From the NCBI RefSeq assembly GCF_009939005.1, contig NZ_JAACJS010000002.1, forward strand, positions 340,646 to 404,645: DNA of 64,000 nucleotides, given 5' to 3'. Every line of letters begins with the position of its first letter. Position 1 is the stretch's first letter. Shown here one piece after another: positions 1 through 64,000 of the stretch. The translations under genes were made by a program, and so were the position numbers. Origin of the DNA: Sediminibacterium roseum. Lineage in GTDB: Bacteria > Bacteroidota > Bacteroidia > Chitinophagales > Chitinophagaceae. The notes under the pieces were generated by a model, which did not search any database, was not told the origin of the DNA, and was given only the letters and a program-made list of their open reading frames with translations.

Positions 1-311
1 AATTGTATACGTTTGAAGAGATCCTTTCTGTGATAAGATCGCATGTAAAAAGCGATGTGCAGCCGAGAAGCCTGCGTATGCGTTCCACATCTATCGCTAT
101 GGATCATGCGCTTGTGAAAGCAGGATTGGCGCTGAACCGCAGCTATTACGGATCGCCCACTACGAGCGACAAGGCATTGATGCCGTTCCAGACACTGAAG
201 ATGGGGCCGGGCGACAGTGCGCGGAGCCATACCGCAGACGAATTTATATTTACAGAAGAGATCAACGGGGGAATAGAACTTTACATTCAACTTTTAAAGC
301 AGGTATTATGA
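1..311 (+). CDS. argE: M20-family deacetylase, probable N-acetyl(succinyl)ornithine deacetylase, C-terminal fragment
   Basis: The gene enters from outside the window; only the last 102 or so residues are visible, so the true start is not here. The fragment has the C-terminal pattern of M20 zinc peptidases of the ArgE/DapE group: a conserved SPTTSD segment, then GPGDSARSHTADEFI, whose His is the usual C-terminal metal ligand, and a final helix. The last four bases overlap the argH start (ATGA), so the two genes are translationally coupled. ArgE releases ornithine from N-acetylornithine; some Bacteroidota use succinylated intermediates, and the fragment cannot tell which. The argH context supports arginine synthesis over DapE or a general aminoacylase. 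Confidence 0.72.
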   Translation, partial: LYTFEEILSVIRSHVKSDVQPRSLRMRSTSIAMDHALVKAGLALNRSYYGSPTTSDKALMPFQTLKMGPGDSARSHTADEFIFTEEINGGIELYIQLLKQVL

Positions 312-1642
312 AGCTGTGGAGCAAAGACAACACCGATACATCAAAACAGGTAGAGAAATTTACCGTGGGCAAAGACAAAGAGTTTGACCTGCAACTTGCA
401 CCTTTTGATGTGATGGGATCGATGGCGCACGCCAGGATGCTGGCCAGCGTTGGCCTGCTTACCAACGATGAGTTGAATGCATTGCATGCAGAATTGAAAA
501 ACATCCTGCAGCTTGCCACGAGATCGGAGCTTACGATCGATGAATCTATTGAAGACATTCACTCGCAGGTTGAGTTCCTGCTCACCCAGAAATTGGGTGA
601 TACAGGAAAGAAGATCCATTCGGCACGCAGCAGGAACGACCAGGTGCTGGTAGACATCAAATTGTTCCTCAGGAACGAAATCGAAGAACTGGTAAACAGT
701 ATACAACCCTTCTTTCATTTGCTGCTCGAGCAAAGCGAGAAATACAAACAACATTTGCTGCCCGGCTACACACACCTGCAGCTTGCCATGCCCTCATCGT
801 TCGGACTGTGGTTTGGCGCCTATGCAGAAAGCCTGGTAGACGATGTGACCACGCTGAAAGCAGCATACGAAGTGGTGAACAAGAACCCGCTGGGCTCGGC
901 CGCCGGTTATGGATCATCGTTCCCGATCAACAGGACGTTGACAACGCAATTGCTGGGTTTTGCCGACCTAAATTACAATGTTGTATATGCGCAAATGGGA
1001 CGCGGAAAAGCGGAGCGCATCACGGCCATGGCGATGGCGAATGTGGCAGACACTCTTTCGCGCATGAGCATGGACGCCTGCCTGTACCTGAACCAGAATT
1101 TCGATTTCATCAGTTTTCCGCCGGCGCTTACAACAGGATCCAGCATTATGCCACATAAAAAAAACCCGGATGTTTTTGAATTGATCCGTTCGCATTGCAA
1201 CAGGTTAAAGGCATTGCCGAACGAGATCATGCTGATGACCACCAACCTGCCATCCGGTTACCACCGCGACCTCCAGTTGCTGAAAGAACACCTGTTCCCT
1301 GCATTTCAAATCCTGAAAGACTGTCTGCAGATGGCCAGCCTGATGATCTCGAACATTTCTGTAAGGGAGAACATACTTGCGCACGAAAAATACCAATACG
1401 CCTTCAGCGTAGAGGAGGTGAACAAGCTGGTGCTGCAGGGTGTTCCGTTCAGGGATGCCTATAAGCAGGTGGGAATGGCCATTGAAGAGGGCAGGTTTAC
1501 ATACAATACCGAACTCAGGCATGTGCACGAAGGCAGCATTGGCAACCTCGGCAACGACAGGATACAGTCAATGATGCAGCAAACCGTTTCCCAGTTTGGC
1601 TTCGGGAAAGTGCATGAAGCGATTGCGGAACTGACAAAATAA
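308..1642 (+). CDS. argH: Argininosuccinate lyase
   Basis: This is the last enzyme of arginine synthesis: it splits argininosuccinate into arginine and fumarate in the cytoplasm. At 444 aa it is close to the usual 450-470. The fumarase/lyase superfamily signature GSSIMPHKKNPD is at residues 277-288 and holds the mobile catalytic serine loop. SARSRNDQ near residue 105 and the TxLQ-type segment YTHLQLAMP near 155 are the other two conserved active-site regions. The ATG overlaps the preceding argE-like stop by four bases, so the two are surely co-transcribed. No clear terminator follows, although an A-rich to T-rich stretch (about 1695-1738) could form a weak hairpin. Confidence 0.96.
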   Translation: MKLWSKDNTDTSKQVEKFTVGKDKEFDLQLAPFDVMGSMAHARMLASVGLLTNDELNALHAELKNILQLATRSELTIDESIEDIHSQVEFLLTQKLGDTGKKIHSARSRNDQVLVDIKLFLRNEIEELVNSIQPFFHLLLEQSEKYKQHLLPGYTHLQLAMPSSFGLWFGAYAESLVDDVTTLKAAYEVVNKNPLGSAAGYGSSFPINRTLTTQLLGFADLNYNVVYAQMGRGKAERITAMAMANVADTLSRMSMDACLYLNQNFDFISFPPALTTGSSIMPHKKNPDVFELIRSHCNRLKALPNEIMLMTTNLPSGYHRDLQLLKEHLFPAFQILKDCLQMASLMISNISVRENILAHEKYQYAFSVEEVNKLVLQGVPFRDAYKQVGMAIEEGRFTYNTELRHVHEGSIGNLGNDRIQSMMQQTVSQFGFGKVHEAIAELTK

Positions 1643-1769
1643 GCAGGCTGGCCGCCTGGGGTGCCGGTTAGAACTACGTTAAACATCCTGCGAAGAAAAA
1701 AGCCAATGGGGCAATAGCTAACAGTCAACAGCTTTTTTTCGTTTCTTTGACCCCTACAAAAAATAAAAA

Positions 1770-2528
1770 ATGAAACAACTCCTGATTATTGTGTTTGCCC
1801 TGGTTACTGTGAGCAGTTTTGGACAGGCAAAGAAACCCGCTGGCGCTGCAGCAAAGCCGGCTGCAAAAACAAGTACTGCAACAACCAACCCATTCAAGAA
1901 TGAAGTGGATAGTGTAAGCTATTCCATCGGGTTACTGGTTGCCCAGAACCTGAAGGCACAGGGTTTTGACAAGCTCAATGTTGCCCTTTTTCAGAAAGCG
2001 GTAACCGATGCCACACAGAATAAAAAACCTTTGCTCACCGAAGACGCGGTTAAGAACTGCGTAATGGGCTACCAGCAAAAAGTACAAGGCGCCAAACAGG
2101 CCGAAATGGCAAAAGAAAATGCGGCCAAGGGTGCCGTGGCGAGAAAAGAAGGTGCGGCATTTCTTGCAGAAAATGCAAAGCGCCCGGGTGTGATTACCAC
2201 GCCTTATGGCTGGCAATATGAAGTGATCAAGGCCGGAACGGAAGACACCAAACCAAAGCTTACCGATAAAGTAAAGGTTCATTACCACGGAACGCTTATC
2301 AACGGAACCATTTTCGACAGTTCGGTAGACCGCGGCGAACCGATCGTTTACCCGGTAAACGGATTCATCACCGGATGGCAGCAGGCCCTCCAGATGATGA
2401 CCGTGGGCAGCAAATGGAAACTCTATGTTCCTGCCGATCTCGCCTACGGCGACAACCCGCCGGGCACAAGCATTCCCCCGGGATCTACCCTGGTGTTTGA
2501 GATGGAACTGTTGGGACTTGCCAACTAA
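1770..2528 (+). CDS. Secreted FKBP-type peptidyl-prolyl cis-trans isomerase (Mip-like)
   Basis: The 252-aa protein starts with a signal peptide (residues 1-20, ending SFGQA) and an Ala/Lys-rich linker, so it acts in the periplasm or on the envelope. Residues about 43-130 match the helical FKBP_N dimerisation domain of Mip/FkpA proteins, and residues about 145-252 are the FKBP catalytic domain, with VKVHYHGTLINGTIFDSS, a VNGFITGWQQAL segment and the closing LVFEMELLGL strand. FKBPs catalyse prolyl isomerisation and often act as chaperones. It is a single-gene unit: a near-match -7 box (TTTCTTTG, 1742-1749) lies upstream and a strong terminator follows. Confidence 0.93.
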   Translation: MKQLLIIVFALVTVSSFGQAKKPAGAAAKPAAKTSTATTNPFKNEVDSVSYSIGLLVAQNLKAQGFDKLNVALFQKAVTDATQNKKPLLTEDAVKNCVMGYQQKVQGAKQAEMAKENAAKGAVARKEGAAFLAENAKRPGVITTPYGWQYEVIKAGTEDTKPKLTDKVKVHYHGTLINGTIFDSSVDRGEPIVYPVNGFITGWQQALQMMTVGSKWKLYVPADLAYGDNPPGTSIPPGSTLVFEMELLGLAN

Positions 2529-2561
2529 ACAACAACAAAGATTTTATTGTACGATACGATT

Positions 2562-2593
2562 AGCCACCGGTCCACAACCGGTGGCTTTTTTTT
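2562..2593 (+). terminator. Rho-independent terminator after the FKBP gene
   Basis: A perfect 10-bp stem (2562-2571 with 2577-2586), a 5-nt loop and a run of eight T form a classic intrinsic terminator 33 bp after the stop codon. Confidence 0.93.
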
Positions 2594-2631
2594 GATGAAT
2601 GCCGGTTCATCGCCACAGCGGACAAAAAGCT

Positions 2632-2649
2632 TTAACCTTTATTAACCTT
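2632..2649 (+). promoter_or_regulatory. Direct-repeat operator TTAACCTT x2, 10-bp period
   Basis: TTAACCTT occurs at 2632-2639 and again at 2642-2649, exactly one helical turn apart, upstream of the -7 box of the beta-barrel gene. The same pair, inverted, lies between the GLPGLI and histidine kinase genes (7493-7510). Tandem half-sites about 10 bp apart are typical of OmpR-family regulators, and the regulator at 9357-10040 is the obvious candidate. Its binding is inferred. Confidence 0.6.
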
Positions 2650-2689
2650 TCTCTCATCTAAATTAACGCCCCCAGCCACGGCGCGCAGC

Positions 2690-2697
2690 TACTTTTG
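2690..2697 (+). promoter_or_regulatory. Bacteroidota -7 promoter box (TACTTTTG)
   Basis: This matches TAnnTTTG exactly, 23 bp upstream of the ATG of the barrel gene. A -33 TTG element is not obvious, which would fit a promoter that needs the activator site at 2632-2649. Confidence 0.55.
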
Positions 2698-2720
2698 GAT
2701 CATTATAAACCAAAATTGCT

Positions 2721-5555
2721 ATGAACCGGATTTTTACACTGCTTGCTTTTTTTATTCTCCCTTTTATTGTACAGGCCCAACAGCAACCCGCCATCCGTGG
2801 TGTTGTTTATGATACCGCTTCGAAACACGGGCTGGCCTATGCAACCGTGTCGATCGTTAATGCGAAAGATTCTACACTCGTAACCTTCACCCGCGCCGAT
2901 TCTACCGGTAAATTCAAGTTCGGACCGCTGGGCAAGGGTAAGTATTTGTTGTCGTCTTCTTATGTGGGTTTTGTTCCGGTATGGAAACCGCTGAACATTG
3001 AAACAGACGGGCAATTGGTTGAGATGGGAAACATCGCCATGACAGACATTCTCAGTTCGGGCGATGTAACCGTTACCGCCCGCAGACCGCCTGTTACCAT
3101 CAGCGGCGACACAGTAGAATTCAATACAGAAAATTTTAAAACGCAACCCAATGCCGTTGTTGAAGACATGCTTAAAAAAATGCCCGGTATTACCGTAGAC
3201 AACGATGGAACGGTGCGTATGAACGGCCAGAAAATAAACAGGGTATTGGTGAATGGAAAAGAGTTCTTTACCGGGGATCCCAAAATGGCCACCAAAAACC
3301 TCGATGCGGATGCGGTAGACAAAGTACAGGTATTCGATAAAAAAAGCGACCGTGCAGAGTTTACCGGTGTGGATGACGGACAAAGTGAAAAAACGATCAA
3401 CCTTAAACTGAAAAAAGACCGCAACCACGCGCTGTTCGGGAAAGTAAGCGCGGCCGCAGGCACAGAAAGCCGCTGGGACGGGCAAACCAATATCAATAAA
3501 TTCAATGGCGACCAGCAATTGTCGTTCATAGGCATGGCCAACAACACCAACCGCCAGGGCTTCTCTATTTCAGATATCCTGAATTTCACCGGCGAGTTAT
3601 CGCGTGGCATGCGGAGCGGTGGCGGTGGTATCGTGATCAATACTGGAGGACCGGGTGGTGATAACAACGGGTTGCCCGTAACCGGTGCCGGACAGAATGC
3701 GCAGGGTGTGGCAACAACCTATGCCGGCGGCATCAACTTCAATGATACCTGGAACAAGAAAACGGATTTCAATGCAAGCGGTATGGGAAGCAACATCGAT
3801 CTGCTCACAAACAGGACAACCAACCGCCGTTTCGGCTTCAATGGCGGAGGTAGTGATTACGAAGAAGAGCGAACCAGCAATACTGCGCGCAACAGCAGGC
3901 AGCAGCGGGTGAATATGATGATCGACAGCAAGATCGATAGTTTCAACGCGATTAAATTTACGCCTTCGTTTACCACGCAGCAGGTAGACTCGCGCACCAC
4001 CACTTCCTATCTACAGCAAAACCTGAAAGGCGTGAAACTGAGCGAAGGAACAACAGACAATTCAACACATTCCGATGCATTCAATTTTGGCGGAACGGCA
4101 TTGTTCAGGAAACGTTTCCAGAAAAAAGGAAGAACCATTTCGAGCCAGGTAACGCTTGCATACAACGACAGCAAACAGGACGGATCGGTAAACAACCTCT
4201 TCCGCAATTACGTGGGTGGTGTTGCCAGGCCTGATTCTGTTGTTGACCAGCGCAACAGGCGCGAAGCCGTTACGCGTGGTTTTGGTGCGAACATTGTTTA
4301 TACGGAACCGGTGGGCAAAAAATCATTGCTCGAGTTCAGCGGTTTTTACAACACCAATGTGGGTGATGCGAAACGCCTTACGTATGATTATGGAAAAAGT
4401 TCCGGCAAATACGACCAGTTCAACGCGGCGCAAAGCAATGATTTCAAAAGCGATTACAGCTATGGCGGCGGTAGCCTGAGTTTCCGTTCGAACCAGAAGA
4501 TGTTCAACTATACCATCGGTACCACATTGCAGGAAGCAAAACTGAACAGCTATAACAATACTACCGGAACGGCCATCAGGCAATCGTTCACAGATGCGTT
4601 GCCGAGTGCAAGCCTCACTTACAAAATCGCGAGCTCACGTTCATTGAGCCTGAACTACAGCACATCAACAACACAACCCAGCACCACGCAGTTGCAGCCG
4701 GTTGCCGATGTAACGGATCCAACCAATACCTATATCGGTAATCCGAACCTGAAACGCAGCTATGCACAATCGATCAGCCTGAATTATTTTTCTACCAACA
4801 TGTATACGCAGCGCAATTTCTTCGCATTTATCTCTGCATCAAAAACGGATAATGCGATCACCAATTCAGATTCGCTTGTGAATACGGGCGGCAGTAACCT
4901 GCGGATCTCATCGCCGGTTAACGTAAGCGGCAACTACATGTTGTTCGGAAGCATCAATGCAGGCTTCCCGATGAAGAAACTGAAATCGAGGCTCGACATT
5001 GGTATCGGTACAAACTTCATTCACAACAACAGCTTCATCAGCGGAAAACCAAACGTGATCGAGAACATGAGCCTCAGCCCGAACCTGACCTATAACTTTT
5101 ACCTCGAAGGCAAAATGGACCTCAATGCCAATGCAAGGCTCAACATCAGCAAAGCCACATATTCGGCGCAGCCGCAGATCAACAGCAATTACCTGCAGCA
5201 GGTGTATGGCTTTGACATGACGAACTACCTGCCATGGGGGTTGGTATTGAACAACAACTTCAACTACACCGTTAATTCCGGGCGCGCGGATGGGTTCAAT
5301 ACGAGTGTGGGTTACTGGAACGCTTCAATCGCCAAAAGCTTTATGAAGAACAAACGGGCGGAGATCAAGCTTACTGCGTTCGATATCCTGAAACAAAACC
5401 AGGGCATCAGCCGCAACGCCAACCAGAACTATGTAGAAGACACGCGTTACAACGTGCTGCAGCAATATTTCACACTGGGTTTCACATTCAGTCTTAACAA
5501 AGCGGGCAACACCGCCAACGGCGCACGTATTGTTACCCGAACTATCGGGGGGTAG
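2721..5555 (+). CDS. TonB-receptor-like outer-membrane beta-barrel protein with carboxypeptidase-regulatory domain
   Basis: The 944-aa product has a signal peptide (residues 1-20, FIVQAQQ junction), a CarboxypepD_reg-like beta-sandwich (about 24-105), a plug-like domain (about 130-235, with PGITVDNDGTVRMNGQKI and VLVNGKEFF) and then a long barrel rich in alternating aromatic/polar strands. A Gly-rich loop near residues 295-320 is probably extracellular. This is the OMP_b-brl family of Bacteroidota, related to TonB-dependent receptors, but no TonB box is evident, so the substrate and energy coupling are unknown. GLPGLI proteins are often neighbours of this family, and one lies at 6601-7431. 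Its promoter carries the same direct repeat as the GLPGLI/kinase region, which suggests common control. Confidence 0.85.
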   Translation: MNRIFTLLAFFILPFIVQAQQQPAIRGVVYDTASKHGLAYATVSIVNAKDSTLVTFTRADSTGKFKFGPLGKGKYLLSSSYVGFVPVWKPLNIETDGQLVEMGNIAMTDILSSGDVTVTARRPPVTISGDTVEFNTENFKTQPNAVVEDMLKKMPGITVDNDGTVRMNGQKINRVLVNGKEFFTGDPKMATKNLDADAVDKVQVFDKKSDRAEFTGVDDGQSEKTINLKLKKDRNHALFGKVSAAAGTESRWDGQTNINKFNGDQQLSFIGMANNTNRQGFSISDILNFTGELSRGMRSGGGGIVINTGGPGGDNNGLPVTGAGQNAQGVATTYAGGINFNDTWNKKTDFNASGMGSNIDLLTNRTTNRRFGFNGGGSDYEEERTSNTARNSRQQRVNMMIDSKIDSFNAIKFTPSFTTQQVDSRTTTSYLQQNLKGVKLSEGTTDNSTHSDAFNFGGTALFRKRFQKKGRTISSQVTLAYNDSKQDGSVNNLFRNYVGGVARPDSVVDQRNRREAVTRGFGANIVYTEPVGKKSLLEFSGFYNTNVGDAKRLTYDYGKSSGKYDQFNAAQSNDFKSDYSYGGGSLSFRSNQKMFNYTIGTTLQEAKLNSYNNTTGTAIRQSFTDALPSASLTYKIASSRSLSLNYSTSTTQPSTTQLQPVADVTDPTNTYIGNPNLKRSYAQSISLNYFSTNMYTQRNFFAFISASKTDNAITNSDSLVNTGGSNLRISSPVNVSGNYMLFGSINAGFPMKKLKSRLDIGIGTNFIHNNSFISGKPNVIENMSLSPNLTYNFYLEGKMDLNANARLNISKATYSAQPQINSNYLQQVYGFDMTNYLPWGLVLNNNFNYTVNSGRADGFNTSVGYWNASIAKSFMKNKRAEIKLTAFDILKQNQGISRNANQNYVEDTRYNVLQQYFTLGFTFSLNKAGNTANGARIVTRTIGG

Positions 5556-5637
5556 TCTTACTGGTATACAAGAGAAAGTAAAACGCGAAAAAGAAAGCTT
5601 ACACAATTCTTCCTCGTTTTTCTCCTGTGCGTTTTAG

Positions 5638-5673
5638 ACCCCACCTCTGTTTGAGGTGGGGTTTTGTTTTTTT
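5638..5673 (+). terminator. Rho-independent terminator after the barrel gene
   Basis: A perfect 10-bp stem (5638-5647 with 5653-5662), a 5-nt loop and a T-rich tail (TTTTGTTTTTTT) follow the stop codon by about 80 bp. Confidence 0.92.
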
Positions 5674-6074
5674 GATAATGTATGGAACTGGAATTTATTG
5701 CAACATAAACAACAAAACGCAGTAAACTACGTTGGCTTCTAAAGAGAGCATCTTTTCTTCTTTAACAGCATCCGCGATTTGCGTGGAATGCTGTTGAAAA
5801 ATTTCAAAGTTTTCAAAAGCTGCAACTGACCAATGCGATCGGGTTTTGCATATATAATTACTGCTGGCGACCAACATCAACAGCGGAGGTTTTGGTCAAT
5901 ATAAGTGGATTGTGTTTTCTATTGAAGCGGAACGAAGCTGGAAAAAGGATTGCTGCCAATCCGACACTTGACTGTTTTCACCAGGGATGGGCTTCCCGTT
6001 GTACTTTCTATTACCTTCGTTCTTGTTATGAAAGGACCTTGTAAATCCATCCCTGTTGTAAAGAAGTACATACA
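5674..6074. other. Gene-poor stretch, lower G+C than its surroundings
   Basis: No convincing gene is present. Short open frames exist on the minus strand (5695-5880, 5896-6135), but they lack recognisable domains, a ribosome site or a promoter. The stretch looks AT-richer than the genes on either side and contains the left copy of an 11-bp direct repeat (5890-5900). Confidence 0.5.
5890..5900 (+). repeat. Left copy of an 11-bp direct repeat flanking the 143-aa gene
   Basis: TTTTGGTCAAT here recurs at 6530-6540. With one gap, the match extends leftward through GAGG. The copies are 640 bp apart and bracket the orphan gene at 6075-6506. They may be a target duplication or scar, or chance. Confidence 0.35.
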
Positions 6075-6506
6075 ATGACAGCAGAAGATTATTTCTATAA
6101 TGAGCGCAGGCATCTTCGGCACGCTCTGAATGCAAAATCGATTGCAGTGTACCTGTACGAACTACAGTACGCTAATGGATTTGCGGTAACTGCCTATCTT
6201 AAACTCATCTTTGAGAATGGTACCTGCTTTTTTTTGGGTACAGGTAGTATGGCCGACAATCTTATCGTAATGAATGAATCTGAGTTCAAAAAAGAGGAAT
6301 CGTATTATCAATTACAGGAAGGAGTAAAGCTATTGAAAGTAGAATCAGAATACACTAACCAGCTGGCCGGTAAACAATTGACAGACCTTAAATGCTTTCA
6401 AAAACCCGGCGAGCCATACTGCTGTCAGATCGACTTCTGCTTTCAGGATCATATTTTAGAAGTATTTGCTGCAATTGATGGTTTGCTGGTGTCAGTAAGA
6501 ACATAA
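6075..6506 (+). CDS. Hypothetical protein, 143 aa
   Basis: I do not recognise the family. The product has no signal peptide or membrane segment. Its middle part (about 25-140) looks like alternating beta strands, with a strand-turn pattern (LIFENGTCFFLGTGSMADNLIVM) and a Cys-containing stretch (PYCCQIDFCFQDH). The gene stands alone between the barrel terminator and a convergent GLPGLI gene, seems AT-richer than its neighbours, and is flanked by an 11-bp direct repeat (5890-5900, 6530-6540) and a long palindrome downstream. These features are compatible with a recently inserted small cassette, but that is inference. The ATG at 6075 has no clear Shine-Dalgarno, which is usual here. Confidence 0.55.
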   Translation: MTAEDYFYNERRHLRHALNAKSIAVYLYELQYANGFAVTAYLKLIFENGTCFFLGTGSMADNLIVMNESEFKKEESYYQLQEGVKLLKVESEYTNQLAGKQLTDLKCFQKPGEPYCCQIDFCFQDHILEVFAAIDGLLVSVRT

Positions 6507-6529
6507 GTATTGATGTTCGGCTGTGAGGA

Positions 6530-6540
6530 TTTTGGTCAAT
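6530..6540 (+). repeat. Right copy of the 11-bp direct repeat
   Basis: TTTTGGTCAAT, matching 5890-5900. It sits directly against the left arm of the palindrome at 6541-6581. Confidence 0.35.
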
Positions 6541-6581
6541 GATAAAGGGGTTATCGATTTATAATCGATAACCCCTTTATC
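6541..6581. repeat. Perfect 19-bp inverted repeat with 3-nt loop between convergent genes
   Basis: The arms 6541-6559 and 6563-6581 are perfect reverse complements around TAT, and one more pair (6540/6582) extends the stem. There is no T-run on either side, so it is not a textbook terminator. Its place between convergent stops (6506 and 6601) still suggests a bidirectional transcription block. Confidence 0.8.
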
Positions 6582-6600
6582 AATTAGGCCACATTAACCC

Positions 6601-7431
6601 TTAATTTCCGAACCTGATCACACCGCCGCCCATTGGTATTCCGCCGCCATTGCCCATGAGGTCCATCATCATCTTCACGTATTCCTGCTGGGTAACCACT
6701 TTTCCTTTCTTCGGCTCTTTGAGGCTTTTCTGGTCTACCGTTTTTTTGATATCCGTTGCTGTGTAAACCGTTGCGCCGTTGTCTACATCCAGCTGAAGGA
6801 TCACGCCGGGTAACTGGCCATAGCTCTCGGGCCCCGCCGGGCTAACAATATCATCTGCATACCAGGCAACAACCTCTACTTCTTTTCCAGCAGGTACCGC
6901 GCCGGGCCGTGCTGTTTTTGCCGTGTCGGCCGGGGGCGCGCTTGGTCCGCCAAACACCATACGCCGCTGCGCCGGCTGTATGATCTTGCGGGTTGCTTTG
7001 TGGCAGATGTGTCCCAGGATGGTTTTGGTTTCGTCACCCAGTTTCCAGGGTTGCTGGCGTATGCTGTCTACGATCAGGAAATTTTTACCTCCCAATTCCG
7101 AGCTCTGGATCGATTTCATCTGCGAAAAATTCTTGTACGTTTCGCTTCCGGCCCCGCCCATTGTAAATACCATTCTGCGGGCGCCACCGCCGCCTGCAAA
7201 GGGATCCGGCGCTTCGTCTTCAGGGATCAGTTTATAAAGCGAAACACTATCGCTGAACTCAAGCTGGTATTTTGCAGTGCGGAACTCGGGCATCATCGCC
7301 TTCATCTGTTCGTCCTGGATGTTGCGGTGCATGTTGATCTTCTGGTCATAAACGATCGTACCCGCTTTCATCTGCGCATGCAAAAGAGAAACGCTGGCAA
7401 AGCCAGCCATAAGTAGAAATACTTTTTTCAT
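6601..7431 (-). CDS. GLPGLI family secreted protein
   Basis: The 276-aa protein has a signal peptide (residues 1-20, ending LLHAQ) and the layout of the Bacteroidota GLPGLI family: an early GTIVYDQKI strand, a middle core with the ILGHICHKATRKI segment, a WYADDI segment and the family-naming motif as GQLPGVILQLD (about residues 205-215). A Gly-rich loop (FAGGGGARR) and a Pro/Ala-rich insert near 165-185 are extra. The function of the family is unknown; members are exported and often lie next to outer-membrane barrel proteins. It is divergent from the kinase gene at 7555 and shares an intergenic operator with it. Confidence 0.88.
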   Translation of the reverse strand: MKKVFLLMAGFASVSLLHAQMKAGTIVYDQKINMHRNIQDEQMKAMMPEFRTAKYQLEFSDSVSLYKLIPEDEAPDPFAGGGGARRMVFTMGGAGSETYKNFSQMKSIQSSELGGKNFLIVDSIRQQPWKLGDETKTILGHICHKATRKIIQPAQRRMVFGGPSAPPADTAKTARPGAVPAGKEVEVVAWYADDIVSPAGPESYGQLPGVILQLDVDNGATVYTATDIKKTVDQKSLKEPKKGKVVTQQEYVKMMMDLMGNGGGIPMGGGVIRFGN

Positions 7432-7454
7432 GGAAGTCTGGTTTATTAAGGTTT

Positions 7455-7462
7455 CAAATCTA
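7455..7462 (-). promoter_or_regulatory. -7 promoter box (TAGATTTG) for the GLPGLI gene
   Basis: On the minus strand this matches TAnnTTTG exactly, 24 bp before the ATG. An AAGGT half-site at 7478 falls near the expected -33 position and the repeat pair at 7493-7510 lies just beyond it. Confidence 0.6.
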
Positions 7463-7492
7463 GTGTGCGGGCTTGTTAAGGTGCCTTACTCT

Positions 7493-7510
7493 AAGGTTAA
7501 TTAAGGTTAA
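7493..7510 (-). promoter_or_regulatory. Direct-repeat operator (AAGGTTAA x2, 10-bp period) between divergent promoters
   Basis: AAGGTTAA at 7493-7500 and 7503-7510 is the reverse complement of the TTAACCTT pair at 2632-2649, with the same 10-bp spacing. Further AAGGT half-sites lie at 7448 and 7478. It sits between the -7 boxes of the GLPGLI gene (7455-7462) and the kinase gene (7540-7547), so one bound regulator could act on both. Autoregulation by the adjacent OmpR-type protein is the simplest reading. Confidence 0.62.
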
Positions 7511-7539
7511 TAAAAGAACCCGGCCGTGAAAAGGGTATT

Positions 7540-7547
7540 TATATTTG
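7540..7547 (+). promoter_or_regulatory. -7 promoter box (TATATTTG) for the kinase-regulator operon
   Basis: An exact TAnnTTTG match ends only 7 bp before the ATG at 7555, so the 5' leader must be very short or absent. Confidence 0.6.
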
Positions 7548-7554
7548 TAAGGCA

Positions 7555-9360
7555 ATGGGGCCATCCAATAAATTAAATCTCTCGCGCGTACTGCTCTCCT
7601 CGGCGATCCTGCTGATCGTTGCGTTCCAGTGCTATTGGCTCAACCGGCTTTACAAAGACGAGTGGCAGGGCCTCAAAAAAGAGACCAATGGCATTTTCCG
7701 CGATGTGATCTATAATGTACAGCTGCAGCGGTTTTCGAGAGACTCCTTCATCAGGCGGCAGGTGGCGGGCACCAACCTTTTTGCACATACGGCTGTGAAT
7801 GTATTGCGCAGCCAGACAGCGGCGCTTCCCGATAAAGCAAAAAAACGTTTGCAGGATTCCCTGCGCCAGGATTCGATCTCGCGCGCCGGCGCCGCCCCAC
7901 CGTCCGGGTTCACTTTTAAAATTGTGAACAGGAACACCGGCGACAGTTTGCCCGTGGTAAAAGGCATTGCATTGAGAGGTGATCTTCCGCCGGAGATCGC
8001 GGCGAGGATTGCGGCCAGGGGGCAGATCAGCCATGTAAAACTGCCGCCGCTCATGGATTCGGCCATGCTCGACCGTATGGCGGTAGAGGGGGTAAAGATC
8101 GTTGTGAACCAGCGTTACGATTCAGCATCGCCGCAAACCACGCACCTGCGTACGGTGCAGGGCGCAGCGGCCATCAGCAATATCCTGTTGGAGAAACCCG
8201 CCAAAGCCAAAAAGGGAAAACCAGTGGCCACCTCTATCATCAGGGCAACCGCGGCAACCACTACTTCGGGAATCATCGTGTCTAACCGGCTGCCATCGCG
8301 CCTGCGCGAAAATTCCTTTATCCGGCTGATCTCTAACGGGAAAGTGATCGACGATACCATACCCGTTCGCAAACTCGATTCGGCCTACCGTAAAGAATTA
8401 TCCAAAGCGGGCATACCCATCAGCTTTTACATAAAAAAAGGCGCGGACGATTCATTGCATTGGAAGGATACCATCCCCGCCACCGTGTTTTCAACAGGAA
8501 CGGCCGGCGCGGGATTGATACATCCTTTCTGGTACCAGGCGGGGTTTGAAGACCCGACCGCTTTTTTGCTGAAGAAAATTTCCCTGCAGATCCTGTTCTC
8601 CGTTTTTCTTGTGGCGTTTACATCGCTCGCCTTTATCTTTCTTTACCGCAACCTGATGGCGCAAAGAAAGTTAACCGAAATGAAAAACGATTTCATCAGC
8701 AACATCACCCACGAATTAAAAACACCATTGGCAACCGTAAGCGTGGCAGTGGAAGCGTTGCGCAATTTTGGCGGGATACAAAACCCGGAACGCACAAAAG
8801 AATACCTCGATATTTCGGCATCGGAATTACAACGACTCAGTTTACTGGTTGATAAAGTCCTCAAACTGTCCCTCTTCGAAAACAGGGAACTCGAACTAAA
8901 AAAAGAAATGTTCGACCTGAGAGAGCTCACCGAAGAAGTGCTGAACACGATGAAACTCCAGTTCGATACCAACAAGGCAAAAGTTGAGCTGGATGTACAG
9001 GGGAACTATTTTACCATCCATGCAGACAGGCTCCATATTACAAGCGTGATCTTTAACCTGCTCGACAATGCCCTGAAATACAGCAATGGCAAGCCGCATA
9101 TTTTCATACGCCTGCACCACCAGACAGACCAGGTTATGCTGCAGGTAGAAGACAAAGGCATAGGCATTGCACCCGATTTCAAGTCAAAAATATTCGACAA
9201 ATTTTTCCGCGTGCCAACGGGAAACCATCACAACATCAAGGGATATGGATTAGGGCTCAGTTATGTTGCACACGTGATCAGGCAGCACAACGGAACCATT
9301 TCTGTAGACAGCGAGCCGGGGCATGGCAGCACCTTTACCGTTAAATTTCCTATTACATGA
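7555..9360 (+). CDS. Membrane sensor histidine kinase (OmpR-type partner)
   Basis: The 601-aa kinase has a TM helix at about residues 12-30, a long periplasmic sensor region of about 310 residues without a domain I can name, and a second TM helix at about 345-368. The cytoplasmic core follows directly without a clear HAMP domain: the HisKA box FISNITHELKTPLATV with phospho-acceptor His386, the N box NLLDNALKYS (Asn501 onward), the G1 box EDKGIGIAP and the G2 region GYGLGLSYV. The gene overlaps the regulator by four bases. The layout resembles RprX-type kinases of Bacteroides, and the signal is unknown. The divergent GLPGLI gene and shared operator suggest that it monitors the envelope. Confidence 0.93.
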   Translation: MGPSNKLNLSRVLLSSAILLIVAFQCYWLNRLYKDEWQGLKKETNGIFRDVIYNVQLQRFSRDSFIRRQVAGTNLFAHTAVNVLRSQTAALPDKAKKRLQDSLRQDSISRAGAAPPSGFTFKIVNRNTGDSLPVVKGIALRGDLPPEIAARIAARGQISHVKLPPLMDSAMLDRMAVEGVKIVVNQRYDSASPQTTHLRTVQGAAAISNILLEKPAKAKKGKPVATSIIRATAATTTSGIIVSNRLPSRLRENSFIRLISNGKVIDDTIPVRKLDSAYRKELSKAGIPISFYIKKGADDSLHWKDTIPATVFSTGTAGAGLIHPFWYQAGFEDPTAFLLKKISLQILFSVFLVAFTSLAFIFLYRNLMAQRKLTEMKNDFISNITHELKTPLATVSVAVEALRNFGGIQNPERTKEYLDISASELQRLSLLVDKVLKLSLFENRELELKKEMFDLRELTEEVLNTMKLQFDTNKAKVELDVQGNYFTIHADRLHITSVIFNLLDNALKYSNGKPHIFIRLHHQTDQVMLQVEDKGIGIAPDFKSKIFDKFFRVPTGNHHNIKGYGLGLSYVAHVIRQHNGTISVDSEPGHGSTFTVKFPIT

Positions 9361-10040
9361 GCATAAAAGTATTGTACGTAGAAGATGAATTGTTTCTCGG
9401 AAAGATCGTGAAAGAAACCCTCGAGTTGCGCGGCTTTGAAGTGATCATGGAAAGCGATGGGGCGGACGTGGTACAGTCATTCGAAAAAAACAACCCGGAT
9501 ATCTGCGTATTTGATGTGATGCTCCCTAACCGGAGTGGGTTCGAACTTGCAGAAGACATCCGCAAACTGAACGATGATGTGCCCGTGATCTTTCTCACCG
9601 CCAAAACCCAAACAGACGATGTGGTGCATGGTTTCAAAATCGGCGGCAACGATTACATACGAAAACCGTTCAGCATGGAAGAACTCATCGTAAGGATCGA
9701 AAATGCACTGCGGTTAAAAAAAGACGAGCCGCTTACGCTGGTGGGCGATACGGTACAGATTGGAAAATACCAGTTTCATCTGAACAAACAGGTGCTTGCC
9801 ATAGGGGCCGAAGAAAAAAAACTTTCTTACCGCGAAAGCGAACTGCTCAAATACCTGTACCTGCACCGCGACCAGGTAATAGACCGCCGCGACCTGCTCA
9901 ACCACATCTGGGGCAACGACTCCTTTTTCAACAGCAGAAACCTCGATGTATACATCACCAAGATACGCGGGTACCTGAAAGAGGATGATGCACTGGAGAT
10001 CATCACGATCAAAGGGGTGGGTTACAGGTTCATAGGGTAA
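9357..10040 (+). CDS. OmpR/PhoB-family response regulator
   Basis: The 227-aa protein has a receiver domain (1-120) with acidic residues E9/D10, phospho-acceptor Asp53 (FDVMLPNRSG), Thr in FLTAKTQ and the conserved Lys in IRKPFS. A winged-helix Trans_reg_C domain (about 130-227) ends in the VGYRF strand. The start ATG overlaps the kinase stop (ATGA), so the two form a coupled pair. OmpR-type regulators bind tandem half-sites about 10 bp apart; the pairs at 2632-2649 and 7493-7510 fit this and would give autoregulation plus control of the GLPGLI and barrel genes. Confidence 0.94.
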   Translation: MSIKVLYVEDELFLGKIVKETLELRGFEVIMESDGADVVQSFEKNNPDICVFDVMLPNRSGFELAEDIRKLNDDVPVIFLTAKTQTDDVVHGFKIGGNDYIRKPFSMEELIVRIENALRLKKDEPLTLVGDTVQIGKYQFHLNKQVLAIGAEEKKLSYRESELLKYLYLHRDQVIDRRDLLNHIWGNDSFFNSRNLDVYITKIRGYLKEDDALEIITIKGVGYRFIG

Positions 10041-10047
10041 GCGGCGG

Positions 10048-10066
10048 GGCGAACAACCGGTTCGCC
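10048..10066 (+). other. Short hairpin after the regulator gene
   Basis: A 7-bp stem (10048-10054 with 10060-10066) follows the stop by a few bases but has no T-run. It may be a weak terminator or an RNA 3' stabiliser. Confidence 0.3.
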
Positions 10067-10133
10067 GTGTGCAAAATACCGCATCACACACTCCAAACTC
10101 TTTCCTACCTTCGCGCTCACAAACGATTCTACC

Positions 10134-11321
10134 ATGAATGAAAAATTTGTAGCACGGATCCAGTCTGAATTAAAGGAGATCGAATCAGCCGGTCTGATGA
10201 AAAAAGAAAGGGTGATCACCAGCGAACAGGGCCCGGAGATCACGGTAAACGGAAAGAAAGTGCTGAATTTCTGCGCAAACAATTACCTCGGTTTGTCATC
10301 TCACCCCAAAGTGATCGAAGCGGCGCACAGGGCCATCGATACACATGGGTATGGAATGAGCAGTGTGCGTTTTATCTGCGGAACGCAGGACATACACAAG
10401 GAGCTCGAGCAAAAGATAGCCACGTTCCTGGGAACAGAAGATACCATTTTATACGCCGCCGCTTTTGATGCAAACGGTGGCGTGTTTGAACCTTTATTTG
10501 GAGAAGAAGATGCCATCATCAGCGATGCGCTCAACCACGCGTCTATCATCGACGGTGTTCGTTTGTGCAAAGCGCAGCGTTACCGCTACGAGCACAACAA
10601 CATGGCCGACCTCGAAGCAAAACTGAAAGAAAGCGCGGGCTGCAGGAGCCGTATCATTGTAACCGATGGTTCGTTCAGTATGGATGGAACCATTGCCCAG
10701 CTCGATAAGATCTGCGACCTCGCAGATCAATACGATGCCATCGTGATGATCGATGAGTGCCATTCTTCGGGCTTCCTTGGCAAAACCGGCCGCGGCACGC
10801 ACGAGTACAGGAATGTGATGGGAAGGATCGACATCATTACCGGCACACTGGGTAAAGCGCTCGGCGGCGCGAGCGGTGGTTTTACTTCGGGAAGAAAAGA
10901 GATCATCGAGATGCTGCGCCAGCGAAGCCGTCCATACCTGTTCTCAAACACAGTGGCGCCAAGCATCGTGGGTGCGTCGATCGCCGTGCTCGATATGCTT
11001 ACGGAAACAACCGAACTGCGCGATAAACTCGAATACAACACAAAATATTTCCGCAGTAAAATGACCGAAGCCGGTTTCGACATCAAACCCGGCGATCATC
11101 CGATTGTTCCCATCATGTTGTACGATGCAGTGGTGGCGCAGAACTTCGCGGCCAGACTGCTGGACGAAGATGTTTATGTGATCGGCTTTTTCTTCCCTGT
11201 TGTTGCCAAAGGCCTCGCCCGCATCCGCGTTCAGCTGAGCGCCGCGCATCAACAGGAACACCTCGACAGGGCTATTGCAGCATTCACCAAAGTTGGTAAG
11301 GAATTGGGCGTACTGAAATAA
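10134..11321 (+). CDS. kbl: Glycine C-acetyltransferase (2-amino-3-ketobutyrate CoA ligase)
   Basis: This 395-aa PLP enzyme is of the alpha-oxoamine synthase family and interconverts 2-amino-3-oxobutyrate plus CoA with glycine plus acetyl-CoA (threonine breakdown). The PLP lysine is Lys241 in TGTLGKALGGASGG. NFCANNYLGLSSHP near residue 45, the DECHSSGFLG segment near 205 and DGSFSMDG near 180 are characteristic. Length and the SVRFICGTQDIHKELE stretch fit Kbl better than serine palmitoyltransferase or BioF. No threonine dehydrogenase lies next to it. A near-match -7 box (TACCTTCG, 10106-10113) suggests its own promoter. Confidence 0.92.
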   Translation: MNEKFVARIQSELKEIESAGLMKKERVITSEQGPEITVNGKKVLNFCANNYLGLSSHPKVIEAAHRAIDTHGYGMSSVRFICGTQDIHKELEQKIATFLGTEDTILYAAAFDANGGVFEPLFGEEDAIISDALNHASIIDGVRLCKAQRYRYEHNNMADLEAKLKESAGCRSRIIVTDGSFSMDGTIAQLDKICDLADQYDAIVMIDECHSSGFLGKTGRGTHEYRNVMGRIDIITGTLGKALGGASGGFTSGRKEIIEMLRQRSRPYLFSNTVAPSIVGASIAVLDMLTETTELRDKLEYNTKYFRSKMTEAGFDIKPGDHPIVPIMLYDAVVAQNFAARLLDEDVYVIGFFFPVVAKGLARIRVQLSAAHQQEHLDRAIAAFTKVGKELGVLK

Positions 11322-11373
11322 TTTATAATTAGCAATTAGTAATTAATAATTTAAAAAATAACGAACAGACTGC

Positions 11374-12222
11374 ATGAAAAAGACTACGATCCTAAATCCG
11401 TTTTTTTTATTATTCATTATTATTTGTTCATTATTGATTTCGGCCTGTTCTCCTAACAACGTGAAGACAGATGACTCGCTGAAAAAATATTTCGAAGAGA
11501 AAAATGTGACAGGCACTTTTGGTTTGTACGACAATGGAAGCGGCCAGTTTACCATCTACAATTTGTCGCGTTTTAAAGATTCAGCTTATTTACCCGCATC
11601 CACATTCAAGATCGTTAACACGCTGATCGGCCTTGAAACGGGTAAGATCGTAAACGAACAGATGGTGATCCCATGGGATGGCGTGGTCCGCGTTTTCCCC
11701 GGCGGAGATACTGCAAAGTCATGGAACAAGGACCTTACCATGGAGCAGGCCTTCAAAGCCTCTGCCGTTCCTTACTACCAGGAAGTGGCCCGCCGCATAG
11801 GCAGGGAAAACATGCAGCACTGGCTGGATACGCTCAACTACGGCAGCAAAAAGATCACCACGAAGATCGATACATTCTGGCTCGACAATTCGCTGAAGAT
11901 CACTCCTGATGAAGAAATGGGACTGGTGAAGAAGTTATACTTCGGTCAACTTCCCTTCCAGAAAAGATCGCAGGACATTGTTAAGAAGGTCATGCTCCAG
12001 GAAGACAATGCCAATTACAAACTCAGCTACAAAAGCGGCTGGGGTTTCCGTGAAAACGGGAACGCGCTGGGCTGGATCGTTGGATGGATAGAAGAGAACA
12101 GGCACCCTTATTTCTTCGTGTTGAACGTAGAGGGTGCTCACGATCTTAACCTCGGCACTTTGCGATTGGATATATTGAAGGCGATCCTGAAACAGAATGG
12201 ATTCCTGGAAGGGAAAAGATAA
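11374..12222 (+). CDS. Class D (OXA-type) beta-lactamase, lipoprotein
   Basis: The 282-aa product has a lipoprotein signal peptide with lipobox ISAC (Cys25), so it is probably anchored in an envelope membrane. The class D motifs are in order: S76-T-F-K79 (nucleophile Ser and the Lys that is carboxylated), S130-A-V, Y156-G-S (YGN position, Asn to Ser) and K220-S-G (KTG position). WDG after the first helix and FWLDNSLKITPDE are also typical of OXA enzymes. The family hydrolyses penicillins, sometimes carbapenems; the spectrum cannot be told from sequence. No mobile element is near, so it looks chromosomal. The upstream 40 bp and the signal-peptide codons are very AT-rich. Confidence 0.9.
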   Translation: MKKTTILNPFFLLFIIICSLLISACSPNNVKTDDSLKKYFEEKNVTGTFGLYDNGSGQFTIYNLSRFKDSAYLPASTFKIVNTLIGLETGKIVNEQMVIPWDGVVRVFPGGDTAKSWNKDLTMEQAFKASAVPYYQEVARRIGRENMQHWLDTLNYGSKKITTKIDTFWLDNSLKITPDEEMGLVKKLYFGQLPFQKRSQDIVKKVMLQEDNANYKLSYKSGWGFRENGNALGWIVGWIEENRHPYFFVLNVEGAHDLNLGTLRLDILKAILKQNGFLEGKR

Positions 12223-12257
12223 CGGCCTGATCAACGATGTTATAAAGAACAACAAGC

Positions 12258-12674
12258 CTATAACCTGAAAAGCGCATAATCGGGATGGGCCGGGTTTACC
12301 ACGAGCTCCTGCCGGGTTGGACTGATCAGGATATCCATCGCCTCCATAGGAATAGCGCCGAGTAAACATTGGTTGTTGCCGGGTAAAACAATAGCATCTA
12401 CGCGGCAGGTCCGGTTTGCAAACCTTACTTCTACAGGGCCTACGATTTCATATTCACCAATCATCCCATCTGCCAACTGAAACTTTCCTTTATCTATCAC
12501 TTCAAGGTTCAGGTAGGTTCGAATGGATTCGTTTATACACATGTACAAACTTCCGGTATCAACCAGCATTTCAACCTCTATGCTCCTGATCTCGTAATCA
12601 TCCACCAATTCGTGCCGGTCGTTGATCACATGCCATCTATTTGCCAGCCCAATCGTTGCAAACACATATCCCAT
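12258..12674 (-). CDS. Retropepsin-like (clan AA) aspartic protease
   Basis: The 138-aa single-domain protein has the catalytic motif D39-T-G-S in a hydrophobic strand (VEMLVDTGS) and the second conserved hydrophobic-Gly motif CLLGAIPMEAMDI (about 108-120). This matches bacterial single-domain clan AA proteases, which must dimerise to make an active site. No signal peptide is present, so it is probably cytoplasmic. Substrates of these small bacterial enzymes are mostly unknown. It is convergent with the beta-lactamase gene and lies 64 bp upstream of nothing obvious; its own leader is the short AT-rich gap before the barrel gene's stop. Confidence 0.8.
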   Translation of the reverse strand: MGYVFATIGLANRWHVINDRHELVDDYEIRSIEVEMLVDTGSLYMCINESIRTYLNLEVIDKGKFQLADGMIGEYEIVGPVEVRFANRTCRVDAIVLPGNNQCLLGAIPMEAMDILISPTRQELVVNPAHPDYALFRL

Positions 12675-12738
12675 ATTGAATAATTTTCGGTAAAATTAAA
12701 TACCGCCATCATTCAAAAATTAGGTATTTATACGCGAT

Positions 12739-15192
12739 TTAATTGCCTGCTCTTCCTGCCTCACTATCGGCGCTGCCTGTTTTTCTTTTCTGTTCCGTTC
12801 CCGGTTGTTTTCCGAAACTGTAGGCGAAAGATAGGGTGAAGGTCTGGTTGTAAAACCTGTTTGCATAGCGTATGGCCACATTGGGTACATTGGTGATGTT
12901 GCCCGTTGATGTATTGGTATTGAACAGGTCCCTGAAATTCAAACGCACAGAGGCCTTGTTGCTCCAGAACTTTTTCTGCACGCCGCCATTCACCTGTCCG
13001 AAAGCGATCTTATCGAACTGCGCCTGCTGGCGCGGTGAACAATAAAACCCTCCAAGCTCCGCGCTCCATCCTTTGCCCAGGGTAAACTGGTTGTTGAGTT
13101 GCGCAAAAACATAAGTCGTGGCCGTTTCTATTTTTCCCGAAGGAACACTGCCTTTGTATTTCTGGTAATTGAAAAAATCGGTGTACGAGTTGAATGTCCA
13201 CCAACTCGCCGGGCGCAGGTTCGTTTCAAGGCTCAGCAGGAAATAATCCCAATTGCCGATATTGCCATTGCGGCTCACGAACACACCATTTGCCTGGTCG
13301 ATCGTTTCGATCTGTACATCTGAAGTATGAATGTACTGCGCAGACAACGTCAATTTGTTTTTGTGATTGATCGATACTTTAAAATCATTCGAAAACTGCG
13401 GGCGCAAAAACGGGTTGCCCGCAAACGATGTAAACTTGTCGATGATAAAAACAAACGGGTTCAGGTCCTGGTAATTGGGCCTGTCTATCCGGCGGCCAAA
13501 TGCAAAGAACAGATTGTTGTTGCCGGATGAGTCCAGTTTGTACGAAAGGTAAACGGTTGGGAAAAGGTTCGTATACTGTTTTGTAAACGCAGAATCGGGC
13601 TTGTATGCATTACCCAGCTGGTGCCCGTTCCCGTTCGTGTTCTCGAGGCGCAGCCCTGCCTGTATACTGAACCGCCGTATCTCTTTGTTGAAACTGAGGT
13701 AAGCCGCATTGATGTTTTCCTTATAGATAAAATGATTGGTGCTGTTGTAGTTCACCGTACGCACTCCATTCACAACATCAAAATACCTCGCTTCGTTATC
13801 TGAAGTAACATAACTCGTTTTCAGTCCTGCTTCAATTTTTGCCTTGCCCGGCAATGGTTTTGAAAGATCGGCCTTGGCTGCATAAATAGAGATATTGGAA
13901 GGCACCTGCGCGGTAATATCCTGTACGCCCTTTAAGCCGCCGGCCGGGTTGTAAGTGCCGTTTGAAAACGATTGGTCCTGGTTGGATGTGTAGTTGATGT
14001 AATCCATATCAAAATTCAAAACCTTACCGGTGCTGTCGAACTTGTGCGTATAATTGAGGTTAACGCCATGCTTCGAAAAACGGCTGCTGCTGCGGTTATC
14101 GGCGCGTATGCTCGAATCGAGCACACCCGAAGCATTGTACAGGTTGCTGTAGGTAGGGCGCAGTTCGCTCCTGTCCGAAACCGATCCTGTATATACAATT
14201 CCCCATGTTGTTTTTGGTGTTGCATAAAAATCGAAACCGATTTTTGCATTCGGGTTGCTGCTTTCCGGGTTGAAATAGGTGTTCTGCCTGAACATTGAAT
14301 ACAGCTGCCCGCTTCCGTTGTAATAATCCCGGTCGATGGTAAGCTCGCGCCTTGTCTTTTGCTGGTTGCTGCCGATGCTTACAAACAGGTTTGTTTTGCC
14401 GGTATAGTAATTCAGGTTCAGGTTCTCCGTAAACCTTGCATAGTACGATTGCCCGTAGCTTGCAGAGAGCGATCCGTTGAATCCTTTTGCTTTTGATTTT
14501 TTCGTTTTGATGTTGATCACCCCGCCGTTTCCAGCCGCATCGTAACGTGCAGGCGGGTTGTCCATCAGCTCAATTTTGTCAAGCTGCGCAGCGGGTAAGG
14601 AGCGCAGGTAAGCCGCGAGGTCGCTGGCGGATAGATAAGTGGGTTTGTCATCGATCATCACCAATACACTTGATTTGCCTTTGAAACTGATGGCGCCATT
14701 TTCATCCACGATCACCCCTGGTGTTTTTTCCAATACTTCAAGCGCATTGGCACCGGCACTGGAAATCATCGCGTCAACGTTTACAACGGTTTTATCGAGC
14801 TTCTGCTCTACAACCTGCTTCGATGCGGTAACGGTTACCGAACCCAATTCGCCGGTCAACTCCTGCAGTTCTATCACCGGCACAGCAACATCCTGTTTTG
14901 AAACGATAACAACCGCGCTGTAATATTTTTTATAACCTACCGATTCAGCCAAAACAATATAGCTTCCTTCTCTCACCTCCTTAAACAGGAATTTTGCATT
15001 GACATCCGTTGCCACTACGGTTACTGCAGATGAATCTTTTGCATTGAGCAAAGAAACAGATGCGCCCGCCAGGGGTTTTTTGTGGTTATCGAGAATTGAT
15101 CCGCGCACCACAGGCAAAACCTGGGCAGAAAGGGCATTTACAAACAATACTCCGAGGCTGAGGCAGATCCCGCGCTGAAGAAACTTTTTCAT
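12739..15192 (-). CDS. Outer-membrane beta-barrel (TonB-receptor-like) protein
   Basis: The 817-aa protein has a signal peptide (about 1-23, ending ALSAQ), a CarboxypepD_reg-like domain (about 27-110), a plug domain (about 120-235, with LEVLEKTPGVIVDENGAISFKG and ELMDNPPARYDAAG) and an outer-membrane beta-barrel C-terminal part of the OMP_b-brl_3 kind, closing with FTLSFAYSFGKQ and a short Lys/Ser/Gly tail. It differs clearly from the barrel at 2721 and is not a tandem copy. It probably transports or binds an unknown ligand. It is transcribed divergently from ispG across a 135-bp gap. GGTTAC and GGTTAA half-sites near 15235 and 15250 resemble the TTAACCTT operator but the spacing is different. 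Confidence 0.86.
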   Translation of the reverse strand: MKKFLQRGICLSLGVLFVNALSAQVLPVVRGSILDNHKKPLAGASVSLLNAKDSSAVTVVATDVNAKFLFKEVREGSYIVLAESVGYKKYYSAVVIVSKQDVAVPVIELQELTGELGSVTVTASKQVVEQKLDKTVVNVDAMISSAGANALEVLEKTPGVIVDENGAISFKGKSSVLVMIDDKPTYLSASDLAAYLRSLPAAQLDKIELMDNPPARYDAAGNGGVINIKTKKSKAKGFNGSLSASYGQSYYARFTENLNLNYYTGKTNLFVSIGSNQQKTRRELTIDRDYYNGSGQLYSMFRQNTYFNPESSNPNAKIGFDFYATPKTTWGIVYTGSVSDRSELRPTYSNLYNASGVLDSSIRADNRSSSRFSKHGVNLNYTHKFDSTGKVLNFDMDYINYTSNQDQSFSNGTYNPAGGLKGVQDITAQVPSNISIYAAKADLSKPLPGKAKIEAGLKTSYVTSDNEARYFDVVNGVRTVNYNSTNHFIYKENINAAYLSFNKEIRRFSIQAGLRLENTNGNGHQLGNAYKPDSAFTKQYTNLFPTVYLSYKLDSSGNNNLFFAFGRRIDRPNYQDLNPFVFIIDKFTSFAGNPFLRPQFSNDFKVSINHKNKLTLSAQYIHTSDVQIETIDQANGVFVSRNGNIGNWDYFLLSLETNLRPASWWTFNSYTDFFNYQKYKGSVPSGKIETATTYVFAQLNNQFTLGKGWSAELGGFYCSPRQQAQFDKIAFGQVNGGVQKKFWSNKASVRLNFRDLFNTNTSTGNITNVPNVAIRYANRFYNQTFTLSFAYSFGKQPGTEQKRKTGSADSEAGRAGN

Positions 15193-15302
15193 TGGTCTGG
15201 TTTTGTACGAACGGGAACGCCGGTTTTGTTAAAAGGTTACAGCCAAACGGGTTAATTTGAGGTTCACAGGGCATTTGCCCTGTTTGTCTGCCGCATAACT
15301 GT

Positions 15303-15310
15303 TAATTTTG
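15303..15310 (+). promoter_or_regulatory. -7 promoter box (TAATTTTG) for ispG
   Basis: An exact TAnnTTTG match ends 17 bp before the ispG ATG. Confidence 0.55.
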
Positions 15311-15327
15311 CAGCATATTTACCTCCT

Positions 15328-17337
15328 ATGCAATTGTATTGTAACTCGCTTACACAATATAGCCGGCTCAAAACACGCGAAGTAAAGATCGGCGACCTGC
15401 TGCTTGGCAATGGGCACCCCATTCGTTTGCAGACCATGACCACTACAGACACCATGGACACACTGGCCACAGTAGAACAAAGCATCCGGTGCATCGAGGC
15501 CGGTGCGGAACTGGTGCGGATAACGGCGCCGAGTAAAAAAGAAGCGGAGAATTTGCTGAATATAAAGAACGAACTGCGCAAAAGAGGTTACAACACACCC
15601 CTGATCGCTGATATCCATTTCACACCCAACGCAGCAGAGATCGCCGCGCGCATTATTGAGAAAGTGAGGGTGAACCCGGGTAATTATGTTGACAAGAAGA
15701 AATTTGAACAGATCGATTACACCGATGCCGAATACCTCGAAGAGATCGAACGCATACGCGAACGCTTTACGCCGCTGGTGAAGATCTGCAAGGAATACGG
15801 AACGGCTATGCGCATTGGCACCAACCACGGTTCGCTGAGCGACAGGATCATGAGCCGCTATGGCGATACCCCGATGGGAATGGTAGAGAGCGCAATGGAA
15901 TTTCTACGCATCGCACGCGCAGAAACCTATCACAACATTGTGCTGAGCATGAAAGCGAGTAACCCGCAGGTGATGGTACAGGCGTACCGCTTACTGATCC
16001 AGCAGATGGATGCAGAGTTCGGCGAATGCTATCCATTACACCTTGGCGTTACAGAAGCAGGCGATGGCGAAGACGGCCGTGTAAAAAGCGCAGCAGGCAT
16101 CGGCACCCTGCTCGAAGATGGCATCGGCGATACGGTTCGCGTGAGTCTCACAGAGGATCCCGAATTCGAGATCCCTGTTTGCCGCGATATTGTAAAACGA
16201 TATACAACAAGGGCATCTGCCGCGGCACACATTCCACCTGCTGATAAGATCCCTTACAGCCCGTTCACCTATAAAAGAAGGGAAACCTTTGCAGTAAAGA
16301 ACATCGGCGGCAAACAAGTGCCGGTTGTAGTGGCCGATCTTGGGAAACTGCAGAAGATCGCGCCAAAGGACCTGGAAAGCATTGGATACAAATACGATGA
16401 GGCGCTCGACAAATGGAACATCAGCGACGCTGCAGCAGATTATGTTTTTACAGGCAATGTAGAACTTGATTTTGCATTACCCGGAACCTTATCCGTTATC
16501 ACCTATCCCGCAACATGGGCGCTGGCGGCCGGCAAAGAAAAACATTTTCCCATCTTCGATATAACGGGCTATGTAAACGCGGAGCGCAAAAGCGATGTGT
16601 TGAATTTTGTGATGATCGATTGCTACGGCGATGCAACGTCTATAAACGATCATACCCATCTCGATGAGATCGCAAACGACCCCACCGTTGTGCTTTGTTT
16701 AAGCAGCACCGACCAGCATGCGATGCCCGCGGTACGCAGGATGTTCATGGAGCTGGTTAACCGTGCCATCCAGAATCCTGTTGTATTGATCACAGACAGC
16801 AACTGGCAAACCACAGACGAGCACCTCATACACTACTCAACAGAATGCGGCGCATTGTTCCTGGATGGGTTTGGGGATGGCATCTGCCTGGGTATGACCA
16901 CGCAGAGCTACAAAATGCAATCGGCCGGAACGCAGGATACAAGCGGAAGAAATTACAGCAGCAATACAACGGTTGAACAATTCATCAACTCAACCGCATT
17001 CAGTATCCTGCAGGCCACACGTACACGGATCTCTAAAACAGAATACATCAGCTGCCCCAGCTGCGGAAGAACCTTGTTCGACCTTCAGGAAACAACAGCG
17101 AAGATCAGGAGCGTGACCCATCACCTCAAAGGCGTAAAGATCGCCATCATGGGATGCATTGTAAACGGTCCCGGCGAAATGGCCGATGCAGATTTTGGTT
17201 ATGTAGGAAGCGGAGTAGGCAAGATCACGTTGTACAAGGGCAAAGACATCATGAAAAGAAACATCGACAGCGAAATTGCAGTGGATGAGCTGATCAACCT
17301 CCTGAAAGAAAACGAAGCATGGGTGGAACCGGCATAA
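15328..17337 (+). CDS. ispG: 4-hydroxy-3-methylbut-2-en-1-yl diphosphate synthase, long three-domain form
   Basis: IspG (GcpE) reduces the cyclic diphosphate MEcPP to HMBPP in the MEP isoprenoid pathway. At 669 aa this is the long form found in Bacteroidota, Chlamydiae and plants, with an extra domain inserted between the TIM barrel and the iron-sulfur domain. The N-terminal barrel has LADIHF-type and VRVNPGN segments. The [4Fe-4S] ligands are visible as Cys576 and Cys579 (CPSCGR), Cys610 (MGCIVNGPGE) and Glu617, with the same Cys-to-Glu spacing as in the short enzymes. GYVGSGVGKITLYKG closes the domain. The gene is divergent from the barrel gene. Confidence 0.96.
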   Translation: MQLYCNSLTQYSRLKTREVKIGDLLLGNGHPIRLQTMTTTDTMDTLATVEQSIRCIEAGAELVRITAPSKKEAENLLNIKNELRKRGYNTPLIADIHFTPNAAEIAARIIEKVRVNPGNYVDKKKFEQIDYTDAEYLEEIERIRERFTPLVKICKEYGTAMRIGTNHGSLSDRIMSRYGDTPMGMVESAMEFLRIARAETYHNIVLSMKASNPQVMVQAYRLLIQQMDAEFGECYPLHLGVTEAGDGEDGRVKSAAGIGTLLEDGIGDTVRVSLTEDPEFEIPVCRDIVKRYTTRASAAAHIPPADKIPYSPFTYKRRETFAVKNIGGKQVPVVVADLGKLQKIAPKDLESIGYKYDEALDKWNISDAAADYVFTGNVELDFALPGTLSVITYPATWALAAGKEKHFPIFDITGYVNAERKSDVLNFVMIDCYGDATSINDHTHLDEIANDPTVVLCLSSTDQHAMPAVRRMFMELVNRAIQNPVVLITDSNWQTTDEHLIHYSTECGALFLDGFGDGICLGMTTQSYKMQSAGTQDTSGRNYSSNTTVEQFINSTAFSILQATRTRISKTEYISCPSCGRTLFDLQETTAKIRSVTHHLKGVKIAIMGCIVNGPGEMADADFGYVGSGVGKITLYKGKDIMKRNIDSEIAVDELINLLKENEAWVEPA

Positions 17338-17427
17338 GGTAAGCACGAACAGGTTGATTCGATGCTTCCAGTTTTTTTATACTTCGATGTTGTACCTCTA
17401 CTTAAGATTCGTACTCAAAAATAATTT

Positions 17428-19023
17428 ATGCAGACAGATTTTTTAGTGATTGGATCGGGCATTGCCGGCTTAACCTATGCGCTGAAGACCGCTAAAGCTT
17501 TTCCCGGTAAGAAGGTAACCGTTATCACAAAAACCCAGGCCGATGAAACCAATACCAAATATGCCCAGGGTGGCATAGCGGGTGTTTGGGATGAGGAGAA
17601 GGACAGTTACGACAAACACATTGAAGACACACTGATCGCAGGAGATGGCCTGTGCAACGAACGCATTGTTGAGATCGTTGTAACAGAGGGACCGGAGCGG
17701 ATCAAGGAGATCATCGCCTATGGCGCCCAGTTCGACAAAGATGAAAAAGGCGAATACAGCCTCGGCAAAGAAGGCGGCCACAGCGAGAACAGGATACTCC
17801 ACCACAAAGATGTAACAGGCAAGGAAATGGAAAGGGCGCTGCTCGAGGAGCTGCGAACCATCTCCAATATTGAACTCGTTAACCATTGTTTTGTTGTTGA
17901 TATCATTACACAGCACCATCTGGGCTACCTCGTCACAAAATCCACTTTAGACATCACCTGTTATGGTGTGTACGTGCTCAACCTGCACAACAACAGGATT
18001 GAAAAAATACTTGCGAAGATCTGTTTGCTGGCAACGGGCGGTTGCGGGCAAGCTTACAGAACCACTACCAATCCACGCATTGCCACCGGCGATGGAATAG
18101 CGATGGTGTACCGCGCAAAAGGAAAGATCGAGAACATGGAGTTTATACAGTTCCATCCCACTGCATTGTATGAGCCGGGTGTTTCACCTTCGTTCCTGAT
18201 TACCGAAGCGGTGCGCGGCGATGGCGGCATATTGCGCAACAAGAACGGGGAAGCATTCATGGAACGGTACGATGAGCGCCGCGACCTTGCTCCGCGCGAT
18301 ATCGTTGCACGTGCCATCGATAATGAAATGAAACGCAACGGTACGGAACACGTGTACCTCGATTGCCGCCACATGGATAAAGAAAAGTTCATCCACCATT
18401 TTCCCAACATCTACGAAAAATGTATGCGCATGGGAATTGATGTGATGCAGCAGATGATACCTGTGGCACCCGCTGCACACTACAGTTGCGGCGGAATAAA
18501 AACGGATGAGTGGGGAAGAACATCTATTCAGAACCTGTACGCGTGCGGCGAATGCGCAAGCACAGGACTGCACGGCGCAAACCGCCTGGCGAGCAACAGC
18601 CTGCTCGAAGCGATGGTGTTCGGGCACAGGTGTTACCTCGACAGCATACAACAAATTGGCCATATTTCTTTTGAAGAAAGGATACCCGACTGGGACGCAA
18701 AAGGCACAACCGAACCGGGCGAAATGATCCTGATCACACAGAGCCAGAAAGAACTGCAGCAGATCATGAGCGATTATGTAGGTATTGTAAGAACAGACAT
18801 CCGCCTGGAACGCGCCATGAAACGGCTCGATCTCCTGTTTACGGAAACAGAAGCATTGTACCGCTCCACAAAAGTATCGCCGCAGTTGTGTGAGTTGAGA
18901 AACCTGATCACCGTTGGCTACCTCATCGTAAAAGGCGCGGAATTCAGGAAGGAAAGCCGCGGCCTGCATTTCAATACAGATCACCCGCAGAAAAGTGAAC
19001 TGCTGCAGAATATCATTTTGTAA
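17428..19023 (+). CDS. nadB: L-aspartate oxidase
   Basis: NadB oxidises L-aspartate to iminoaspartate, the first step of NAD synthesis, with FAD. The 531-aa protein has an N-terminal dinucleotide-binding motif (VIGSGIAGLTYALKTA, about 6-21), the TKYAQGGIAG segment (about 44-53) that binds FAD in the succinate dehydrogenase/aspartate oxidase family, EFIQFHPTAL (about 232-241), and CGGIKTDEWGRT plus ACGECASTGLHGANRLASNS (about 355-390). No nadA or nadC is adjacent. An acyltransferase gene begins 17 bp after its stop, so the genes probably share a transcript. Confidence 0.96.
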   Translation: MQTDFLVIGSGIAGLTYALKTAKAFPGKKVTVITKTQADETNTKYAQGGIAGVWDEEKDSYDKHIEDTLIAGDGLCNERIVEIVVTEGPERIKEIIAYGAQFDKDEKGEYSLGKEGGHSENRILHHKDVTGKEMERALLEELRTISNIELVNHCFVVDIITQHHLGYLVTKSTLDITCYGVYVLNLHNNRIEKILAKICLLATGGCGQAYRTTTNPRIATGDGIAMVYRAKGKIENMEFIQFHPTALYEPGVSPSFLITEAVRGDGGILRNKNGEAFMERYDERRDLAPRDIVARAIDNEMKRNGTEHVYLDCRHMDKEKFIHHFPNIYEKCMRMGIDVMQQMIPVAPAAHYSCGGIKTDEWGRTSIQNLYACGECASTGLHGANRLASNSLLEAMVFGHRCYLDSIQQIGHISFEERIPDWDAKGTTEPGEMILITQSQKELQQIMSDYVGIVRTDIRLERAMKRLDLLFTETEALYRSTKVSPQLCELRNLITVGYLIVKGAEFRKESRGLHFNTDHPQKSELLQNIIL

Positions 19024-19040
19024 AAGGCAAACAAGGGCTG

Positions 19041-19949
19041 ATGTATTATCTCGTATTCGCATTGGTGTATGTTGCTTCCCTGCTGCCCTGGCGGGTGCTG
19101 TATGCGTTGAGCGATGTTGCTTCTTTCATCCTCTACCGCTTGGTCGGCTACAGGAAAACAGTGGTGGCCGATAACCTGCTCCATGCTTTCCCGGAAAAGA
19201 CGCCGGCAGAAAGAAAAGAGATCGAAAAGAAATTCTACAGCAGGTTTTGCGACAACTGGATCGAAACGATCAAACTTATTTCCATCAGCAAAAAAACAAT
19301 CCGGAAAAGATTTACCGGCAACGTCTCCATTTTCTTTGAACAACACGCCACGGGAAGATCGCTGCAGGGAAACTTCGGCCATTTTTTCAACTGGGAGGCA
19401 TTGAGTTTTTTTTTCAGCGCAACACAACCCTACCAGGTACTCGCGGTTTATTTCCCGCAGAAAAGCCAGGTAATGGATCGGCTGTTGAAATACATCCGCG
19501 GGCGTTTTGGAAGTGTGCTGATACCACTGCCCGAGATGGCGCGACAGATCATTCCATGGCGCAGAAAGCAATACATGATCGCGCTGATCGGCGACCAAAG
19601 CCCGGTTGTTCCCGCCGCCAGCTATTGGCTTAACTTTATGAACCGCCCTGCTTGTTTTGTAAAGGGCCCGGAAAAATATGCACGCGGGCAAAACATCCCC
19701 GTCACCGTAACCCTTACCACGAGGCCCAGGCGCGGCTACTATCATTGTGAATCACACCTGCTGGTAGAAGATCCCAGCGCATTGCCCGAGGGAGAGATCA
19801 TGCGCCGCTATGTAAAGTTCCTCGAACACAACATACGCCTGCAACCCGAACTATACTTGTGGAGCCACAGGCGATGGAAACATGCGTGGAAAAAAGAGTA
19901 CAGGGAGATGTGGATCGGCGAAGACGACACGATACCCAATGGCCAATAG
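19041..19949 (+). CDS. Lysophospholipid/lipid A acyltransferase, LpxL/HtrB family, copy 1
   Basis: The 302-aa membrane-bound enzyme has an N-terminal hydrophobic segment (about 1-30, with SLLPWRVLYALSD) and the HX4E catalytic motif as HFFNWE near residue 114. This family adds secondary acyl chains to lipid A (Kdo2-lipid A acyltransferase) at the inner face of the cytoplasmic membrane. The GDQSP segment near 190 is the usual second conserved region, and the C-terminal LWSHRRWKH is typical. A paralog follows 17 bp later. The acyl donor and position cannot be read from the sequence. Confidence 0.88.
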   Translation: MYYLVFALVYVASLLPWRVLYALSDVASFILYRLVGYRKTVVADNLLHAFPEKTPAERKEIEKKFYSRFCDNWIETIKLISISKKTIRKRFTGNVSIFFEQHATGRSLQGNFGHFFNWEALSFFFSATQPYQVLAVYFPQKSQVMDRLLKYIRGRFGSVLIPLPEMARQIIPWRRKQYMIALIGDQSPVVPAASYWLNFMNRPACFVKGPEKYARGQNIPVTVTLTTRPRRGYYHCESHLLVEDPSALPEGEIMRRYVKFLEHNIRLQPELYLWSHRRWKHAWKKEYREMWIGEDDTIPNGQ

Positions 19950-19966
19950 CCGCTATATTTGCTTCA

Positions 19967-20869
19967 ATGTATTACATCATCTACCCCATCTTCTACCTTC
20001 TTTCCCTGCTGCCCTGGCGTGTTCTTTACCTGGTTAGTGATGCTGCGTATGGATTGATCTATTATGTTTTCGGCTATCGCAGGGAAGTGGTGATGCACAA
20101 TTTATCCATCGCCTTTCCGGAAAAAACGGAACAGGAAAGGGTGCGCATCGCAAAAGATTTTTACCAAAACTTCACGGATACATTTATTGAAACCATCAAA
20201 CTGATCTCTGTAAGCGATCGGTCATTCAGCAGGCGTTTTACTTCCAATATTGAAGTGATCAATGCGTTGTACGATACGGGCAGGAGCGCACAAATGTTCA
20301 CCGGCCATTTTTTCAACTGGGAGTTTGCGAACCTCGGGTTTTCAAAATATGCAAAACTGCCGCTGGTGGTGGTGTACCTGCCGGTGGCAAACAAAGGGTT
20401 GAACAGGATCATCGTTGACCTGCGCAAACGCTATGGCTCATTGATGTTGTCGGCAACAGAATTCAGGCACAAGTTCAAAGAACTCACGCCCCCGCAATAT
20501 GCTTTGGGACTCGCGGCCGATCAAAATCCCGGCTCTCCCGATAAGGCGTACTGGATCCCGTTCTTCAACCGCATGACGCCCTTTGTGCCCGGCCCCGAGA
20601 AAGGCGCAAAAACAAACAATATGATCTGCGCCTTTGGTCATTTTTACAAAGTAAAACGCGGCTACTATCATTTCGAACTTGAAGTGATGACCTTGTCGCC
20701 AAACGATTTCGGAGAAGGACAACTAACCGCGTTGTATGTTCAATACCTCGAAAAAGCGATCAGGAAAGAGCCCGCCAATTACCTGTGGAGCCACAGGAGA
20801 TGGAAATGGGAGTTTGATCCTGCAAAACACAGGAGCGTTGGTATTGATGCAACACGAAATGATGGCTGA
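19967..20869 (+). CDS. Lysophospholipid/lipid A acyltransferase, LpxL/HtrB family, copy 2
   Basis: The frame is open upstream to 19859, but that part overlaps the end of copy 1. The ATG at 19967 gives a 300-aa protein that aligns from its first residues with copy 1 (YYxxxxxFYxxSLLPWRVLY), so it is the real start. The HX4E motif is again HFFNWE, AADQNPG replaces GDQSP, and LWSHRRWKWE ends the domain. The two genes share many exact words and look like an old tandem duplication; different chain or site specificity is possible. Confidence 0.88.
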   Translation: MYYIIYPIFYLLSLLPWRVLYLVSDAAYGLIYYVFGYRREVVMHNLSIAFPEKTEQERVRIAKDFYQNFTDTFIETIKLISVSDRSFSRRFTSNIEVINALYDTGRSAQMFTGHFFNWEFANLGFSKYAKLPLVVVYLPVANKGLNRIIVDLRKRYGSLMLSATEFRHKFKELTPPQYALGLAADQNPGSPDKAYWIPFFNRMTPFVPGPEKGAKTNNMICAFGHFYKVKRGYYHFELEVMTLSPNDFGEGQLTALYVQYLEKAIRKEPANYLWSHRRWKWEFDPAKHRSVGIDATRNDG

Positions 20870-20902
20870 TGTTCCGTTAAGACCGGAGCGGTTGTTGATC
20901 TT

Positions 20903-22339
20903 TTATTCAGCGTTGGCCGCCGGTTGTTCAATGTTCTGCCCGTCTTTCTCGATCGAAAACTTATCCGGCAATTCCTTGATCTTGCTCCATCCGCCAACCA
21001 CATTCCTGATGTTGTGGATGCCTTGTTTCTTCAGCAATGATGAAGCGATCACGCTTCGGTAGCCGCCCGCACAATGCACATAGATATTGTGCTTGTCGTC
21101 GAGATCTGCCATGCTTCCCGGGTCCGTAAGGTCGGTGAGCGGTATGTTGATGGCGTCTTTGATGTGTCCGTTTGCGTATTCACTTTCTTTTCTCACATCG
21201 AGGATCACGAGGTTTTGATCGAAAGGAATATCCATTGCCAGTTCATCGGCATCTACATCGATGACCATATCGATCGGCTCATTGGCCGATTGCCATGCTT
21301 CGAACCCGCCGTCGAGGTATCCTTCGATCTTGTCGAAGCCCACACGGGCCAGTCGCACGATGGTTTCTTTCTCTTTTCCTTTTTCTGTAACCAGGATCAT
21401 TTTTTTATCGAAGGGCAACAGGCTTCCGGCCCATTCGGCAAAGCGCCCGTCGAGACCGATGCTCACAGAGCCAGGTAAAAAACCTGCGGTAAAGGTTGAT
21501 GCATTGCGCGTATCCAGTACGATCGTGTTTTCTTCGTTCGATCTTTCCTTGAAAACCGCTACCGGCAAGGGCTGCAGGCCTTTTTCCAAAACAGCGTCGA
21601 GGCTCTCGTAACCTTCTTTGTTGATCATTGCGTTGATCGGGAAATATTGCGGCGGCGCAGTGAGCCCGTCTGTAACGGCCTTGATGAATTCATCTTTTGT
21701 CTGCGGCTGCAATGCGTAATTGGTTTGTTTCTGTTCGCCGATCGTGCTGTAGGTTTCCGGCCCGATGTTTTTTCCGCAACTGCTGCCGGCGCCGTGGGCC
21801 GGGTAAACAGTAACATCATCCGCAAGCGGGATTATTTTTGATTGCAGGCTGTCGTACATCATGCCCGCCAGGTCCTCCACTGTTATCTCGTTTCCTTTTT
21901 GTGCCAGGTCGGGACGGCCCACATCGCCCACGAACAGCGTATCGCCGGTAAAGATGGCGCGGTCTTTCCCGGTTTCGTCTTTCAATAAAAAACAACTGCT
22001 TTCGAGTGTGTGGCCGGGCGTGTGCACCACTTCCATTTGCAGCTTGCCTATCGGGAATAATTCCCCGTCTTTTGCCACGTGTACAGGGAATTTGGTGTTC
22101 GTTAACGGGCCGTATACAATGGTTGCGCCCGTAGCAGCGGCAAGATCGAGGTGCCCGCTTACAAAATCGGCATGGAAATGCGTTTCAAATATGTATTTGA
22201 TGGTTGCATTGCGCTCTTTCGCCAGCACGAGGTATTCTTCGATATCGCGCATAGGATCCACTATGGCGGCAATACCGTCACTCTCAATGTAATAAGCGGC
22301 CTCGCTGATACAGCCGGTATATAATTGCTTGATGAACAT
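20903..22339 (-). CDS. Metallo-beta-lactamase-fold hydrolase with two rhodanese domains (persulfide dioxygenase-like)
   Basis: The ATG at 22339 (478 aa) is preferred over an upstream in-frame TTG because a -7 box lies just before it and conserved sequence starts there. Residues 1-240 are a glyoxalase II/persulfide dioxygenase fold with H54-F-H56-A-D58 and His63, HTPGHT near 110 and FTGDTLFVGDVGRPDL near 140. Two rhodanese domains follow. The first (about 270-360) lacks the catalytic Cys: its loop region reads VTEKGKEKE. The second (about 375-465) keeps it in HCAGGYRS. Such fusions (ETHE1/CstB-like) oxidise persulfides and move sulfane sulfur. An ArsR gene lies 87 bp upstream on the same strand. 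Confidence 0.88.
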   Translation of the reverse strand: MFIKQLYTGCISEAAYYIESDGIAAIVDPMRDIEEYLVLAKERNATIKYIFETHFHADFVSGHLDLAAATGATIVYGPLTNTKFPVHVAKDGELFPIGKLQMEVVHTPGHTLESSCFLLKDETGKDRAIFTGDTLFVGDVGRPDLAQKGNEITVEDLAGMMYDSLQSKIIPLADDVTVYPAHGAGSSCGKNIGPETYSTIGEQKQTNYALQPQTKDEFIKAVTDGLTAPPQYFPINAMINKEGYESLDAVLEKGLQPLPVAVFKERSNEENTIVLDTRNASTFTAGFLPGSVSIGLDGRFAEWAGSLLPFDKKMILVTEKGKEKETIVRLARVGFDKIEGYLDGGFEAWQSANEPIDMVIDVDADELAMDIPFDQNLVILDVRKESEYANGHIKDAINIPLTDLTDPGSMADLDDKHNIYVHCAGGYRSVIASSLLKKQGIHNIRNVVGGWSKIKELPDKFSIEKDGQNIEQPAANAE

Positions 22340-22354
22340 GCTGTCTATTTTAAG

Positions 22355-22362
22355 CAAAGATA
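22355..22362 (-). promoter_or_regulatory. -7 promoter box (TATCTTTG) for the persulfide dioxygenase-like gene
   Basis: An exact TAnnTTTG match on the minus strand ends 15 bp before the ATG. It shows that the gene can be transcribed apart from arsR and supports the ATG at 22339 over the TTG at 22369. Confidence 0.6.
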
Positions 22363-22426
22363 ATGGCAAGCTTCAGGCCAATGGATACGGATTAGGGAAA
22401 AAGAAGCTGAAATGGCACGAAACCTG

Positions 22427-22762
22427 TCAACCTACCAGTGTTTCAACAAAACTTACCACTTCTGCAAGACGCGTGTAATTCACTGAATAAAAGATGAATT
22501 TGCCATCACGTGTTGTGCTAACGATGCCTGCGCGGCGGAGGATGGCAAGGTGTTGTGATGCCACCGACTGCTCCAGCCGGAGTTTCACATAGATCTCGGT
22601 AACCGTCATTTTCTCATGCTCATCCAGCAATTTGATGATCTGCTGACGGAGTTTGTGGTTAATGGACCTGAGGATCAGTGATGCTTTTTTGGTGTGCAAA
22701 AAATCAACCTTAATCTGATTCTTACCGTTCACCAGAGTAACGGCTTGTAAGGTTTGGCTCAT
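22427..22762 (-). CDS. ArsR/SmtB-family transcriptional regulator without cysteines
   Basis: The 111-aa protein is a winged helix: LRQQIIKLLDEHEKMTVTEIYVKL, recognition helix region QSVASQHLAILRRAGIV and wing TTRDGKFIFYSV. It contains no cysteine at all, so it cannot use the Cys metal sites of ArsR/SmtB or the persulfide-reactive dithiol of SqrR/BigR. His23, His36, His49 and His71 remain as possible ligands. It probably represses itself and perhaps the persulfide dioxygenase-like gene downstream. A perfect inverted repeat at 22832-22861 overlaps the expected promoter. Confidence 0.88.
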   Translation of the reverse strand: MSQTLQAVTLVNGKNQIKVDFLHTKKASLILRSINHKLRQQIIKLLDEHEKMTVTEIYVKLRLEQSVASQHLAILRRAGIVSTTRDGKFIFYSVNYTRLAEVVSFVETLVG

Positions 22763-22831
22763 GACAATAAAAGTTGTAATTGGGGGGTTAATAAAACTTA
22801 ATCGTACGAGCTAAAGTTACAACATTGCATC

Positions 22832-22861
22832 GGTATTCATAGTACAAATTATATGAATACC
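22832..22861 (-). promoter_or_regulatory. Inverted-repeat operator upstream of arsR
   Basis: Perfect 10-bp arms (22832-22841 and 22852-22861, GGTATTCATA/TATGAATACC) are separated by 10 bp. A near -7 box (TAACTTTA on the minus strand, 22812-22819) lies just downstream, so the palindrome covers the -33 region, where a repressor would block RNA polymerase. Confidence 0.65.
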
Positions 22862-22875
22862 TATTTTACTTTGTT

Positions 22876-23559
22876 TTAAAGCTTTGGTTGCGGATTGAAA
22901 AACTCTTTCACATAAAGCGGTTCACTATAGGCCAGATCGGCAAAAAGCCTTGACTCATAGGCTTTTAATGCACGCGCCGCCAGGTCGCCTGCGTGGTGCT
23001 GTACATCGGAGAACAAAGCGGAGGGCGCGCTCACAATTCCTTTCAATTTGGTTCGTCCCGAGCCGCTGAACACCACTGTTTTTTCGTTCAGAAGTTCCGA
23101 AAAACTGCTTTCATCAATGATCGCCGCATGCGGCGGTTGAACCTCGCTGAGCGAAGCGTTGTAAAGGGCCGTAAATACTTCCATTCTTCTCGCATCGATC
23201 AAGGGGCATACCAGGAACGATGGATCGAACAAGGGCTCGCGCGAAACAACGGCCTGCGCCATTACTTCGGGTGTATGGATGAGAATAAGCGGTTTGTCAA
23301 GCGCATAGCAAATGCCCTTGGCCGAGGCCATGCCCACCCGTAAACCGGTATAGCTTCCGGGCCCGGAAGTGGCCGCTACTGCATCGAGTTGCTGCAAAGG
23401 GTAACCCGCATCTGCCATCAGCTGCCGGATGGCGGGCTGCACAAAAGAAGCATGGTTCTTCTGCTCCGTGCTTTCAATCATACCCAGCACATGCCCGTCT
23501 TTGCTAAGGCAAACACTGGCGTGTTCGGTGGCGGTGTCTATGTTTAGTAGTAAGGGCAT
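22876..23559 (-). CDS. tsaB: tRNA threonylcarbamoyladenosine biosynthesis protein TsaB
   Basis: The ATG at 23559 gives 227 aa starting MPLLLNIDTATEHASVCL, the standard beginning of TsaB; an in-frame extension to 23595 is not conserved-looking. The protein has the ASKH-fold phosphate loop and the TGPGSYTGLRVGMASAKG segment (about 67-84). TsaB works with TsaD and TsaE to add threonylcarbamoyl to A37 of ANN-decoding tRNAs; it is the inactive ASKH paralog that scaffolds TsaD. No other tsa genes are next to it. Confidence 0.93.
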   Translation of the reverse strand: MPLLLNIDTATEHASVCLSKDGHVLGMIESTEQKNHASFVQPAIRQLMADAGYPLQQLDAVAATSGPGSYTGLRVGMASAKGICYALDKPLILIHTPEVMAQAVVSREPLFDPSFLVCPLIDARRMEVFTALYNASLSEVQPPHAAIIDESSFSELLNEKTVVFSGSGRTKLKGIVSAPSALFSDVQHHAGDLAARALKAYESRLFADLAYSEPLYVKEFFNPQPKL

Positions 23560-23625
23560 TTTTGGTGTTTTGCGGCCACCGGTGAATAGCATCACTGGTG
23601 CCTTTGATTAGTTGGTGATACTGTA

Positions 23626-24243
23626 TTAAAGTTCATTCACTTCTTTATCCAGCGCAGGTGCAACTGCATACCGACTGTCGGTTTCATTCAATTTGTGTAA
23701 CAGCGATGCGATCTTTCCCAGCCCGATCCTTGCGCTCCATTCAAACGGGCCAAAGGGATAGTTGGTGCCAAGCTTCATAGCCGTGTCTATGTCTTTTTTG
23801 GTGCTGATGCCATCGCCCAACCCGTAATACGCCTCGTTAACGATCATGGCAATGACGCGCGCCGCGATCATTCCCGGAACATCGGGCACAACCTGGAATT
23901 TCCATCCGAGGGCGTTCAGGATCTCCTCTGCATTTGCGATCAGCGATCCATCGTTCCCTGCTATCTCTACGATCTCTCTTTTCAGAAAACCGTTCCAGGC
24001 ATTGATGCGGATACAGTTGGCCGGGAGTTCTTTGCAGGTGCCGATCACCGCATTTACAAAAACCGGCTGTTGTGTGATGCCTGCAAATGCCGGGCCCTCT
24101 TCTTCAAAACAAAGATCGAAGTAGGCATCGGCGTTGCTGGCGACGGCGCCGCCTGTAATAAATTCCACGCGCACGGCTTCGGGAAACCCTTTGGATAAGA
24201 ATTCCTCTTTTTGTTGTGTACCTGCTTTTACAATTATATACAT
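23626..24243 (-). CDS. 3-hydroxyacyl-CoA dehydrogenase-like protein with reduced N-terminal domain
   Basis: The C-terminal half (about residues 120-205) matches the 3HCDH C-terminal helical domain: PGMIAARVIAMIVNEAYYGLGDG, STKKDIDTAMKLGTNYPFGPFEW. The N-terminal half is only about 120 residues and has no GxGxxG nucleotide-binding loop, although its strand order (an FDLCFEEE segment, PVFVNAVIGT, RINAWNGF) recalls the middle of the usual NAD domain. It is therefore probably not a normal dehydrogenase at 205 aa against about 280-300. It could be a degenerate enzyme or a binding protein. A perfect -7 box precedes it, so it is expressed on its own. Confidence 0.75.
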   Translation of the reverse strand: MYIIVKAGTQQKEEFLSKGFPEAVRVEFITGGAVASNADAYFDLCFEEEGPAFAGITQQPVFVNAVIGTCKELPANCIRINAWNGFLKREIVEIAGNDGSLIANAEEILNALGWKFQVVPDVPGMIAARVIAMIVNEAYYGLGDGISTKKDIDTAMKLGTNYPFGPFEWSARIGLGKIASLLHKLNETDSRYAVAPALDKEVNEL

Positions 24244-24259
24244 GCGTAGGATTGAAGCG

Positions 24260-24267
24260 CAAATTTA
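24260..24267 (-). promoter_or_regulatory. -7 promoter box (TAAATTTG)
   Basis: An exact TAnnTTTG match on the minus strand, 16 bp before the ATG of the 3HCDH-like gene, with a TTTG about 15 bp further upstream as a possible -33 element. Confidence 0.55.
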
Positions 24268-24293
24268 GGTGGTGGCGCGTTGCAAAAAAAAAT

Positions 24294-24379
24294 GCCACAG
24301 ATTTCACGGATGAACACAGTTGAACCCTTGTGTTGTTACCTTCCTACAAAAGACTGTGTTCATCCGTGAAATCTGTGGC
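24294..24379. repeat. Perfect 27-bp inverted repeat with 32-nt loop (REP-like intergenic element)
   Basis: The arms 24294-24320 and 24353-24379 are perfect reverse complements. The arm (GCCACAGATTTCACGG then ATGAACACAGT) contains words such as CACAGATTTCAC and ATCTGTGG that I recall from dispersed intergenic repeats in many bacteria. It lies between divergent genes and no T-run follows, so it is more likely a repetitive palindromic element than a terminator. Confidence 0.8.
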
Positions 24380-24471
24380 TTAAAATAAGGTTTTCAGTCT
24401 GAACCACCCCCTAAATTTAGGTTGGCAGGTTGCCAGAAATACAGCAAATTGCCTGTGATTAAAACAATCTT

Positions 24472-24858
24472 ATGTCAAAACAGATCATCATCACCGACAA
24501 AGCGCCGGCGCCCATCGGCCCCTACAACCAGGCCGTTAAAGCGAACGGGTTTGTATTCATCAGCGGTCAGGTTGCGTTTGTGCCCGCAACCGGCGAACTC
24601 GATTTGAGCAGCCTGCAGGCAGAGACCCACCAGGTAATGAAAAACCTGGGCGAGATCCTGAGCGAGTCGAAGCTCACTTTTCAGCACGTTGTTAAAACAA
24701 CCATTTTCCTGAGCGATATGAGCCTGTTTGCACAGGTGAACGAAGTATATGGATCCTATTTTACCGGCGACCACCCCGCACGCGAAACCGTTGCAGTGAA
24801 AGGATTGCCGCGAGGTGTGAATGTAGAGATCAGCATGATCGCCGTGGTTGACCTCTAG
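24472..24858 (+). CDS. ridA: RidA family reactive-intermediate deaminase
   Basis: The 128-aa protein has the full RidA pattern: APAPIGPYNQAVKANGFVFISGQV at the start, a middle helix, and Arg104 (HPARETV) and Glu119 (VNVEISMIAV), the residues that bind and activate the enamine/imine substrate. RidA hydrolyses 2-aminoacrylate and related intermediates that leak from PLP enzymes; the active form is a trimer in the cytoplasm. It is a single-gene unit with a near -7 box (TAAATTTA) about 55 bp upstream and a shared terminator downstream. Confidence 0.94.
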   Translation: MSKQIIITDKAPAPIGPYNQAVKANGFVFISGQVAFVPATGELDLSSLQAETHQVMKNLGEILSESKLTFQHVVKTTIFLSDMSLFAQVNEVYGSYFTGDHPARETVAVKGLPRGVNVEISMIAVVDL

Positions 24859-24865
24859 GCCGTTG

Positions 24866-24915
24866 TTGCGGAACGAAGCGATCTGATCATTCGATAGATC
24901 GCTTCGATTCCGCAA
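24866..24915. terminator. Bidirectional terminator-like hairpin between ridA and the epimerase gene
   Basis: A long stem (24866-24884 with 24896-24915) is complete but for one bulged A. It lies between two convergent stops; T-runs are weak on both sides. Confidence 0.7.
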
Positions 24916-24920
24916 TAACT

Positions 24921-25865
24921 TTACTGTTTTACGCTTACCATGTAGGTTACATCAAAACATCTTTCTTCTCCGGGCATCACCGTTATCAATCCCATCTTAT
25001 TATTAAAATTATCGGGTGCGCCGCTCAGGGTTTCGATGGCTATGCTTTTGCGGTGTGGGGGTATGTATACCTGCAGAACCGGGTAATTTTTACCGGGCCC
25101 GATACGCAGCACCAACCGGCTGTTTTCTAAAACACAAAACGGATCTCCTGTTGCAGGGTCAAATAAAAAAGCATTGTCCAGTTCCATTCCCTTCAGCAAA
25201 ACCCCGTTCTCAAAGCGGTTGTCGGCAATTGTGTTCCCGGTGGGAAGCAATACTTCATTGTATTCAAGCCGTGTGCTGCTGTTGAACCGAAGCGTGCAAT
25301 CATCCAGCGAGCCGCCCGGTATAAAATAGGGGTGCCACCCATCTGCAAGCGGGATGGCATGTGTATGGTTATTTTTAAGGGTTGTGCTAACGGATAACCG
25401 GTTTTCTTTTTCCAGGGTCCAGACAATTGAAATGGCATACGGGAAAGGATAACCCGCATCGCTTCCATCATACAAAAAATTCAATTCAACAAGGGCCTTT
25501 TCTTCGTTGGCGAACAGGCGCGTAACGGTAAAACCGGCATCGTATAATAGCCCGTGTATCGCATGGCCATCTATCAAAAACTTTTCGATGGTGTATTTTT
25601 TACCTGCGAATTTGTACTGCCCGTTGGTCATCCTGCATACAAACGGGCTAAGCTTTGCGCTCCTGAATTCTTTTGTTCCGTTCTTTTTTGCCTGCTCCAC
25701 CGAATCAAAACCATCAACCACGTTCACCCGTTCATGGTTGTGTGTAATGCTGAACGCATTGAGCATTGCTCCCAAAGCGTAGATCTCTGCCCGGCAGCCG
25801 CCCGGCCCGGCGAGGTGAACAACCGGGTATTGCTGCCCGTGGTCAACGGTTGCTTCAAAGCGCAT
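24921..25865 (-). CDS. Aldose 1-epimerase family protein
   Basis: The 314-aa protein has the galactose mutarotase-like fold of the aldose 1-epimerase family. Visible landmarks are HAIHGLLYDAGF (about 98-109, catalytic His), DGWHPYFIPGG (about 174-184, second His) and a C-terminal Glu region (EYNEVLLPTGNT). No signal peptide is present, unlike many secreted GalM proteins of Bacteroidota. It would interconvert sugar anomers in the cytoplasm; the sugar is unknown. It is convergent with ridA and divergent from icmF. Confidence 0.85.
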   Translation of the reverse strand: MRFEATVDHGQQYPVVHLAGPGGCRAEIYALGAMLNAFSITHNHERVNVVDGFDSVEQAKKNGTKEFRSAKLSPFVCRMTNGQYKFAGKKYTIEKFLIDGHAIHGLLYDAGFTVTRLFANEEKALVELNFLYDGSDAGYPFPYAISIVWTLEKENRLSVSTTLKNNHTHAIPLADGWHPYFIPGGSLDDCTLRFNSSTRLEYNEVLLPTGNTIADNRFENGVLLKGMELDNAFLFDPATGDPFCVLENSRLVLRIGPGKNYPVLQVYIPPHRKSIAIETLSGAPDNFNNKMGLITVMPGEERCFDVTYMVSVKQ

Positions 25866-25959
25866 GGCTGTGTTTTAAGAAAGAAAAATAAGCGTTTTGG
25901 CGGCAAATAAGCCCGCAGAATTCAAAGCTAACAGTTGTTAACCTTTGCTGCCAATAGCG

Positions 25960-25967
25960 TAGTTTTG
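25960..25967 (+). promoter_or_regulatory. -7 promoter box (TAGTTTTG) for icmF
   Basis: An exact TAnnTTTG match 22 bp before the ATG, with a TTG at 25935-25937 about 22 bp upstream. A single TTAACCTT half-site (25938-25945) lies between them. Confidence 0.55.
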
Positions 25968-25989
25968 CAGACGAGTTTAAAAAAGGACC

Positions 25990-28900
25990 ATGTCTTACAC
26001 CCCAACCCATAAAGTCAGAATTGTAACCGCCGCCAGTTTGTTTGATGGGCACGATGCAGCCATCAACATCATGCGCCGTATCCTGCAGTCGAAAGGTGCG
26101 GAGATCATCCACCTCGGTCACAACCGCAGCGTGGCCGATATTGTGGAATGCGCCATCGAAGAAGATGCACAGGGCATTGCCATCACAAGCTACCAGGGCG
26201 GGCACGTGGAGTTTTTTAAATACATGAAGGACCTGCTAGATCAGAACGGTTGCGGGCACATCAAAATTTTTGGTGGTGGCGGGGGAACCATTCTTCCTGA
26301 AGAAATAAGGGAGCTACATCATTACGGCATCACAAGGATCTACAGCCCGGACGACGGCAGGCACATGGGCCTCGAAGGAATGATCGAAGACGTGATCAGG
26401 CAATGTGATTTTACCCTCAACGGAAACGGCGACTACCCGAAACCGATGACACTCGGCGAAGTGAAAGACGTACGAAAGATCGCAAGACAGATCACGAATG
26501 CAGAAAATGGATCGCTGGAGAAACAGGAAACCACCAGCAGTAAACCAAATGGCACCATACCCGTTCTGGGAATCACCGGAACCGGCGGCGCAGGAAAAAG
26601 TTCCGTTACCGACGAGATCGTGAGGCGATACCTTCAATCGTTCACAGAAAAAACGATCGCTGTTGTCTCTGTGGATCCCTCCAAAAAAAAAACAGGCGGC
26701 GCATTGCTTGGCGACCGCATACGCATGAATGCCATTTCGCATGGGCGCGCCTACATGCGCAGCCTCGCAACACGCGACGACAATACCGCGTTGAGTGCGC
26801 ATGTGCAGGATGCCATCGATATCTGCAGGGCCGCCGGGTTTGACCTGGTTATCCTGGAATCCGCCGGCGTTGGGCAAAGCGATGTTTCGGTTCTCGACTA
26901 TTGTGATGTGAGTTTGTATGTGATGACACCCGAATACGGCGCCGCATCGCAACTGGAAAAGATCAATATGCTGGATTATGCGGATGTGGTGTGCATCAAT
27001 AAATTCGACAAAGCCGGCGCACTCGATGCATTGCACGATGTGCGCAAACAGTTCAAACGCAACCATGGTTTGTGGAACGCGAAAGACGAAGAACTCCCCA
27101 TCGTAGGAACGATTGCGGCACAGTTCAACGATGCAGGTGTAAACGAGCTTTTTGAAAAACTGTTTGATGCGATCGAAAAGAAATGCAATGTTTCTTTCGG
27201 CCGCATTCCAGTTGTAAACAAAGAAGCAAAAGGAGAAGCCACCACTACCAGGTCACAGATCATCCCACCCAAACGCGTCCGTTATCTCTCGGAGATCGCA
27301 GAGAGCAACCGTGCCTATGATACATGGGTAAACGAGCAGGCAGTGATCGCTTCGAGATTGTACCAGGTAAACGGTGTGATCGAAGCCGCAAAAGAATCGG
27401 CAACATCCTGCGATGAACCAGCGCTGTTAAACCTGCAGTCGCATTTTGAAAAACAACTTCACCCGGATTGTAAGTTGCTCATAGCGCAATGGCCATCGGT
27501 TGTAAAAAAATACACGGCAGACTTTTTCGAATACCAGGTGCGCGACAAACTGATCAAACAACCCCTCACCGTTACCTCGTTAAGCGGCACAAGAATTCCC
27601 AAAGTGGTATTGCCCAAATACAAAGACTGGGGCGATATACTGCGCTGGCAGTTGCAGGAGAACCTGCCGGGTGAATTTCCTTATACAGCGGGTGTGTTTG
27701 AATTGAAGCGACAAGGCGAGGACCCCACGAGGATGTTTGCAGGAGAGGGTGGTCCTGAACGCACGAACAAACGTTTCCACTATGTTTCATTGGGGCAACC
27801 GGCGATCCGCCTGTCTACTGCATTCGACAGCGTTACCCTTTACGGCGAAGATCCCGATCACCGCCCTGATATTTATGGTAAAGTGGGAAACAGCGGCGTG
27901 AGCATTGCCACGCTCGATGATGCGAAAAAATTATACAGCGGTTTTGACCTTTGCGACCCGAAGACTTCGGTAAGCATGACGATCAACGGCCCGGCACCGA
28001 TCATACTCGCGTTTTTCATGAATGCGGCCATCGACCAGCGTTGTGAAAAATGGATCGAAGAAAATGGTAAGTGGGATGAGGTGAATGCATTCATCAACCA
28101 AAAATTCAGGCAGGCACCGAAAGCGATTTACTACAACCCGGCCTCACCGGAGCGTTTGCCCGAAGGCAACAATGGTTTGGGATTGAAACTACTGGGCGTG
28201 AGTGGCGATGAGGTACTGCCGGAAGACGTGTACGAAAAGATCAAGGCAGAGGCATTGTCGCAGGTGCGCGGAACGGTGCAGGCAGACATCCTGAAAGAAG
28301 ACCAGGCGCAGAACACCTGTATCTTCTCCACCGAGTTTGCGTTGAAATTGATGGGGGATGTGCAATCGTACTTCATCGACCAGAAAGTAAGGAATTTTTA
28401 CAGCGTAAGCATCAGCGGCTACCACATCGCAGAAGCGGGCGCAAACCCCATCACGCAGCTTGCATTTACATTGTCGAACGGGTTTACTTACGTTGAGTAT
28501 TACCTGAGCCGCGGCATGAACATCGACGATTTTGCGCCGAACCTTTCTTTCTTTTTCAGCAATGGGATGGACCCAGAATACAGTGTCATCGGCCGCGTGG
28601 CAAGGCGCATCTGGGCCAAGGCGATGCGTAACAGGTACAAGGCCAACGACCGCTCGCAGAAATTGAAATACCATATCCAGACCAGCGGCCGCAGCCTGCA
28701 TGCGCAGGAGATTGACTTCAACGATATCCGGACAACCCTGCAGGCGCTGTATGCGATCTACGACAATTGCAACAGCCTGCACACAAATGCATACGACGAA
28801 GCCATCACCACGCCTACAGAAGAAAGTGTGCGCAGGGCGATGGCGATCCAGCTCATCATCAACAGGGAACTGGGAACGGCCGTTACAGAGAATTTTATAC

Positions 28901-29367
28901 AAGGCAGTTTTGCGATAGAAGAGTTGACGGACCTGGTAGAAGAAGCGGTGCTGGCCGAGTTCGACCGCATCACCGATCGCGGAGGCGTATTGGGCGCCAT
29001 GGAGCGTATGTATCAGCGGAACAAGATACAGGAAGAGAGCCTTCATTACGAAACACTGAAACACACGGGCGAATTACCGCTGATCGGCGTGAATACCTTC
29101 CTTAACAAAAAAGGAAGCCCTACCGTATTGCCCGGCGAAGTGATCCGGAGCACAACGGAAGAAAAAGAACAGCAGATCCAGAACCTGCGCGCGTTTCAGA
29201 AAAGAAATGAAAACAAAAGCGCCGATGCGCTGAAAAAGTTGAAACAGGCAGCCGTGAACAACGATAACCTGTTTGCCGAATTGATGGATTGTGTTAAATA
29301 TTGTTCGCTCGGGCAGATCACCAACGCACTGTACGAGGTAGGCGGCCAATACCGCAGGAATATGTAA
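25990..29367 (+). CDS. icmF: Fused isobutyryl-CoA mutase IcmF (B12 domain, G-protein chaperone and mutase)
   Basis: The 1125-aa protein joins three parts: a B12-binding domain (about 1-140) with D19-G-H21 whose His binds cobalt, a MeaB-like GTPase (about 190-400) with P-loop GTGGAGKSS (197-205) and NKFDKAG, and a mutase TIM barrel (about 560-1125) with [19 protein letters not shown]. This order defines IcmF, which isomerises isobutyryl-CoA and butyryl-CoA (some forms pivalyl/isovaleryl-CoA) with adenosylcobalamin and has its chaperone built in. Methylmalonyl-CoA mutase has a different domain order. It stands alone; its role in carbon-skeleton rearrangement of short acyl-CoAs is inferred from the family. 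Confidence 0.95.
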
Positions 29368-29409
29368 ACAGGTTTGCGTATCTTTCGGTTCTTATAAAGA
29401 ACGATCGTT

Positions 29410-30006
29410 ATGTATAAAAAATATGTACCGGCATTGCTGGTTTGTTTTTTCAGTGTGATGGCAGCGCACGCCCAGGCGCCGGCGAGAAAGATCGATACCA
29501 CGATGAAGTTTGGCAAATCGGGCTACCGCATCGTCTGTACCAACAAGAACGCAGATAAGAACCTGCTTACCGTTAAGCCCATCAATTTCGAAAAAGAAGC
29601 GGGCGGAGATTTTACACTTGACATCAAGGGCCGGTTGCTGAAAACAGAAGTGGAAGACTTGAACCGGGATGGTTTTCCCGACCTGCTTTTGTATACCATC
29701 ATGCCCGATGATTCGCTGAACCGCGTAAACCTCTTCGCGATCGCATCCGAAGAAAACAAATCGGTTGTGCCCATCGCGCTCCCGGATATTTACAATGATC
29801 CCAAACTTCGCATCGGGTACAAAGGCAACGACACGTTCTTTCTCATGGAAGGAAACCTCATCCGCCGCTATCCCATTTTTCCAACAGAAGGCGCGCCGGC
29901 CGCAGCGGCAAACGGCAATATGGTGCGACAGGTACAGTATGCTGTAGTGAGAGAAGAAAGAGGGTACAAGTTCAAAGTGGTGAGAACCTACGATTTTACG
30001 AAATAG
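29410..30006 (+). CDS. Hypothetical secreted protein, 198 aa (possibly PliI-like)
   Basis: A signal peptide (about 1-21, ending AAHAQ) is followed by a beta-rich domain. The segment VEDLNRDGFPDLLLY (about 79-93) resembles the DxNxDG calcium-binding loop of FG-GAP/EF-hand-like repeats and a similar stretch in periplasmic lysozyme inhibitors (PliI-like). No other domain is recognisable. The near -7 box TATCTTTC (29379-29386) and the terminator behind it make this a single-gene unit. The lysozyme-inhibitor idea is weak. Confidence 0.75.
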   Translation: MYKKYVPALLVCFFSVMAAHAQAPARKIDTTMKFGKSGYRIVCTNKNADKNLLTVKPINFEKEAGGDFTLDIKGRLLKTEVEDLNRDGFPDLLLYTIMPDDSLNRVNLFAIASEENKSVVPIALPDIYNDPKLRIGYKGNDTFFLMEGNLIRRYPIFPTEGAPAAAANGNMVRQVQYAVVREERGYKFKVVRTYDFTK

Positions 30007-30031
30007 GCCCGGGCCATTCAGAAATTATTGG

Positions 30032-30067
30032 CGGCGATCACAGTAAGCAGTGATCGCCGTTTTTTTG
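30032..30067 (+). terminator. Rho-independent terminator
   Basis: A perfect 10-bp stem (30032-30041 with 30050-30059), an 8-nt loop and seven T form a strong terminator 26 bp after the stop. Confidence 0.94.
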
Positions 30068-30166
30068 TTTAATCCGTCGCGGGAAGCTGTAAACAATCAT
30101 TATTTAATCCGTCCCCGTTTCTTGCAACATCCATCCTCGTATCTTTATCTCACACAAGTACACAAC

Positions 30167-32605
30167 ATGAGAAAAACGATCCTGTTTGCCTGCGGACTAT
30201 ACCTCTCCGCCCAGGCTTTTTCGCAAACCACAACCAGCGGGCCAGAAGACAATAAAGTAACACTGCCCAACGGATGGAGCCTCACGCCGGCAGGGCGCAA
30301 TTTTCCGCTGGGCGATCTTCCTTTGAACATTGCAGTGAGCAGGTCAAAGAAATGGATGGCCGTTACCAACAACGGGCAAAGTGTGCAAAGCATCCAACTG
30401 ATAGACCCCGTGAAAGAATGGGTGGTTGATAATGTAGTGGTCCCGAAAAGCTGGTACGGACTGCATTTCAGCGGAGACGAAAAGAAACTGTATGTATCCG
30501 GGGGAAACGATAACTGGATATTGGAGTATGCGATCGAGGATAAGAAATTAGTGTTGAAAGACAGCATCATCCTGGGAAAGAAATGGCCCAACAAAATTTC
30601 ACCCGCAGGGCTGGCCATTGATGATGAACAACAGAAAATGTATGTTGTTTCAAAAGAAAACAACTCACTTTACATCGTTGACCTGAAAACAAAAAAAGCA
30701 GAACAGCCATTTTCGCTCGGCGGCGAAGCGTACTCGTGTTTGCTGTCGCCCAACAAAAAAGAACTGTACATCAGCTGCTGGGGTTGCGACAGGGTGTATG
30801 TGTTTGATACAGAGAAAAAGAATGTGGTGGCAGAAATACCCGTAGGAGACAACCCGAACGAACTGTGCCTTACCAGGAATGGAAAGTACCTGTACGTAGC
30901 CAATTCAAACGACAATTCTGTTTCAGTGATCAATGTTGCCGAAAGAAAAGTGATGGAAGTGCTCAACGCAGCATTGTATCCCGGTGCGCCCAGCGGTTCT
31001 ACCACAAACGGCCTGGCATTGAGCAGCAACGAAAAAATATTGTACATCGCCAATGCCGACAACAATTGCCTGAGTGTGTTTGATGTTTCTGTGCCCAACA
31101 AAGGGAAAAGCATTGGGTTTGTTCCCACAGGCTGGTATCCTACCAATATCAAAGTGATCGGCAGGAAGATATTTGTTTCCAATGGCAAAGGGTTTTCGTC
31201 GAGATCCAATCCTTATGGCCCCAACCCTTTTGGCAACAACCAGGAGGTACTTCACCACAAAGGCGATCCGAACATTCCAAAGAACGTGCAGTACATCGCC
31301 GGGCTTTTCCAGGGAACGATGAGCATCATAGACGAGCCGAATGAAAAACAACTGGCGGCCTATTCGCGAATGGTTTACGAAAACACGCCCTACAACAAAT
31401 CAAAGGAAATGACCGTAACGGGAGAGGAAGGAAATCCCATCCCAAGAAAAGTAGGCGAGCAGGGCCCGATCAAATACGTGTTTTATGTGATCAAGGAAAA
31501 CAGGACGTACGACCAGGTGCTGGGTGATGTGAAAGAAGGCAATGGCGATCCGAAACTTACTTTGTTCGGCGAAAAGATCACACCCAACCAACACGCGCTG
31601 GTAAAAGAATTTGTGTTGCTCGATAATTTTTATGTAGATGGCGAAGTAAGCATGGACGGACACAACTGGACCACCGGCGCTTATGCAACGGATTATCTAG
31701 AAAAAAACTGGGTAACTAGCTACGGCGGACGAGGCGGCACTTACGATGGCGAGGGTGGGCGCGAGATCGCAAACAACAAAGGTGGTTTTATCTGGGATCA
31801 TTGCAAACGCGCAGGCGTAAGCTACAGGAGCTATGGCGAATTTACAGATGGGAAGAAAGCAAGCATCTCATCGCTCAAAGGGCATTTCTCTACTACGTAT
31901 ACAGGATGGAACATGAATGTAAAAGATACCACGCGCTTTTACCAATGGCGAAAAGAATTCGATTCATTGCTTTCGGTAAACGCGGTTCCACGCTTCAATA
32001 CGGTGCGAATGGGAAACGACCATACAGAAGGGTTGCGTAAAGGAAGGCCCACACCCTATGCGCATGTGGCCGACAACGATCTTGCGGTAGGCTTGTTTGT
32101 TGAATACTTAAGCAAAAGCCCCATCTGGAAAGAGACCGCGGTCTTCATTATCGAAGACGATGCACAAAACGGCGCGGACCATGTGGATGCACACAGGAGC
32201 ACCGCATATGTTGCAGGCGGTTTTGTAAAAAGAGGATTCGTAGACCATACCATGTACTCAACCTCCTCTATGTTGCGCACGATAGAGCTCATCCTCGGCA
32301 TACCACCCATGACACAATACGATGCCGCTGCAGAACCCATGTGGCGCTGTTTTACAGGCAAAGCGAACCTGGGCACATTTACAGCGAGAGCCTCGCAGGT
32401 AGACCTGATGGAAAAGAATACGGCCATGAACGAATGGCAGCAGCGTTCCGAAAAGTTCAACCTCGCAAAAGAAGATGCAGTGCCGGATCTCGAATTTAAT
32501 ATTGTGCTTTGGTATGGATTGAAGGGCGACCATGTTCGCTTTCCGGGCCCGAAACGCGCGGCTTTTTACAAACCAATAAAAAAGGCCGACGACGATGATG
32601 ATTAA
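30167..32605 (+). CDS. Secreted YncE-like beta-propeller / phosphoesterase fusion
   Basis: The frame opens at 30050, but the ATG at 30167 directly begins a signal peptide (MRKTILFACGLYLSAQAFSQ) and follows a near -7 box (TATCTTTA, 30140-30147); the protein is then 812 aa. Residues about 40-385 are YVTN/YncE-type propeller repeats (KKLYVSGGND, GKYLYVANSNDNSVSVIN, EKILYIANADNNCLSVFDV). Residues about 430-760 are a phosphoesterase of the alkaline phosphatase superfamily (YVFYVIKENRTYDQVLGD, then VFIIEDDAQNGADHVDAHRS). This combination is common in Bacteroidota and Acidobacteria; the substrate is unknown. The C-terminal KKADDDDD is acidic. Confidence 0.88.
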   Translation: MRKTILFACGLYLSAQAFSQTTTSGPEDNKVTLPNGWSLTPAGRNFPLGDLPLNIAVSRSKKWMAVTNNGQSVQSIQLIDPVKEWVVDNVVVPKSWYGLHFSGDEKKLYVSGGNDNWILEYAIEDKKLVLKDSIILGKKWPNKISPAGLAIDDEQQKMYVVSKENNSLYIVDLKTKKAEQPFSLGGEAYSCLLSPNKKELYISCWGCDRVYVFDTEKKNVVAEIPVGDNPNELCLTRNGKYLYVANSNDNSVSVINVAERKVMEVLNAALYPGAPSGSTTNGLALSSNEKILYIANADNNCLSVFDVSVPNKGKSIGFVPTGWYPTNIKVIGRKIFVSNGKGFSSRSNPYGPNPFGNNQEVLHHKGDPNIPKNVQYIAGLFQGTMSIIDEPNEKQLAAYSRMVYENTPYNKSKEMTVTGEEGNPIPRKVGEQGPIKYVFYVIKENRTYDQVLGDVKEGNGDPKLTLFGEKITPNQHALVKEFVLLDNFYVDGEVSMDGHNWTTGAYATDYLEKNWVTSYGGRGGTYDGEGGREIANNKGGFIWDHCKRAGVSYRSYGEFTDGKKASISSLKGHFSTTYTGWNMNVKDTTRFYQWRKEFDSLLSVNAVPRFNTVRMGNDHTEGLRKGRPTPYAHVADNDLAVGLFVEYLSKSPIWKETAVFIIEDDAQNGADHVDAHRSTAYVAGGFVKRGFVDHTMYSTSSMLRTIELILGIPPMTQYDAAAEPMWRCFTGKANLGTFTARASQVDLMEKNTAMNEWQQRSEKFNLAKEDAVPDLEFNIVLWYGLKGDHVRFPGPKRAAFYKPIKKADDDDD

Positions 32606-32621
32606 TCCACAACGAGAAAAT

Positions 32622-33311
32622 TCATCTTCTCAATAATTTTTGATAATCGATCGGCTCAAATTCAAACTCGTGACTTTTCTCCTTTGGATTGTAGTTAACG
32701 ATGATTGGAAAGCTTCTGAATTTTTTTTCGTCAACAACCAATTGGTATTTGATTTCACCGGAAGATAGTTTCGACTCGATAATCGCGATACCGCGCTGCA
32801 AATTGATCAGATGTATGGTCATTGTTACTCTCCCAAATATTGGATCAGTTAAATCCATTGTTAACTTATTCTGCTCCTTCATGGTAATTTGCTGAATTAC
32901 TGCCGGGTAAGGACCCTCGCAACCTGCAGTAAGTACAACCGTAGAGTCATTAATTGAAACCCAGTTGTTGACGCAATTATCCGAGGGATAGTAAACATAA
33001 TACTTCCCCTTGTACAGGTACAAGGGATACCAGTTTTTAGAAAACTGCGGAAGCTTGTGTTTGCCCGGTACAGCCTTATATTCCTCCACTGCATCTTTCA
33101 GGAACATATTATAAGTTTCCGGATCAAAATCTTTTTCCAGGGCTTTTGTATATGCCCAGGATTTGGGATTTGATTCAATGTAAATGATATGACGATTTCC
33201 TTCCGACGTAAAATTTTTCATCAGAAACACAGTGTCTTTTTTTGACTGCGCCGCCGCAGAATTCCAGTAGGATGACACGACAATTAGGTAAATAAGAACA
33301 TGGGTTCGCAT
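32622..33311 (-). CDS. Hypothetical secreted protein, 229 aa
   Basis: The ATG at 33311 is chosen over one 30 bases upstream because it starts a normal signal peptide (MRTHVLIYLIVVSSYWNSAAAQ). The mature part has no domain I recognise. It includes a Trp/Tyr-rich segment (NWYPLYLYKGKYYVYYPSDN) with a nearby Cys pair (DNCVNN, TAGCEGPYP), and it looks beta-rich and lipocalin-sized. It is convergent with the phosphoesterase gene, only 16 bp from its stop. The coding region looks AT-richer than its neighbours. Confidence 0.72.
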   Translation of the reverse strand: MRTHVLIYLIVVSSYWNSAAAQSKKDTVFLMKNFTSEGNRHIIYIESNPKSWAYTKALEKDFDPETYNMFLKDAVEEYKAVPGKHKLPQFSKNWYPLYLYKGKYYVYYPSDNCVNNWVSINDSTVVLTAGCEGPYPAVIQQITMKEQNKLTMDLTDPIFGRVTMTIHLINLQRGIAIIESKLSSGEIKYQLVVDEKKFRSFPIIVNYNPKEKSHEFEFEPIDYQKLLRR

Positions 33312-33515
33312 AAAGATTGGTTTTTCATCAACAAATATCATAAACTATTTCTTCTGACCATAGCTACAGTATAAGGCGGCCTGCAGCATAGGCATTTGCT
33401 GATGCGCCCAACAACAACAGCATGCCAACGCGCAGTTTACTTACAATGTATCTATTGAAGATTGATTTCCTTAAACTGTAAAGTTATGGCCGTATGAGAC
33501 CTACGTATCAATGTG

Positions 33516-35831
33516 TCATCTTACGATCACTATCTTTGTTACGATCCGCTCACTGCCGCTATCATCCCTCACCACCACGAGGTAAACTCCGCTCGCTATT
33601 GTATTGCCCAGGTAATTTCTCCCGTTCCATACCGCCTGCCCGCCCAATGCGCGTGCCTGGTAAACAAGCCTGCCGTTGAGTTCGGTGATCTTTACAAGTG
33701 CATCGTTCACCAGCCCGCGTATGGCAATGGTTCCGTTGTATCCCGGCGGAACGGGGTTGGGATAAACAAGAACATTGCTGTTGGATGTGGTACCCTCTGT
33801 TGCCGTGCTCCTGAAACTGCAGATGCCGGATAAGGTTGAGATGAAAACCTCTCCGCTTGCCCCATCAACAGCAATGCGTTTTACATCGTTGTTCAGCAGC
33901 GGGCTGTTCTCTGCAGTAAAACGGTAAATGACCTTGTCGCCGTCTGGCGAGATCAGCCATACGCCGTTTTTGGTGCCTATCCATTTCCTGTTGGCGCCAT
34001 CAACCGCCATGGTTTGTACGATCTCGTTTTTGAAAAGCAATCCCGCGAAACGATCGAGCTGCACAACGGGCAACACCGCATCGCAGCCACCAGCGCTGAA
34101 TACTTCGCTGTTGCATTGGATGATGCCGATGCCTTTATCGGTACCCACCCATATAAATCCATTGCGGTCTTTTACAATACTCAATACATTGTTGCCGGGC
34201 AGGTTTCCATTGCCCGGCCCCTGGCGGTAAAACTTCCATTTGTCATCGGATGTATTGTCGATGCTTTGCCCGTAGCTGAACGCAAACAGGCCATTGTCTT
34301 TCGGACTCACGATCCACAACTGGTTCAGGTCATCCACCACAATTTGTGAAACTGCATTTTCGGTGTGTGCGAACGGGATGGTGAATCCTTTGAATGTGCC
34401 GTCCGTTTTTCTTACATGAAGCTCCTGCGGCGCGCCGTAATTGCTGATCCATAAATGATTGAACTGGTCATAAGCCAATCCGCTCACCCGGTAACTTCCC
34501 GGGTCGCCCGTAGCGGGTTGCAACGTACTGTTGCCTTTTTTATAGATCACCGGCTGGCCCGTTTCTTTGAAGTTCACCAATCCGCCGCCATAACTTCCTG
34601 CCCATATGCCCGCGTCAACGGGATCCGCGGCAACGGTTATAAAATCAAGAACGGAATCAAGCACCGGCAGGTTGAAAAACCCCTTGTAGTTCCATTGACC
34701 CTCTTTGAATGAATACACGCCGTTGCGGTTGTACTGGTAGTTCCATGCGGTGTTCACGCTTCCTGCGGCGGCGTATACAACATTGTTCTGAACAATCATT
34801 TCGCCATCGGCGGTACCCGGCGGCCCATTCGGGATAAATCGTTCCACCTGCGCGCCAAACCTCGATAAGCCACCAAACTGGTCCGCGATCCATACCCCAT
34901 CGTTGTCTATCACAGCGGATCTGGGAAAAGAAACAACATTACCCTGCGAAAGATTCTTTTCAATCTGCCCGTTTGTATTCAGCACCAGCACCCTTGCATT
35001 GCCTGAAGCGGTGCGTTGCGAAACAAGTATTTTGTTTTCGGAGGAATTACTGTTCACAATTTGCCAGGCCGCATCACTGTAAAGGAAATTCCAGTTGGTT
35101 CCATTTAAAATAAACAGTGAATCGTTTTTCTCGGCAACGATCCTGTTATTGGTGGTGAGCACGTTTTTAACCGCGCCAGCGCTAAGGCCGTTGCTTCCGC
35201 TCAACAACTGCCAGTTGGCATAATTGGAAATATTGGGCGAGTTGGCGGCGATGCTTTTCAGCCCTTCATCGGTTGCAGCGAAGAAAGACGCGCCATCGCC
35301 TGTAAACCCGTTCACTTTAACCTGGCCGCCACCATTGCCGATGAACCAGGTGTCCTTGATCTCGTATTTTGTGAGGTTCACAACGATCACACCAAGCCCG
35401 CTGCCCAGGTAGGCCAGCCCATCCCTGCAATAAATGGAATAAACGGTTTTGTTGCCGGCTATTGTGCTGCGCCTGATGTCGCCGATGTTTTTGATGTTGT
35501 CTTTTTTTACCACATCCACATTGCTGTTGCTGTATACCACCACAAGCTGGGCGGTTGCCGCATCCCAGCCGATGGCCTGCACACCAATATCGTTCAGGCC
35601 CGTTGCCTTGCTGTAGCGTTGTATTTCTTTATCGGCATCAACAGAAAAAAGGGCCGCGGTGGTTGCGCAATATAGTTTATCGCCCCTGACCACCTGGATG
35701 GCTTGCTGGTAGTTAAGATGATCGCGCCACTGCCCGATGGGTTGAACGGGGAGCAACTGCGCATTTACATTCCCCCAAAAACAAAACAGTACGGTCAACT
35801 GAAAACAAAATGCCTTCCGCAATTTTTTCAT
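33516..35831 (-). CDS. porZ: PorZ-like T9SS protein with beta-propellers and type A sorting domain
   Basis: The protein (771 aa from the ATG at 35831) has a signal peptide (MKKLRKAFCFQ to NVNAQ), then QWRDHLNYQQAIQVV, a typical beginning of PorZ, followed by two regulator-propeller-like domains (about 25-330 and 340-670; repeats such as NHLWISNYG, GFIWVGTDKGIGI, RKWIGTKNGVWLI). The C-terminal 80 residues are a type A T9SS sorting domain (VYPNPVPPGYNG then LVYQARALGGQAVWNGRN). PorZ is part of the attachment complex that links T9SS cargo to A-LPS in Porphyromonas. Length fits (776 aa there). A signalling operon ends 53 bp upstream. An ATG at 35858 in frame is the alternative start. Confidence 0.75.
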   Translation of the reverse strand: MKKLRKAFCFQLTVLFCFWGNVNAQLLPVQPIGQWRDHLNYQQAIQVVRGDKLYCATTAALFSVDADKEIQRYSKATGLNDIGVQAIGWDAATAQLVVVYSNSNVDVVKKDNIKNIGDIRRSTIAGNKTVYSIYCRDGLAYLGSGLGVIVVNLTKYEIKDTWFIGNGGGQVKVNGFTGDGASFFAATDEGLKSIAANSPNISNYANWQLLSGSNGLSAGAVKNVLTTNNRIVAEKNDSLFILNGTNWNFLYSDAAWQIVNSNSSENKILVSQRTASGNARVLVLNTNGQIEKNLSQGNVVSFPRSAVIDNDGVWIADQFGGLSRFGAQVERFIPNGPPGTADGEMIVQNNVVYAAAGSVNTAWNYQYNRNGVYSFKEGQWNYKGFFNLPVLDSVLDFITVAADPVDAGIWAGSYGGGLVNFKETGQPVIYKKGNSTLQPATGDPGSYRVSGLAYDQFNHLWISNYGAPQELHVRKTDGTFKGFTIPFAHTENAVSQIVVDDLNQLWIVSPKDNGLFAFSYGQSIDNTSDDKWKFYRQGPGNGNLPGNNVLSIVKDRNGFIWVGTDKGIGIIQCNSEVFSAGGCDAVLPVVQLDRFAGLLFKNEIVQTMAVDGANRKWIGTKNGVWLISPDGDKVIYRFTAENSPLLNNDVKRIAVDGASGEVFISTLSGICSFRSTATEGTTSNSNVLVYPNPVPPGYNGTIAIRGLVNDALVKITELNGRLVYQARALGGQAVWNGRNYLGNTIASGVYLVVVRDDSGSERIVTKIVIVR

Positions 35832-35859
35832 CAAACAAAAAAAACAGGCGGAAGGCATT
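35809..35859 (-). promoter_or_regulatory. Perfect 12-bp hairpin enclosing the porZ start codon
   Basis: The arms 35809-35820 and 35848-35859 are perfect reverse complements. The 27-nt loop contains the porZ ATG (35829-35831) and a run of eight T on the coding strand. In mRNA this puts the start in a loop; it may tune translation. Confidence 0.65.
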
Positions 35860-35884
35860 GTAAATGATTTATACGGTCAGCGCA

Positions 35885-36535
35885 TCAGATGTTAACGATG
35901 CCGTTCTTGATGGCAAAAATAGCGAGGCCCACGCGGGTTTTCACATCCAGTTTCTTGAACAGGTTGTCGCGGTAGGTATCGATGGTGCGCGGGCTGAGGC
36001 ACATTTCATCAGCGATCTCCTTGTAGGTTTTTTCGGTGCAGATCCATTTTAAGAAAGTGGATTCGTTTTCCGACAAACTGTTCAGGGCCGCGGTATCACT
36101 GTCTATCACATCTTCGTGGTTGATGTAATGCATCAGTTTGTTGCTCACCAGTTCATTGATAAAATACCCGCTGTCGCGGATGCTGTCGAGCGCGTCTTTG
36201 AAAACTTTTGGCTTGCTGTCTTTGAGTATATAGCCACGCGCACCATTTTTCAGCATGCGTATGATGGCGGTATCGTTCTCGAGCATGCTCAGCACGAGCA
36301 CTTTTGTTTGCGGGAGGTTGTTCTTGATCCAGCCGGAAGTTTCGTAACCATCCATCACCGGCATGGTGATGTCTAACAAAACGATATCGGGCGGAGTTTT
36401 TGTTTTTACCTTTTCGATGAACTGCTTGCCGTTATTGGCTTCCATTACAACTTTGAAACCTTCAAAAGAATTGATGATGGCGGCGAGCCCGGTTCTCAAC
36501 AGTTCATGATCATCAACTAACGCAACGAAAGTCAT
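35885..36535 (-). CDS. NarL/LuxR-family response regulator
   Basis: The 216-aa protein has a receiver domain with D8/D9, phospho-acceptor Asp55 (LLDITMPVMDG), and the Lys of LKDSKPK, then a LuxR-type HTH (about 150-212; FLKWICTEKTYKEIADEMCLSPRTIDTYRDNLFKKL). Its start overlaps the kinase stop by four bases, so the pair is coupled. It ends 53 bp before the porZ start, with no terminator between, so read-through into porZ is likely. Targets are unknown. Confidence 0.93.
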   Translation of the reverse strand: MTFVALVDDHELLRTGLAAIINSFEGFKVVMEANNGKQFIEKVKTKTPPDIVLLDITMPVMDGYETSGWIKNNLPQTKVLVLSMLENDTAIIRMLKNGARGYILKDSKPKVFKDALDSIRDSGYFINELVSNKLMHYINHEDVIDSDTAALNSLSENESTFLKWICTEKTYKEIADEMCLSPRTIDTYRDNLFKKLDVKTRVGLAIFAIKNGIVNI

Positions 36536-37323
36536 AGGAGAAGCGATTTAGGTTTAATATACAAAGTTATGGTAGTTCCGCTACCTGGCGCGCTTTTAAC
36601 ATCTACCGTAGCATTGATGGTTTTGGCGCGGTTGATGATGTTCTGCAACCCGATGCCCGAACGCTCCTCGTTGAGCAGGGCGGTATCGAAACCAATGCCA
36701 TTGTCGCTGATGGTAACCACCGTCGTCTCCGCTTCATTGTTGATCGACACATCGATCTTGCTTGCCGCGGCATGCTTGATGATGTTGTTGATGATCTCCT
36801 GTATCATTCGGTAAATGATGATGTCGGTGTTCACATCCAGGATGTGAAAATGATCGGAAGTGTGGAACGAAGTGCTGAACCGGCCCGTTTTCTCCAGCGA
36901 AACAAGCAATTGCCTGATCGATTCGATGATGCCGATGTTGTGGATGCGGTTGTTCTGTAAATTATGGCTCAGGTCGCGGAGGTCTTTGATGGCTTTGCCG
37001 AGGAGGTCATCCGTCTGGTTGAATTTGGCTTCGGGAACCGCATCGCCGAAAGTATTGAGGTTGAGGCGCGCCAGGCTCAGGATCTGCCCGATGTTGTCGT
37101 GGATCTCCTGGCTGATGTAAGCAAAGGCCTGTTCCTGGATCTCGAGTTGGGTCTTGAGAAGGGTTTGTTCAAAGCGGTTGCGCATTTCCTCTTTCTCTTC
37201 GCGGTTCTTGCGCTGGCGCCTGAGAAACACGAATACGATCAATAATACAAAACTACCTATCAGGATGAAAAATACAGAAGCAACGACGATCGTTATGAGG
37301 ATATCTTCTTGTTGTTTCGGCAT
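36532..37323 (-). CDS. Sensor histidine kinase, HisKA_3 (NarX-like) type
   Basis: The 263-aa kinase has one TM helix (about 9-34), a coiled-coil (about 36-66), a dimerisation/phospho-acceptor helix (AYISQEIHDNIGQILSLARL, His75) and a HATPase_c domain (IIYRMIQEIINNIIKHA, SDNGIGFD, RSGIGLQNIINRA). It has no sensor domain of its own, so the signal probably comes from a partner. The partner could be the seven-helix protein encoded just upstream, whose gene overlaps this one by 31 bases. Confidence 0.92.
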   Translation of the reverse strand: MPKQQEDILITIVVASVFFILIGSFVLLIVFVFLRRQRKNREEKEEMRNRFEQTLLKTQLEIQEQAFAYISQEIHDNIGQILSLARLNLNTFGDAVPEAKFNQTDDLLGKAIKDLRDLSHNLQNNRIHNIGIIESIRQLLVSLEKTGRFSTSFHTSDHFHILDVNTDIIIYRMIQEIINNIIKHAAASKIDVSINNEAETTVVTISDNGIGFDTALLNEERSGIGLQNIINRAKTINATVDVKSAPGSGTTITLYIKPKSLLL

Positions 37324-37949
37324 AGGTAAAATGCGATGCAGAATGAGCTGTATAAAATTACGTTTAGACTGTGATTGATGATCCCATAGATTCTCACGCC
37401 CTGTGCCTGCAGGTCGTTGCTGCGTAAATATTCAAACAAGGCGTTTATGATCACTGATCCAAGGTAAAAAATAAGCAATCCGCTCGAGATCCAGAAAAAT
37501 GGTTGCTTCGACAGCTGCTGGTCTATCTTGTCTGGCAATACCGATTCATAAAAATAGCAGCAACAGCATACAACAATAAAAAAAGAACCGAGTAAGAAAG
37601 TGTAGGTGTTGAATGTTTTATTAAAGCCCTGTACAAAAAGCATGTTCAGTACCACGAGCACGATAAAGGTTGGAACAAAAACCAGGATCATTTTTTTCAG
37701 CACCGGCTTTTTGAAATGCTGGTAAAAAAGCATGCTGTAAAACAGGAACTCTAACGTGGTAAACACGTTATACATAGCATAGTTGCGTATTACCTTAGAT
37801 AAATACCACCATCCTACAAGTTCGATCAGTACTGTGGTCAATAAAAAAGGAATAAAATAGAGTATTATTTTATTCCTTTTCCGTGTATAAAGAAATATTG
37901 CGACCAACAGACTTATGATCTGGAAATATAAGTCTATCGAAAATAGCAT
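37293..37949 (-). CDS. Seven-helix membrane protein of unknown function
   Basis: The 218-aa protein has seven predicted TM helices (about 5-22, 28-48, 57-77, 86-108, 115-138, 150-172, 187-210) and short loops. Helix 5 carries four consecutive Cys. No family is recognised. It overlaps the kinase gene by 31 bases and starts 5 bases after the lipoprotein stop, which fixes it in the operon. A role as membrane sensor for the sensor-less kinase is a reasonable inference. Confidence 0.8.
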   Translation of the reverse strand: MLFSIDLYFQIISLLVAIFLYTRKRNKIILYFIPFLLTTVLIELVGWWYLSKVIRNYAMYNVFTTLEFLFYSMLFYQHFKKPVLKKMILVFVPTFIVLVVLNMLFVQGFNKTFNTYTFLLGSFFIVVCCCCYFYESVLPDKIDQQLSKQPFFWISSGLLIFYLGSVIINALFEYLRSNDLQAQGVRIYGIINHSLNVILYSSFCIAFYLCRNNKKISS

Positions 37950-37954
37950 TATGC

Positions 37955-38467
37955 TTATGGGAAGATTTGGCCGTGATTTAAAAATTGATCCGGATCTGCA
38001 GTGATGTCATCTGGCCCGTCTTTCCTTGTGCTTCCGTTAGATGAAGCGCTCGGAATTTTATTGCCTGTAAAGAATACGGTCAGTTTGCCCCAGTCTTTTG
38101 AACTTACCGGTGCCGCCCCTCTTCCATAAACGCCAAAGTTTACGTAAATAACATCCGACTTGTATTTTGTCTGTAATCCCTGGATAAATGAGATCAGGTC
38201 TTTTGCAGAAAATGCAACGGATTGCGCCTGGTCGCCTTCGCCATACTTTTTGCTGTAGTTAGCAGCAAGCGCTGATGCGTAGGTAGACGGAATAGAGCCC
38301 GCATAATGGCCCAAACCTGCGGTTCCAACCACAGCCCCTTCGGCTACTACTGTTGTATTGTTCTGGTTATCAGTTGTAGCGGCAACCTCATCTTTCTGGC
38401 ACGAAACCAGGAAAACAACCGCCATCGCCATCATTACTGGTGCTGAAATAAAGGAGAATTTTTTCAT
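37955..38467 (-). CDS. Hypothetical lipoprotein, first gene of the signalling operon
   Basis: The 170-aa protein has a lipoprotein signal peptide (lipobox FLVSC, Cys about 23) and a Thr/Asn-rich linker. The mature part has no domain I know; GLGHYAGSIPSTYASALAANYSKKYG and DVIYVNFGVYG are its most structured-looking segments. It is followed after 5 bp by the seven-helix gene. A periplasmic or surface ligand-binding role for the signalling module is possible but unproven. Confidence 0.75.
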   Translation of the reverse strand: MKKFSFISAPVMMAMAVVFLVSCQKDEVAATTDNQNNTTVVAEGAVVGTAGLGHYAGSIPSTYASALAANYSKKYGEGDQAQSVAFSAKDLISFIQGLQTKYKSDVIYVNFGVYGRGAAPVSSKDWGKLTVFFTGNKIPSASSNGSTRKDGPDDITADPDQFLNHGQIFP

Positions 38468-38778
38468 TGCTTATGTTTTTATGCCTATCAGCCTTTCGTT
38501 TATACTCTGAATCGGTAAAATATATGGAATGCAAGTTAATGTTTCCCTGATTTTCTTTGGGAAGTAATTTGCCCAAACCGGCTGACCTATAAATTATTGC
38601 ATTGAAAATCAATTAAATACATAGTATTTGTTGACAAAAAAACGGTGTTTCTCCCAACAAAAATACCGTGAAAACACCGTGGTAAAACTACTGGATTTGG
38701 GACAGGCCGGCCCTCAAATAGCCTTTTATGTAGAATAAAATGGTGCATTTGCACTAGGTGGGAATCAACAAAACCCAG
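38468..38778. other. Intergenic stretch upstream of the signalling operon
   Basis: No gene is visible. It contains the terminator of the ABC operon (38634-38680) and an exact minus-strand TAnnTTTG match (TATTTTTG, 38658-38665) inside the hairpin loop, which may be chance. No other convincing element was found. Confidence 0.5.
38634..38680 (-). terminator. Terminator of the ABC transporter operon
   Basis: On the minus strand a 9-bp stem (38680-38672 with 38650-38642) with a 21-nt loop is followed by seven T. It lies about 100 bp after the permease stop. Confidence 0.65.
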
Positions 38779-39975
38779 TTATTTTTGAATGGGCCCCGCA
38801 ATGTATCTGCGGATAGAAAAGCGGTTTACGAGCCAGATGATCGTTAAAACTGCAACGGCCGTAAGCGCGGTATACAGTGAGGGCAGCATACTCACGTAAA
38901 TATTCTGTTTCAGCAACGCATAATGAATAAAGGCCTGTAAACCGGCGATGATCGCGAACGAAACAAGAACGATCAGTATGTTCACCGGGAAAAATTGTTT
39001 CATCAGGAAACGTCTCAGTTGTTTGGGCGATGCGCCCAGTGTGATCAGCAAAACGATCTCTTCTTTGCACGATGCGATCGTTAACTGGATAAAGAGCGTA
39101 AAGATCAGCAACGCAAAAAGCAACATCACCGCACCTGTGCCCCAGGAAATGTTCACCACAATATCCACCACCTGCCTGTAGCGGCTGAAACGAGTTTTGT
39201 CGGCATCGGTAGCCAGGTTCTTTTGTTTGAGGTATTGCACCAGCTGCGGGTTGCCGGGGTCTTTGGTGCGGATGATTACCCGCGACGGCTTTGCATCCGC
39301 ATTCTTTGCAAACTGCGTATTGCCCCAGTTCATGAATTCTTCCGGCACAAGCAACGATGAGATCCTGTCGCTGAAACCCACCACCTTTCCATTAAACGTT
39401 ACAATGCCATTGGGGCCGTACACATTCACCTTAAACACGATCATCTTCACCACCTGCTGGGTCAACTGCGGCAGGTTCTGCGAAAAGGAGAACTGGAAAT
39501 TGTAAAAATCCAGGAACATGTTGGGCGCAATGATCGGCACAAAGGATGCGCTTTCGTCCCATTTCCAGTCTTTGCTCGTAACATCTATAAAATCTTTGGG
39601 AACACTTTCAAATGCGATGTCCGTAAAAAAAGGAAACCGGTCGCTCGAGCTTTGTATCGACGCCTTGAAACGGCTCGGCGTTAACAAGCCAACTGATTCC
39701 ACGAAGGATTGCTTTTTCAGATCGCTTACCTCTGTTTCTGTTAATGTAGTGGCGCCCAGGGTTTCGTCGTTGAGCACCTTGTTCAACACCAGGAAATTGG
39801 CAACACTGTCCTGGTTGCTTTTGCTGTGCAGCAGATCATTGTAATTGGCCTGTATCTGCACCGCGGCGAGGATCAGCAGCATGGCAATGGACAAACCGAT
39901 CACCGCCATAAAAAATCTTTTACGGCCCGCGCCTGCGTGTATCAGTTTTTTCAATAAAAAATCTAGTCCCTGCAT
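38779..39975 (-). CDS. ABC transporter permease, FtsX/MacB-like
   Basis: The 398-aa protein has one N-terminal TM helix (about 20-42), a periplasmic domain (about 45-265) and three C-terminal TM helices (about 280-305, 330-352, 362-385). This is the FtsX/LolC/MacB topology, used for mechanotransmission or lipoprotein/lipid extraction rather than solute pores. The ATPase gene lies 3 bp upstream, so they form one complex. Substrate is unknown; no outer-membrane or adaptor partner is adjacent. Confidence 0.82.
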   Translation of the reverse strand: MQGLDFLLKKLIHAGAGRKRFFMAVIGLSIAMLLILAAVQIQANYNDLLHSKSNQDSVANFLVLNKVLNDETLGATTLTETEVSDLKKQSFVESVGLLTPSRFKASIQSSSDRFPFFTDIAFESVPKDFIDVTSKDWKWDESASFVPIIAPNMFLDFYNFQFSFSQNLPQLTQQVVKMIVFKVNVYGPNGIVTFNGKVVGFSDRISSLLVPEEFMNWGNTQFAKNADAKPSRVIIRTKDPGNPQLVQYLKQKNLATDADKTRFSRYRQVVDIVVNISWGTGAVMLLFALLIFTLFIQLTIASCKEEIVLLITLGASPKQLRRFLMKQFFPVNILIVLVSFAIIAGLQAFIHYALLKQNIYVSMLPSLYTALTAVAVLTIIWLVNRFSIRRYIAGPIQK

Positions 39976-39978
39976 CTG

Positions 39979-40626
39979 TTATAAAACCAGTTTTCTTGTG
40001 TATTGAAAATTGTCGTCCTCATCAAGATCTGTAATGATGAATCCTGCATTTCTTTTCCTGCATTCCGTTTCGATCAGTGCGGCGGCTTTTTTTGTGTTGT
40101 TGATATCGAGGTGACTGAAGGGTTCATCCATCACCAATAATTCAAAAGGCTGGATGAGTGCGCGCACGATAGACACCCGCTGCTGCTCGCCATAACTGCA
40201 GAGCCCTGCGCGCTGGTTGAGTATGTGTGTAACGCCGAGCGCTTCCGCCATTTCATCAATTTTTTCGGCAGGGTAATAAGGCGTTTGCAAAACTCTTTTC
40301 AGCTCGATGTTTTCCCTCGCCGTTAGATTGGGAAACAGGCGCAGGTCCTGGAAAACGATGCTGATCTTTTGTTGCCGCATTTCGGCCAGCTCATCTTCAC
40401 TTACCTGGTTCAGCGGTTTTTGCCCGATGCTGATGCGCCCTTCGTAATCGTGCCGCAGGTTATACAGGATGTGAACAAAAGTTGTTTTACCCGTGCCGCT
40501 CGGCGCTTTGATCTTAACGAATTCACCGTGCGCAAAAGAAACCGTATTGTTCCATACATCGGATCGCCGTTGGATCAAACGGTCTTTTAACGGGATGGGG
40601 ATGATATGATCGAGTTCAATATTCAT
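39979..40626 (-). CDS. ABC transporter ATP-binding protein with unusual signature and H-loop
   Basis: The ATG at 40626 (215 aa) is preferred to an upstream one at 40653. Walker A is APSGTGKTT (41-49), the Q-loop Gln is 93, and Walker B is LLVMDEP (163-169). The signature reads SYGEQQR (144-150) in place of LSGGQQR. The H-loop position, where THD is expected, reads IITDLDEDD, so the switch His seems missing. It pairs with the FtsX-like permease. It may be a slow ATPase or rely on acidic residues. Confidence 0.85.
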   Translation of the reverse strand: MNIELDHIIPIPLKDRLIQRRSDVWNNTVSFAHGEFVKIKAPSGTGKTTFVHILYNLRHDYEGRISIGQKPLNQVSEDELAEMRQQKISIVFQDLRLFPNLTARENIELKRVLQTPYYPAEKIDEMAEALGVTHILNQRAGLCSYGEQQRVSIVRALIQPFELLVMDEPFSHLDINNTKKAAALIETECRKRNAGFIITDLDEDDNFQYTRKLVL

Positions 40627-40651
40627 AAGAAAAACGCCCGGGCCGTAACGC

Positions 40652-40690
40652 AAAACGCCGAACGCATTTGCGTTAAGCGTTCGGCGTTTT
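40652..40690 (-). terminator. Terminator after the DUF4836 lipoprotein gene
   Basis: A perfect 14-bp stem (40652-40665 with 40677-40690), 11-nt loop and short T-run on the minus strand separate the DUF4836 gene from the ABC operon. Confidence 0.85.
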
Positions 40691-40710
40691 TGGTACAGCT
40701 ACAATTTTTT

Positions 40711-42456
40711 TTAGTTGGTGCGGATGATCGCCGGCACACCTCCCGGAAATAACTTCTCTTCCGCTTCTTTTTCTTTCTTCGCCTGCAAACGCATGTCAAC
40801 GGCGATATCAGTGATCAGGCTGGTAAGGGTTACAAGGCTGTTTTGTTTTTCATTCTGCATCCTTACTTCTGTTGTTGAGGTAACGGTGGTTCCATCAAAA
40901 TTATCGAAGGTGCCGATCACGTCTTTGAATGCATTTTTTACAGACAGGGCCGAGTTCTCATACTTGCCAACAGTGCCCGGTTCTTTTGTAAAAGCGTTGA
41001 TCGTTCCGGCAATGTCGAAATAAAATGCACCGGCTTTGCCTTTGAATTTATCAAGCGCATCTTTGTTGATCAAGGCTTTGCTTGTTTTGGCCATGTAGTT
41101 CACATAGGTAAGCGAATCGCTCGCGATCACGAAGTTCTTTTCATCGGCCTGCAGGTAAACGCCAAGCATCGACAACAACGCGCCTCCTTTGTAAGTGTTG
41201 TTTTGTTTCACTACGTAACCCATGCCGGCTGCGAGATCCATGATCTTGAAAAAACTTGCTTTGTCGCCAACCGGTGCGTTCATCACCATCTTACCGATCG
41301 ATCTTTTCTCCACCATGGTTTTCTCGTTGTGTTTGTTCATCGGGTCGGGACCGGCTGATGGGATGCCAAGGTCCGACACAACAACGGCAATGTGTCCTTT
41401 GAAAGATTTGTAAAGGTCGGCGCTGTTCAATCCTGCTTTTTCAAGGAATGAATTGGCGAGGCCCTCCACTTCCATTTGTTTCAGCACACCACCAAAGATC
41501 TCAGGGTTGAATGCAAACAACATTACTCCGTTGATGTTTTGTGAAGGATAGTGCTCGATCATCGACAGGTCTACCGTTGGCCCCGCGTATTTTTTCAGGA
41601 TGCCGCTTACAAGCTGGTTTGGATACGCTGTCCCTTTCATCAATATTTTTCCGTCTTCAAATGTCAGTGTTCCTGTTGCGTAGTTGTCTTTCATGAACTC
41701 CTCCAGTTTGGGCGGCTGTATCGGGAGCATAGACAATGCAGAGAGGGAACTGTTCGAGTTGGAGAACATATAGCCATCGGCTTTGTCTTTGAACATGTTG
41801 GTGAACATCTTCACATCGGCCATCGATTCGCTTACTTTTTGCGTATAAATGCGCGCCACGAGCCTTTTCACCTCGCCTTCCGCATCGGCAGGGGTAGTGG
41901 GTTGCTGGTAAACTTTTGTTGCTGTATCGAAAACGGGTTTCTGTATGTGCTGGTGCACGGTAAATGTTACCTGGTCTGCGTTCCATGCAACTATTGTTGT
42001 CTGTTTGGGAATGGAGAGGTAACTGTATTCTTTCTCTTTTACAATAGTGCCCTGTAACTCTTTGGGATGGCTCTTCAATTGTGCCTCAAACTTAGCCGCA
42101 TCTTTCAGCCCCGCAAGTACGGTGAAAGTGTTGGAAGAGCTTTTGTCTGCATTTACTTTTTGCTGCACAAACAAAAACACTTTGCTTTCCCAGTTGATGC
42201 CGGCGCTGTCTTTAACGGCGTTGAACATGGCCTTGTCTTCCGGATCGTTTCCGTCTTTAAAAATCCTGCCGATCAGTGTGTCGATGCTGATGCCGCCTTT
42301 CTGCAGTTTGTCCTTCATCTGCTCGGGGTCAAGTGCAAACACAACGCCCGCATCTTTCGGGATGTATTTCGCCTCTTTCGGCACATTGCTTTTACACGAT
42401 GAAAGCGCCACAGCAAAAACGAATGCGGGGATGAATAAGGTGAGGAGTTTTTTCAT
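40711..42456 (-). CDS. DUF4836 family lipoprotein
   Basis: The ATG at 42456 gives 581 aa with a lipoprotein signal (MKKLLTLFIP... lipobox LSSC, Cys about 20). The mature start VPKEAKYIPKDAGVVFALDPEQM is typical of the Bacteroidota DUF4836 family, whose members are large exported proteins of unknown function. No catalytic motif is visible. A Lys/Glu-rich tail (LQAKKEKEAEEKLFPGG) ends it. The gene has its own near -7 box (TAACTTTA on the minus strand, about 20 bp upstream) and terminator, so it is a single-gene unit. Confidence 0.72.
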   Translation of the reverse strand: MKKLLTLFIPAFVFAVALSSCKSNVPKEAKYIPKDAGVVFALDPEQMKDKLQKGGISIDTLIGRIFKDGNDPEDKAMFNAVKDSAGINWESKVFLFVQQKVNADKSSSNTFTVLAGLKDAAKFEAQLKSHPKELQGTIVKEKEYSYLSIPKQTTIVAWNADQVTFTVHQHIQKPVFDTATKVYQQPTTPADAEGEVKRLVARIYTQKVSESMADVKMFTNMFKDKADGYMFSNSNSSLSALSMLPIQPPKLEEFMKDNYATGTLTFEDGKILMKGTAYPNQLVSGILKKYAGPTVDLSMIEHYPSQNINGVMLFAFNPEIFGGVLKQMEVEGLANSFLEKAGLNSADLYKSFKGHIAVVVSDLGIPSAGPDPMNKHNEKTMVEKRSIGKMVMNAPVGDKASFFKIMDLAAGMGYVVKQNNTYKGGALLSMLGVYLQADEKNFVIASDSLTYVNYMAKTSKALINKDALDKFKGKAGAFYFDIAGTINAFTKEPGTVGKYENSALSVKNAFKDVIGTFDNFDGTTVTSTTEVRMQNEKQNSLVTLTSLITDIAVDMRLQAKKEKEAEEKLFPGGVPAIIRTN

Positions 42457-42544
42457 AAGGAATGTGAGGTTTGTGTATGTAAAGTTAGAGCTTGCCACTA
42501 ACAAAACCTAACAACCATCGCTATTTGGGAGCCGGCACGGCATT

Positions 42545-42580
42545 AAAAAAAACGAAAGGTACCATTGCTGATACCTTTCG
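42545..42580 (-). terminator. Terminator of the GH3/serine-hydrolase gene
   Basis: A 9-bp stem (42553-42561 with 42572-42580), 10-nt loop and eight T on the minus strand follow the stop by about 25 bp. Confidence 0.88.
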
Positions 42581-42606
42581 CCGTATTGCGGGGATGAACG
42601 CGGAAT

Positions 42607-45576
42607 TTATTTTATGATCGCCTGGTAGATCGCATCCTGGATATTGCCCCTTACGCTCAACTGGCTCAATTTATTGTTGTTCCGGGTTGGTGTTACGCGG
42701 TTGGAGAGGAAGATATAGACAAGGTCCGATTTCGGATCCACCCAAACACAGGTGCCTGTAAACCCGGTATGGCCAAAGGTTGCGGGCGAAACATATTTTG
42801 AAGGATAAGGGTCCTTGCGTGTTTCATTGTCTTTCTCAGGTTTGTCGAAACCGAGCCCGCGCCGGCTGATGCTACTGCTGTAGGCAGTGAATTTGTCCAC
42901 GGTAGATTTTTTGAAGAACCGCTGCCCGTTCAGTTCGCCGCCATTGAGCAGCATCTGGTAAAGCTGCGCAAGATCGTAGGCGTTGCTGAACAATCCTGCA
43001 TGACCTGCAACGCCGCCAAACATGGCCGAGCCTTCATCGTGCACATCGCCGCGCATCATTTGCTGGCGGAAATGTTTCTCTTCTTCTGTTGGAACGATGA
43101 GGTCTACCGGCATCAGCTCCCTCGGGCGGAACGTTGTGGTTGTCATGTGCAGCGGCTCGTAAAAGGTCTGGCGCGCATACTCATTCAGGGGTTTGCCGCT
43201 TACGGCTTCAACGATCTTGCCCAGGAAAATAAAATCATTGTCGCTGTATACGTACTTATCAGGCGCACCGAGTTTGCTTTTCAGGATGCGTGAATACAAG
43301 GTATCCTGCCAGTCGCTGCGCAGGTAAAGCCCTTCTGCCACGCGGGTCTGGTGCTGCGCGTCTTTGATGGTTGAAAAATATTGCGGCAATGGTTTTCCGG
43401 TAGCCGTATCGATCGTTTCCCTGTAAAAAGGAATGAACGGGTTGAGCCCCGCCTGGTGCAGCAGGATATCGGAAAGTTTCAATGGCGCCTTGTCTGTGCC
43501 GCGTACCCATGGGAGGTAATCGCCGAGTGTTTTATCAAGATCCACTTTTTCTTCATCGTACAATTTCATGATGGAAACATTGGTGGCCGATATTTTGGTT
43601 ACCGATGCGAGATCAAAAACCATGTCGGTTGTCATGGGTTCTTTCTTGTCAAAATTGGTATACCCAAATGCCTGGTGGTAGGCGATCTTTCCATGGCGCG
43701 CAACCAGCACAACCATTCCCGGCGCGGCGCCTTTTTCAACCGCATCCCTTGCAATGTCGCTGATCTTGCCGAGTGCCGCGGTGCTGAGGCCTACAGACTC
43801 CGGCGTTGCCGGTGGAAAATAGCTGTTGTAAACAATTCCATCCCCAAATTTCATGTTGTCGGTTACCGTAACGGGGAGTTTTCCTTTTGGCTCTATGGTT
43901 CCTGCCAGGAGGTCCGTTGCTGCGGATTGAACCACTTCATCGTCTTCGTAACAGGCAACGAGGTTGGCAGCGGCCGGGAAATTCTTTAACGCGTATGGGT
44001 TTCCAAAAACAAGTGTGATGGTTTTGCCGCTCTGCAGCCCGTTCACCAGGGAAACAGATGCGGCGCTCAATCCAAAATTATTGGCGGGTCTGCGGCTGAA
44101 ATTGTGCAGGCCAACGATCACCACGTCGTAATTTTTTTGCTGGATGGTGTTGATCAGCTGCGTCGCGCTTTCATTGTCGCTTTTTTCGATGATGGTTGAT
44201 GGGTTTTTATCGTCCATCAATTGTTTACCCAGTTCGGTTTTGCTGCCGAACAGGTACACATCGGCGTTGTATTCTGCTTTAAGCCTTGCGGTGATCCTGT
44301 TCTCCGCAGGCGCGCCGATACATACATACGCGATCCTTTTTCCCTTCGTGAGCGGGAAGATGGTTTCGTTTTGTTTGCGTACCAGGGTAAGTGCATTTGC
44401 ACTGAGCAGGTTTTTGATCCGCGCCGTATGGGCATTGAGGTCGTTAACGATGTTGTCGGTGGGGATCTCTTTTACTTCATTCAAACCCAGGTGGTATTTT
44501 GCCAGCAATACTTTTTTCACTTTGGCATTGATATCGTCCCATGTTAATTTTCCGTCTTTGATCGCTTCTTTGATCTTGGCGATGCTGCCGGGGATATCAC
44601 CGGGTAAGCACAACATATCATTGCCCGCGATCAGCGACATCACCGATGCATCGCCTTTCGGAAAAAATTTTGCCACGCCCTGCATTTCCAATGCATCTGT
44701 AAACGAAATGCCCTGGAAACCGAGATCGTTTCTCAGTACGCCTGTAACATTTTTTGCAGAAAGCGAACTGGGTAAATTGGTGGTGGTATCAATTGCCGGG
44801 ATCGACAAGTGTGCGGTCATGATGCTTCCTACGCCCGCATCGATCAGTTGTTTGAATGGATACAACTCGAGGTTGTCGAGCTCTGCGCGTGATTTGTTGA
44901 TGATGGGAAGATCGTGGTGAGAGTCAACCGCCACGTCGCCGTGCCCCGGGAAGTGTTTGGCGGTTGCCATTACACCCACATCCTGCATGCCTCTCATGTA
45001 TTCAACGCCGTAAAGCGCCACTTTGTATTTGTCTTCACCAAAGCTCCTGTCGTTGATAACGGGGTTCATCGGGTTGTTGTTCACATCAACATCAGGTGCA
45101 TAGTTTACCTGTATGCCCAGTCGCCTGCATTGTTCGCCAACGGCGCGGCCGAATTCGTAAATGAGTTTGGCGTCTTGTGTTGCGCCCATCATGAGTTGTC
45201 TTGGAAAACTGATCACGCTGTCGAGGCGCATTCCCAATCCCCATTCGCCATCAATAGAGATCATCAGCGGTGTTTTGGCGATGGATTGATAGAGGTTGGT
45301 GAGATTGGCCTGCCGCACGGGCCCGCCCTGGAAAAAGCAAAGGCCGCCCACGTTGTATTTTTTGATCAGGTCTACCACTTCTGCGATGTGCTCGGGCCCG
45401 AAGTTGCTGTGTGCACGGATGATCATGAGCTGTGCGATGCGTTCGTCTTTGCTCAGTTTCCTGAACTTCTTTTTAACCCAGCGTTCGGCCGCCGGTGTTT
45501 TCTCGTAAAATTTCTGGGCAGTAGCGGCGAAGCAAAAGAGCACCGCTGCGAGGAGGGACAATATTATTCTTTTCAT
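42607..45576 (-). CDS. Secreted GH3 beta-N-acetylhexosaminidase / serine hydrolase fusion
   Basis: The ATG at 45576 gives 989 aa and a signal peptide (ending FAATAQ). Residues about 40-370 are a GH3 N-terminal domain of NagZ type: KHFPGHGDVAVDSHHDLP contains the Asp-His pair specific to NagZ, and FTDALEMQGV holds the nucleophile Asp. About 400-570 is a GH3 C-terminal-like domain. About 600-985 is a beta-lactamase-related serine hydrolase with S658-V-T-K661, YSDND and HTGFTG. A glycosidase and an esterase/peptidase or transpeptidase-like unit in one exported chain suggests muropeptide or chitin-fragment processing. Activity on a specific bond is inferred. Confidence 0.9.
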   Translation of the reverse strand: MKRIILSLLAAVLFCFAATAQKFYEKTPAAERWVKKKFRKLSKDERIAQLMIIRAHSNFGPEHIAEVVDLIKKYNVGGLCFFQGGPVRQANLTNLYQSIAKTPLMISIDGEWGLGMRLDSVISFPRQLMMGATQDAKLIYEFGRAVGEQCRRLGIQVNYAPDVDVNNNPMNPVINDRSFGEDKYKVALYGVEYMRGMQDVGVMATAKHFPGHGDVAVDSHHDLPIINKSRAELDNLELYPFKQLIDAGVGSIMTAHLSIPAIDTTTNLPSSLSAKNVTGVLRNDLGFQGISFTDALEMQGVAKFFPKGDASVMSLIAGNDMLCLPGDIPGSIAKIKEAIKDGKLTWDDINAKVKKVLLAKYHLGLNEVKEIPTDNIVNDLNAHTARIKNLLSANALTLVRKQNETIFPLTKGKRIAYVCIGAPAENRITARLKAEYNADVYLFGSKTELGKQLMDDKNPSTIIEKSDNESATQLINTIQQKNYDVVIVGLHNFSRRPANNFGLSAASVSLVNGLQSGKTITLVFGNPYALKNFPAAANLVACYEDDEVVQSAATDLLAGTIEPKGKLPVTVTDNMKFGDGIVYNSYFPPATPESVGLSTAALGKISDIARDAVEKGAAPGMVVLVARHGKIAYHQAFGYTNFDKKEPMTTDMVFDLASVTKISATNVSIMKLYDEEKVDLDKTLGDYLPWVRGTDKAPLKLSDILLHQAGLNPFIPFYRETIDTATGKPLPQYFSTIKDAQHQTRVAEGLYLRSDWQDTLYSRILKSKLGAPDKYVYSDNDFIFLGKIVEAVSGKPLNEYARQTFYEPLHMTTTTFRPRELMPVDLIVPTEEEKHFRQQMMRGDVHDEGSAMFGGVAGHAGLFSNAYDLAQLYQMLLNGGELNGQRFFKKSTVDKFTAYSSSISRRGLGFDKPEKDNETRKDPYPSKYVSPATFGHTGFTGTCVWVDPKSDLVYIFLSNRVTPTRNNNKLSQLSVRGNIQDAIYQAIIK

Positions 45577-45670
45577 AGACTGGCTTGAGATAGCACAAGT
45601 TAGGAATTCGTTGCGTGTTTTTGCCTTGTACGTTAAAATTCTTGCAAAAAACCGCAACTGGACTGGCAAC

Positions 45671-45695
45671 AAAAAACCCCCGCGGTGGCGGGGGT
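45671..45695 (-). terminator. Terminator after the DUF5606 gene
   Basis: A GC-rich 8-bp stem (45676-45683 with 45688-45695), 4-nt loop and T-run on the minus strand. Confidence 0.92.
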
Positions 45696-45717
45696 CTATA
45701 AAAATCTGATTGAAAGG

Positions 45718-46134
45718 CTAGGCTTCTTCTTCAACGTCTTCTTCCGGTTCTTCACTGAGTTTTGGTTCGATGTTGTTGGCTTTGAGCACTGCGTACCATT
45801 TCACCATTTTCTTCATATCGCTCGCGTACACGCGTGAGAAATCCATATCCGGGTATACTTTCTGGAAATAGGCTTTTACTGCTGCGGCATCTTTTTCAGA
45901 AGGCAGCGCCTCGTTGCTTGCGCCCATTGCCTGGAACACTTCTACCAGGTTCACATTATCGCGAACGGTATATACTTCAATGCTCTCGAGGTGTGAGAAG
46001 TTGTGGATGCGGCTGCTCACGAATTTGGTCGATTGGTCGTCGAGCGATTTTACAATGGCCCCGTCGGTTTTGCTTCCTACCAATTCAAACAAGCCATTGA
46101 GGCCGGTGATCGATATCAATTTACTGTACTCCAT
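45718..46134 (-). CDS. DUF5606 domain protein
   Basis: The 138-aa cytoplasmic protein has the DUF5606 core found only in Bacteroidota: YSKLISITGLNGLFELVGSK, KTDGAIVKSLD and LESIEVYTVRDNVNLVEVF. The C-terminal part (about 75-138) is helical with an acidic tail (EEPEEDVEEEA). Function is unknown. A near -7 box (TTACTTTG on the minus strand) is about 20 bp upstream, and a strong terminator follows, so it is a single-gene unit. Confidence 0.85.
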   Translation of the reverse strand: MEYSKLISITGLNGLFELVGSKTDGAIVKSLDDQSTKFVSSRIHNFSHLESIEVYTVRDNVNLVEVFQAMGASNEALPSEKDAAAVKAYFQKVYPDMDFSRVYASDMKKMVKWYAVLKANNIEPKLSEEPEEDVEEEA

Positions 46135-46384
46135 AGTTACTTGTTAAGGCTGCAAAGTAAGGGGAAAATGAAGAAAATGTAAGGGAAGAATATCCCGGAA
46201 ACCCAGATTTAGGCTTTTTTCAACGGATGAACGCCGGAGTTTTTTTAAGTATGCAGCGTTTCTGAAACCTGTGAAGACTTGTGTGAATGATGTATTTTGA
46301 GGCAGATCCCCGGTTTGTTGTACAGCTCCCCTGGCAATACAATAAACAGTTGCCGGGATCAAACCATCATCCAAAACAAGACCC

Positions 46385-46840
46385 ATGCTAAGAAAACTAA
46401 CGCTTTTCGGCCTGTTATGCCTCGCTTCTTATTTTTCAAATGCGCAGGCGCCCGACAATTACAACGCTGAGCTCGCCAAAAAAACCGGGGCTGATGACAA
46501 CGGGATGAAACAGTATGTAATGGCTTTCCTGAAAAAGGGTACAACCCTTGTTTCCGATACCGCCAAAAGAAAAGAATTGCTGAGAGGGCATATGGCCAAC
46601 ATCACCCGTCTTGCCAACGAGGGAAAACTGGTAGTGGCCGGGCCGATGATGGACGATACCGGCCTGGAAGGCATTTTTGTTTTCAACGTAAAAACGATTG
46701 CAGAGGCCGAGGCGCTAAGCCAGACGGACCCTGCTGTTAAAGCCGGCATGTTTGCGATGGAACACCACCCATGGTATGCTACCGCCGCACTGATGGAAGT
46801 GGTGCGGATACACGGCACTTTGCAGAAGAAGAAGATGTGA
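46385..46840 (+). CDS. Secreted YciI-related domain protein
   Basis: The 151-aa protein has a signal peptide (about 1-20, YFSNAQ) and a YCII-related domain (about 43-140) with LLRGHMANITRLANEGKLVVAGPM and the conserved AEALSQTDPAVKAGMF helix. Most YciI proteins are cytoplasmic, so the signal peptide is notable. It is the first of three tandem genes (YciI, VOC, DinB). Enzyme activity is unknown. A hairpin (about 46329-46358) lies in its leader. Confidence 0.82.
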   Translation: MLRKLTLFGLLCLASYFSNAQAPDNYNAELAKKTGADDNGMKQYVMAFLKKGTTLVSDTAKRKELLRGHMANITRLANEGKLVVAGPMMDDTGLEGIFVFNVKTIAEAEALSQTDPAVKAGMFAMEHHPWYATAALMEVVRIHGTLQKKKM

Positions 46841-46903
46841 GGGAGCGCAACCATCAACGGAGAACCTTATTGAAACCTTATTCATAAAACCAAATTTCAT
46901 ACC

Positions 46904-47287
46904 ATGCAAAACGCGATCAGCTGGTTCGAGATACCTTCGGTGGATCTTGAACGCGCACAGAAATTTTACGAAACTATTTTTGGTGTTACCCTTATCCCGA
47001 TGGATATGCCAGATATCAAGATGCGCATGTTCCCGTTGGAAAACAGGATGGGCGTTGGGGGCGCCATTGTTCACAGCGATGGTTTTCACAAACCGTCTGC
47101 AACAGACGGGCCGTTGATCTACCTCAACGGAAATCCTGATCTTCAGCAAGTGCTTGGTAAAGTAGAGGCCGCCGGTGGAAAGGTGATCGTTCCAAAAACC
47201 GAGATCTCGCCTGAATATGGGCACATGGGCGTATTCATCGATACAGAAGGCAACCGCATTGGTTTACACTCCGTACCACAATCCTAA
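46904..47287 (+). CDS. VOC (glyoxalase/bleomycin resistance) family protein
   Basis: The 127-aa protein has two beta-alpha-beta-beta-beta modules: ISWFEIPSVDLERAQKFYETIFG at the start and VIVPKTEISPEYGHMGVFIDTEGNRIGLHS at the end. These are typical of VOC proteins, and the metal residues could be the last His/Glu. No signal peptide is present, unlike its two neighbours. The reaction is unknown; a role with YciI and DinB proteins is suggested by tight clustering (18 bp to the DinB gene). Confidence 0.88.
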   Translation: MQNAISWFEIPSVDLERAQKFYETIFGVTLIPMDMPDIKMRMFPLENRMGVGGAIVHSDGFHKPSATDGPLIYLNGNPDLQQVLGKVEAAGGKVIVPKTEISPEYGHMGVFIDTEGNRIGLHSVPQS

Positions 47288-47305
47288 AAATAAACAACAA
47301 CTACT

Positions 47306-47845
47306 ATGAGAAAATTATTGTTATTGGCCTGCCTGCTTTCCGTTTCCCTGGTTAAGGTGCACGCGCAGGTGTCGGGCGAAATGGTTAAAGAAATCCTCGT
47401 AAAAGACTGGGAGCGTGCGAAGGCATACACCAACGAGTATCTTAATTCGATGCCTGCCGATAAGTACGGCGCTTATGCGGTTGACAGCATCAAACGCAGT
47501 TTTGCGCAGCAGATGCTGCACCTTGCTGCAGGCACTTTTGGCCTGAGCGCAAGCGGAACGGGTGAAGCAAGAAAATACGTAGGCTTCAACATGGAACAAT
47601 CGAAAGGTGCACAGTCGAAAGACTCTGTTGTATACTATGTGAACGAAGCATACGATTTCACCATCAGCGGCATCAAAAACATGGATGCAGCCAAACTCAG
47701 CGAACACGTGAAACGCGGAAACCTTGATGAGACAAGGCTTTCGTGGCTCATGAAATCGTTCGAGCACCAAACGCACCACCGCGGGCAATGCACCATCTAT
47801 ATCAGGCTGCAGGGCATAAGGCCGCCGAATGAGAAATTGTTTTAG
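47306..47845 (+). CDS. Secreted DinB-family protein
   Basis: The 179-aa protein has a signal peptide (about 1-20, VKVHAQ) and a four-helix DinB/YfiT-like domain. The C-terminal metal motif is HQTHHRGQ (about 154-161), with an HL residue in the second helix as the probable third ligand. DinB-like proteins are often thiol-dependent metalloenzymes in the cytoplasm; export is less common. It ends the YciI-VOC-DinB cluster and has a strong terminator-like hairpin downstream. Confidence 0.85.
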   Translation: MRKLLLLACLLSVSLVKVHAQVSGEMVKEILVKDWERAKAYTNEYLNSMPADKYGAYAVDSIKRSFAQQMLHLAAGTFGLSASGTGEARKYVGFNMEQSKGAQSKDSVVYYVNEAYDFTISGIKNMDAAKLSEHVKRGNLDETRLSWLMKSFEHQTHHRGQCTIYIRLQGIRPPNEKLF

Positions 47846-47853
47846 TTGAGCGA

Positions 47854-47897
47854 TAACCGGCCGTTATTGCTTCGTTCCCTGCAACGACGGCCGGTTA
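47854..47897. terminator. Bidirectional terminator between convergent dinB-like and dsbA-like genes
   Basis: A perfect 11-bp stem (47854-47864 with 47887-47897) has an inner 4-bp stem in its loop. Its right arm overlaps the stop codon of the DsbA-family gene. Confidence 0.75.
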
Positions 47898-48536
47898 CAA
47901 TTCACCCAAAGTCGCATCCAGTCTTTCCTTCAGTGTTTCGTAGTCGGTATATCCCCTCGCGAGCAGGGTAAATTTTGTTTCGGATGTCTGGATCAATACA
48001 CAAGGATACCCGGTAACCTGAAGTTGTTTGCAGAGCTGGAACTCGTAATACGCCTGCTCTTTGTATTCTTCTGATCCGAGTTTGGTGTAGAATACTTCGG
48101 GTTGTATGCTGTATTTTTCGAGAAGGTGTTTGTAGGCTTCGTCGTCGGTAAGGTCCCTACCTTCAAAATGCAATGCATATTGGAGATCGGAAGCAAATTC
48201 TACCTGCCTGCCCGGGTAATATTCTTTAAAGATACACAACGCGATCGCCGGTTTCTCTGAATGCGGGTACCAGTCGCTGAGGTCCGGGTTGTTGATGTGC
48301 CACAAATAATCCGCCCCGAACTTGATACCGGTATATTCTTCAACGGTTGTATAGGCTTTCTGAATAAATCCCGCCGTGGCCGCGATGGGAACCGGTTTCT
48401 CGGGCAGGATCATCCCACCTGAAAGCACTTCTACCTGGAGGGCAGGATAATTTTCAACGATCTTCTTCATCACCGGGCTAAACCCGTAACACCAGCCGCA
48501 ATAGGCGTCGTAACAATAATACAAAGTGGGTTGCAT
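47895..48536 (-). CDS. DsbA-family (FrnE-like) thioredoxin-fold protein
   Basis: The 213-aa protein starts in the first beta strand (PTLYYCYDAYCGWCYGF) with the redox motif C13-G-W-C16, then a helical insert and the cis-Pro loop GYPCVLIQ (about 178-185). No signal peptide is present, so it is a cytoplasmic DsbA/FrnE-like oxidoreductase, perhaps acting on electrophiles or persulfides. The start cannot be moved, and the exact -7 box TAACTTTG ends only 4 bp before the ATG, so the mRNA is probably leaderless. Confidence 0.88.
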   Translation of the reverse strand: MQPTLYYCYDAYCGWCYGFSPVMKKIVENYPALQVEVLSGGMILPEKPVPIAATAGFIQKAYTTVEEYTGIKFGADYLWHINNPDLSDWYPHSEKPAIALCIFKEYYPGRQVEFASDLQYALHFEGRDLTDDEAYKHLLEKYSIQPEVFYTKLGSEEYKEQAYYEFQLCKQLQVTGYPCVLIQTSETKFTLLARGYTDYETLKERLDATLGEL

Positions 48537-48540
48537 GGTG

Positions 48541-48548
48541 CAAAGTTA
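48541..48548 (-). promoter_or_regulatory. -7 promoter box (TAACTTTG) abutting the dsbA-like start
   Basis: An exact TAnnTTTG match on the minus strand is separated from the ATG by CACC only, which predicts transcription starting at or next to the ATG. Confidence 0.6.
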
Positions 48549-48620
48549 CTGTTAAGTACCAAATACAAAGTACATGAATCCTTGTGGGCCGGTTGCTGAT
48601 CCCTGTTCCTTTAATATCTA

Positions 48621-48628
48621 TATCTTTG
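48621..48628 (+). promoter_or_regulatory. -7 promoter box (TATCTTTG) for the DegT gene
   Basis: An exact TAnnTTTG match 47 bp before the ATG, with a TTG at 48593-48595 further upstream. Confidence 0.6.
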
Positions 48629-48675
48629 CCCTTACAAACCTTATCAAAAAACGCTCAACTCCTAACTTAATTACC

Positions 48676-49893
48676 ATGCCCGGCTTTGAATTATTTGGCG
48701 AAGAAGAAAGAAAAGAAGTGAATGATGTGATGGAAACCGGTATTCTCATGCGGTACGGTTTTGATGGCCCGCGCAAAGGGCATTGGAAAGCGAAGGAACT
48801 CGAGGAGGCCATCAACAAAACATTCGGAAGCAGGTATGCGCAGCTTACATCGAGCGGCACCGCTGCTTTAACAACGGCCATGGCCGCACTGGGTATTGGT
48901 TTTGGCGATGAGATCATCATGCCCGCCTTCACTTTTGTGGCAAGCTTCGAAGCGGTGATGAGCGTAGGGGCCGTTCCTGTGCTGGTAGACATAGATGAAA
49001 CGCTTACCCTCGACCCCGCAGCCGTTCGCGCGGCCATCACACCCAAAACAAAATGCGTAATGCCGGTGCACATGTGCGGCAGCATGGCCAACCTGGATGC
49101 GCTGCAGGCAATATGCGACGAACACAACCTGATCTTACTCGAAGATGCGTGCCAGAGCATCGGTGCAACCTACAAAGGCAAATCGCTCGGTACGATCGGT
49201 GCAGCGGGAACCTTTTCCTTTGATTTCGTAAAAACGATCACCTGCGCAGAGGGCGGTGTTGTGATGACGAACAGCGAAGATGTTTACACCAAATGCGATG
49301 GCTACACCGATCACGGCCACGACCACAAGGGAGCCGATCGCGGTGCGGATCTCCATCCTTTCCTCGGGTACAATTACCGCATCAGCGAATTGCATGCGGC
49401 CGTGGGCCTTGCGCAGATCAGGAAGCTGGATACCTTTCTCACCCTGCAGAAAAAAAATTACAGGGCGCTCCGTTCTTACCTCGAACAGGTGCCCGAAATT
49501 ACTTTCCGAAAAGTGCCCGAAGGTGGTGAGGATAGCTGCAGCTTCATCAGCTGGTTCCTTCCAACGGAGGAGATCACAAAAGACGTGGTGGCAGAATTAA
49601 AGGAGCAGGGCATTTTAGCAGGTAATTTTTATTGGTTCGTGAACAACTGGCATTACGTACGCAAATGGGATCACCTGAAAGATGCCAAGGCCTTACACAA
49701 CCTCAGCAGCAAACAACGCAATGCACTTCAAAAGATAAAAGAAGCCAAATTTGAGGCAAGCGACGCCATCATGTGCCGCTGCATATCTACCGCCATCAGC
49801 CTGGTTTGGAGCGAAGACCAGATCAAGGAAAAAGGAGAAAAACTGGTAGCTGTTATAAAAAATGTGCTTGCGCGGCAAACGCAGAAAGCATAA
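48676..49893 (+). CDS. DegT/DnrJ/EryC1/StrS-family PLP aminotransferase
   Basis: The ATG at 48676 (405 aa, MPGFELFGEEERKEV) is chosen over an upstream open frame because of the promoter and family start. The protein has an SSGTAAL cofactor-binding segment (about 57-64), LLEDACQSIGA (about 154-164) and the PLP lysine Lys186 in FDFVKTITCAEGG. This family transfers amino groups to keto sugars or cyclitols. It is isolated here: no nucleotide-sugar or glycosyltransferase genes adjoin, so its substrate is unknown. Confidence 0.88.
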   Translation: MPGFELFGEEERKEVNDVMETGILMRYGFDGPRKGHWKAKELEEAINKTFGSRYAQLTSSGTAALTTAMAALGIGFGDEIIMPAFTFVASFEAVMSVGAVPVLVDIDETLTLDPAAVRAAITPKTKCVMPVHMCGSMANLDALQAICDEHNLILLEDACQSIGATYKGKSLGTIGAAGTFSFDFVKTITCAEGGVVMTNSEDVYTKCDGYTDHGHDHKGADRGADLHPFLGYNYRISELHAAVGLAQIRKLDTFLTLQKKNYRALRSYLEQVPEITFRKVPEGGEDSCSFISWFLPTEEITKDVVAELKEQGILAGNFYWFVNNWHYVRKWDHLKDAKALHNLSSKQRNALQKIKEAKFEASDAIMCRCISTAISLVWSEDQIKEKGEKLVAVIKNVLARQTQKA

Positions 49894-49962
49894 AACTGCG
49901 GTAGATTCCAGCTTTATGCCCGCCCGCTTGTTTGCGGGTTGCCTATCCGTACAATACCTGTC

Positions 49963-50274
49963 TTATCGATTTTTCGGGAGCAGTTTCGGCACCGGTTTAA
50001 GATCGCGGCCTTTTCCTTCAAGGGTGTTCACGTAATCAAGACTACCCAATCTAACCCGGAAAGGAATCTTTGTTAATTTTTCGATCTGTAATTCTTTCTT
50101 GCAGAAAAAGCTGAGATTGTCGCCGTAAAAATCCTGGTCAACCAGCCTTAAAGGTGTGTTTTTCAGGCTGTCGGCGCGTTTTGGAGAGAGCTGTAAATTG
50201 GAAACCACCGGCTGCGCAAACCCTGTAACGGCCGTTATTAGCAATAAATTCACAAACAAACAAATTGGTTTCAA
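49963..50274 (-). CDS. Small secreted hypothetical protein with probable TTG start
   Basis: No ATG is present in the frame. TTG at 50274 gives 103 aa with a clean signal peptide (KPICLFVNLLLITAVTGFAQ) and a basic mature region with FCKKELQIEK and RVRLGSLDYVNTLEGKG. This resembles short secreted proteins I recall from Chitinophagaceae, but I cannot name a domain. A TTG at 50319 is an alternative that would add a polar stretch before the signal peptide. It lies between the DegT gene and rpoN. Confidence 0.65.
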   Translation of the reverse strand: MKPICLFVNLLLITAVTGFAQPVVSNLQLSPKRADSLKNTPLRLVDQDFYGDNLSFFCKKELQIEKLTKIPFRVRLGSLDYVNTLEGKGRDLKPVPKLLPKNR

Positions 50275-50466
50275 TGTTGGGTTGCTTTCATTTGTGTGTA
50301 AATTTACAGCAAAAATCAAGCCGGGTATAAAGTACGATGGGCAAATTGACGGTAAGTGCCCGTTTTACCGGACCGGAATTAAATATGAAAAACCTGGAAA
50401 CGGAATAACGGTAAACACGGCTTGAAGGCCCTCTGCAAACTGCAGGTTCCCGCTCCAAATTGATAT

Positions 50467-51957
50467 ATGTCTCTTAGCCAGTCATTACAACAGAAACTAT
50501 TACAAAAGCTCTCACCACAGCAGATTCAATTAATGAAACTGCTGCAGGTTCCTACGGCCAATCTTGAAGAGCGCATCAAAGAAGAACTGGAAGAGAACCC
50601 GGCGCTGGAACTGGATGAGGAAGGACATGAAGACGAGTTCGGCGACGACATGAAAGATGAATTTGACAGCGCCTCGGATGACGACAAGGATCTCGATGGC
50701 AGCGAAGAGGACTATGATAATGTAGACATCAGCGAATACGTGACCGACGACGACGGCGAGATCGCGGATTATAAAATGAAAGACGACAACTATCCTGAAA
50801 TGGACGATCAGAAAGTGATCCCCATCCGGGTGGAGACCAGTTTTCATGAACTGCTGCTGACACAGCTGGGAATGCTGGAGCTTGATGAGCGCAGTTTTAA
50901 AATAGCGGAACAGATCGTGGGTAGCCTCGACGACGACGGGTACCTGCGCAGGGAGCTCTCTTCCATTTCAGATGACCTTGCCTTCAGGCAGGGGCTTACG
51001 GTGGATGAGAAGGAGATTGAAGCGCTTGTGCAGCAGATCCAGCAGTTTGACCCGCCCGGTATTGGCGCGCGCGACCTGCGTGAATGTTTGCTGATTCAAT
51101 TGAAAAGAAAACTCAACGAAGGGCAAAGCGTAACACTCGCCATACAAGTGCTGACGAAGTATTTTGATGAATTTACCAAGAAGCACTACGAAAAAATACA
51201 ACGCAGCCTGAACCTTACAGATGAGCAGATCAGGGATGTGATCAACCAGATCATCAAACTGAACCCGAAGCCAGGGGGCAATATCGGCGAGATCAACAAA
51301 GCGGAAAGTTATATTGTCCCGGATTTTTTTGTGATCAATAACAATGGCAAGCTCGAGCTTACACTCAACGCAAAGAACGCGCCCGATCTCCGCATCAGCG
51401 AGGGATACAAGGATATGCTGAAAGATTACGACAAGGGCAGCAAAAAAGACAAGCGCCAGAAAGAAGCGGTGCTTTTCATCAAGCAGAAAATAGATTCGGC
51501 GAAATGGTTCATCGATATGATCAAGCAAAGGCAGGATACTTTGGTTGGAACGATGAGCGCCATCATGAAACACCAGCAGGAGTTTTTTCTTACAGGCGAT
51601 GAAACAACCATGCGCCCGATGATATTGAAAGACATCGCAGAACTTACCGGCCTCGATATTTCAACGGTGAGCCGGGTGGCCAACAGCAAATTTGTGCAGA
51701 CAGAATTCGGAACCTACCGGTTGAAATTTTTCTTCAGCGAATCGCTGAGCACCGACAGCGGCGAAGAAGTAAGTACGCGTGAAGTGAAGAAGATATTGAG
51801 CGACATGATCGAAGCGGAAGACAAGCGCAAACCGCTGAGCGATGAACTGCTTACAGATATGCTGCAGGAAAAAGGATACAACATCGCAAGAAGAACCGTG
51901 GCCAAATACCGTGAACAACTGAACGTTCCTGTGGCGAGATTGAGGAAAGAGCTTTAG
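50467..51957 (+). CDS. rpoN: RNA polymerase sigma-54 factor
   Basis: The 496-aa protein has the Gln/Leu-rich region I (LSQSLQQKLLQKLSPQQIQLMKLLQ, residues about 3-28), a long acidic region II (about 45-115), core-binding and DNA-binding domains with the HTH GLDISTVSRVANSKFVQ, and the RpoN box ARRTVAKYRE near the C-terminus. Sigma-54 recognises -24/-12 promoters and needs AAA+ activators. No such activator gene is in this window. The start follows a G+C-normal leader. Confidence 0.97.
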   Translation: MSLSQSLQQKLLQKLSPQQIQLMKLLQVPTANLEERIKEELEENPALELDEEGHEDEFGDDMKDEFDSASDDDKDLDGSEEDYDNVDISEYVTDDDGEIADYKMKDDNYPEMDDQKVIPIRVETSFHELLLTQLGMLELDERSFKIAEQIVGSLDDDGYLRRELSSISDDLAFRQGLTVDEKEIEALVQQIQQFDPPGIGARDLRECLLIQLKRKLNEGQSVTLAIQVLTKYFDEFTKKHYEKIQRSLNLTDEQIRDVINQIIKLNPKPGGNIGEINKAESYIVPDFFVINNNGKLELTLNAKNAPDLRISEGYKDMLKDYDKGSKKDKRQKEAVLFIKQKIDSAKWFIDMIKQRQDTLVGTMSAIMKHQQEFFLTGDETTMRPMILKDIAELTGLDISTVSRVANSKFVQTEFGTYRLKFFFSESLSTDSGEEVSTREVKKILSDMIEAEDKRKPLSDELLTDMLQEKGYNIARRTVAKYREQLNVPVARLRKEL

Positions 51958-52012
51958 ACAACCATAAAAACGCCCTTCTGCTTAAGATCCTGCTTACCGA
52001 CAACTGAGAATT

Positions 52013-52675
52013 ATGGACGAAACAATTGATATCAAACATCCCCGCTCATTAACCATCGGCGCAAAGATCATTTCTTACGTGTTTCACCCGTTGTTCATCC
52101 CAACGTATATTTTTATCTTTTTGATGTACCAGGTGCCTTACGAGTTTGCCGGTATTTCTGAATACCAGTTGAAGCTTCGTTTGTTCAGCACGTTCTGGCT
52201 CACCGCTTTTTTTCCCGCGTTTGCGGTGTTCCTGTTGTGGAGATTGAAGTTCAGCGAAAGCATTTTTCTGCGCACGCAAAAAGAAAGGATCGTTCCTTAT
52301 GTGATCACAATGGTGTTTTACTGGTGGATGTATTTCCTGAGCCGTAACCCGAAGTTCGACGACCAGCCTTCCGTTCTTAAGTTTTTTTACCTTGGTATTT
52401 TTATGTCAACCGTGTTCGGCCTAGTGCTGAACAATTATTTCAAGATCAGCCTGCACGCCATGGGTGTTGGCGGGGCGATGTTCGCTGTTATTCTTTTCTC
52501 CCTGCATTACCGTATGCCGCTGGGCTTCGCGATCAGCATTGCCACGGTGCTTACCGGCCTCGTTTGTACCGCACGGTTCCTGGTGAGCGACCATACCAAC
52601 AAGGAAGTGTATGTTGGGCTGCTGGTAGGCGCTTTTTGCCAGGTGGCTGCGTTTTTGTTTGTGGATATTATTTAG
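52013..52675 (+). CDS. Multi-pass membrane protein, PAP2-like
   Basis: The 220-aa protein has about six TM helices (about 15-42, 55-77, 90-108, 122-140, 145-165, 195-218). KISLHAMGVGG (about 142-152) resembles the SGHAM motif of PAP2 phosphatases, and ARFLVSDHTNKEVYVGLLVG (about 188-207) resembles the SRxxxxxHxxxD motif, with His shifted. The residues suggest a divergent PAP2 lipid phosphatase, but the first Lys/Pro motif is missing. It follows rpoN by 55 bp and may share its transcript. Confidence 0.75.
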   Translation: MDETIDIKHPRSLTIGAKIISYVFHPLFIPTYIFIFLMYQVPYEFAGISEYQLKLRLFSTFWLTAFFPAFAVFLLWRLKFSESIFLRTQKERIVPYVITMVFYWWMYFLSRNPKFDDQPSVLKFFYLGIFMSTVFGLVLNNYFKISLHAMGVGGAMFAVILFSLHYRMPLGFAISIATVLTGLVCTARFLVSDHTNKEVYVGLLVGAFCQVAAFLFVDII

Positions 52676-52700
52676 GATTGTCAGGCTATGAATACATCGT

Positions 52701-52720
52701 TGTTGGTCAGGCGACCAACA
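52701..52720. other. Hairpin between convergent genes
   Basis: An 8-bp stem (52701-52708 with 52713-52720) and AGGC loop lie between convergent stops. No T-run follows on either strand, so termination is only possible. Confidence 0.35.
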
Positions 52721-52743
52721 AACGGCGGCTGCATAATGAAACA

Positions 52744-53265
52744 TTATTTCCCCAAAACAATGGATTGTTCGTCGTCAAATACGAACGTGACCGATGCTGC
52801 ACGAGCGAATGCCGTTGCTCTGAAGCGTTCTGATTTTGCGAACGATTTGAGCCTTGATCTGATATCCGCAACCTTAGCTTGAAGTTCCTCAACGGTTGTC
52901 ATCATTTCTTTCTTCTCCGAAGGTTCCTTTAAAACTTTAAAATAGGTATAGCTACCATCCTCGTTTTTTGATGCCTTATTCACGCGCTTCACCGCCAATA
53001 CAATTGCCTCCTCAACATCAAACATACCTATTTGGTATCTGACCACTGCGTTATCAAGGGAAGTATTCGCAAAAGAAAAAAACCATGTTTCAAGATCAAC
53101 GGCCTTTGATTTAACAACCGATGTTGGCGGCGGTGGCATTTCTCCTTCCATCAGCTCTATTTTTTTTGTTGTTCCTGGTTTTTTGGGTGCGGGTTGTTCA
53201 CATGAAGATGTCGAAATGAAGATGCACAGTAAAAAGGTGCTTGCCGTAGGGAAAGGAAATTTCAT
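52744..53265 (-). CDS. Hypothetical lipoprotein, 173 aa
   Basis: A lipoprotein signal peptide (lipobox STSSC, Cys about 23) is followed by a Lys/Pro-rich linker (QPAPKKPGTTKK) and a mature part with a helical, coiled-coil-like C-terminal half (VEELQAKVADIRSRLKSFAKSERFRA). No domain is recognised. It is convergent with the PAP2-like gene and stands alone. Confidence 0.72.
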   Translation of the reverse strand: MKFPFPTASTFLLCIFISTSSCEQPAPKKPGTTKKIELMEGEMPPPPTSVVKSKAVDLETWFFSFANTSLDNAVVRYQIGMFDVEEAIVLAVKRVNKASKNEDGSYTYFKVLKEPSEKKEMMTTVEELQAKVADIRSRLKSFAKSERFRATAFARAASVTFVFDDEQSIVLGK

Positions 53266-53447
53266 GCGAACAGGTTTAATTCACACGAATATATAAAAAG
53301 ATGTTACATGTGTTTGGTTATCTAAATAATCTCAAGTAATGTCGGTGTAATAAGTAGAAGACGCCAACATAGCGTAGGCTTTTGCCAGTTGGCTGCGGTT
53401 TTGTTATACGGCTGTTAGTGTATTGTCATTGCCATGTGATCAATACC

Positions 53448-53561
53448 TCATCCAACCAGTAACAACCACAGGCAGGCTGTGATCAGCAATCCTCCGATCA
53501 ACAATAATAAACACGCCAGCAGCGACAGCGATAAACATAATTTTTTTACACCATCTTCCAT
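53448..53561 (-). CDS. 37-aa single-TM peptide after the PorP-like gene
   Basis: An ATG (53561) 12 bp after the PorP-like stop is preceded by a strong GGAGG (53566-53570), which is rare in this window. The 37-aa product begins MEDGVKK and then has one hydrophobic segment of about 28 residues with three Cys, ending VG. It has no signal-peptidase site that I can see, so it probably stays in the inner membrane. Its place and ribosome site suggest a real small protein of the PorP/type B substrate operon. Confidence 0.6.
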   Translation of the reverse strand: MEDGVKKLCLSLSLLACLLLLIGGLLITACLWLLLVG

Positions 53562-53573
53562 ATCGCCTCCTCT

Positions 53574-54602
53574 TTAAAACTTCACACAACGAACCCTGTC
53601 CAAGGTAGAGTTCCTGATCTTTAAGAACCCGCTGTACGAGGCAGTGAGCTCAAGACCGCCCCTCCAGTTTGAGACGGTTTTTAGTTTTGAAATATTTACA
53701 TCATAACTCACACCTATGCTGAGGTGATCGAAATTCATTTTTACGACAGGTATCACCGCATCGTTCCATCTCAAAAAACTACCGATGTAAAAAGAAGTGG
53801 CTGGCTCTTCATCATCAAAACGGCTCACATCTATTCCATACAGCAAACCGCCGAGCAACTGGCGGTTCCCGTGTTGGGAATAGTAGTCGCCGAAGGCGAT
53901 GACGTGCCCGTTGTCGCCGGCCTTTACATTAACCCCGATGTTGAACATCAGTCTCGGTGCGAGAAAATCCGCCTGCGTGGTTGTGGAAGAGCGGATGGTA
54001 GGTTTGGTAATGTGCGAGATGCCCGCGGCCATATAAAATTTTGTATTGTTGTTAAAAACCGTGCTGAAACAAAGGCCCGTGCTCAGGTCCCAGTAAGAAT
54101 AACTGCTGTTGGTAATGGTTTGCGAACTGGCATTGTTTGCATTGTAGGCACCGTTCAGAAACTGGTCGCCGAACTTGAGTTGCGACGCGTCAAACTGGCT
54201 CGCTACGGGTCCACCCATGAATGCGATCGATAAATAGGTATCGCGTTCTTCATTCAATGATTTGTGGAAGTTGATAGCGGGCAGCAACTGCGTACGCTTC
54301 AACCGTATGTCGCCCGCGCCGTCCATGCTCATTTGCGAGCCCACTGTTAACACATCGTGGTTATTGCCCACCGGAATTTTGTGTTCAATGCTCAGCGATG
54401 TGGTGCGGAACGGAACGGTAACGCTGCCCCACTGGTCGCGGTAAGCCATTGAAATACGCAGATCGCCCGTAAAGAGCCCTGCCAGTGCGGGGTTGCGGAG
54501 CAGCGGCTGCTCGTAAAACTGTGAGAAAGTGAAATCCTGCGCCACAGATCTATCCGTTGCAAATACGGTGATCAACAGTGATAAAAATAAAATTCTACGC
54601 AT
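53574..54602 (-). CDS. PorP/SprF-family T9SS outer-membrane protein
   Basis: The 342-aa protein has a signal peptide (about 1-21, SVAQ), then DFTFSQFYEQPLLRNPALAGLFTGDLRI, the typical start of PorP/SprF barrels, and beta strands of an outer-membrane barrel to the end. In Flavobacterium, SprF-like proteins are needed to secrete type B C-terminal-domain substrates encoded next to them. The gene starts 5 bp after the stop of such a substrate gene, so this is a matched pair. Confidence 0.92.
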   Translation of the reverse strand: MRRILFLSLLITVFATDRSVAQDFTFSQFYEQPLLRNPALAGLFTGDLRISMAYRDQWGSVTVPFRTTSLSIEHKIPVGNNHDVLTVGSQMSMDGAGDIRLKRTQLLPAINFHKSLNEERDTYLSIAFMGGPVASQFDASQLKFGDQFLNGAYNANNASSQTITNSSYSYWDLSTGLCFSTVFNNNTKFYMAAGISHITKPTIRSSTTTQADFLAPRLMFNIGVNVKAGDNGHVIAFGDYYSQHGNRQLLGGLLYGIDVSRFDDEEPATSFYIGSFLRWNDAVIPVVKMNFDHLSIGVSYDVNISKLKTVSNWRGGLELTASYSGFLKIRNSTLDRVRCVKF

Positions 54603-54607
54603 AACAT

Positions 54608-57600
54608 TTATTTTAAAACAGCAGTATTGCCTTTGAAAACAGCGGGCGTTCCTTTTTCACAGATCGCTTCGCATACATATACAAATACATCCGGTGATGC
54701 CATTTTTCCCCTGATGCGGCCATCCCACCCGCTCGATTTATCACCCGGCGAAAAATTTGATTTCTCAAAAACCATTTCGCCCCAGCGGCTGAAAATGCGG
54801 AAGCTCTTGATGAGTTTGATGCCGCGCCCCTGCACATACAGTACATCGTTCACCCCATCGCCGTCCGGCGAAAACGCATTCGCGATAAATACTTCAGAAC
54901 CCGGGCAGAATGTGGTGATGCATATTGTATCGGTGCTCTTGCATCCATAAATATTCGTAGCGGTACAGCCCAGGCACTCATCCATGATCACTTTTGCAGT
55001 AGGCGCTGCGCAGGAGAGACAGGAGAAGGTGGCGTTACCCTTCCACTGCCATGTTCTGATGTCTGGCGATGATGTTATTGCATGCAACTGGAGCGGAACA
55101 CCCGACAACACACTTGTATCGCGCCCGATGCTGAATGGTGTGGGTTTGCCAACGGTGAGCCTGATATCGGCCGTATCCGCGAAACAGTTGAATTCATCTT
55201 TACCCGTTACGCGGTACGTTGTGGTAACCACCGGCGAAGCAAAAACGCTTCCCCCATTGTAACTGCTGAGCCCGGCATCGTTTCGCCATGTATACGTTGA
55301 TGCACCGCTGATGGCTATTTTTTTGGTCTCGCCAAGGCAAAGGGTATCAGCTGTTTTTGCGGTGAGTTTGAACGGCTGTATCACCCTTACATTGGCGCTT
55401 GCCAGTTCGCTGCAGCCATATTCAGAATAGCCGAGCACTTTGTATTCCGTATTTTTTTGCGGAGACACTTTTAGCGTGTTGCAATTGTTGCAGATGATGT
55501 TGCCGGATGGGTCTCTCCAGATGTAACCCGCGGCGCCACTGGCTTTCAGCTCAACGGTGCCACCTTTGCATACCAGGTTGTTCGCACTCACCGATACCTT
55601 CGGGATCGGGTGAATGATGATCTGTTTCAATGCGGAATCATAACAACTGTTCACCGTGGCCACCGTTAATTTTACCATGTATTTTCCTTCGCTGTAAAAT
55701 GAAACCTGCACAACGGAATCTGTTGCAGAAAGGCCATTGCTGAGGTTCCAGATGCGCGTTTTTACGGAGTCGGTAGAGTTGATCACCGATTTCAGTTCCA
55801 TCAGGTTATTCAGACACGCTTCGCTCATGGCATTGATGTCTACCTTGGGATAGGAGTGGATATTCACATCAAATTTTGCCTGCAGCGAAGCGCTGCAACC
55901 GTAAATGTTGTTCACAAGCAGGGAAGCCTCGTTCTTTCCTTCTGCGTCAAAAGAATACTGCATGGTGCTGCCTGCGCCGGTGTTTTTCTGGTTGATGGCC
56001 CAGATGCGTTTTGAAACGGGGAAGTAAGAAGAACTCGTGTCAACAAAGCGATAGGTCGTTTTACCGCAATCGTTGATGGCCTTGATGTTGAAAGCAGCTT
56101 TTACTTCGTCTACATGGATCGTGTCTTTGGGCTGCACAGAAACATTACATCCCGCCGCATTGATGAGTTGCGCAGAAGGGGCAAAACTTCCGGGTTTCGT
56201 ATACACGTGCGATACATTGCGTGCAGTGGTAGTGAGCGTGCTGCCATCGCCAAAATTCCATTTGATGGAATCTGTATGGTTAACATCGGCCTTGAACTCA
56301 ACACCGGTATTAAGCCTGCAGTATACGCCACCGTTGTATTGCAGCGTTGCGGAGGCAACAGGTTTTACTTCTACCAGTACGGTGTTGCTGGTGCTCATCA
56401 ACGGTCCGTTGCAGTTTTGCGTGGTTACGATCCTTCTTACCCATGTGCTTTTGGTAAAAGCCGTTGTAAGGGAGAGGTGCCTGCTCCGGGCTTCGGTAAT
56501 GACCGACCAATGCGCGCCGGTGTCGATGCTTTGTTGCCATTGATAAGTGAAGATTCCATCGCCGCCATCCGGAACGGTTCCTGTGATCTCTTTTGCAACC
56601 GCTCCTTCGCAAACCTGTTGATCGCCCGTAATGCGGTTGTTGGATAAGGCCTGCAGCACGGTGATCTTTGTTGTGCTGCCTTCAGAAGCACAGGTGTAGG
56701 ATGTAATGTTCCTGCGCAGCAATAGAGATGCGTCCGGCGTAAATGTGAGATCCACACCGGTAGCGATATCCGTCCATTGAATTCCGTCGTAACTTTTTTG
56801 CCATTGGTACTGGAACGAATTGTTTCCACCTGTGCCGGCCTGCGCATGAATGGTAAGGGTTTGCCCCTTGCAAACGACCTGTGCAGTAGTATCAACATTA
56901 TTGGTAATGGCGGGATACACAACGACCCTGACCGTATCTTTTGAATCTGCGCAAACACCATTGCTTATCCTCCATTCAAAATAATAAGTGCCGGGAACGA
57001 TGTTGGTTACAACAGGGTTGCCGGCTGATTGATCAGAGAAGGCAGCAGCAGTCGGGCCGGATAACAGGCTCCATTTGCCATTACCAGATGCCGGGTTGTT
57101 GCCTGAGAGCCTGATGGAGCTTGTGCTGCAGAGCAATTGATCGGGGCCGGCATCCGCGGTGCTCACCTGCGGCGTAATGGTAATGGTGATGAGATTGCTG
57201 TACACCGGCTGGCAAACATTGTTGCCAACAAGTACCCTGTATTGCGTGGCGGCGGTGATGTTGTTGTAAAACAAAGTTGACAGTGAAACATTTTGAACCG
57301 ACCAGGTATTTCCATTGTCGGTGGAAGATTCCCATTGCAGGATGTTTCCGCCGTAATTGTTCAGGATGATGGATCCGTTGTTCAGTCCTGCACAAACCGT
57401 TGCGTTACCGGAAAGTACTCCCGGGCTGGCGGGTTGTACAACAGTGATCGTGGCATTGTTCGAATACCGCGAAGCGCAAACGCCATTCTGCACAAGCGCC
57501 CTGTAAAGGGTTGTTGTTGAAATATTGCTGAACGGTTGGTTGTTCAATGTATTTGCCACAACGCTCCAGGTGTTCCCGTTGTCGGTTGAAGTTTCCCAAT

Positions 57601-60600
57601 GAATGATGTTTCCTGTATTACCGTTTAATGAAACCGATCCGTTGTTGGAAGAAGCACATACCGTTGCATCGCCTGAAAGCGTTCCGGCAACCGTTGGCTG
57701 ATCGAGACTCACTTTCACACTGTTTGAATATTGCGATGCGCAAACGCCGTTCCTGATCAAAACCCTGTAGGACGTGGTGGCGGCAAGATTGCTATAGGCG
57801 AGAACATCACTTGTGTGCGCCATTGCGTTCCAGGTATTTTCATTATCGTTTGAATACGCCCAGTGAAGGATGCTTCCTGTGTTTCCTGTTAATGAAAGAG
57901 AGCCGCTGTTTGCAGGGGCGCAAACGGTTGTACTGCCCGAAAGCGTTCCGGCTGTGGTTGGCTGGTCAACAGTAACCGTAACATGATTTGAATATTGCGA
58001 TGCGCAGGTTCCATTTTGAACCAGGGCCCTGTAAACTGTTGTTGCGGTGAGATTGCTGAACGAAAGGCCATTGGTTGTGTTGGCGACCGTGGCCCATGTG
58101 TTGCCGTTATCGTTTGAATATTCCCAGTGAACAACCGATCCTGTATTGCCTGTTAAAGAGATGGAACCGCTGTTGGCAGAAGCGCATACCGTGTTGTTTC
58201 CTGAAAGTGTTCCTGCCACGGTTGCCTGCTCAACAGTAACCGTAACGGCATTTGATACCTGCGCCGCACAAGCCCCATTTTGAACGGTTGCCCTGTAAAT
58301 GGTTGTGGTTGAAATGTTGTTGAACGTGTGCGCGGTAGCTGTGTTGGCAATGTTGCTCCAGGTATTCCCGTTGTCGGTAGAGAAAGCCCAGTTCATCACA
58401 TTACCCGTGTTGCCGGTGAGCGAGATCGTTCCGCTGTTTGAAGTGGCGCAAACGGTTGTGTTTGCCGCAAGTGTTCCGGCAACATAAGGTTGATCAACAA
58501 CAATCGTAACGTGGTTTGCGTATTGTGCTGAACAAACACCATTCTGAACCAGTACGCGGTAAAGGGTTGTTGCTGCAAGATTGCTGTAGAAGAGGCTGGT
58601 GCCTGTGTGGGCGATCACGCTCCATGTGGTTCCGTTGTCGTTTGAAAATTCCCAGTGAATGATGTTTCCGCTGTTACCTGTTAAAGAGATCGTTCCCCCG
58701 TTCGAAGAGGCGCAAACCGTTGCATTGCCCGTGAGCGTTCCTGCAATGGTGGGCTGGTCAACAACGATTGTTGCGTTGTTTGAATACTGCGATGCGCAAA
58801 CGCCGTTTTGAACCATGGCGCGGTAAACAGTGGTGGTTGAAATGTTGTTGTAAGCAATGCTGTTGGTTGTATTTGCAACAATGCTCCATGTATTTCCATT
58901 GTCGGTCGAATATTCCCAATGCATCACATTTCCTGCAGAACCGGTTAAAGAAACCGAGCCGCTGTTTGCGGATGCGCAAACTGTTGCATTGCCTGCAAGT
59001 GTTCCGGCAACAGTAGGCTGGTCTACGGTAATGGTGGTGTTGTTTGAATACTGCGCCGCACAAACGCCATTTTGAACCAATGCCCTGTAAACGGTTGTTG
59101 CGCCAAGATTGCTGAAAGAAAGGCTGGCATTGGTATTTGCGATCACGTTCCAATTGCTGCCGTTGTCAGCCGAAGATTCCCAGTGAATGATATTGCCAAC
59201 CGATCCCGTTAAAGAAAGCGTTCCGCTGTTGCCGGTTGCGCACACGGCCGCAGCTCCTGCGAGTGTTCCTGCAGTTGTGGGTTGGTCAACGTTTATCGTC
59301 ACCTGGTTGGTGTATTGCGATGCACAAACACCATTTTTAACAAGTGCCCGGTAAATGGTTGTGGAAGAGATATTGCTGTACGTGTAATTGGTATTTGTAT
59401 TGGAGATGATGTTCCAGTTGTTTCCATTGTCTGCCGAATATTCCCAATGAACAACGGTCCCGGTATTGCCTGTCAGCGAAACGGTTCCGCTGTTTGCAGC
59501 CGCACACACGGTTACGCCGCCGGCCAGTGTTCCTGCAACCGCAGGTTGATTTACGGTGATCTTTACATTGTTCGAGTATTGCGATGTGCAGATGCCGTTC
59601 TGAACCAGCACGCGGTAAACAGTTGTTGCAGGTAGATTGGTGAACGAATAACTGCTGCCTGTGTTTGCGATGATGTTCCAGCTGTTTCCATTGTCGGTTG
59701 AGTATTCCCAATGGGTGATGTTTCCTGTGTAGCCTGTCAAAGAGATCGTTCCGCTGTTTGCTGCGGCGCAAACGGTGGCATCACCTGCCAGGGTGCCCGG
59801 AGCCGTTGGCTGAACCATGGTAATGGCCACGCTGTTCGAATAGGCCGTATTGCATACCCCGTTCTGCACAAGCACCCTGAACAAACTGTTCGTGTTGATG
59901 TTGTTGTAGGAATGATCTGCGTTTGTGCCCGCGATAACGTTCCAGTTGCTGCCATTGTCTGTTGATTGTTCCCAATGCAGGATATTTCCCACATAGCCCG
60001 TTAAAGAAAGCGTTCCGCTGTTTGCATTTGCGCAAACGGTTGCTGCTCCGTTGAGTGTTCCACCGTTGGTAACGGCATCCATCGCGATAGATACCTGCGC
60101 AGAATAGGCTGCGGCGCAACTGCCGTTCTTTACATTCGCCTTGAAAAGCGTTGGCGCAGGGAGATTGCTGTAACTGTAACTGCTTCCCGTTCCCGCGATC
60201 GTGTTCCATGTGCTTCCATTGTCTGTTGATGAGGCCCAGTTGAGGATATTTCCATTGTAACCCGTGAGCGTAATGGTTCCGCTGTTGGCCATCGCGCAAA
60301 CCGTTGCGCCGCCATTTACGGTTCCGGCAACGGTTGCATCGTCTACAGTAATGGTTACATTGTTCGAATATTGCGATGCGCAGCTTCCATTGCTTACCAA
60401 TACGCGGTAGGTTGTTGTTGCAGTAAGATTGCTGTAAAACAAACTGGCGGTATTGTTAGACAATACCGTCCATGTATTGCCATTATCGGTTGATGATTCC
60501 CATTGGTCTATGTTCCCATTGTTGCCTGTAAGTGAAATGCTTCCTGCATTTCCTGTTGCGCAAACAACGGCATCGCCTGTTAACGTGCCTGCATTCACAG

Positions 60601-62635
60601 GCTGGTAAATGGTGATGGTTGCGTTATTGGTATAAAGTTGGGAACACGGATCATTCTTTACCAACACCCTGTACAAAGTTGTTGTGGTGAGGTTGTTGAA
60701 CATAAGGCTGTTAGCCGTGTTTGCAATCACGCTCCAGGTAGCACCATTGTCTGTTGATCTTTCCCAATGCTGTACGGTGCCCGTTGATGCTGTTTTAAAA
60801 AGAATGCCGCTGTTGGCTGTTGCACACAGGTACAGGTTACCAAACAGCACGCCCGCCGTGGTTGGCTGCGAAACGGTGACCGTCTCAATATTCGAGTATG
60901 CAGATGCACAGTTGCCGCTCTGCACCAATACGCGGTAAGCCGTTGTTGTGGCCAGGGATGAATAGGATAAACTGTTGCCTGTGTTGGCAATTACGCTCCA
61001 TGTATTGCCATTGTCTGTAGAGGATTCCCATTGCAGGATCGTACCCACATTTCCCGTTAAGGTTAAACTGCCGCTGTTGCCGCTGGCGCAAACGGTGGTC
61101 AGGCCTGACAACACACCAGCGCTGGTTGCAGGGTAGATCGTGATCTCCACATCGTCCGTTGAAACCGTACACGGCGCAGATGCCACGCTCCACCTGAACT
61201 TGTAAAGACCCGCTGAAAGGCTCGACACGCCCGTATTACGCAACAACGCATTGGCTATGGTTGCGGTACCAGGACCGCCAACCTGTGTCCACGACCCGGT
61301 GCCAACCGCAGGCGCACCCGCATTGAGCGTAATCGTGTTTACCGCACACAGTACCTGGTCGGTGCCCGCAGCCGCAACAGAAGGTTGCGGCGAAATGGAA
61401 ACGGTACTGTTTGCCTTGGCCACGCATCCGTTTGCATCGGTAAGGGTTAATGCATAAGAGCCCGCGTTGGATGCCGCGGTAACATTGGTAACAGAGGGCT
61501 GGTCACTGGTTGATGTAAAACCCGGCCCGCTCCAGCTGTAAGTAAAAGGCGCTGTGCCGCCCGAAATATTAGCGCTGAGGTTCAGGGTACCGCCTGCGCA
61601 TACCGGGCTGTTGCTTACGATCGAAGCGGATGGCAACGAATGGACGGTAAGCTGCAGCGCGTTGGATGCCGTGGTACAACTGTTGCTCGAAAGACTCGCA
61701 GCCGTTGGCCCTACGATTACGCGGTACAATGCATTGTCAGAAGAACTTACATTGGTCAAAGTAAGTTGATCGGTTGTAGAAGGCGCCCCTACATTGGTCC
61801 AGGTGGCGCCGCCATCAGAAGATTTCTGCCATTGGTAGGCGGGCGTAAGAAACGGGCTGTTCAGCAATGTTGTGTTGATGGTAACGCTCGATCCTGCACA
61901 GATCGCATTGGTTGTGTTGAAGGCCACAGAAGCTTGCGGGGTGCAGGCAGAGAACACGATATCATCAATGGCGAGATCATTGCCGCACTGCGGCTGCCCG
62001 CCATAAAAATCCACCATCTCCAGCACCAGCGAAGTGATACCGGCGGGCAACGCAAACTGGAACCCGTACTGTTTCCAGTTGGGCGCCACATTCACATTGG
62101 TGGTTAAGGGCACATTGCCGGTATTGAACGAGCCGAGTACATTGCCGTTCACGTCTTTGATGTAAAAAGTAACATTGGGATAAACGATCGATGCACCGCA
62201 GATCGGCCCGGTAACAGATGCAGTGTTTACATTGGCGAGCCAGGCAGAGAAACTGAAGGTTGATCCCGGGCAGAGATTGTCCACCTGCTGTTTGAAGAAC
62301 AGGGAGGCGCCCGTACCCGCATTCACCAGGAACATATTTCCGTTCACATCCCCGGTATGGTCGCCGCCTACGGCCCAGTCGTTCTTACCCGCGTTCTGCA
62401 CCAGCGGCGTAACCATGTACTGCCCGTCGGCCAGGTTGCCCGTACCATTGAAAGCATAATTGGTGGTGAAACCGGAAGGCACCACATTCTTTGCGGTAGA
62501 AGTAAGGCTCGTCCCGAAGCTCTGTTTAAAAACAGGCGCCAGCGCGCTGCCCGGGCATGTGGCCTGTGCAGATAGTCTCACACAGTAACACACGCACGCC
62601 AGCAGTAACAGATATAGATACCTGTTGGCTTTCAT
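54608..62635 (-). CDS. Giant T9SS type B substrate: repeat-rich surface adhesin-like protein with CHU_C domain
   Basis: The ATG at 62635 (or 62641) gives about 2675 aa and a signal peptide (MKANRYLYLLLLACVCYC to LSAQ). Residues about 25-245 look like a jelly-roll/carbohydrate-binding-like domain (FSFSAWLANVN, VLEMVDFYGGQPQCGNDLAIDD), followed by Ig-like domains (about 250-500). Fifteen tandem 88-residue repeats cover about 505-1825. Then come more Ig-like and PKD-like units (WNFGDGS near 2128) and a CHU_C/type B sorting domain (about 2578-2675: NAFSPDGDGVNDVLYV, RIFSRWGEMVFE). It is exported through T9SS and attached to the surface or released. It may act in adhesion, gliding or polymer binding; the ligand is unknown. 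Confidence 0.93.
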   Translation of the reverse strand: MKANRYLYLLLLACVCYCVRLSAQATCPGSALAPVFKQSFGTSLTSTAKNVVPSGFTTNYAFNGTGNLADGQYMVTPLVQNAGKNDWAVGGDHTGDVNGNMFLVNAGTGASLFFKQQVDNLCPGSTFSFSAWLANVNTASVTGPICGASIVYPNVTFYIKDVNGNVLGSFNTGNVPLTTNVNVAPNWKQYGFQFALPAGITSLVLEMVDFYGGQPQCGNDLAIDDIVFSACTPQASVAFNTTNAICAGSSVTINTTLLNSPFLTPAYQWQKSSDGGATWTNVGAPSTTDQLTLTNVSSSDNALYRVIVGPTAASLSSNSCTTASNALQLTVHSLPSASIVSNSPVCAGGTLNLSANISGGTAPFTYSWSGPGFTSTSDQPSVTNVTAASNAGSYALTLTDANGCVAKANSTVSISPQPSVAAAGTDQVLCAVNTITLNAGAPAVGTGSWTQVGGPGTATIANALLRNTGVSSLSAGLYKFRWSVASAPCTVSTDDVEITIYPATSAGVLSGLTTVCASGNSGSLTLTGNVGTILQWESSTDNGNTWSVIANTGNSLSYSSLATTTAYRVLVQSGNCASAYSNIETVTVSQPTTAGVLFGNLYLCATANSGILFKTASTGTVQHWERSTDNGATWSVIANTANSLMFNNLTTTTLYRVLVKNDPCSQLYTNNATITIYQPVNAGTLTGDAVVCATGNAGSISLTGNNGNIDQWESSTDNGNTWTVLSNNTASLFYSNLTATTTYRVLVSNGSCASQYSNNVTITVDDATVAGTVNGGATVCAMANSGTITLTGYNGNILNWASSTDNGSTWNTIAGTGSSYSYSNLPAPTLFKANVKNGSCAAAYSAQVSIAMDAVTNGGTLNGAATVCANANSGTLSLTGYVGNILHWEQSTDNGSNWNVIAGTNADHSYNNINTNSLFRVLVQNGVCNTAYSNSVAITMVQPTAPGTLAGDATVCAAANSGTISLTGYTGNITHWEYSTDNGNSWNIIANTGSSYSFTNLPATTVYRVLVQNGICTSQYSNNVKITVNQPAVAGTLAGGVTVCAAANSGTVSLTGNTGTVVHWEYSADNGNNWNIISNTNTNYTYSNISSTTIYRALVKNGVCASQYTNQVTINVDQPTTAGTLAGAAAVCATGNSGTLSLTGSVGNIIHWESSADNGSNWNVIANTNASLSFSNLGATTVYRALVQNGVCAAQYSNNTTITVDQPTVAGTLAGNATVCASANSGSVSLTGSAGNVMHWEYSTDNGNTWSIVANTTNSIAYNNISTTTVYRAMVQNGVCASQYSNNATIVVDQPTIAGTLTGNATVCASSNGGTISLTGNSGNIIHWEFSNDNGTTWSVIAHTGTSLFYSNLAATTLYRVLVQNGVCSAQYANHVTIVVDQPYVAGTLAANTTVCATSNSGTISLTGNTGNVMNWAFSTDNGNTWSNIANTATAHTFNNISTTTIYRATVQNGACAAQVSNAVTVTVEQATVAGTLSGNNTVCASANSGSISLTGNTGSVVHWEYSNDNGNTWATVANTTNGLSFSNLTATTVYRALVQNGTCASQYSNHVTVTVDQPTTAGTLSGSTTVCAPANSGSLSLTGNTGSILHWAYSNDNENTWNAMAHTSDVLAYSNLAATTSYRVLIRNGVCASQYSNSVKVSLDQPTVAGTLSGDATVCASSNNGSVSLNGNTGNIIHWETSTDNGNTWSVVANTLNNQPFSNISTTTLYRALVQNGVCASRYSNNATITVVQPASPGVLSGNATVCAGLNNGSIILNNYGGNILQWESSTDNGNTWSVQNVSLSTLFYNNITAATQYRVLVGNNVCQPVYSNLITITITPQVSTADAGPDQLLCSTSSIRLSGNNPASGNGKWSLLSGPTAAAFSDQSAGNPVVTNIVPGTYYFEWRISNGVCADSKDTVRVVVYPAITNNVDTTAQVVCKGQTLTIHAQAGTGGNNSFQYQWQKSYDGIQWTDIATGVDLTFTPDASLLLRRNITSYTCASEGSTTKITVLQALSNNRITGDQQVCEGAVAKEITGTVPDGGDGIFTYQWQQSIDTGAHWSVITEARSRHLSLTTAFTKSTWVRRIVTTQNCNGPLMSTSNTVLVEVKPVASATLQYNGGVYCRLNTGVEFKADVNHTDSIKWNFGDGSTLTTTARNVSHVYTKPGSFAPSAQLINAAGCNVSVQPKDTIHVDEVKAAFNIKAINDCGKTTYRFVDTSSSYFPVSKRIWAINQKNTGAGSTMQYSFDAEGKNEASLLVNNIYGCSASLQAKFDVNIHSYPKVDINAMSEACLNNLMELKSVINSTDSVKTRIWNLSNGLSATDSVVQVSFYSEGKYMVKLTVATVNSCYDSALKQIIIHPIPKVSVSANNLVCKGGTVELKASGAAGYIWRDPSGNIICNNCNTLKVSPQKNTEYKVLGYSEYGCSELASANVRVIQPFKLTAKTADTLCLGETKKIAISGASTYTWRNDAGLSSYNGGSVFASPVVTTTYRVTGKDEFNCFADTADIRLTVGKPTPFSIGRDTSVLSGVPLQLHAITSSPDIRTWQWKGNATFSCLSCAAPTAKVIMDECLGCTATNIYGCKSTDTICITTFCPGSEVFIANAFSPDGDGVNDVLYVQGRGIKLIKSFRIFSRWGEMVFEKSNFSPGDKSSGWDGRIRGKMASPDVFVYVCEAICEKGTPAVFKGNTAVLK
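57165..61120 (-). repeat. 15 tandem 264-bp repeats coding for 88-residue units
   Basis: The consensus unit runs AGTLxGxATVCASANSG, SLTGNTGNIIHWE, YSTDNGNTWS and YRALVQNGVCASQYSN. Each unit has two Cys (about positions 12 and 72) and an Asp-box-like SxDxGxTW. Central units (about 57.4-59.8 kb) are most alike, which suggests expansion by unequal recombination; edge units have diverged. Boundaries are approximate. Confidence 0.88.
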
Positions 62636-62874
62636 GGACATTGGGGGGCCGCATTTAAGCAGCGTTTGGATATTGGATGAAAAACATCCGGCAGACAAAT
62701 CTTCTCTCTTCACAAAATCAACCCATTTCTCAACCGGTAATTAAATATAAAGCCGGAAAAACCGCTTTACAACGCACAAAACAAAACTCCGTGTTAATAC
62801 GTTTTCTGCCCGTTAAATCAACCGTAATTTCTTGTGCGTTTTTATTGCTTTCTTTGTAGTTCTAATTAAGACGC

Positions 62875-64000
62875 ATGTGGTATAAAGCAGGTAGGTTTAT
62901 TTTAAAGAATCGATTAAGTTTATTAGTCATATTACTCGCAGCAACGGCTTTCATGGGATGGAAGGCTTCGCAGGTCCAGTTATCGTACGATTTTACCCGC
63001 GCCCTCCCTACCGATAACCCCAAATACAAGGAATACCAGTCCTTCCTCAAAAAGTTCGGGGCCGATGGAAGCACGGTCGTCATCGGGATTGAAAACCCCG
63101 GTTTTTACACCCAGCGGTTTTTCAACGAGGTAGGGCTGCTCGACCAGCAGCTGAAAAAGATCCCCGGTGTTACCGAGATCCTGAGCGTGCCCGAAGTGGT
63201 GCGTTTGCAGAACGACAGCCTTGCGCATAAACTTTTGCCGCAACGTATCTTTCATTATCCTTATACGTCGCAGGATTCGCTCAACGCAGACCGCGCCGCA
63301 TTTGAGAACCTTCCTTTTTACCGGAGAATCCTGTACAACCCGCAAACAAACGCCTACCTCGTTGCCGTAAGCGTAAACAAAGACACCATCGGGAGCAAGA
63401 GCCGCACGCGCCTCATCAACGATATAATGAAGGAAGTGAACGCCTTTGAAGAACGGAACAATGTAAGCGTACACACAAGCGGGCTACCCTTTATCAGGAC
63501 CTCCGTTGGCAACCGCATCAAAGACGAAATGAGCTGGTTCCTCGTTGGTTCACTGGTGTTGCTGGTCATCACCCTGTTGCTTTTCTTCAGATCCATAAGC
63601 GCTACGCTGATGAGCTTGCTGGTGGTTTGCATGGGTGTTGTGTGGAGCCTGGGAACGATCGTTTTGCTCGGTTACAAGATTACCCTGCTCACCGCGCTCA
63701 TTCCACCGCTGGTTGTTGTGATCGGCATCCCCAACTGCATTTATTTCCTCAATAAGTACCATACCGCTTACCGCGATGAAAAAGCAAAAGAGGCAGCGCT
63801 GGTAACCATGGTAGGACGTATGGGCATCGTAACGCTGTTCTGCAACATCGCCGCTGCCATTGGGTTTGCTGTGTTCGCATTAACGAAAAGCGACCTGCTG
63901 AAAGAGTTCGGCGCAGTGGCGGGGATCAACATCATGGTCCTGTTTCTCATCTCGCTCATATTCATCCCCGCGGTACTCAGCTACCTGCCGCCGCCAAAAG
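62875..64000 (+). CDS. MMPL/RND-family transporter, N-terminal part
   Basis: The gene runs off the window end; 375 residues are visible. One TM helix (about 12-30) is followed by a periplasmic domain (about 35-220) and then several TM helices (about 222-245, 248-272, 275-300, 320-345, 350-370). This is the topology of MMPL/SSD proteins, including hopanoid or lipid exporters (HpnN-like) and predicted RND exporters. The ATG is preceded by a near -7 box (TTTCTTTG, about 62849). It is divergent from the giant adhesin gene; the 239-bp gap shows nothing else. Confidence 0.82.
   Translation, partial: MWYKAGRFILKNRLSLLVILLAATAFMGWKASQVQLSYDFTRALPTDNPKYKEYQSFLKKFGADGSTVVIGIENPGFYTQRFFNEVGLLDQQLKKIPGVTEILSVPEVVRLQNDSLAHKLLPQRIFHYPYTSQDSLNADRAAFENLPFYRRILYNPQTNAYLVAVSVNKDTIGSKSRTRLINDIMKEVNAFEERNNVSVHTSGLPFIRTSVGNRIKDEMSWFLVGSLVLLVITLLLFFRSISATLMSLLVVCMGVVWSLGTIVLLGYKITLLTALIPPLVVVIGIPNCIYFLNKYHTAYRDEKAKEAALVTMVGRMGIVTLFCNIAAAIGFAVFALTKSDLLKEFGAVAGINIMVLFLISLIFIPAVLSYLPPPK

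Follow-up and report, generated by a model that had tools for sequence, protein, structure and literature searches.

The locus and its operator

The window analyzed here is a stretch of 64,000 nucleotides from Sediminibacterium roseum. It carries genes for an outer-membrane beta-barrel protein, for a GLPGLI family protein and, divergent from the latter, for a sensor histidine kinase and a response regulator (Table 1). With a receiver domain and a winged-helix Trans_reg_C domain, the regulator is a member of the OmpR/PhoB family. The structure model of the kinase has a pLDDT of 68.4, with most of its sensor region under 50, a quality insufficient for comparing its fold.

Table 1. Genes, operators and -7 boxes of the locus (positions refer to the window).
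Feature	Position	Strand	Details
Outer-membrane beta-barrel protein, 944 aa, CarboxypepD_reg + OMP_b-brl_3	2721..5555	+	PF14905 4.2e-37, PF13620 1.2e-10
GLPGLI family protein, 276 aa	6601..7431	-	TIGR01200 130.9 bits, cut-off 50; signal-like N-terminus by eye
Sensor histidine kinase, 601 aa	7555..9360	+	HisKA 2.3e-15, HATPase_c 1.1e-27
OmpR/PhoB-type response regulator, 227 aa	9357..10040	+	Response_reg PF00072 3.1e-26, Trans_reg_C PF00486 6.3e-19
Triple operator, barrel promoter	2632..2667	+	TTAACCTTTATTAACCTT (2632-2649) plus third half-site TTAAC 2663-2667
Triple operator, GLPGLI-kinase intergenic region (divergent genes)	7475..7510	-	TTAACCTTAATTAACCTT (7493-7510) plus third half-site 7475-7479; points to GLPGLI
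-7 box TACTTTTG, barrel promoter	2690..2697	+	22 nt past triple operator
-7 box TAGATTTG, GLPGLI promoter	7455..7462	-	12 nt past triple operator
-7 box TATATTTG, kinase-regulator promoter	7540..7547	+	29 nt from operator

A previous, sequence-only reading of this DNA had proposed that an exact pair of half-sites, spaced by 10 bp, precedes the barrel gene and recurs between the GLPGLI and kinase genes. Both pairs occur as described, with no mismatch and with 10 bp from start to start. They form part of a longer operator, TTAAC-N5-TTAAC-N16-TTAAC, whose third half-site had been overlooked: at both window operators a further TTAAC sits 21 bp past the second. Within the operator, the half-sites begin at positions 1, 11 and 32 and a degenerate copy lies near position 22; the operator amounts to 15 fixed bases. 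It is oriented toward the GLPGLI and barrel genes, and away from the kinase gene.

In the window, TTAACCTT is found six times where 1.94 occurrences are expected, a count reached in none of 100 shuffles. By arithmetic from the window shuffle count, about 0.002 exact pairs are expected per 4.5-Mb genome; three are present, two of them in the window. The third, also missed by the earlier reading, lies upstream of a second operon, which contains two GLPGLI genes (L350), and these same three places are the exact triples of the genome. The pair is hence not common at unrelated loci, since all three exact copies precede GLPGLI or barrel genes. Relaxed searches are less informative: at up to three mismatches the genome holds 39 pairs versus 61 for the reversed control, i.e. 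no enrichment, and at up to one mismatch the 117 family genomes hold 119 versus 75 in a manual count, a modest enrichment. Because looser pairs are little or not at all enriched over the reversed control, a site is meaningful only if it is exact or nearly so and stands in the right place, and sites with the pair alone were left out as proven targets. Another seven GLPGLI genes of the same genome lack an operator within 260 bp, and their best pairs carry 4-7 mismatches.

Distribution of the operator among Chitinophagaceae

Searched across the family, the exact triple gives 86 matches in 45 of 117 genomes (own genome included), whereas the reversed-pattern control gives 8. All but one of the 86 adjoin a barrel gene, a GLPGLI gene or a related kinase/regulator pair. 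Automatic classing placed 83 of them: 38 before a barrel gene, 38 between GLPGLI and kinase genes, six before a kinase gene and one before a GLPGLI gene. The remaining three comprise the second GLPGLI operon (L350), a site beside a related kinase/regulator pair (L398), and L402, for which we have no explanation. Kinase matches at E<=1e-70 are present in 44 of the 117 genomes, again including the own genome, and the co-occurrence of operator and kinase is pronounced (38 genomes with both, 6 with the kinase only, 7 with the operator only, 66 with neither; p=2e-17, where relatives count as non-independent samples). Five of the six kinase-positive genomes without an exact triple keep the pair at 0-2 mismatches, and the sixth is truncated by the end of its contig. 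The triple of G006 and G106 adjoins a kinase/regulator pair other than the kinase match of these genomes.

Of 43 relatives in which the kinase has a match, 40 entered the locus set used to examine conservation together with the gene set; G006, G106 and G042 stood outside it, the locus of G042 being added later and the other two later represented by other loci. The operator is retained at up to three mismatches in 38 of these 40 loci; of the two exceptions, L093 runs off its contig, and L128 shows four mismatches but an exact triple. A wider search in named records found 80 loci, two of which were dropped for short upstream sequence. Of the 78 whose upstream sequence is long enough, 75 carry the operator, with preference given to candidates that have a -7 box on the kinase side, and L265, L269 and L291 show none; the third TTAAC stands at the identical place in 73 of the 75. 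This set overlaps, e.g. at L091 and L275, with the 39-row set of operators at up to three mismatches, from which L093 and L128 were left out, and relatives are not independent samples in either. Rearranged loci are instructive: in L399 and L400 the operator lies 3' of the regulator gene and before a barrel gene, and in L225, from another family of the same class, it precedes a barrel-GLPGLI-kinase gene row. The operator travels with the two-component genes through rearrangements.

A phylum-wide composite search matched 75 of 395 genomes. Many of the matches outside the family are TTAAC arrays with other spacing, some of which (L233, L234) adjoin housekeeping-type genes, and they were set aside.

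A broad, Cpx-like regulon served as a working idea that the triple-operator search narrowed. According to this alternative, the pair alone would let the same regulator act on two secreted proteins, one with tandem PDZ domains and one of 175 aa, as well as on FKBP prolyl isomerases and an ECF sigma/anti-sigma pair. In four relatives (L227, L157, L135, L177) the PDZ gene does have a pair with one mismatch 56-73 bp in front of it, and in the window's genome such a pair precedes it as well, with a -7 box. Furthermore, two FKBP genes in a row of three (L348) have a pair with two mismatches in front of them; the gene of the 175-aa protein (L349) is preceded by a run of four half-sites in 10-bp steps, two reading GTAAC; and downstream of the L004 site lies an ECF sigma gene whose homologue in L092, close to the regulator, is 76% identical. 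However, none of these sites has an exact third half-site, and of 62 further pair sites with no more than one mismatch in the relatives' loci, a count that leaves out three more in G010 and G027, 47 are without it and nine fall inside a reading frame. The four PDZ relatives were moreover drawn from loci chosen by a pair or composite match, so that PDZ genomes without an operator would stay invisible; this led us to lower our estimate slightly, and we regard the broad regulon as doubtful. The demonstrable target set of the operator is narrow. Since the operator stands almost only before the kinase/regulator, GLPGLI and barrel genes, all of them very probably belong to a single dedicated envelope circuit.

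Promoter geometry and the sign of regulation

PhoB and OmpR activate from half-sites that are arranged head to tail, roughly one helical turn from each other, and that abut the -35 region. The window operator resembles this arrangement in its head-to-tail half-sites at about one helical turn; it differs in the 10-bp spacing, the 21-bp step to the third half-site and the Bacteroidota -7 element. The consensus of that element in sigma-A promoters of Bacteroidota is TAnnTTTG (PMC9723704), and exact copies, as previously claimed, are present at the barrel, GLPGLI and kinase promoters. A -7 box (TAnnTTTG or TAnTTTCG) follows 78 of the 86 triples at either of two spacings that differ by one helical turn; a shuffled control for the fixed offsets yields a mean of 0.24 and a maximum of 3 in 500 rounds. 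TAnnTTTG at 21-22 nt accounts for 47 of the 86 sites and TAnTTTCG at 22 nt for 21. In this 21-22-nt class (68/86) a half-site overlaps the -35 region, which is not the case in the 11-12-nt class (10/86). Among the relatives, the GLPGLI -7 box lies at offsets 29/30 or 39/40 past the pair in 32 of the 39 rows, and the kinase-side box at offset 27-30 in all 39 rows and at 28-30 in 72 of the 75 operators.

At the barrel promoter activation is the likeliest sign, because the last half-site occupies -39 to -35, the position at which a PhoB/OmpR-type class II activator would take over from the -33 element. The third half-site of the 12-nt class, to which the window GLPGLI promoter belongs, falls within the promoter, at -29 to -25, and this geometry fits activation less well than that of the other class. 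Could the regulator instead repress the GLPGLI and barrel genes? The overlap in the 12-nt class would suit a repressor, and among the relatives RprY of P. gingivalis was read as one (PMC3646045) and Riemerella PhoP represses two GLPGLI genes and a barrel gene (PMC9603813). Riemerella PhoP, however, activates three other GLPGLI genes (PMC9603813), and the commoner 22-nt class offers, judged from PhoB and OmpR cases, the usual activator place at -39 to -35. Repression is therefore possible but, in our estimate, unlikely. At the kinase promoter, the nearest half-site of the shared operator lies at -46 to -42.

The regulator, its relatives and the proposed circuit

The best NCBIfam match of the window regulator is RprY (NF051850), with 234.6 bits and thus below the cut-off of 370; Riemerella PhoP scores 293.1 and the RprY-type paralogue L332 of the window's genome 306. 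In the regulator tree, the window regulator belongs to a separate set of 19 rows (98/94), outside the RprY/PhoP rows, and Riemerella PhoP groups with L332 (100/98). PhoP was rejected as an orthologue because the tree places it in a sister clade, and it is 39% identical to the window regulator. A recognition helix of the FxxRxxDVYIxKLR-like type is common to the window and RprY clades, whereas six other paralogues of the same genome differ. PhoPR of Riemerella anatipestifer resembles the window system: an OmpR-type regulator with the reported motif TTTAACA has direct targets including five GLPGLI genes and an outer-membrane barrel gene (PMC9603813), targets a Do-type protease as well and binds upstream of its own operon (PMC9603813, PMC5399024). 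Its DAP-seq peaks nevertheless precede 764 genes, 50 of which changed in the mutant (same papers), unlike the narrow operator set of the window system. BLAST of the ORFs adjoining Riemerella PhoP gave no match to the window GLPGLI protein.

These affinities raise the question of whether L332 (C8:724090) is the main reader of the operators, or reads them jointly, with the kinase/regulator beside GLPGLI as one of two inputs. Its sister position to a regulator with the motif TTTAACA, the very similar recognition helices and the TTAAC arrays at 10-11 bp before the kinase genes of RprY-clade loci elsewhere in the phylum (L231, L232, L239, L240) speak for this. Yet 85 of the 86 triples adjoin GLPGLI, barrel or window-like kinase/regulator genes (the tree covered part of these regulators), the 9.5 kb around L332 contain no TTAAC/GTAAC pair at the spacings tested, and the half-sites tend toward TTAACC in the window clade versus TTAACA in the RprY clade. 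We consider this reading improbable, although L332 could be a co-user of the sites.

We therefore return to the autoregulated, largely dedicated envelope two-component circuit of kinase/regulator, GLPGLI protein and barrel, which we hold to be highly probable. The kinase would probably sense a periplasmic or membrane condition and phosphorylate the regulator, which would bind the head-to-tail TTAAC half-sites in front of the GLPGLI gene, the barrel gene and the second operon (two GLPGLI genes and a barrel-like gene), probably in the form of two tandem dimers; the GLPGLI protein and the barrel would be the outputs. Such a circuit had been suggested by the sequence-only reading. Its linkage of controller, GLPGLI and barrel is borne out by the conserved, near-exclusive operator, amended here by the third half-site and the narrow target set. 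Autoregulation, for which the layout of the shared operator at the kinase promoter is the evidence, is probable and less sure than the rest, because the operator is oriented away from the kinase.

The GLPGLI protein is predicted to be secreted, and its structure model (pLDDT 85.1) has a predicted LolA/RseB-like half-barrel fold. The fold search ranks the N-terminal domain of PNGF-II closest (Z 17.3), with LolA reaching 10.6 and RseB 10.3; the resemblance to the lipid-binding LolA/RseB-like proteins is one of predicted fold only, and the Pfam scan gave no LTXXQ match. One solved PNGase, 7zgn, bears the GLPGLI name. Passages from two papers that use the term GLPGLI name no function for it. In the CpxP-CpxRA layout, the gene of a secreted protein is divergent from a kinase/regulator pair, as is the window GLPGLI gene, and RseB/MucB has the fold predicted for GLPGLI (Z about 10). 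By analogy, and tentatively, GLPGLI might be the sensor or feedback arm of its own kinase: the predicted half-barrel would bind lipid, lipoprotein or misassembled outer-membrane protein and tune the divergent kinase, with the co-regulated barrel as client or conduit, in a Bacteroidota outer-membrane quality-control loop older than Chitinophagaceae.

Once joined to a regulator, a fixed partner barrel and an operator that amounts to 15 fixed bases, the orphan GLPGLI family becomes a testable circuit, and the predicted fold points to what GLPGLI assays should examine. The specificity of the operator (86 versus 8 control matches in 117 genomes) suffices to find this circuit in raw genomes of the family.

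A three-part operator and its promoters

The sequence-only reading had proposed that the promoters of the barrel, GLPGLI and kinase genes share a pair of TTAAC half-sites, each promoter with an exact TAnnTTTG box. Both pairs in the window are indeed exact, with a start-to-start spacing of 10 bp, and the box is present at all three promoters. TTAACCTT occurs six times in the window versus 1.94 expected, a count reached by none of 100 shuffles. The genome-wide search proposed at the time returns three exact pairs in 4.5 Mb; two are those of the window, and the third is on contig C7. Looser matches are little informative: at up to three mismatches this genome contains 39 pairs versus 61 for the same pattern reversed, and at up to one mismatch the 117 family genomes contain 119 versus 75 (counted by hand).

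That reading overlooked a third TTAAC, which lies 21 bp past the second half-site at each window site and gives an operator of the form TTAAC-N5-TTAAC-N16-TTAAC. The genome contains three exact triples and one with a single mismatch (control: two at up to one mismatch). The third triple, outside the window, sits before two genes of the GLPGLI family (158.4 and 164.7 bits; cut-off 50); the protein encoded next, of 887 aa, has a CarboxypepD_reg domain, and the Pfam scan detected no barrel domain in it. Among 86 family sites, a CAA-like trace near column 22, between the second and third half-sites and where a fourth would begin, suggests that the operator would be bound by two tandem dimers.

Positions of window features and of the second RprY-type regulator of the same genome
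Feature	Position	Strand	Remark
Barrel operator	2632-2667	+	triple
Barrel gene	2721-5555	+
GLPGLI gene	6601-7431	-
GLPGLI-kinase operator	7475-7510	-	triple
Kinase gene	7555-9360	+
Regulator gene	9357-10040	+
Predicted lipoprotein	11374-12222	+	resembles class D beta-lactamase; STFK motif (by eye)
RprY paralogue (L332)	1582-2277 in locus L346; C8:724090	-	ORF map shows no obvious kinase neighbour

TAnnTTTG starts 11-12 nt past the triple at 10 of these 86 sites and 21-22 nt past it at 47; the variant TAnTTTCG follows at 22 nt in 21. A box at these fixed offsets is thus found at 78/86 sites (500 shuffles: mean 0.24, maximum 3), and only two such boxes occur at other offsets within the 80 bases searched. 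On the kinase side, the box lies 27-30 nt from the operator in 39/39 rows. When the -7 box is set at -12 to -5, as in PMC9723704, the last half-site occupies -39 to -35 in the commoner class, to which the window barrel promoter belongs; in the other class, that of the window GLPGLI promoter, it occupies -29 to -25. Because the commoner class resembles the known class II activation by PhoB/OmpR, the sign of control is likely, if unproven, by analogy; it may differ between promoters. At its 21 sites TAnTTTCG occupies exactly the position of TAnnTTTG; in the inspected loci it is found mostly ahead of barrel genes, and it is possibly another promoter class.

Distribution within the Chitinophagaceae

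Our survey covered 117 genomes of 100 genera, the window's genome included. The exact triple has 86 matches in 45 genomes (reversed pattern: 8 matches), and 44 have a kinase match at E<=1e-70. Both occur together in 38 genomes, the kinase alone in 6, the operator alone in 7 and neither in 66 (p=2e-17, kinship ignored); in two of the genomes (G006, G106) the operator adjoins a different kinase/regulator pair from the match counted. Five of the six kinase-only genomes retain the pair (0-2 mismatches) before the kinase, and the sixth is interrupted by a contig end. In four of the seven operator-only genomes (G001, G101, G026, G031) the operator lies beside a different kinase/regulator pair that belongs to the same clade; in G074 the kinase is apparently cut off at a contig end, and G048 and G112 (83 and 69% complete) have just barrel sites and the L402 site. 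All 86 triples were classified: 38 before barrel genes, 38 between GLPGLI and kinase genes, 6 before a kinase, 1 before a GLPGLI gene, and 3 others, namely the second GLPGLI operon, L398 beside a related kinase/regulator pair, and L402, which fits no class.

Conservation in relatives with the regulator was borne out in public named records, from which 80 loci were retrieved with a regulator alignment (among others from Sediminibacterium, Terrimonas, Niastella, Filimonas, Foetidibacter, Paraflavitalea, Flavitalea and other Chitinophagaceae). The operator is present at up to three mismatches in 75 of the 78 loci with sufficient upstream sequence. Among these 75, the third half-site stands at the identical place as TTAAC in 73 and CTAAC in 2, with a -7 box at 28-30 nt on the kinase side in 72 and at 29, 30 or 40 nt on the GLPGLI side in 67.

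The regulator and its relatives

The operator accompanies the two-component genes despite rearrangement. In the window, kinase and regulator are divergent from GLPGLI; L225, from another family of the class, has one operator followed by a barrel-GLPGLI-kinase row on one strand; and L399 and L400 show the order kinase-regulator-operator-barrel. In a regulator subclade (L176, L182, L184, L411), a TMEM260-like protein O-mannosyltransferase, assigned by Pfam for L411 and by similar N-termini for the others, takes the GLPGLI position behind the operator.

A tree of 32 regulators places the window regulator within a 19-row set (98/94) adjoining the RprY/PhoP rows. The Riemerella PhoP row was located through a published primer of its kinase, its species assignment being inferred. 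This protein was rejected as orthologue of the window regulator because it pairs with L332, the RprY paralogue of the window's own genome (100/98). With no obvious kinase gene next to it, L332 resembles RprY of P. gingivalis, which is an orphan. The recognition helix is common to the window clade and the RprY/PhoP group and differs from that of six other paralogues. TTAAC direct repeats accompany both groups in the examined loci, except around L332, where none were found. The common helix and repeats indicate that the half-site probably predates the split of the two groups. In another class of the phylum (L231, L232, L239, L240), RprY-type kinase/regulator pairs have TTAAC arrays with 10-11 bp spacing in the interval that separates the kinase gene from a divergently encoded small secreted protein; the one tested (L240) has no Pfam match.

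A description of the operator-kinase-GLPGLI-barrel circuit was not found in the open-access literature searched. For Riemerella PhoP, PMC9603813 reports DAP-seq and RNA-seq and the motif TTTAACA. Its direct targets there include an outer-membrane barrel, a Do-type protease and five GLPGLI genes, of which it represses two and activates three. These data are an experimental precedent from the sister clade, not proof for the window regulator.

Regulon extent and the GLPGLI protein

For seven other GLPGLI genes of the window's genome no operator lies within 260 bp, so the circuit concerns particular members of the GLPGLI family. A regulon wider than the triple-operator promoters is possible. In four relatives, among loci chosen for the motif, the gene of a tandem-PDZ secreted protein is preceded at 56-73 bp by a pair with one mismatch, and in the window's genome this gene has a pair together with a -7 box. 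The case is weaker for FKBP prolyl isomerases, a 175-aa secreted protein and an ECF sigma factor. In L144 (genome G004), an LTXXQ (Spy/CpxP-type) protein gene lies 75 bp behind a pair with one mismatch; in two genomes of another family (L233, L234), a conserved TTAAC pair and -7 box immediately precede a gene that resembles purQ (by eye).

The model of the window GLPGLI protein (pLDDT 85.1, with 44 relatives from fetched loci included) best matches the N-terminal domain of PNGF-II (Z 17.3), followed by that of the PNGase 7zgn (Z 17.1), which its depositors named Glpgli family protein. VioE, ependymin-related proteins, LolA (10.6) and RseB/MucB follow at Z about 10-12. LolA uses the half-barrel of this fold to bind lipids, and RseB uses it to sense envelope stress; such a fold in common, seen in a predicted model, shows no function for GLPGLI. 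Given that the GLPGLI and kinase genes are divergent and apparently under common control, our boldest reading, which we consider rather unlikely, is that GLPGLI would be an accessory protein that binds a lipid or a protein and exerts feedback on the kinase.
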